Shown here piece by piece: positions 1-12,590 of a DNA stretch of 12,590 nucleotides (positions within the stretch are counted from its first letter, which is position 1; the number at the start of each line of letters is the position of its first letter). Source of the DNA: an uncultured Variovorax sp. (lineage in GTDB: Bacteria; Pseudomonadota; Gammaproteobacteria; Burkholderiales; Burkholderiaceae); assembly GCA_946478645.1 (NCBI GenBank), contig CAMLCW010000130.1, positions 1 to 12,590 of the forward strand, in the 5' to 3' direction. Both the position numbers and the translations under genes were made by a program. Under the pieces are notes generated by a model. It was not told where the DNA came from. It ran no database searches and saw only the letters and a program-made list of their open reading frames with translations.

Positions 1-794
1 CCGCGGTGCAGCGTGCTGCGGTTGTCCCACATCACCAGGTCGCCGACGCGCCATTCGTGGCTGTAGACGCGCTCGCGCTGCGTTGCATGCTCGAGCAGGT
101 CGAGCAGGTAGATGCGGCCTTCCGCGATGGGCCAGCCGACGATCTCGCGCGCATGCACGCCCACGAACAGCAGCTTGCGGCCCGAGCCCGGGTGCGTTTC
201 CACCAGCGGCCAGACGGCCGGCGGGATCGCCTTCTTCTGCGCGTCGGTGTAGGCGTCGTCGCCGAGCAGCAGCCGCGTGTGCAGCGCATAGTGCTCGGCG
301 CGCAGGTCCGCGATCTCATGCCTGGTGCGCTCGGGCAGCGTGTCGTAGGCCGCGCGCAGGTCGGCAAATTCCGTGGTGCCGCCCCAGCTCGGCAGCACCA
401 CCGCCTGCAGCATGGAGTAGGCCGCGCGCGGGTTCTGGAACGAGCTGTCGCTGTGCCAAAGCTGGTTGGCAAAGTTCGACAGGTTCTTCGGCGAATCGCG
501 GCGCGCCACGTTGCCTTCGGCGTCGACGTTGGAGATGTCGATCAGCCGCTCGTCCTCGAGCCGCTCGGGCCGGCGGAACACTTTCTTGAGCCCGATGTCG
601 AGCGGGCCGAAGGACTTCGCGAAGTCGAGCTGCTGCTGGCCCGAGAGCGGGCAGTCGCGCCAGACCAGCACGGCGTATTGGTCCATCGCGGCGCGGATGT
701 CGTCGATGTCGGACTGGCCGAGCGGGCGGCCGATGTCGATGCCGCTGGCCTCGGCCGCAAAGACCGGGTGAAGGGGCTTGAGTTGCAATGTCAT
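1..794 (-). CDS. TfdA-family Fe(II)/2-oxoglutarate-dependent dioxygenase (3' end cut by window edge)
   Basis: 264 codons are visible from the ATG at 794-792; the stop lies outside the window. The protein begins MTLQLKPLHPVFAAEASGID, typical of the TfdA/TauD family. The iron-binding HxD motif is in NFANQLWHSDSS (His114, Asp116). The distal histidine is in GDLVMWDNRSTLHR (His263), two codons from the edge, so only about 20-25 C-terminal residues including the 2-oxoglutarate-binding arginine should be missing. The segments GGTTEFADLR, RAEHYAL, GSGRKLLF and LLEHATQRE closely match what I recall of Cupriavidus TfdA (2,4-D dioxygenase), more than TauD. Such enzymes hydroxylate an aryloxy- or alkanoate-type substrate with decarboxylation of 2-oxoglutarate in the cytoplasm. 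The true substrate cannot be read from sequence. It lies 37 bp after the Bug receptor gene, probably in the same transcript. No clear Shine-Dalgarno precedes the ATG, and the in-frame upstream stretch offers no better start. Confidence 0.9.
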   Translation of the reverse strand, partial: MTLQLKPLHPVFAAEASGIDIGRPLGQSDIDDIRAAMDQYAVLVWRDCPLSGQQQLDFAKSFGPLDIGLKKVFRRPERLEDERLIDISNVDAEGNVARRDSPKNLSNFANQLWHSDSSFQNPRAAYSMLQAVVLPSWGGTTEFADLRAAYDTLPERTRHEIADLRAEHYALHTRLLLGDDAYTDAQKKAIPPAVWPLVETHPGSGRKLLFVGVHAREIVGWPIAEGRIYLLDLLEHATQRERVYSHEWRVGDLVMWDNRSTLHR

Positions 795-831
795 GGGGTT
801 CGGATGACGTGGTTCGGAGGGGAGGATGGGA

Positions 832-1818
832 CTATTCGGCCTGGATGCCCGCGTCGGCGATGGTCTTGGCCCAGCGCTTCATCTCGGCCTGCACGAAGGC
901 ATCGAACTGCGCCGAGGTCGAGGCGACCACCGTCATGCCCTGTTCCTCGATGCGCTTGCGCATGTCGGGCGCGTTGAGCACGCGGGCGATGTCCTGCTGC
1001 ATCTTCTGCACGGCCGCCGCGGGCGTGGCGCGCGGCGCCACGAAGCCGAGCAGCGCATTGACGTGGAAGCCCGGCAGCGTCTCGGCGACGGTCGGGTAGT
1101 CGAAGCCCGGCACGCGCCGCTCGCCGAGCGTGGCGATCATCTTCATGCGCCCGGCCTTCACGAAAGGCAGCACCGACAGCAGCGGATCGAACACCAGGTC
1201 GATGCGCCCGCCCATCAGCTCGGTGTGCGCCGGCGCGCTGCCCTTGAACGGCGCATGCAGCATGTCGAAGCCGGCCTCGCGCTTGAGCAGCTCGGCGCCA
1301 AGGTGCGTGGTGCTGCCCGCGCCCGGCGTGCCGTAGGTCAGCTTGCCGGGATTCTTCTTCGCGTAGGCGATCAGTTCGCGCACGTTGTTGAACGGCGTGT
1401 CGGGCCGCGCGACGATCGCGAGCTCGAGATTGGCGATCTGCGTGATGCCCGCGAGGTCCTTCACCGTGTCGTACGGCAGGCTCCGGCGCAGCGACGGATT
1501 GACCGCGAAAGAGGAATTCACCATGCCGATGGTCAGCCCGTCGGGCGCCGACTTGGCGACGAAATCGGCCCCGATCGCGGTGCCGGCCCCGGGCTTGTAG
1601 TCGATGATCACCGGCTGGCCCCAGATCTCCTGCAGCTTCTGGCCGATCAGCCGGCCCACCGTGTCGGTCGGCCCGCCGGGCGCGAACGGGATGATGATCT
1701 TGACCGGGCCGGCCGGGAAGTCGCGGGCCATGGCGCACAGCGGAGCGGCGAGCCCCGCGAGCGCCAGGCCGGTGGAAAGCAGCAGTTGCCGCCGGGTCGG
1801 CGGGTGCATCGTGTGCAT
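832..1818 (-). CDS. Bug/TctC-family tripartite tricarboxylate transporter substrate-binding protein
   Basis: A 328-residue periplasmic solute receptor of the Bug family (very numerous in Burkholderiales), which normally binds carboxylates for TctAB-type uptake or for sensing. Residues 1-31 form an export signal with an n-region TRRQLLLSTG (Tat-like RR at 9-10), a hydrophobic core and cleavage near AMA/RDFP. The family block KIIIPFAPGGPTDTVGRLIG (40-59) carries the Bug ligand-binding loop, followed by WGQPVIIDYKPGAGT (66-80), APDGLTIGM and YGTPGAGSTTHLGAELLK. Length is normal for the family. The ATG at 1818-1816 has an AAGAGAG ribosome site (plus-strand 1825-1831); an in-frame ATG three codons later is possible. 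No TctA/TctB membrane genes are in the window. Pairing with a downstream TfdA-type oxygenase and a divergent IclR regulator suggests it captures the oxygenase substrate or a related acid (inference). Confidence 0.95.
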   Translation of the reverse strand: MHTMHPPTRRQLLLSTGLALAGLAAPLCAMARDFPAGPVKIIIPFAPGGPTDTVGRLIGQKLQEIWGQPVIIDYKPGAGTAIGADFVAKSAPDGLTIGMVNSSFAVNPSLRRSLPYDTVKDLAGITQIANLELAIVARPDTPFNNVRELIAYAKKNPGKLTYGTPGAGSTTHLGAELLKREAGFDMLHAPFKGSAPAHTELMGGRIDLVFDPLLSVLPFVKAGRMKMIATLGERRVPGFDYPTVAETLPGFHVNALLGFVAPRATPAAAVQKMQQDIARVLNAPDMRKRIEEQGMTVVASTSAQFDAFVQAEMKRWAKTIADAGIQAE

Positions 1819-1837
1819 GGCTTGTCTCTCTTTTTAA

Positions 1838-1852
1838 TGGAACAATGTTCCG
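1838..1852. promoter_or_regulatory. Candidate IclR-type operator O1 (TGGAACAATGTTCCG)
   Basis: Perfect 5-bp inverted repeat GGAAC-AAT-GTTCC. It sits directly downstream of the predicted -10 of the receptor gene and about 20 bp before that gene's ATG. The half-site style (TGRAAC-N3-GTTYC) resembles IclR-family operators such as those of KdgR. With the divergent IclR gene beside it, it is the obvious candidate binding site. That this protein binds here is inference. Confidence 0.55.
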
Positions 1853-1853
1853 A

Positions 1854-1882
1854 AATATGATCGACTTGGGCTGCGAGGTCAA
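1854..1882 (-). promoter_or_regulatory. Predicted sigma70-type promoter of the Bug-dioxygenase transcript
   Basis: Read on the minus strand, TTGACC (plus 1877-1882) is followed after 17 bp by CATATT (plus 1854-1859). The -35 hexamer matches 5 of 6 consensus bases, the -10 matches 4 of 6, and spacing is ideal. The expected start of transcription, near 1846-1848, falls inside the dyad at 1838-1852, so a bound repressor would block initiation. Confidence 0.6.
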
Positions 1883-1890
1883 TAGAAAAA

Positions 1891-1905
1891 TGAAACGGTG
1901 TTTTG
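1891..1905. promoter_or_regulatory. Candidate IclR-type operator O2 (TGAAACGGTGTTTTG)
   Basis: A degenerate copy of O1: TGAAAC-GGT-GTTTTG has the same arm length and the same 3-bp spacer, with one arm mismatch. It ends 4 bp before the ATG of the IclR gene, where binding could repress the regulator itself. Its centre (1898) is 53 bp from the centre of O1 (1845), close to five helical turns. Confidence 0.4.
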
Positions 1906-1909
1906 AAAA

Positions 1910-2716
1910 ATGAATGAACGACTGGAATCCAGCGGCGGCGGCGGCGCCGAGGTGGCGGCGCTGGCGCGCGGGCTGGCGCTGCTGCGCGTGGTGGGCGATG
2001 CCGCGGGGCCGCTGAGCAACCGCGAACTGGCCGACGCGACCGGCATCCCGAAGGCCACCGTCTCGCGACTGACGGCGACGCTGGTCTCGGCCGGCTACCT
2101 GCGCCAGGCGGCCGACACCGAGCGCTTCGCCCTCGGGCCCGCGCTGCTCGACCTGAGCAACCGCTACCTGCGCCATTTCGACCTGCGCGCGGCGGTGCGC
2201 CCGCACCTCGTCGCGTTGTCGGAGTTCGCGGGCGCCAGCGTGCACATGGGCGTGCGCGACGACCTCGACATCCTCATCATCGATTCGCTGCGGCCGCGCA
2301 CCGCGCTGATCACCTCGCGCATCGAGATCGGCTCGCGCATGACGATCGCGACCTCGGCCTCCGGGCGGGCCTACCTGGCGAGCCTTGAGCCGCCCGAGCG
2401 CGAGGCCATGCTCCAGCGCATCCGCCTGGCCAGCGGCGAGGGCTGGGCCGCGCTCGCGCCACGCCTCGCCGCGGGGCTCGAGGAGCACGCGCGCCTGGGC
2501 TACTGCAGTTCGTTCGGCGAATGGAATCCGCACATCCACGCGCTCGGCTTCGCGGTGCGCGGGCCGCAGGGCGAGCGCTTCGCCTTCAGCTGCGGCGGGC
2601 CGGCCTACCTGCTGCCGCGCGACATGATGATCGCCAAGGTGGCGCCGCGGCTGCTCGAGACGGTGGCGCGCATCCGGGAGGAGATCGGGGCGGGGGCGGC
2701 TGCGGATTCTCAGTGA
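1910..2716 (+). CDS. IclR-family transcriptional regulator
   Basis: A 268-residue cytoplasmic DNA-binding regulator of normal IclR length. The winged helix-turn-helix spans about residues 14-85; the recognition part is LSNRELADATGIPKATVSRL (35-54), with the wing near LRQAADTERFALG. The effector domain covers about 90-262. It includes VHMGVRDDLDILIIDS, SRMTIATSASGRAYLA and GYCSSFGEWNPHIHALGFAV, the last being the equivalent of the conserved GEW...A..PV block near the ligand pocket. It is transcribed divergently from the Bug-dioxygenase genes with a 91-bp gap that contains two dyads, so it probably controls both directions. The start ATG at 1910 has only a weak ribosome site, and no longer in-frame start exists because a TGA lies just upstream. 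The effector is unknown and is probably related to the dioxygenase pathway. Confidence 0.95.
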   Translation: MNERLESSGGGGAEVAALARGLALLRVVGDAAGPLSNRELADATGIPKATVSRLTATLVSAGYLRQAADTERFALGPALLDLSNRYLRHFDLRAAVRPHLVALSEFAGASVHMGVRDDLDILIIDSLRPRTALITSRIEIGSRMTIATSASGRAYLASLEPPEREAMLQRIRLASGEGWAALAPRLAAGLEEHARLGYCSSFGEWNPHIHALGFAVRGPQGERFAFSCGGPAYLLPRDMMIAKVAPRLLETVARIREEIGAGAAADSQ

Positions 2717-2749
2717 GGGTTGGACCCCGACCGCCTTTGGATTCAACCC
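2717..2749 (+). terminator. Weak terminator-like hairpin after the IclR gene
   Basis: Immediately after the IclR stop, GGGTTGGA (2717-2724) can pair with TTCAACCC (2742-2749), an 8-bp stem including one G-T pair, over a 17-nt loop, followed by TTTCGGG. The loop is long and the T-tract very short, so intrinsic termination is uncertain. Confidence 0.3.
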
Positions 2750-2787
2750 TTTCGGGCCGATGAATTTCTCGGCTTTGAACCGTCGTC

Positions 2788-2953
2788 CCACTCAGATGGA
2801 GTTCTTCGCGAGGCTGGAAGGAATGTCTGGTTGTGGCCGGTTCCGGCCTGTTGGTCGCATTCTGCCGTGCCCGTCCGGCACGACGCAGCGCCGAGCCGGT
2901 GCTCTTCGGCAGGCCTTCGCTCCTCCGCAGAATCGGAGTTCCATTCTCAGTGG
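2788..2953. repeat. Intergenic element with imperfect inverted repeats and internal hairpins
   Basis: CCACTCAGATGGAGTTC (2788-2804) is matched on the opposite strand by CCACTGAGAATGGAACTC (plus 2936-2953). Weaker similarity continues inward to about 2821 and 2914 (GCGAGGCTGGAAGG against GCGGAGGAGCGAAGG). Between the arms are strong local dyads: GGCCGG-TT-CCGGCC (2835-2848), CGTGCC-N5-GGCACG (2866-2882) and CTCCG-N6-CGGAG (2923-2938). The stretch is less GC-rich than its surroundings and has no convincing gene. It may be a small dispersed (REP/MITE-like) element; whether it is repeated elsewhere in the genome cannot be seen from one window. Confidence 0.4.
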
Positions 2954-3015
2954 AAAAAATTCCAAGCCCAGCGAAAACCAACAGCCGCGCGCTAATGGGA
3001 TTGTTTGCAACGCGC

Positions 3016-3035
3016 CCGTCACATGCCGGTGACAG
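3016..3035. promoter_or_regulatory. Palindrome / Pho-box-like site upstream of the STN-sigma operon
   Basis: GTCAC-ATGCCG-GTGAC (3018-3033) is a perfect 5-bp dyad. Read on the minus strand the same bases give CTGTCAC-CGGC-ATGTGAC, two heptamers 11 bp apart, matching the PhoB direct repeat CTGTCAY at 7/7 and 5/7 positions. The plus strand gives a poorer version. It ends 30 bp before the chosen start codon. It could be a dyad operator, a PhoB site or chance. Confidence 0.25.
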
Positions 3036-3065
3036 CATGCAAATTTCCCGAATGGCGCGCGCTCC

Positions 3066-3806
3066 TTGCCGACCCGATTTCCTTTCCTGCCGCTCTGCGG
3101 GCTGGTGCTGTGCCGCGCGGCCGCATCGGCCTGCGCGGCTGAGGCGTCCGCCACGGACCCACTGCCGCCGCCCGCAGCCGAACGGGCGCCGGACGATGCC
3201 GCCATCGCCTTCGACCTGCCGGCGCTGCCGCTGGCCGATGCGCTCAAGCGCTATGCCGCGCTGACGCGGCAGCCCGCGCTCTTTCGCAGCGAGATCCTGG
3301 CGGGGCGCACTTCTTCTGCGGTGCGTGGCCGCTACGCGCCCGATGCCGCGCTGCGCCTGCTGCTCGAAGGCACGGGCCTGGTCGCGGAGCAGGTGCGCAC
3401 GGGGTCGGGCCCCACGCTGGCCCTGAAGCCTGCAGAACCGGCCGCCGCGCCGCCGCCGCGCGCCGCGAGCCTGGGCAGCCTCGCGGGCTATCCGGGCCTG
3501 GTGCAGGCGCGCGTGTGGCAGGCCTTGTGCGATGACCCGCGCACCCGCCCGGGCGCCTACCGCTCGCTGCTGCGCTTCGAGGTCGATGCCACTGGCCGGC
3601 TGCAGCGGCCGCGGCTGCTCGGCTCCAGCGGCGATGCCGCGCGGGACGCGGCCATGCTGCGCGCGCTCGAGGCGGTGCGCCTGGCTGAGGCGCCGCCGCC
3701 GGGCATGCCCCAGCCCCTGACCCTGCTGGTGCGCCCGACGCCACCGGGCGGCGCCCCCGAGTGCCGCGACGCTGCGGATTCCCCTGCGGAATCCCCCGCC
3801 GATTGA
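3066..3806 (+). CDS. Barrel-less cell-surface signalling receptor: STN domain plus TonB C-terminal-like domain (VreA-like)
   Basis: 246 residues. An N-terminal hydrophobic stretch (about 5-25, ending SACAAEA) looks like a signal peptide, so the protein should be periplasmic. Residues 47-121 form an STN (secretin/TonB short N-terminal) domain: IAFDLPALPLADALKRYAAL, then a VRGRYAPDAALRLLLEGTGL block. This fold is the signalling domain of FecA-type receptors. An Ala/Pro linker (122-140) leads to a TonB-C-like domain (about 142-223) with LLRFEVDATGRLQ, LLGSSGD and a following helix. There is no TonB-dependent beta-barrel, which matches VreA of the P. aeruginosa PUMA3 system. The gene ends 4 bp before the sigma factor gene. 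The start is uncertain: the frame is closed by a TGA at 3030 and has no ATG or GTG before the TTG at 3066, and no good ribosome site is visible. A GTG at 3105 would destroy the signal peptide. Confidence 0.8.
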   Translation: MPTRFPFLPLCGLVLCRAAASACAAEASATDPLPPPAAERAPDDAAIAFDLPALPLADALKRYAALTRQPALFRSEILAGRTSSAVRGRYAPDAALRLLLEGTGLVAEQVRTGSGPTLALKPAEPAAAPPPRAASLGSLAGYPGLVQARVWQALCDDPRTRPGAYRSLLRFEVDATGRLQRPRLLGSSGDAARDAAMLRALEAVRLAEAPPPGMPQPLTLLVRPTPPGGAPECRDAADSPAESPAD

Positions 3807-3810
3807 CGCC

Positions 3811-4329
3811 ATGGCCGAAGACGCACGCCCCCTGCTGATGGACTACCTGTCGCGTCACTACGACGCGCTCAAGCGCCAACTCGGGCGGGCGCTGCGCAAT
3901 GCCGATCTGGCGGAGGACGCGCTGCACGACACCTGGCTGCGCGTGAACGATCAGGGCGGCAGCGCCGACGGGCCGATCCAGCGCCCGGGCGGCTACCTCG
4001 TGCGGATGGCCTTCAATATCGCGCTCGACATCCAGCGCCGCCAGAGCCGCAACCTGCCGCTCGATGAGATCGACGCCTTGCTGGAGCTCGCCGACACCGC
4101 GCCCGGCCCGGACCGCATCGCCGAGGCGCGTTCGCAGCTCGACGCGGTCGCGAGGCTGCTCGACCGCATGCCCGCGCGGCGGCGCGAGGTGGTCGTGCTG
4201 GTGCACATGGAAGGGCTCACGCAGCCCGAGGTGGCGCGGCGCCTCGGCGTTTCGCTGCGCACCGTCGAATACGAACTCAAGCATGCGCACGACCACCTGA
4301 GCGCGAGGATCGACCATGGCGAAAAATGA
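3811..4329 (+). CDS. FecI-type ECF RNA polymerase sigma factor
   Basis: 172 residues, normal for the FecI-like ECF group. Sigma region 2 covers about residues 8-80, with ADLAEDALHDTWLRV (31-45) and PGGYLVRMAFNIALDIQRRQ (59-78), the part that melts and reads the -10 element. Sigma region 4 covers about 112-166: PARRREVVVLVHMEGLTQPE followed by the helix-turn-helix VARRLGVSLRTVEYELKHAH, which reads the -35. It starts 4 bp after the STN gene stop, so the two are co-transcribed and probably translationally coupled. The FecR-type regulator follows after 96 bp rather than overlapping. Likely target promoters are the two copies of TTGCGGG-N9-GCCCGTTCGTCG before fecR and the exoprotein gene (inference). 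No such motif precedes its own operon, so it seems not to be autoregulated. Confidence 0.95.
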   Translation: MAEDARPLLMDYLSRHYDALKRQLGRALRNADLAEDALHDTWLRVNDQGGSADGPIQRPGGYLVRMAFNIALDIQRRQSRNLPLDEIDALLELADTAPGPDRIAEARSQLDAVARLLDRMPARRREVVVLVHMEGLTQPEVARRLGVSLRTVEYELKHAHDHLSARIDHGEK

Positions 4330-4357
4330 TTGCGGGGTCCGGCCGGCCCGTTCGTCG
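4330..4357 (+). promoter_or_regulatory. Predicted ECF sigma promoter of the FecR-type gene
   Basis: TTGCGGG (4330-4336), 9 bp, then GCCCGTTCGTCG (4346-4357). If TGCGGG is the -35 and CGTC (4353-4356) the -10, the spacer is 16 bp, normal for ECF sigma factors, whose -10 elements often contain CGTC. It begins at the base after the sigma gene's stop and is repeated with exact spacing before the exoprotein gene. Transcription would start near 4363, giving a leader of about 60 bases. Confidence 0.65.
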
Positions 4358-4425
4358 TATGGGGTGAAGCACCGCATCGCCCCGCGCCGCAGCACGGACC
4401 GAGCCCCCCTTGAAAGGCAGCGGCC

Positions 4426-5451
4426 GTGACGCATGACGCCATGACTCCGTCGAACGACCGCGCCTTGCCGGCCGACGACGACACCCGTCGCCAGGCCTGG
4501 GAATGGCTGCGCCTGTTCCATTCGGGCGCGGTCAAGCCGCAGGACGCCGAGCGCTTCAAGCGGTGGGTGGCGCGCAGCCACCTCCATGCGGCGGCCCTGC
4601 GCGAAGCGAAGGCGCAATGGGCTGCGCTCGGCCCGGCCGCCGCCGAGCTGCTGCGCACCAATGCCGAAGCAGCGGCCTTCCATGCACGCCACCGGCCGCG
4701 GCCGGCGCTGCCCCGCCGTGCCTTCCTCGGCGCGGCCGCGGGCGCGGCGGCCATGGCCGGCGTGGCGGGCGTGGCCGTGTTCCGCCCGCCCGCAGGGCTG
4801 TGGCCCGTACCGGGCGAGTGGGGCGCCGACTACCGCACCGCCACCGGCGAGCAGCTGGTGGTGGACCTGAGCGAGCGGGTGCAGGTCACCCTCAACACCC
4901 AGACCCGCATCCGGCGTCGCACGGCCGACGGCCACACGACCAGCGTCGAACTGCTCGCGGGCGAGGCCGCTTTCGACCTGCCGTCCCGCGGCCGCGGCGA
5001 GCAAGCCTTCGGCGTCGTCGCGGGCGCCGGGCGCAGCTTGGCCGCGGCGGGGCGCTTCGAGGTCCGCTACCTGCACGACAAGGTCTGCGTCACCTGCATC
5101 GAGGGCGCGGTCCGCGTGGAGCACCCCGCCGGCACGCGCGAGCTCGGCGCGCGCCAGCAGACGGTGTACGACGCCAGGTCGGTGAGCGGCGTGGCGCTGG
5201 TGGGCGGCGCGAACCTTGCGGCTTGGCGCAAGGGCGCGCTGGTGTTCACCGAGACGCGCCTGTCCGACGTGCTCGACGAGATCAACCGCTATCGACCCGG
5301 CCGCGTGCTGTTGATGAACACCGCGGCGCGCGACCGGCCCGTCACGGGCAGCTTCTACATCGCGTCGCTCGACCTCGCGCTGGCGCAGCTGCAGCACGCC
5401 TTCGATCTGCAGGCCCGTTCGCTGCCGGGCGGGGTGGTCGTGCTGAGCTGA
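4426..5451 (+). CDS. FecR-type anti-sigma / sigma regulator, inner-membrane
   Basis: 341 residues. Residues 20-66 form the cytoplasmic N-terminal FecR (DUF4880-type) domain that holds the sigma factor: RRQAWEWLRLFHSGAVKPQD and RFKRWVARSHLHAAAL. A single membrane segment follows (about 98-119), preceded by a twin arginine in PRRAFLGAAAG. The periplasmic FecR domain spans about 130-255 (YRTATGEQLVVDLSERVQV, LLAGEAAFDL, VTCIEGAVRV). The classic AWRKGALVFTETRLSDVLDEINRY block (266-289) opens a C-terminal STN-like domain that should meet the STN protein encoded at 3066-3806. The start is GTG at 4426, with AAAGG 8 bp upstream; ATG at 4441 is an in-frame alternative. It has its own predicted ECF promoter. 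In this family the protein is cleaved on signalling and its N-terminal part activates or frees the sigma factor. Confidence 0.95.
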   Translation: MTHDAMTPSNDRALPADDDTRRQAWEWLRLFHSGAVKPQDAERFKRWVARSHLHAAALREAKAQWAALGPAAAELLRTNAEAAAFHARHRPRPALPRRAFLGAAAGAAAMAGVAGVAVFRPPAGLWPVPGEWGADYRTATGEQLVVDLSERVQVTLNTQTRIRRRTADGHTTSVELLAGEAAFDLPSRGRGEQAFGVVAGAGRSLAAAGRFEVRYLHDKVCVTCIEGAVRVEHPAGTRELGARQQTVYDARSVSGVALVGGANLAAWRKGALVFTETRLSDVLDEINRYRPGRVLLMNTAARDRPVTGSFYIASLDLALAQLQHAFDLQARSLPGGVVVLS

Positions 5452-5479
5452 ACAAAAAGGAAGTCGCGGGAGAAATAGT

Positions 5480-5507
5480 TTGCGGGAGATGGGGTGCCCG
5501 TTCGTCG
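5480..5507 (+). promoter_or_regulatory. Predicted ECF sigma promoter of the exoprotein gene
   Basis: TTGCGGG (5480-5486), 9 bp, GCCCGTTCGTCG (5496-5507): same sequence and spacing as at 4330-4357, while the 9 bp between differ, as expected of a conserved protein-contact pattern. Transcription would start near 5513, about 30 bases before the ATG at 5544. The octamer GCGGGAGA occurs both 16 bp upstream (5466-5473) and overlapping the -35 (5482-5489). Confidence 0.65.
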
Positions 5508-5543
5508 ATGTGCATCGACTCAACTTTCCGGCGGAAACGACCC

Positions 5544-8500
5544 ATGAGCACACGCGGACCCCAGGGCGCAGCAACGACACCGATCCACGCGGCGCCTGCG
5601 TCGCACAGCCCGTGCGGCCGGCGCTTCCGCATGGCGCCGGTGGCCCGCGCCATCGCCATCGCGCTGCTTGCCAACGGTGCGCTCGCCGATGCCCAGGCGC
5701 AGCGGGCATTCAGCGGCGCGTGGTTCGCCAGCAAGAATGCGGCGCAGAGCACCGCAACGGCCACGGGCCGTTTGCCCAACGGCATGCCGGCATCGATGCT
5801 GACCGACCCGCAGGCGCAGCGCAAAGCCGACGAGCAGCTGCAGCGCTCCATGGGCAACCTGAACCTCGCCGCGCGTTCCATTGCCGCGCAGCAGGCCGCG
5901 CAGTCCGCCGCGCGCGACGCCGCATCGAACACCGGCTCGGACATTCCCGACGGCCTGGCCGAGGGCGGCCTGAAGGTCGACACGAACAGCCTCACCGCCG
6001 GCTGGCTCAACGCCCGCGCACCGGTGCAGACGGTGGCCGGTGGCCGCACCGTGGTCGGCATCGAGCAGACCGACGAGAAGGCGATCCTGAACTGGGAGCG
6101 CTTCAACGTCGGCCAGAACACCACCGTGAGCTTCGACCAGAAGGGCGGCGCCAAGCCCGACGGCACCAACGCGTGGATCGCGCTGAACCGCATCAACGAC
6201 CCGAGCGGCAAGCCGAGCCGGATCGCGGGCCAGATCGAGGCCGACGGTGCGGTGTACCTGGTCAACCGCAATGGCATCGTGTTCGGCGGCGGCAGCCAGG
6301 TGAACACGCGCACGCTGGTGGCCTCCAGCCTCGCGTTGTCGGACAAGCAGTTCAACCTGGGCATCAACAACCCGCAGGTGCTTGCCAACCAGGGCAACGA
6401 CTTCCCCATTCCGCAGTTCGGCGAATTCACCGCCCTGCGGCCCGAGATCTATGGCGACTCGGGCTTCAAGCCCGGCAGCGGCGGCACGCCCGACCGCATG
6501 GGCGGCGTGGACCGCTTCGATCCCGGCGCCGCGCCGGGCGGGGTCACGGTCGAAGCCGGCGCGCGCCTCGCGGCGGCCTCGGGCGGCAAGGTCATGCTGT
6601 TCGCGCCGAAGGTGCGCAATGCGGGGCACATCGCCGCACCCGACGGCCAGGTCATCCTGGCGGCCGGGGAGAACATCTTCTTGAAGACCGCTTCCACGCA
6701 GGACCCGAACGCGCCGCGCGGCCTCGACGTGGCCGCCTCGGCGGTGCCCGGCTGGGCCTTCACCGGCGGGCAGGTCCTGGGCGCACTGGGGCTGGCGCAG
6801 GTCTATTCCGACGCGCACTTCGTCGACGGCCTGCGCGACGTGGTGCTGCCCGAGATGGCCGCACGCGCCAGGTCGGTCGGCTACGAGGTCGTCAACAGCG
6901 GCACGGTGCAGGCCGACCGCGGCAACATCACGCTGCAGGCGCAGGACGTGCGGCAGTCGGGCGTGCTGGTCTCGACCAGCGCGCTGAACAACCGCAACGG
7001 CTCGATCCTGCTGCGCGCCTGGGGCCTGGGCTCCCACATGTACGCGGACGGCGTGAACGATCTGATCAACTGGTCGGCCGGCACGCTGACGCTCGGCGAA
7101 GGCAGCATCGCGCAGGTGATGCCCGACGCCTCCGACACCAGCGAGATCGAGGCCTCCGCGCTCGCCACGCGCTACCAGCCCGGCCGCGTGAGCCTGTTCG
7201 GGCAGCTGATCGACGTGCAGGCCAACGCCGGCGTGCTGGTGCCGGCGGGAACGATCAAGGCCGAATCGGCAGTCAACCCCATCTTCACGCTGCTCCCGTA
7301 TCTCAAGCCGGGCAGCCGCGGGGACGCGAGCCGCATCTACCTGGACAGCGACGCCTTCCTGAGCGTGGCCGGCCTGCAGGACATGCGCGTGGACATGGCG
7401 CGCAACTTCATCGAGGCCGAGCTGCGCATCAACGAACTGCGCGATTCGCCGCTGCTGCTCGATTCATGGCTGCGCGGCAAGAAGGTGGTGGTCGATCGGC
7501 GCAGGGCCGGCGTGTTCCGCGACGGCCCGATGGCGGGCGTGCAATGGGTGCTCGGCCCCGACGGCACGACCTACATTCCCGGCGCCTGGACCGGCACGCC
7601 GCTGGCCGACGTGACGGGCTGGGTCGGCGTGGGCAAGACCGACCTGCGCGAGCTGTCGGCCGACGCGGGCAGCATCGAGCTGCGCGCGGGCGGCGCGGTG
7701 ATCACGCGCGCGGGATCGATGCTCGACGTGTCGGGCGGATCGGTGCGCTACACCGACGGCATGAACACCGCGACCAAGCTCATGGGCGCCGACGGCCGCG
7801 TGCACACGATGGACCGGGCCATGCCCGAGACCGACTACACCGGCATCGCGGGCGAGTTCACGAACGCGCATGCGCGCTGGGGCGTGAAGAACACCTGGCG
7901 CACGCCGCTCATCGGCGCCAACCACAAGGAGGCCGGCTACACCGAAGGGCGCAAGGCCGGCAGCGTGAATATCCTCGCGGGCGACGCGATGGTGCTCGAG
8001 GGCGACATGCTCGGCGGCGTGGTGGTGGGCGACCGCCAGGCGCAGAAACCGGCCGCCAACCAGGGCGGCCGGCTCGAGCTGGGCGAGAACACGCCCGATG
8101 GCCGGCCGTGGTCGCCGGGCACCATCATCGTCACGCACGACCCGAAGCGCCTCGGGCCCGGCTTCGACGCGAAGGCGACGCTCGGCGAAGACTTCTACAT
8201 GCCGCTCGCGCCCGACGAGCAGAAGTCGCCCAAGCTGACCTTCCTGTCGGACCGCATGCTCAGCGACTCGGGCATGGGCACGATCGTGCTCAACAACATC
8301 AACGGCGACTTCGAACTGGCCGAGGGTTCCGCGCTCGACCTGTCGCCGGGCGCATCGCTCTTCGTGGCCGGCACCGAGGGCTCGACGAACGACATCCGCA
8401 TCCACGGGCCGATCCGCGCCGCCGGCGGGCGGATCTCGCTCACTTCGGTCAACGGCACGCTCGAGGTGGGCGAGCACGGCCGGCTCGATGCGAGCGGCCA

Positions 8501-11500
8501 GTGGATCAACGCCTGGAAAGACGGCGCGCCGCGCGGCGCCTGGGCGGTGGACGGCGGCGCGATCGTGCTGAACGTCGGGGAGATCTCGGCCCACCGCGAC
8601 GCCGTGTTCGACGTCTCGGGCGGCGGGCGCGCCGACCTCGGCAAGAAGGGCCTGCCCTCGCTGCGCGTCGGCGATGCGGGTTCGATCGCGCTGACCGGCG
8701 TGACGCCCGAGCTCGACCTGGGTGCGCTGAACCTGCGGGCCCATGCGGCCGGCGCGGCGGGCAGCCTGTCGCTCGAGACCGCGTCGGCGGTGCAGATCGG
8801 CGGCGCATTGACCGCCGCGCCGCCAGGCCCAGCCTCGGATGACGATGCCGCCGCCGCCGTCACCCTGCTGCCGGCCACGCTCTTCGGCGAGCGTGGCTTC
8901 GGACGGGTGAGCATCGCCGTGCGCGGCGATGGCCACGGCATCGAAGTGCCCGAAGACGTCGCGGTCTCGCAGCAGGCCACGAACATCGACCTGAGCGGCT
9001 TCGCCTGGCGCGACCTGCCGAGCGGCCGCACGCTGGCCGACGCGGCGCCGCTCGGCGTGCTGCGGCCCGAAGAGCGCGCGGCGCGCACACCCGCGTCGCT
9101 GTCGCTCGGCACCGAGAACGGCCCGATCCGGGTGGCGCGCGGCGCGACGGTGCGCACCGACACCGGCGGTACGCTGGCGCTGGAGGCCGGTGGCGAGCTG
9201 GGTGCGTTGAGCGTCGCCGGCCGGCTCGACGCACCGGCCGGGCGCATCGTGCTGTCGGGCACGAATCTCACGCTGGCGGCCGGCGGCGAACTGCTGGCGC
9301 GCGGCGCGGCGCTGATCCATGCCGACAGCACCGGCCGCCGCGTGGGCGAGGTGCGCGACGGCGGCACGGTGGAGATCCGGGCGGGCGAGCTCACGCTCGA
9401 GAAGGACGCGCTGATCGACGTCTCGGGCGCGACCGGCACCATCGACGGCGTGCCCGACACGGGCACCAGCGGCACGCGGCTTCCGCGCAGCGTGCCGTCG
9501 ATCACGCTCGACAGCAACGGCGGCCTGATCCAGATCACCGGCAAGGGCCTGGTCGAAAGCACGATGCGCGGCGCGGCGGGCGGTCCCGGCGGTGTCGGCG
9601 GCCGCATCCGCGTGAACATGATGGCGACGTCGCACGCGAACGGCTCGCCGCTGGAGCAGCTGGAGCGCTCGCTGCCGGACCCGGACTGCTACGGCTTCTT
9701 CGTCGACGGCGCCTGCAGCGACTGGAAGCAGGGCCTGGACTTCGACTGGGCGCCCGGCCTGCGCGACTGGGGCTACGACATCGCCGGCCCGATGGTGCTG
9801 CCGTCCGCGCTGCTCGCGCACTTGGCGGACCGCAAGGAACTGGTGCTGTCCGACCGCCTGACTGCGCCCGGCGTGCCCGGCCCGCTCGACCCCGCGGCGT
9901 TCGGCCTCTCGCCCCAGACGCTGGACAACTTCCGCGACACGCTGCTCGGGGGCGACCTGCTACGCGACGTGCTCCAGCAGCCGGGCCAGCAGTTCGCGCT
10001 CACGCTGCGTCCGCAGGCGTTCAGGGACGGCGGCTTTGCCGACCTCGCGCTGGTGAGTGCCGCGCAGGGCGCCATCCGCCTGGACAACGCGCACCTCGCG
10101 CTGGGCCGTTCGATCTCGCTGCAGGGCCCGATCGTCGGTCATGCGGCCTCGTCGTCCTCGCTGCGCGCGCCGCACATCCTGCTGGCGACCACGCCCGATG
10201 CCGCAGCCGTGCCCGCGCCGCAAGCCCCCGGCGCGACGGGCCAGCTGAGCGTGACCGGTGCGCTGATCGACATCGCCTCGCCCGCCGATGCGGACCAATT
10301 CCAGTCGGGCACGGTCCGCATCACCGGCTTCGGCCGCACGGTGCTCGAGGCCGGCGAGATCCGCCTGGGCGGCGCGCTGCCCGCGCAGTTCGGCCAGGAG
10401 ACCCGGCTGCAGGTCAACCTCGACGTGGACGGCCAGCTGCAGCTCCACGCGGGCCAGATTTACCCGGCGACCGCCATGACCGGCATCATCCGCGCCGGCG
10501 ATTCGATCGGCGTCGAGCGCCTCGGCGATGCGGGCGGCGCGCCGCTCTCGGCCGGCGGCAGCCTGCGCCTCGAAGCGCCGGTGATCGCGCAGAACGGCGT
10601 GCTGCGCGCGCCCTTCGGCCAGATCGAGCTGGCGGCGGGCGAGCGCCTCGCGCTGGGTGCGGGCAGCCTCACCTCGGTGTCAGGCGCCGGCCTGGCCGTG
10701 CCCTACGGCACGCTGTCCAACAACGAGCATTGGCACGATCCGTCCCAGCCCGTGGACCCGGCGAATCCGGCGAGCGGCTCGCTGGTGGCGCCGCCCGAGA
10801 AGCGCATCACGCTGAAGTCGCCCGATGTCGCGCTCGCGCCGGGCGCGGTGGTGGACATTGCGGGCGGCGGCGAGCTGCATGCCTCGGAGTTCGTGCCCGG
10901 CCCCGGCGGCTCGCACGACGTGCTGAACGTGCCCGGCATGTACGCGATCCTGCCGGGGCAGGCGGGCGCGGCGCCGGCCGGTGGCGCACCGGCCGGCCAG
11001 CGCGTGTGGCTGGCGGGCGGCCCGGGCCTGGCGGCGGGCTGGTACGACCTGCTGCCCGCGCGCTTCGCGCTGCTGCCCGGCGCCTTCGCGGTGCAGGCCA
11101 CGGGCAAGGCATGGGGCGGCGCCGCCGCGCCCGCCACGCGCGCGCCGGACGGCAGCCTGGTCATGCAGGGCCGCGCCGGCAATACCTTCGGCGGCAACCA
11201 GGACGCGCAGGCCACGGCCTGGCGCGTGATGCCCGGCGGCACGCTGCGCCGCTACACCGAATACAACGAGGCCACGGCCAACGACTTCTTCTCGTCCGAG
11301 GCCTTCAAGCTCACGCAATACCGCCTGACGGGCCAGGACGTGGTCACGCCGCGGCTGCCGCGCGACGGCGGCGCCGTCGTGTTCGACGCGGGCCGCAGCC
11401 TCGTGCTCGCCGGCACGCTGCGCTCGGCGCCCGATGCGGGCGGGCGCGGCGGGCTGGTGGACATCGCAGGCAAGAAGATCGCGATCGTCGGCCGCGGCCA

Positions 11501-12590
11501 GGACGGCGCGAGCCTGCAGGCCGACGGCTACCTCGTCATCGATTCGGCGAGCCTGTCGAACTTCGGCGCCGGCAGCCTGCTGGTGGGCGGCAAGCGCCAG
11601 GGCAATGCGCTCGGCCTCGAACTGGACGTGACCGCGACCGACATCGTGGTGCGCAACGACGAGGGCTCCGAACTGTTCGGCCCCGAAGTCATCCTGGCCG
11701 CCAGCGAGCAGGTCGCCATCGACGCCGGCAGCCGCGTCAGCGCGCGCGGCCGCGGCACCGGCGGCGCGGGCAGCCTGGTCGTCAAGCCGCAGGTGGCCGC
11801 GGTCTATACCGACCCCGACGGCCAGCCGGACGACAACTTCGACGGCGTGATCGACGCCAAGGACGCCGCCGACGACGTGCTCACCGCGCCGGCGCGCGAC
11901 TGGGGCGCGCTGGTGCGCGTGGCGACCGGCGACGCGGTCAAGGTCGTCCGCGAGGGCGTGGACACTTCGCGCGGCGGCCTCGTCACCCTCGGCGCGGGCG
12001 CGGTGGTCGACGGCGGCAACGCCTTGCTGATCGACGCCACGCGCACCACCGAGCTGGCCGCTTCGGCGCAGGTCGCGGGGGCCGACTTGTCGGTGGCGGC
12101 GGGCCGCATCGGCTTTGGCGGTGGCACCGAGGGCATGGTGCTCGACAGCGGCGCGCTCGCGCAGCTGTCGCGCTCGACGCGGCTGACGCTGCGCAGCTAC
12201 TCGGACTTCGACTTCTACGGCTCGCTCGACCTGGGCGCGGCCGGCCTGAAAGCGCTGACGCTCGACGGCGCCGCATTCGTCGGCCGCGGCGCGGGCGACG
12301 TGGTGATCCGGGGCGAGGGCATCGCGCTCGCCAACAGCGGTGGCGGTGCCACGGCCGGGGGCGGCACCGGCGCGGGCGGCTTCACATTGGACGCGGCCAC
12401 GCTGGTGCTGGGCGCGGGACAGAAGACCTTCTCGGGCTTCGGCAGCGTGACGCTCACGGGCCGCGAAGGCATCGTCGGCGAAGGGGCGGGCGGCATCGAC
12501 GCGGGCGCCGCGCCGCTCACGCTGAACACGCCGCTGCTCACCGGCCGGGGCGGCGCAGTGCAGGCCATTGCCACCGGCGGCGCGCTGCGG
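5544..12590 (+). CDS. Filamentous-haemagglutinin-like TpsA exoprotein, PdtA-like (3' end beyond window)
   Basis: 2349 codons open to the window edge with no stop. The start ATG at 5544 lies about 30 bases after the predicted promoter and has GGAAA upstream. An earlier in-frame ATG (5508) would overlap the promoter, and Met30 (5631) is a fallback. The n-region is long (about 30 residues), then a hydrophobic core (APVARAIAIALLANGALA) and likely cleavage at AQA/QRA. Residues about 140-420 form the TPS secretion domain with ILNWERFNVGQNTTVSF (181-197) and LVNRNGIVFGGGSQVNTRTL (239-258), NRNGI replacing the usual NPNGI. The rest is beta-helix-like, Gly/Ala/Asp-rich, with recurring DVSGG-type turns. 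Only two cysteines (1382, 1391) follow the signal peptide. A dockerin-like calcium loop lies at 2096-2107 and RGD at 592 and 1127. Predicted role: secreted by a TpsB partner and displayed or released as an adhesin or haemagglutinin. Its place after an STN-sigma-FecR set resembles pdtA of PUMA3. Confidence 0.9.
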   Translation, partial: MSTRGPQGAATTPIHAAPASHSPCGRRFRMAPVARAIAIALLANGALADAQAQRAFSGAWFASKNAAQSTATATGRLPNGMPASMLTDPQAQRKADEQLQRSMGNLNLAARSIAAQQAAQSAARDAASNTGSDIPDGLAEGGLKVDTNSLTAGWLNARAPVQTVAGGRTVVGIEQTDEKAILNWERFNVGQNTTVSFDQKGGAKPDGTNAWIALNRINDPSGKPSRIAGQIEADGAVYLVNRNGIVFGGGSQVNTRTLVASSLALSDKQFNLGINNPQVLANQGNDFPIPQFGEFTALRPEIYGDSGFKPGSGGTPDRMGGVDRFDPGAAPGGVTVEAGARLAAASGGKVMLFAPKVRNAGHIAAPDGQVILAAGENIFLKTASTQDPNAPRGLDVAASAVPGWAFTGGQVLGALGLAQVYSDAHFVDGLRDVVLPEMAARARSVGYEVVNSGTVQADRGNITLQAQDVRQSGVLVSTSALNNRNGSILLRAWGLGSHMYADGVNDLINWSAGTLTLGEGSIAQVMPDASDTSEIEASALATRYQPGRVSLFGQLIDVQANAGVLVPAGTIKAESAVNPIFTLLPYLKPGSRGDASRIYLDSDAFLSVAGLQDMRVDMARNFIEAELRINELRDSPLLLDSWLRGKKVVVDRRRAGVFRDGPMAGVQWVLGPDGTTYIPGAWTGTPLADVTGWVGVGKTDLRELSADAGSIELRAGGAVITRAGSMLDVSGGSVRYTDGMNTATKLMGADGRVHTMDRAMPETDYTGIAGEFTNAHARWGVKNTWRTPLIGANHKEAGYTEGRKAGSVNILAGDAMVLEGDMLGGVVVGDRQAQKPAANQGGRLELGENTPDGRPWSPGTIIVTHDPKRLGPGFDAKATLGEDFYMPLAPDEQKSPKLTFLSDRMLSDSGMGTIVLNNINGDFELAEGSALDLSPGASLFVAGTEGSTNDIRIHGPIRAAGGRISLTSVNGTLEVGEHGRLDASGQWINAWKDGAPRGAWAVDGGAIVLNVGEISAHRDAVFDVSGGGRADLGKKGLPSLRVGDAGSIALTGVTPELDLGALNLRAHAAGAAGSLSLETASAVQIGGALTAAPPGPASDDDAAAAVTLLPATLFGERGFGRVSIAVRGDGHGIEVPEDVAVSQQATNIDLSGFAWRDLPSGRTLADAAPLGVLRPEERAARTPASLSLGTENGPIRVARGATVRTDTGGTLALEAGGELGALSVAGRLDAPAGRIVLSGTNLTLAAGGELLARGAALIHADSTGRRVGEVRDGGTVEIRAGELTLEKDALIDVSGATGTIDGVPDTGTSGTRLPRSVPSITLDSNGGLIQITGKGLVESTMRGAAGGPGGVGGRIRVNMMATSHANGSPLEQLERSLPDPDCYGFFVDGACSDWKQGLDFDWAPGLRDWGYDIAGPMVLPSALLAHLADRKELVLSDRLTAPGVPGPLDPAAFGLSPQTLDNFRDTLLGGDLLRDVLQQPGQQFALTLRPQAFRDGGFADLALVSAAQGAIRLDNAHLALGRSISLQGPIVGHAASSSSLRAPHILLATTPDAAAVPAPQAPGATGQLSVTGALIDIASPADADQFQSGTVRITGFGRTVLEAGEIRLGGALPAQFGQETRLQVNLDVDGQLQLHAGQIYPATAMTGIIRAGDSIGVERLGDAGGAPLSAGGSLRLEAPVIAQNGVLRAPFGQIELAAGERLALGAGSLTSVSGAGLAVPYGTLSNNEHWHDPSQPVDPANPASGSLVAPPEKRITLKSPDVALAPGAVVDIAGGGELHASEFVPGPGGSHDVLNVPGMYAILPGQAGAAPAGGAPAGQRVWLAGGPGLAAGWYDLLPARFALLPGAFAVQATGKAWGGAAAPATRAPDGSLVMQGRAGNTFGGNQDAQATAWRVMPGGTLRRYTEYNEATANDFFSSEAFKLTQYRLTGQDVVTPRLPRDGGAVVFDAGRSLVLAGTLRSAPDAGGRGGLVDIAGKKIAIVGRGQDGASLQADGYLVIDSASLSNFGAGSLLVGGKRQGNALGLELDVTATDIVVRNDEGSELFGPEVILAASEQVAIDAGSRVSARGRGTGGAGSLVVKPQVAAVYTDPDGQPDDNFDGVIDAKDAADDVLTAPARDWGALVRVATGDAVKVVREGVDTSRGGLVTLGAGAVVDGGNALLIDATRTTELAASAQVAGADLSVAAGRIGFGGGTEGMVLDSGALAQLSRSTRLTLRSYSDFDFYGSLDLGAAGLKALTLDGAAFVGRGAGDVVIRGEGIALANSGGGATAGGGTGAGGFTLDAATLVLGAGQKTFSGFGSVTLTGREGIVGEGAGGIDAGAAPLTLNTPLLTGRGGAVQAIATGGALR

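Follow-up and report, generated by a model that had tools for sequence, protein, structure and literature searches.

The PUMA3 cell-surface signaling system of Pseudomonas aeruginosa comprises VreA, a barrel-less receptor with an STN and a TonB/TolA-type domain, the ECF sigma factor VreI and the FecR-type regulator VreR, encoded in the order A-I-R. Pho-box-like repeats precede vreA, vreAIR is described as a single PhoB-driven operon, and hxc genes follow it. Its targets include a two-partner-secretion (TPS) exoprotein, the pdtA/phdA promoters bear pho boxes, and a TpsB-ExbB-ExbD-TonB-porin operon is present, PA0696 being termed a putative porin (PMC7035377). PUMA3 clusters followed by tpsA were reported in Janthinobacterium, Rhodopseudomonas palustris and B. 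vietnamiensis by Llamas 2009; in Janthinobacterium and R. palustris, four cluster copies were described, of which three precede tpsA and the fourth precedes tpsB, exbBD and PA0696, a layout like the one found here (PMC2729926). The Vre-tpsA linkage has thus been known since that paper and is not new. Promoters, relations between copies and sensor-TonB kinship are not given in its description of these clusters (PMC2729926). What is added here is order statistics, predicted promoters, their insulation, a separate exporter operon, the kinship of sensor and TonB, and the reshuffling of regulators and adhesins.

The window, that is, the whole stretch of DNA analyzed (12,590 nucleotides), belongs to a soil-type betaproteobacterium. 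An earlier note had described four genes in a row on one strand with no TonB-dependent receptor, and domain searches placed all of them as described, with no STN-extended, TonB-dependent barrel receptor within the window. The features are as follows.

3018..3033, + strand: pho-box-like direct repeat GTCAC-N6-GTGAC, a putative PhoB site, 5' of the sensor gene
3048..3053, + strand: candidate -10-like hexamer CCGAAT after the repeats, from an alignment of 12 upstream regions
3066..3806, + strand: VreA-like sensor with signal peptide, STN and TonB/TolA-type C-terminal domain, barrel-less; TTG start; from domains and structure model
3811..4329, + strand: ECF (FecI-type) sigma factor, VreI-like; from domains and 85-88% identity in three Variovorax loci
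4320..4359, + strand: predicted sigma-dependent fecR promoter (29.4 bits), overlapping the sigma stop codon; TTGCGG-N13-CGTTCGTC at 4330-4356
4426..5451, + strand: FecR-type transmembrane anti-sigma/regulator, VreR-like; from domain and structure matches
5470..5509, + strand: predicted sigma-dependent tpsA promoter (28.1 bits); TTGCGG-N13-CGTTCGTC at 5480-5506
5512..5543, + strand: conserved 5' leader abutting the tpsA start codon; TCAACTTTC-N-GGC-N-GGAA in relatives
5544..12590, + strand: TpsA exoprotein of the filamentous-hemagglutinin type, TPS domain at ~6015-6356; 3' end beyond the window

The sensor matched STN (PF07660, E 1.1e-7) and TonB_2 (PF13103, E 1.4e-6), and its predicted structure (mean pLDDT 81.9, pTM 0.48) contained no beta-barrel. 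The N-terminal lobe of this model resembles the signaling domain of PupB/FpvA (6ovk_B, E 2.2e-6), and the C-terminal lobe resembles the C-terminal domains of TolA/TonB (2x9a_B, E 2e-3). The sigma factor matched Sigma70_r4_2 (E 7.8e-14), and the regulator matched FecR (E 2.7e-13), DUF4880 (E 6.9e-7) and PupR, which pairs with PupB (6ovk_R, E 2.8e-10). By architecture, fold and gene order compared with the published descriptions of VreA, VreI and VreR, the cassette is a PUMA3/Vre-type module. The proposal of a PUMA3/Vre-like, barrel-less and TPS-wired betaproteobacterial system was thereby borne out, as architecture and fold fit the description of VreA (PMC2729926), the relatives are Variovorax and the order is conserved. 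Fec/Fox/Pup signaling systems share the STN domain, the FecI-type sigma factor and a FecR with a PupR-like periplasmic part, but here the target is an exoprotein instead of a receptor, and no TonB-dependent receptor is present.

The exoprotein carries an N-terminal secretion domain (PF05860, E 3.8e-22; TIGR01901, E 5.9e-21), and 2,349 of its residues lie inside the window; linked relatives on long contigs mostly span 3,700-4,650 residues. A full-length relative (3,825 residues) ends in DUF3739, as in FhaB/FhaC-type TPS systems, which also share the TPS domain and the very large exoprotein. Unlike in those systems, tpsB does not stand beside tpsA, and the shared exporter operon adds ExbB, ExbD, TonB and a porin. 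We infer that the exoprotein is an adhesin and that the module serves a target other than iron. The leader immediately 5' of the ATG was found at 10 of 83 loci with at most three substitutions. The idea that a shared exporter homogenizes the TPS domains of one genome was not supported, regulator-corrected identity of TpsA N-termini being 0.034 among members of one genome, no greater than the 0.038 among members of one genus.

The nearest relatives are Variovorax (67-68% identity for the sensor). Among the 90 loci examined, a sigma gene was found at 89, a fecR gene at 88 and a tpsA gene at 83, and the full sensor-sigma-FecR-TpsA order, whose conservation the earlier note had proposed to check, is kept at 83/90, making a chance arrangement of the four genes untenable. 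Three of the seven loci without the complete order are contig ends. Elsewhere, two loci near the exporter operon (L128 and L130) have a fecR with no tpsA after it, one (L159) is a lone sensor gene, and in a B. ansorpii cassette (L129) type II secretion genes come next, as hxc does after vreAIR. In P. aeruginosa, tpsA does not come straight after the regulator gene, whereas here it does, and one genome here may hold as many as 11 sensor genes. The count of 83 sensor genes left out partial matches to barrel receptors or TonBs and short contig-end fragments (for example, G017:C287, G018:C201, G017:C71 and G010:C141). The distribution is patchy: 11 of the 61 genomes in the genus sample carry a cassette, five of these 11 being seeds, and in a limited first look at a class-wide sample of 274 genomes the sole match was the center genome itself.

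Exact copies of the motif TTGCGG-N13-CGTTCGTC stand 5' of fecR and 5' of tpsA in the window, and none before the sensor gene; the scan tolerated two mismatches, a level at which 12 of 200 shuffles also gave at least two matches. Promoter models trained on one gap recovered the other: 47/82 gaps before fecR and 48/83 before tpsA scored higher than any shuffle, while upstream of the sensor gene only 0/90 and 3/90 passed the 99.5% level. About 20-24 loci per gap, mostly divergent cassettes, showed no promoter above control. A strict genome-wide scan of 20 genomes gave 30 matches against 20 for the reversed control, only four of them inside cassettes. The predicted promoter before fecR differs from the single operon described for vreAIR.

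Upstream of the sensor gene, GTNAC-N6-GTNAC was found at 23/90 loci (shuffles: mean 0.2, maximum 1 in 20 rounds). Scored with the E. coli pho-box consensus, 17/90 loci reached at least 14/18, against 6 of 900 shuffles; the window's own site has the tandem repeat but scores 12/18, which is not above chance. In the 12 aligned upstream regions, the counterparts of the CCGAAT hexamer are CATAAT, CAAAAT and CAGAAT. The repeat occurs in only 2 of 83 tpsA gaps, in contrast to the pho boxes of the pdtA/phdA promoters.

The earlier note had proposed looking for TpsB and exbB/exbD genes downstream of the window. No tpsB adjoins tpsA up to position 12590, and in relatives both parts sit in one separate operon (TpsB-ExbB-ExbD-TonB-porin), found apart from the cassettes in 17 of 19 genomes. 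TpsB-ExbB-ExbD were together in 17 of the 18 loci retrieved, 16 of which also had TonB and Porin_5, and the ExbB of this operon carries DUF2341 and LamG domains. One exporter operon seems to serve several cassettes in relatives. A site directly before tpsB was found in one of 18 exporter loci scanned (L092, 16 bits); other matches above 9 bits at these loci sit elsewhere, some in neighboring cassettes. The C-terminal domain of the sensor is closest to the TonB of this operon: 16 exporter-operon TonBs scored 30.3-49.2 bits, where 20 other TonB_2 loci reached 22.7 bits at most, and reciprocally 36 of the 38 sensor proteins of A1 (all but P0005 and P0119) outscored the best other TonB (20.5 bits). 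No convincing TonB box was apparent when the N-termini of 15 TpsB proteins were aligned by eye. Tentatively, the sensor might be a TonB look-alike whose C-terminal domain derives from the operon's TonB; a shared outer-membrane partner would then mean that the state of the exporter is sensed and not an outside ligand, and several sensors with private sigma/promoter pairs would pick which giant adhesin uses one shared gate.

Where one genome carries several cassettes, the fecR and tpsA promoters of a cassette are more alike than pairs drawn from sister cassettes (51 cassettes, 16 genomes) at both -35 (z 5.8) and -10 (z 5.4; 0/3000 permutations each), but not in the spacer (z 0.4, 1096/3000). The resemblance persists at stricter cut-offs; at the strictest (20 cassettes) the spacer also tilts toward own pairs (102/2000). 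Judged from these sequences, sister cassettes look like insulated circuits, each sigma factor with its own promoter pair, as the match is cassette-specific at -35 and -10 and not in the spacer. It is rather improbable that all sigma factors of a genome instead read the same promoters as one joint regulon, the likeness within cassettes being left from duplication. One consensus is common to all cassette promoters and the own pair is the best match in only 32/51 cassettes, as such cross-talk would have it, yet recent copying would not confine the excess to the -35 and -10 columns, and tpsA promoter distance tracks sigma distance (r 0.60 and 0.55) but not TpsA distance (partial r ~0). Regulators and adhesins are reshuffled among cassettes. 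The "dedicated one-target regulon" suggested earlier is favored by the two sigma-type promoters of the window and by the covariation of promoter pairs within cassettes, though expression of the TpsB operon is needed as well.

Two further alternatives were weighed. The sensor could be a dispensable relic, the response being set by FecR itself or by PhoB alone: deletion of vreA in P. aeruginosa had no effect under the conditions tested, the regulon remaining active in low phosphate and virulence unaltered (PMC4971064, PMC7035377), so that the sensor may be unneeded, and the window's sensor gene, with its TTG start at 3066, lacks ~110 bp of 5' sequence relative to its three closest relatives. We consider this unlikely, since the sensor is retained with sigma and FecR, shows divergence that parallels theirs (r 0.85 each, 83 cassettes) and has invariant residues in both domains, including two cysteines. 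Least probable is a Fec-type siderophore or heme system whose receptor gene has moved away, with the sensor a mere helper and the exoprotein aiding iron capture as HxuA does for heme. STN, FecI-type sigma and FecR are Fec parts, and some TpsA proteins do serve iron capture (PMC5422565). An adjoining TonB-dependent receptor, which the earlier note had named as counting against its reading, lies immediately upstream of a Methylosinus plasmid copy, but none was seen near the Burkholderiales cassettes: the nearest was 19 kb away among the 59 STN-type receptors listed, and receptors on cassette contigs were at least 28 kb off among the matches listed (294 matched, nine genomes). The input is moreover pho-box-like rather than iron-type, and VreI of P. 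aeruginosa does not promote iron functions (PMC7035377).

We favor, with a probability of roughly 0.77, a PUMA3/Vre-type cell-surface signaling cassette that turns on one giant TPS protein as follows. A promoter with pho-box-like repeats, suggested by the conserved sites, would transcribe the sensor and sigma genes, so that phosphate limitation would arm the system. By analogy with PupB-PupR and FoxA-FoxR, FecR would span the inner membrane and restrain the sigma factor, and the STN domain of the sensor would bind the periplasmic end of FecR. The TonB-type C-terminal domain of the sensor may contact an outer-membrane or exporter partner, and a change at that contact would expose FecR to proteolysis and set the sigma factor free. 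The sigma factor is then predicted to drive the fecR promoter, as a feedback brake, and the tpsA promoter. TpsA would be exported through a TpsB-ExbB-ExbD-TonB-porin operon located elsewhere, as seen for relatives, and in multi-cassette genomes each sigma factor would recognize its own promoter pair, giving a separate switch for each exoprotein.

PMC7035377 describes VreA as a protein of unknown function and exbB2-exbD2-tonB4 as uncharacterized; the finding that the C-terminal domain of the sensor is related to the exporter-operon TonB offers a concrete, testable role. Paralogous cassettes with matched promoter pairs in one genome provide a natural example of insulated sigma circuits, and the swapping of regulator sets from one adhesin to another illustrates how the expression of surface proteins is rewired in bacteria.

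The sensor, ECF sigma factor, FecR and exoprotein (tpsA) genes, likened to the PUMA3 system (VreA-VreI-VreR) of P. aeruginosa, all lie on the plus strand of the window, to the right of an IclR-type regulator gene.

3-794, minus strand, TauD-type dioxygenase fragment
832-1818, minus strand, TctC/Bug-type binding protein
1910-2716, plus strand, IclR-type regulator
3066-3806, plus strand, sensor with STN and TonB_2 domains
5544 to the window edge, plus strand, exoprotein with a TPS domain

The TauD, TctC and IclR genes at the left are outside the four-gene unit, as they are nearly absent before the sensor genes of relatives: among 25 relatives, no TauD or IclR gene was found in the preceding 10 kb (E 1e-4), and a TctC-type gene occurs within that distance only at loci L001 and L022. 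The predicted structure of the sensor has two lobes, one similar to the PupB/FpvA signalling domain and the other to TolA/TonB C-terminal domains, and the FecR is similar to PupR, for which a structure in complex with PupB has been solved. Compared with loci L001-L003, the sensor gene at 3066 has lost ~110 bp of 5′ sequence, so that a TTG near the presumed transcription start is used as start codon.

Scanning species genomes turned up 25 loci, of which 24 are from Burkholderiales and the other is from Steroidobacter. Sigma and FecR genes follow the sensor gene in all of them and tpsA in 24, the contig ending in the last. A profile search of 19 of these genomes, picked for having a sensor gene, yielded 83 sensor genes of nearly full length, with between 1 and 11 in each genome. 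For 72 of these genes, a TPS domain is encoded on the same strand at most 6 kb downstream. In a set of 90 loci (the window, the 25 scanned loci, 61 from relatives' genomes and three from plasmids), sigma is present in 89, FecR in 88 and tpsA in 83; three of the seven loci without tpsA stop at a contig edge. The system is patchily distributed: the cassette was found in 11 of 61 genomes of a genus sample, five of them seeds, and a limited first pass over 274 genomes of the class gave no match except the centre genome itself.

In Bordetella ansorpii (L129), type II secretion genes (G, K, L, D, E, F) replace tpsA after sensor-sigma-FecR, where two PBP-type binding proteins also follow, recalling vreAIR-hxc, with its type II secretion genes after the regulators. 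Klebsiella pneumoniae plasmid pMagicconchshell_02 (IncFIB/IncHI1B; L105:13956-17421) carries a sensor-sigma-FecR set followed by an unlisted TPS-like match, the nearest named relatives of its sensor being Serratia proteins. An alphaproteobacterial copy on Methylosinus trichosporium plasmid pOB3b1 (L106:11245-29408) has a TonB-dependent receptor gene immediately 5′ of its sensor gene; downstream lie two exoprotein genes. Two sensor genes of one genome contain an in-frame TGA (G008:C43:12179-12868 and G008:C26:8918-9517) and are perhaps decaying copies.

The sigma-fecR and fecR-tpsA gaps have a bipartite site in common, composed of an A-tract, a TTGCGG-like element, ~13 bases and a CNTTCGTC-like element. 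With a model trained on tpsA gaps, 47 of 82 fecR gaps beat the best of 1640 shuffles, and with one trained on fecR gaps, 48 of 83 tpsA gaps beat every one of 1660; in the region before the sensor gene, 0/90 and 3/90 pass the 99.5% level under the two models. Both window sites (fecR, 29.4 bits; tpsA, 28.1 bits) read TTGCGG-N13-CGTTCGTC with zero mismatches, and no other place on either strand exceeds 9 bits save a one-base shift of the first site (9.3). A leader, GCATCGACTCAACTTTC..., conserved in several genera, lies immediately 5′ of the tpsA start codon (5512-5543). Searched genome-wide, a strict pattern gave 30 matches in 20 genomes, four of them inside cassettes, vs 20 for the reversed control; outside cassettes the site is thus near chance level, a weak hint compatible with a narrow regulon.

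Both promoters exceed 9 bits in 58 cassettes, and 51 of these, from the 16 genomes with two or more, were used to compare promoter pairs. The fecR promoter is closer to its own tpsA promoter than to those of sister cassettes in the -35 columns (0.684 vs 0.504) and the -10 columns (0.685 vs 0.566), the observed value being reached by 0 of 3000 permutations in each case; for the spacer (0.408 vs 0.417), 1096 of 3000 reach it. Of 2000 permutations, 0 (-35), 0 (-10) and 132 (spacer) do so when both sites exceed 20 bits (24 cassettes), and 11, 2 and 102 when both exceed 25 bits (20 cassettes). The tpsA promoter distance tracks sigma distance (r 0.60 at -35, 0.55 at -10) and, given sigma, does not track exoprotein distance. 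A partial literature survey gave no report of promoter-pair covariation for TPS-linked sigma factors.

In a comparison of 83 cassettes, distances between sensors, between sigma factors and between FecR proteins correlate with one another at 0.85-0.87 and with those of the TpsA N-terminal part at only 0.21-0.28. Two Pandoraea loci (L131 and L139) have TpsA N-terminal parts 97% identical and regulators 36% identical. This mismatch and the low correlation show that regulator sets and adhesins undergo exchange. Past ~750 residues, identity between the two Pandoraea exoproteins drops to 28-47%, and the passenger evolves faster than the secretion end.

In relatives' genomes, tpsB does not adjoin the cassette tpsA genes. 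Around TpsB genes with no adjoining tpsA of another kind, 18 loci were retrieved: 17 encode TpsB-ExbB-ExbD, and the 18th is another TPS system; 16 of the 17 add TonB and a Porin_5 protein, and the contig ends in the other. The 17 loci represent 17 of 19 genomes; in G010 and G017 the operon was not located. The gene set matches the P. aeruginosa phdA-pdtB-exbB2-exbD2-tonB4-PA0696 unit, according to extracts of PMC4971064 and PMC7035377. In the Steroidobacter operon, ExbB (L088:10583-12397) contains DUF2341 together with a lectin-like domain of LamG type.

Under a profile of the sensor C-terminal domain, the TonBs of 16 exporter operons score 30.3-49.2 bits, and none of 20 other TonB_2 loci, drawn from six of the genomes, exceeds 22.7 bits. 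Under the reciprocal profile, 36 of 38 sensors lie above the best other TonB (20.5 bits), the window sensor at 33.5 bits. Sensor domain and exporter TonB thus have a recent common origin; a putative binding partner in common would be the obvious corollary. Two cysteines are present in the sensors and absent from the exporter TonBs.

Of 90 loci, 23 have GTNAC-N6-GTNAC upstream of the sensor gene, compared with a mean of 0.2 and a maximum of 1 for shuffled sequences; the pattern derives from an alignment of 12 loci, which include 7 of the 23, the other 16 lying outside. It is absent from all coding controls and from all 86 fecR gaps, and 2 of 83 tpsA gaps contain it. By the E. coli pho-box consensus, 17 of 90 loci score at least 14/18 vs 6 of 900 shuffles, and the window scores 12/18, a level common in shuffles. 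In P. aeruginosa, vreAIR is driven by PhoB (PMC4971064, extracts).

Sequence directly shows the cassette's components and how they are ordered, both promoter sites and their covariation, and the sensor-TonB kinship. In the proposed mechanism, PhoB would be the input and FecR a brake held by the STN domain; a change of partner by the sensor's C-terminal domain would bring release, sigma output would follow, and the exoprotein would leave through the shared exporter operon. In Fox signalling, the STN domain shields the anti-sigma factor from proteolysis (PMC11637429, abstract). Deletion of vreA in P. aeruginosa had no effect under the conditions tested, according to extracts of PMC4971064 and PMC7035377, which counts against a need for the sensor.

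The arrangement, repeated clusters included, already appears in the extracts of Llamas 2009 (PMC2729926), so the window's cassette belongs to a known kind. What this analysis adds is the promoter pairs, their covariation, the module exchange and the TonB kinship.
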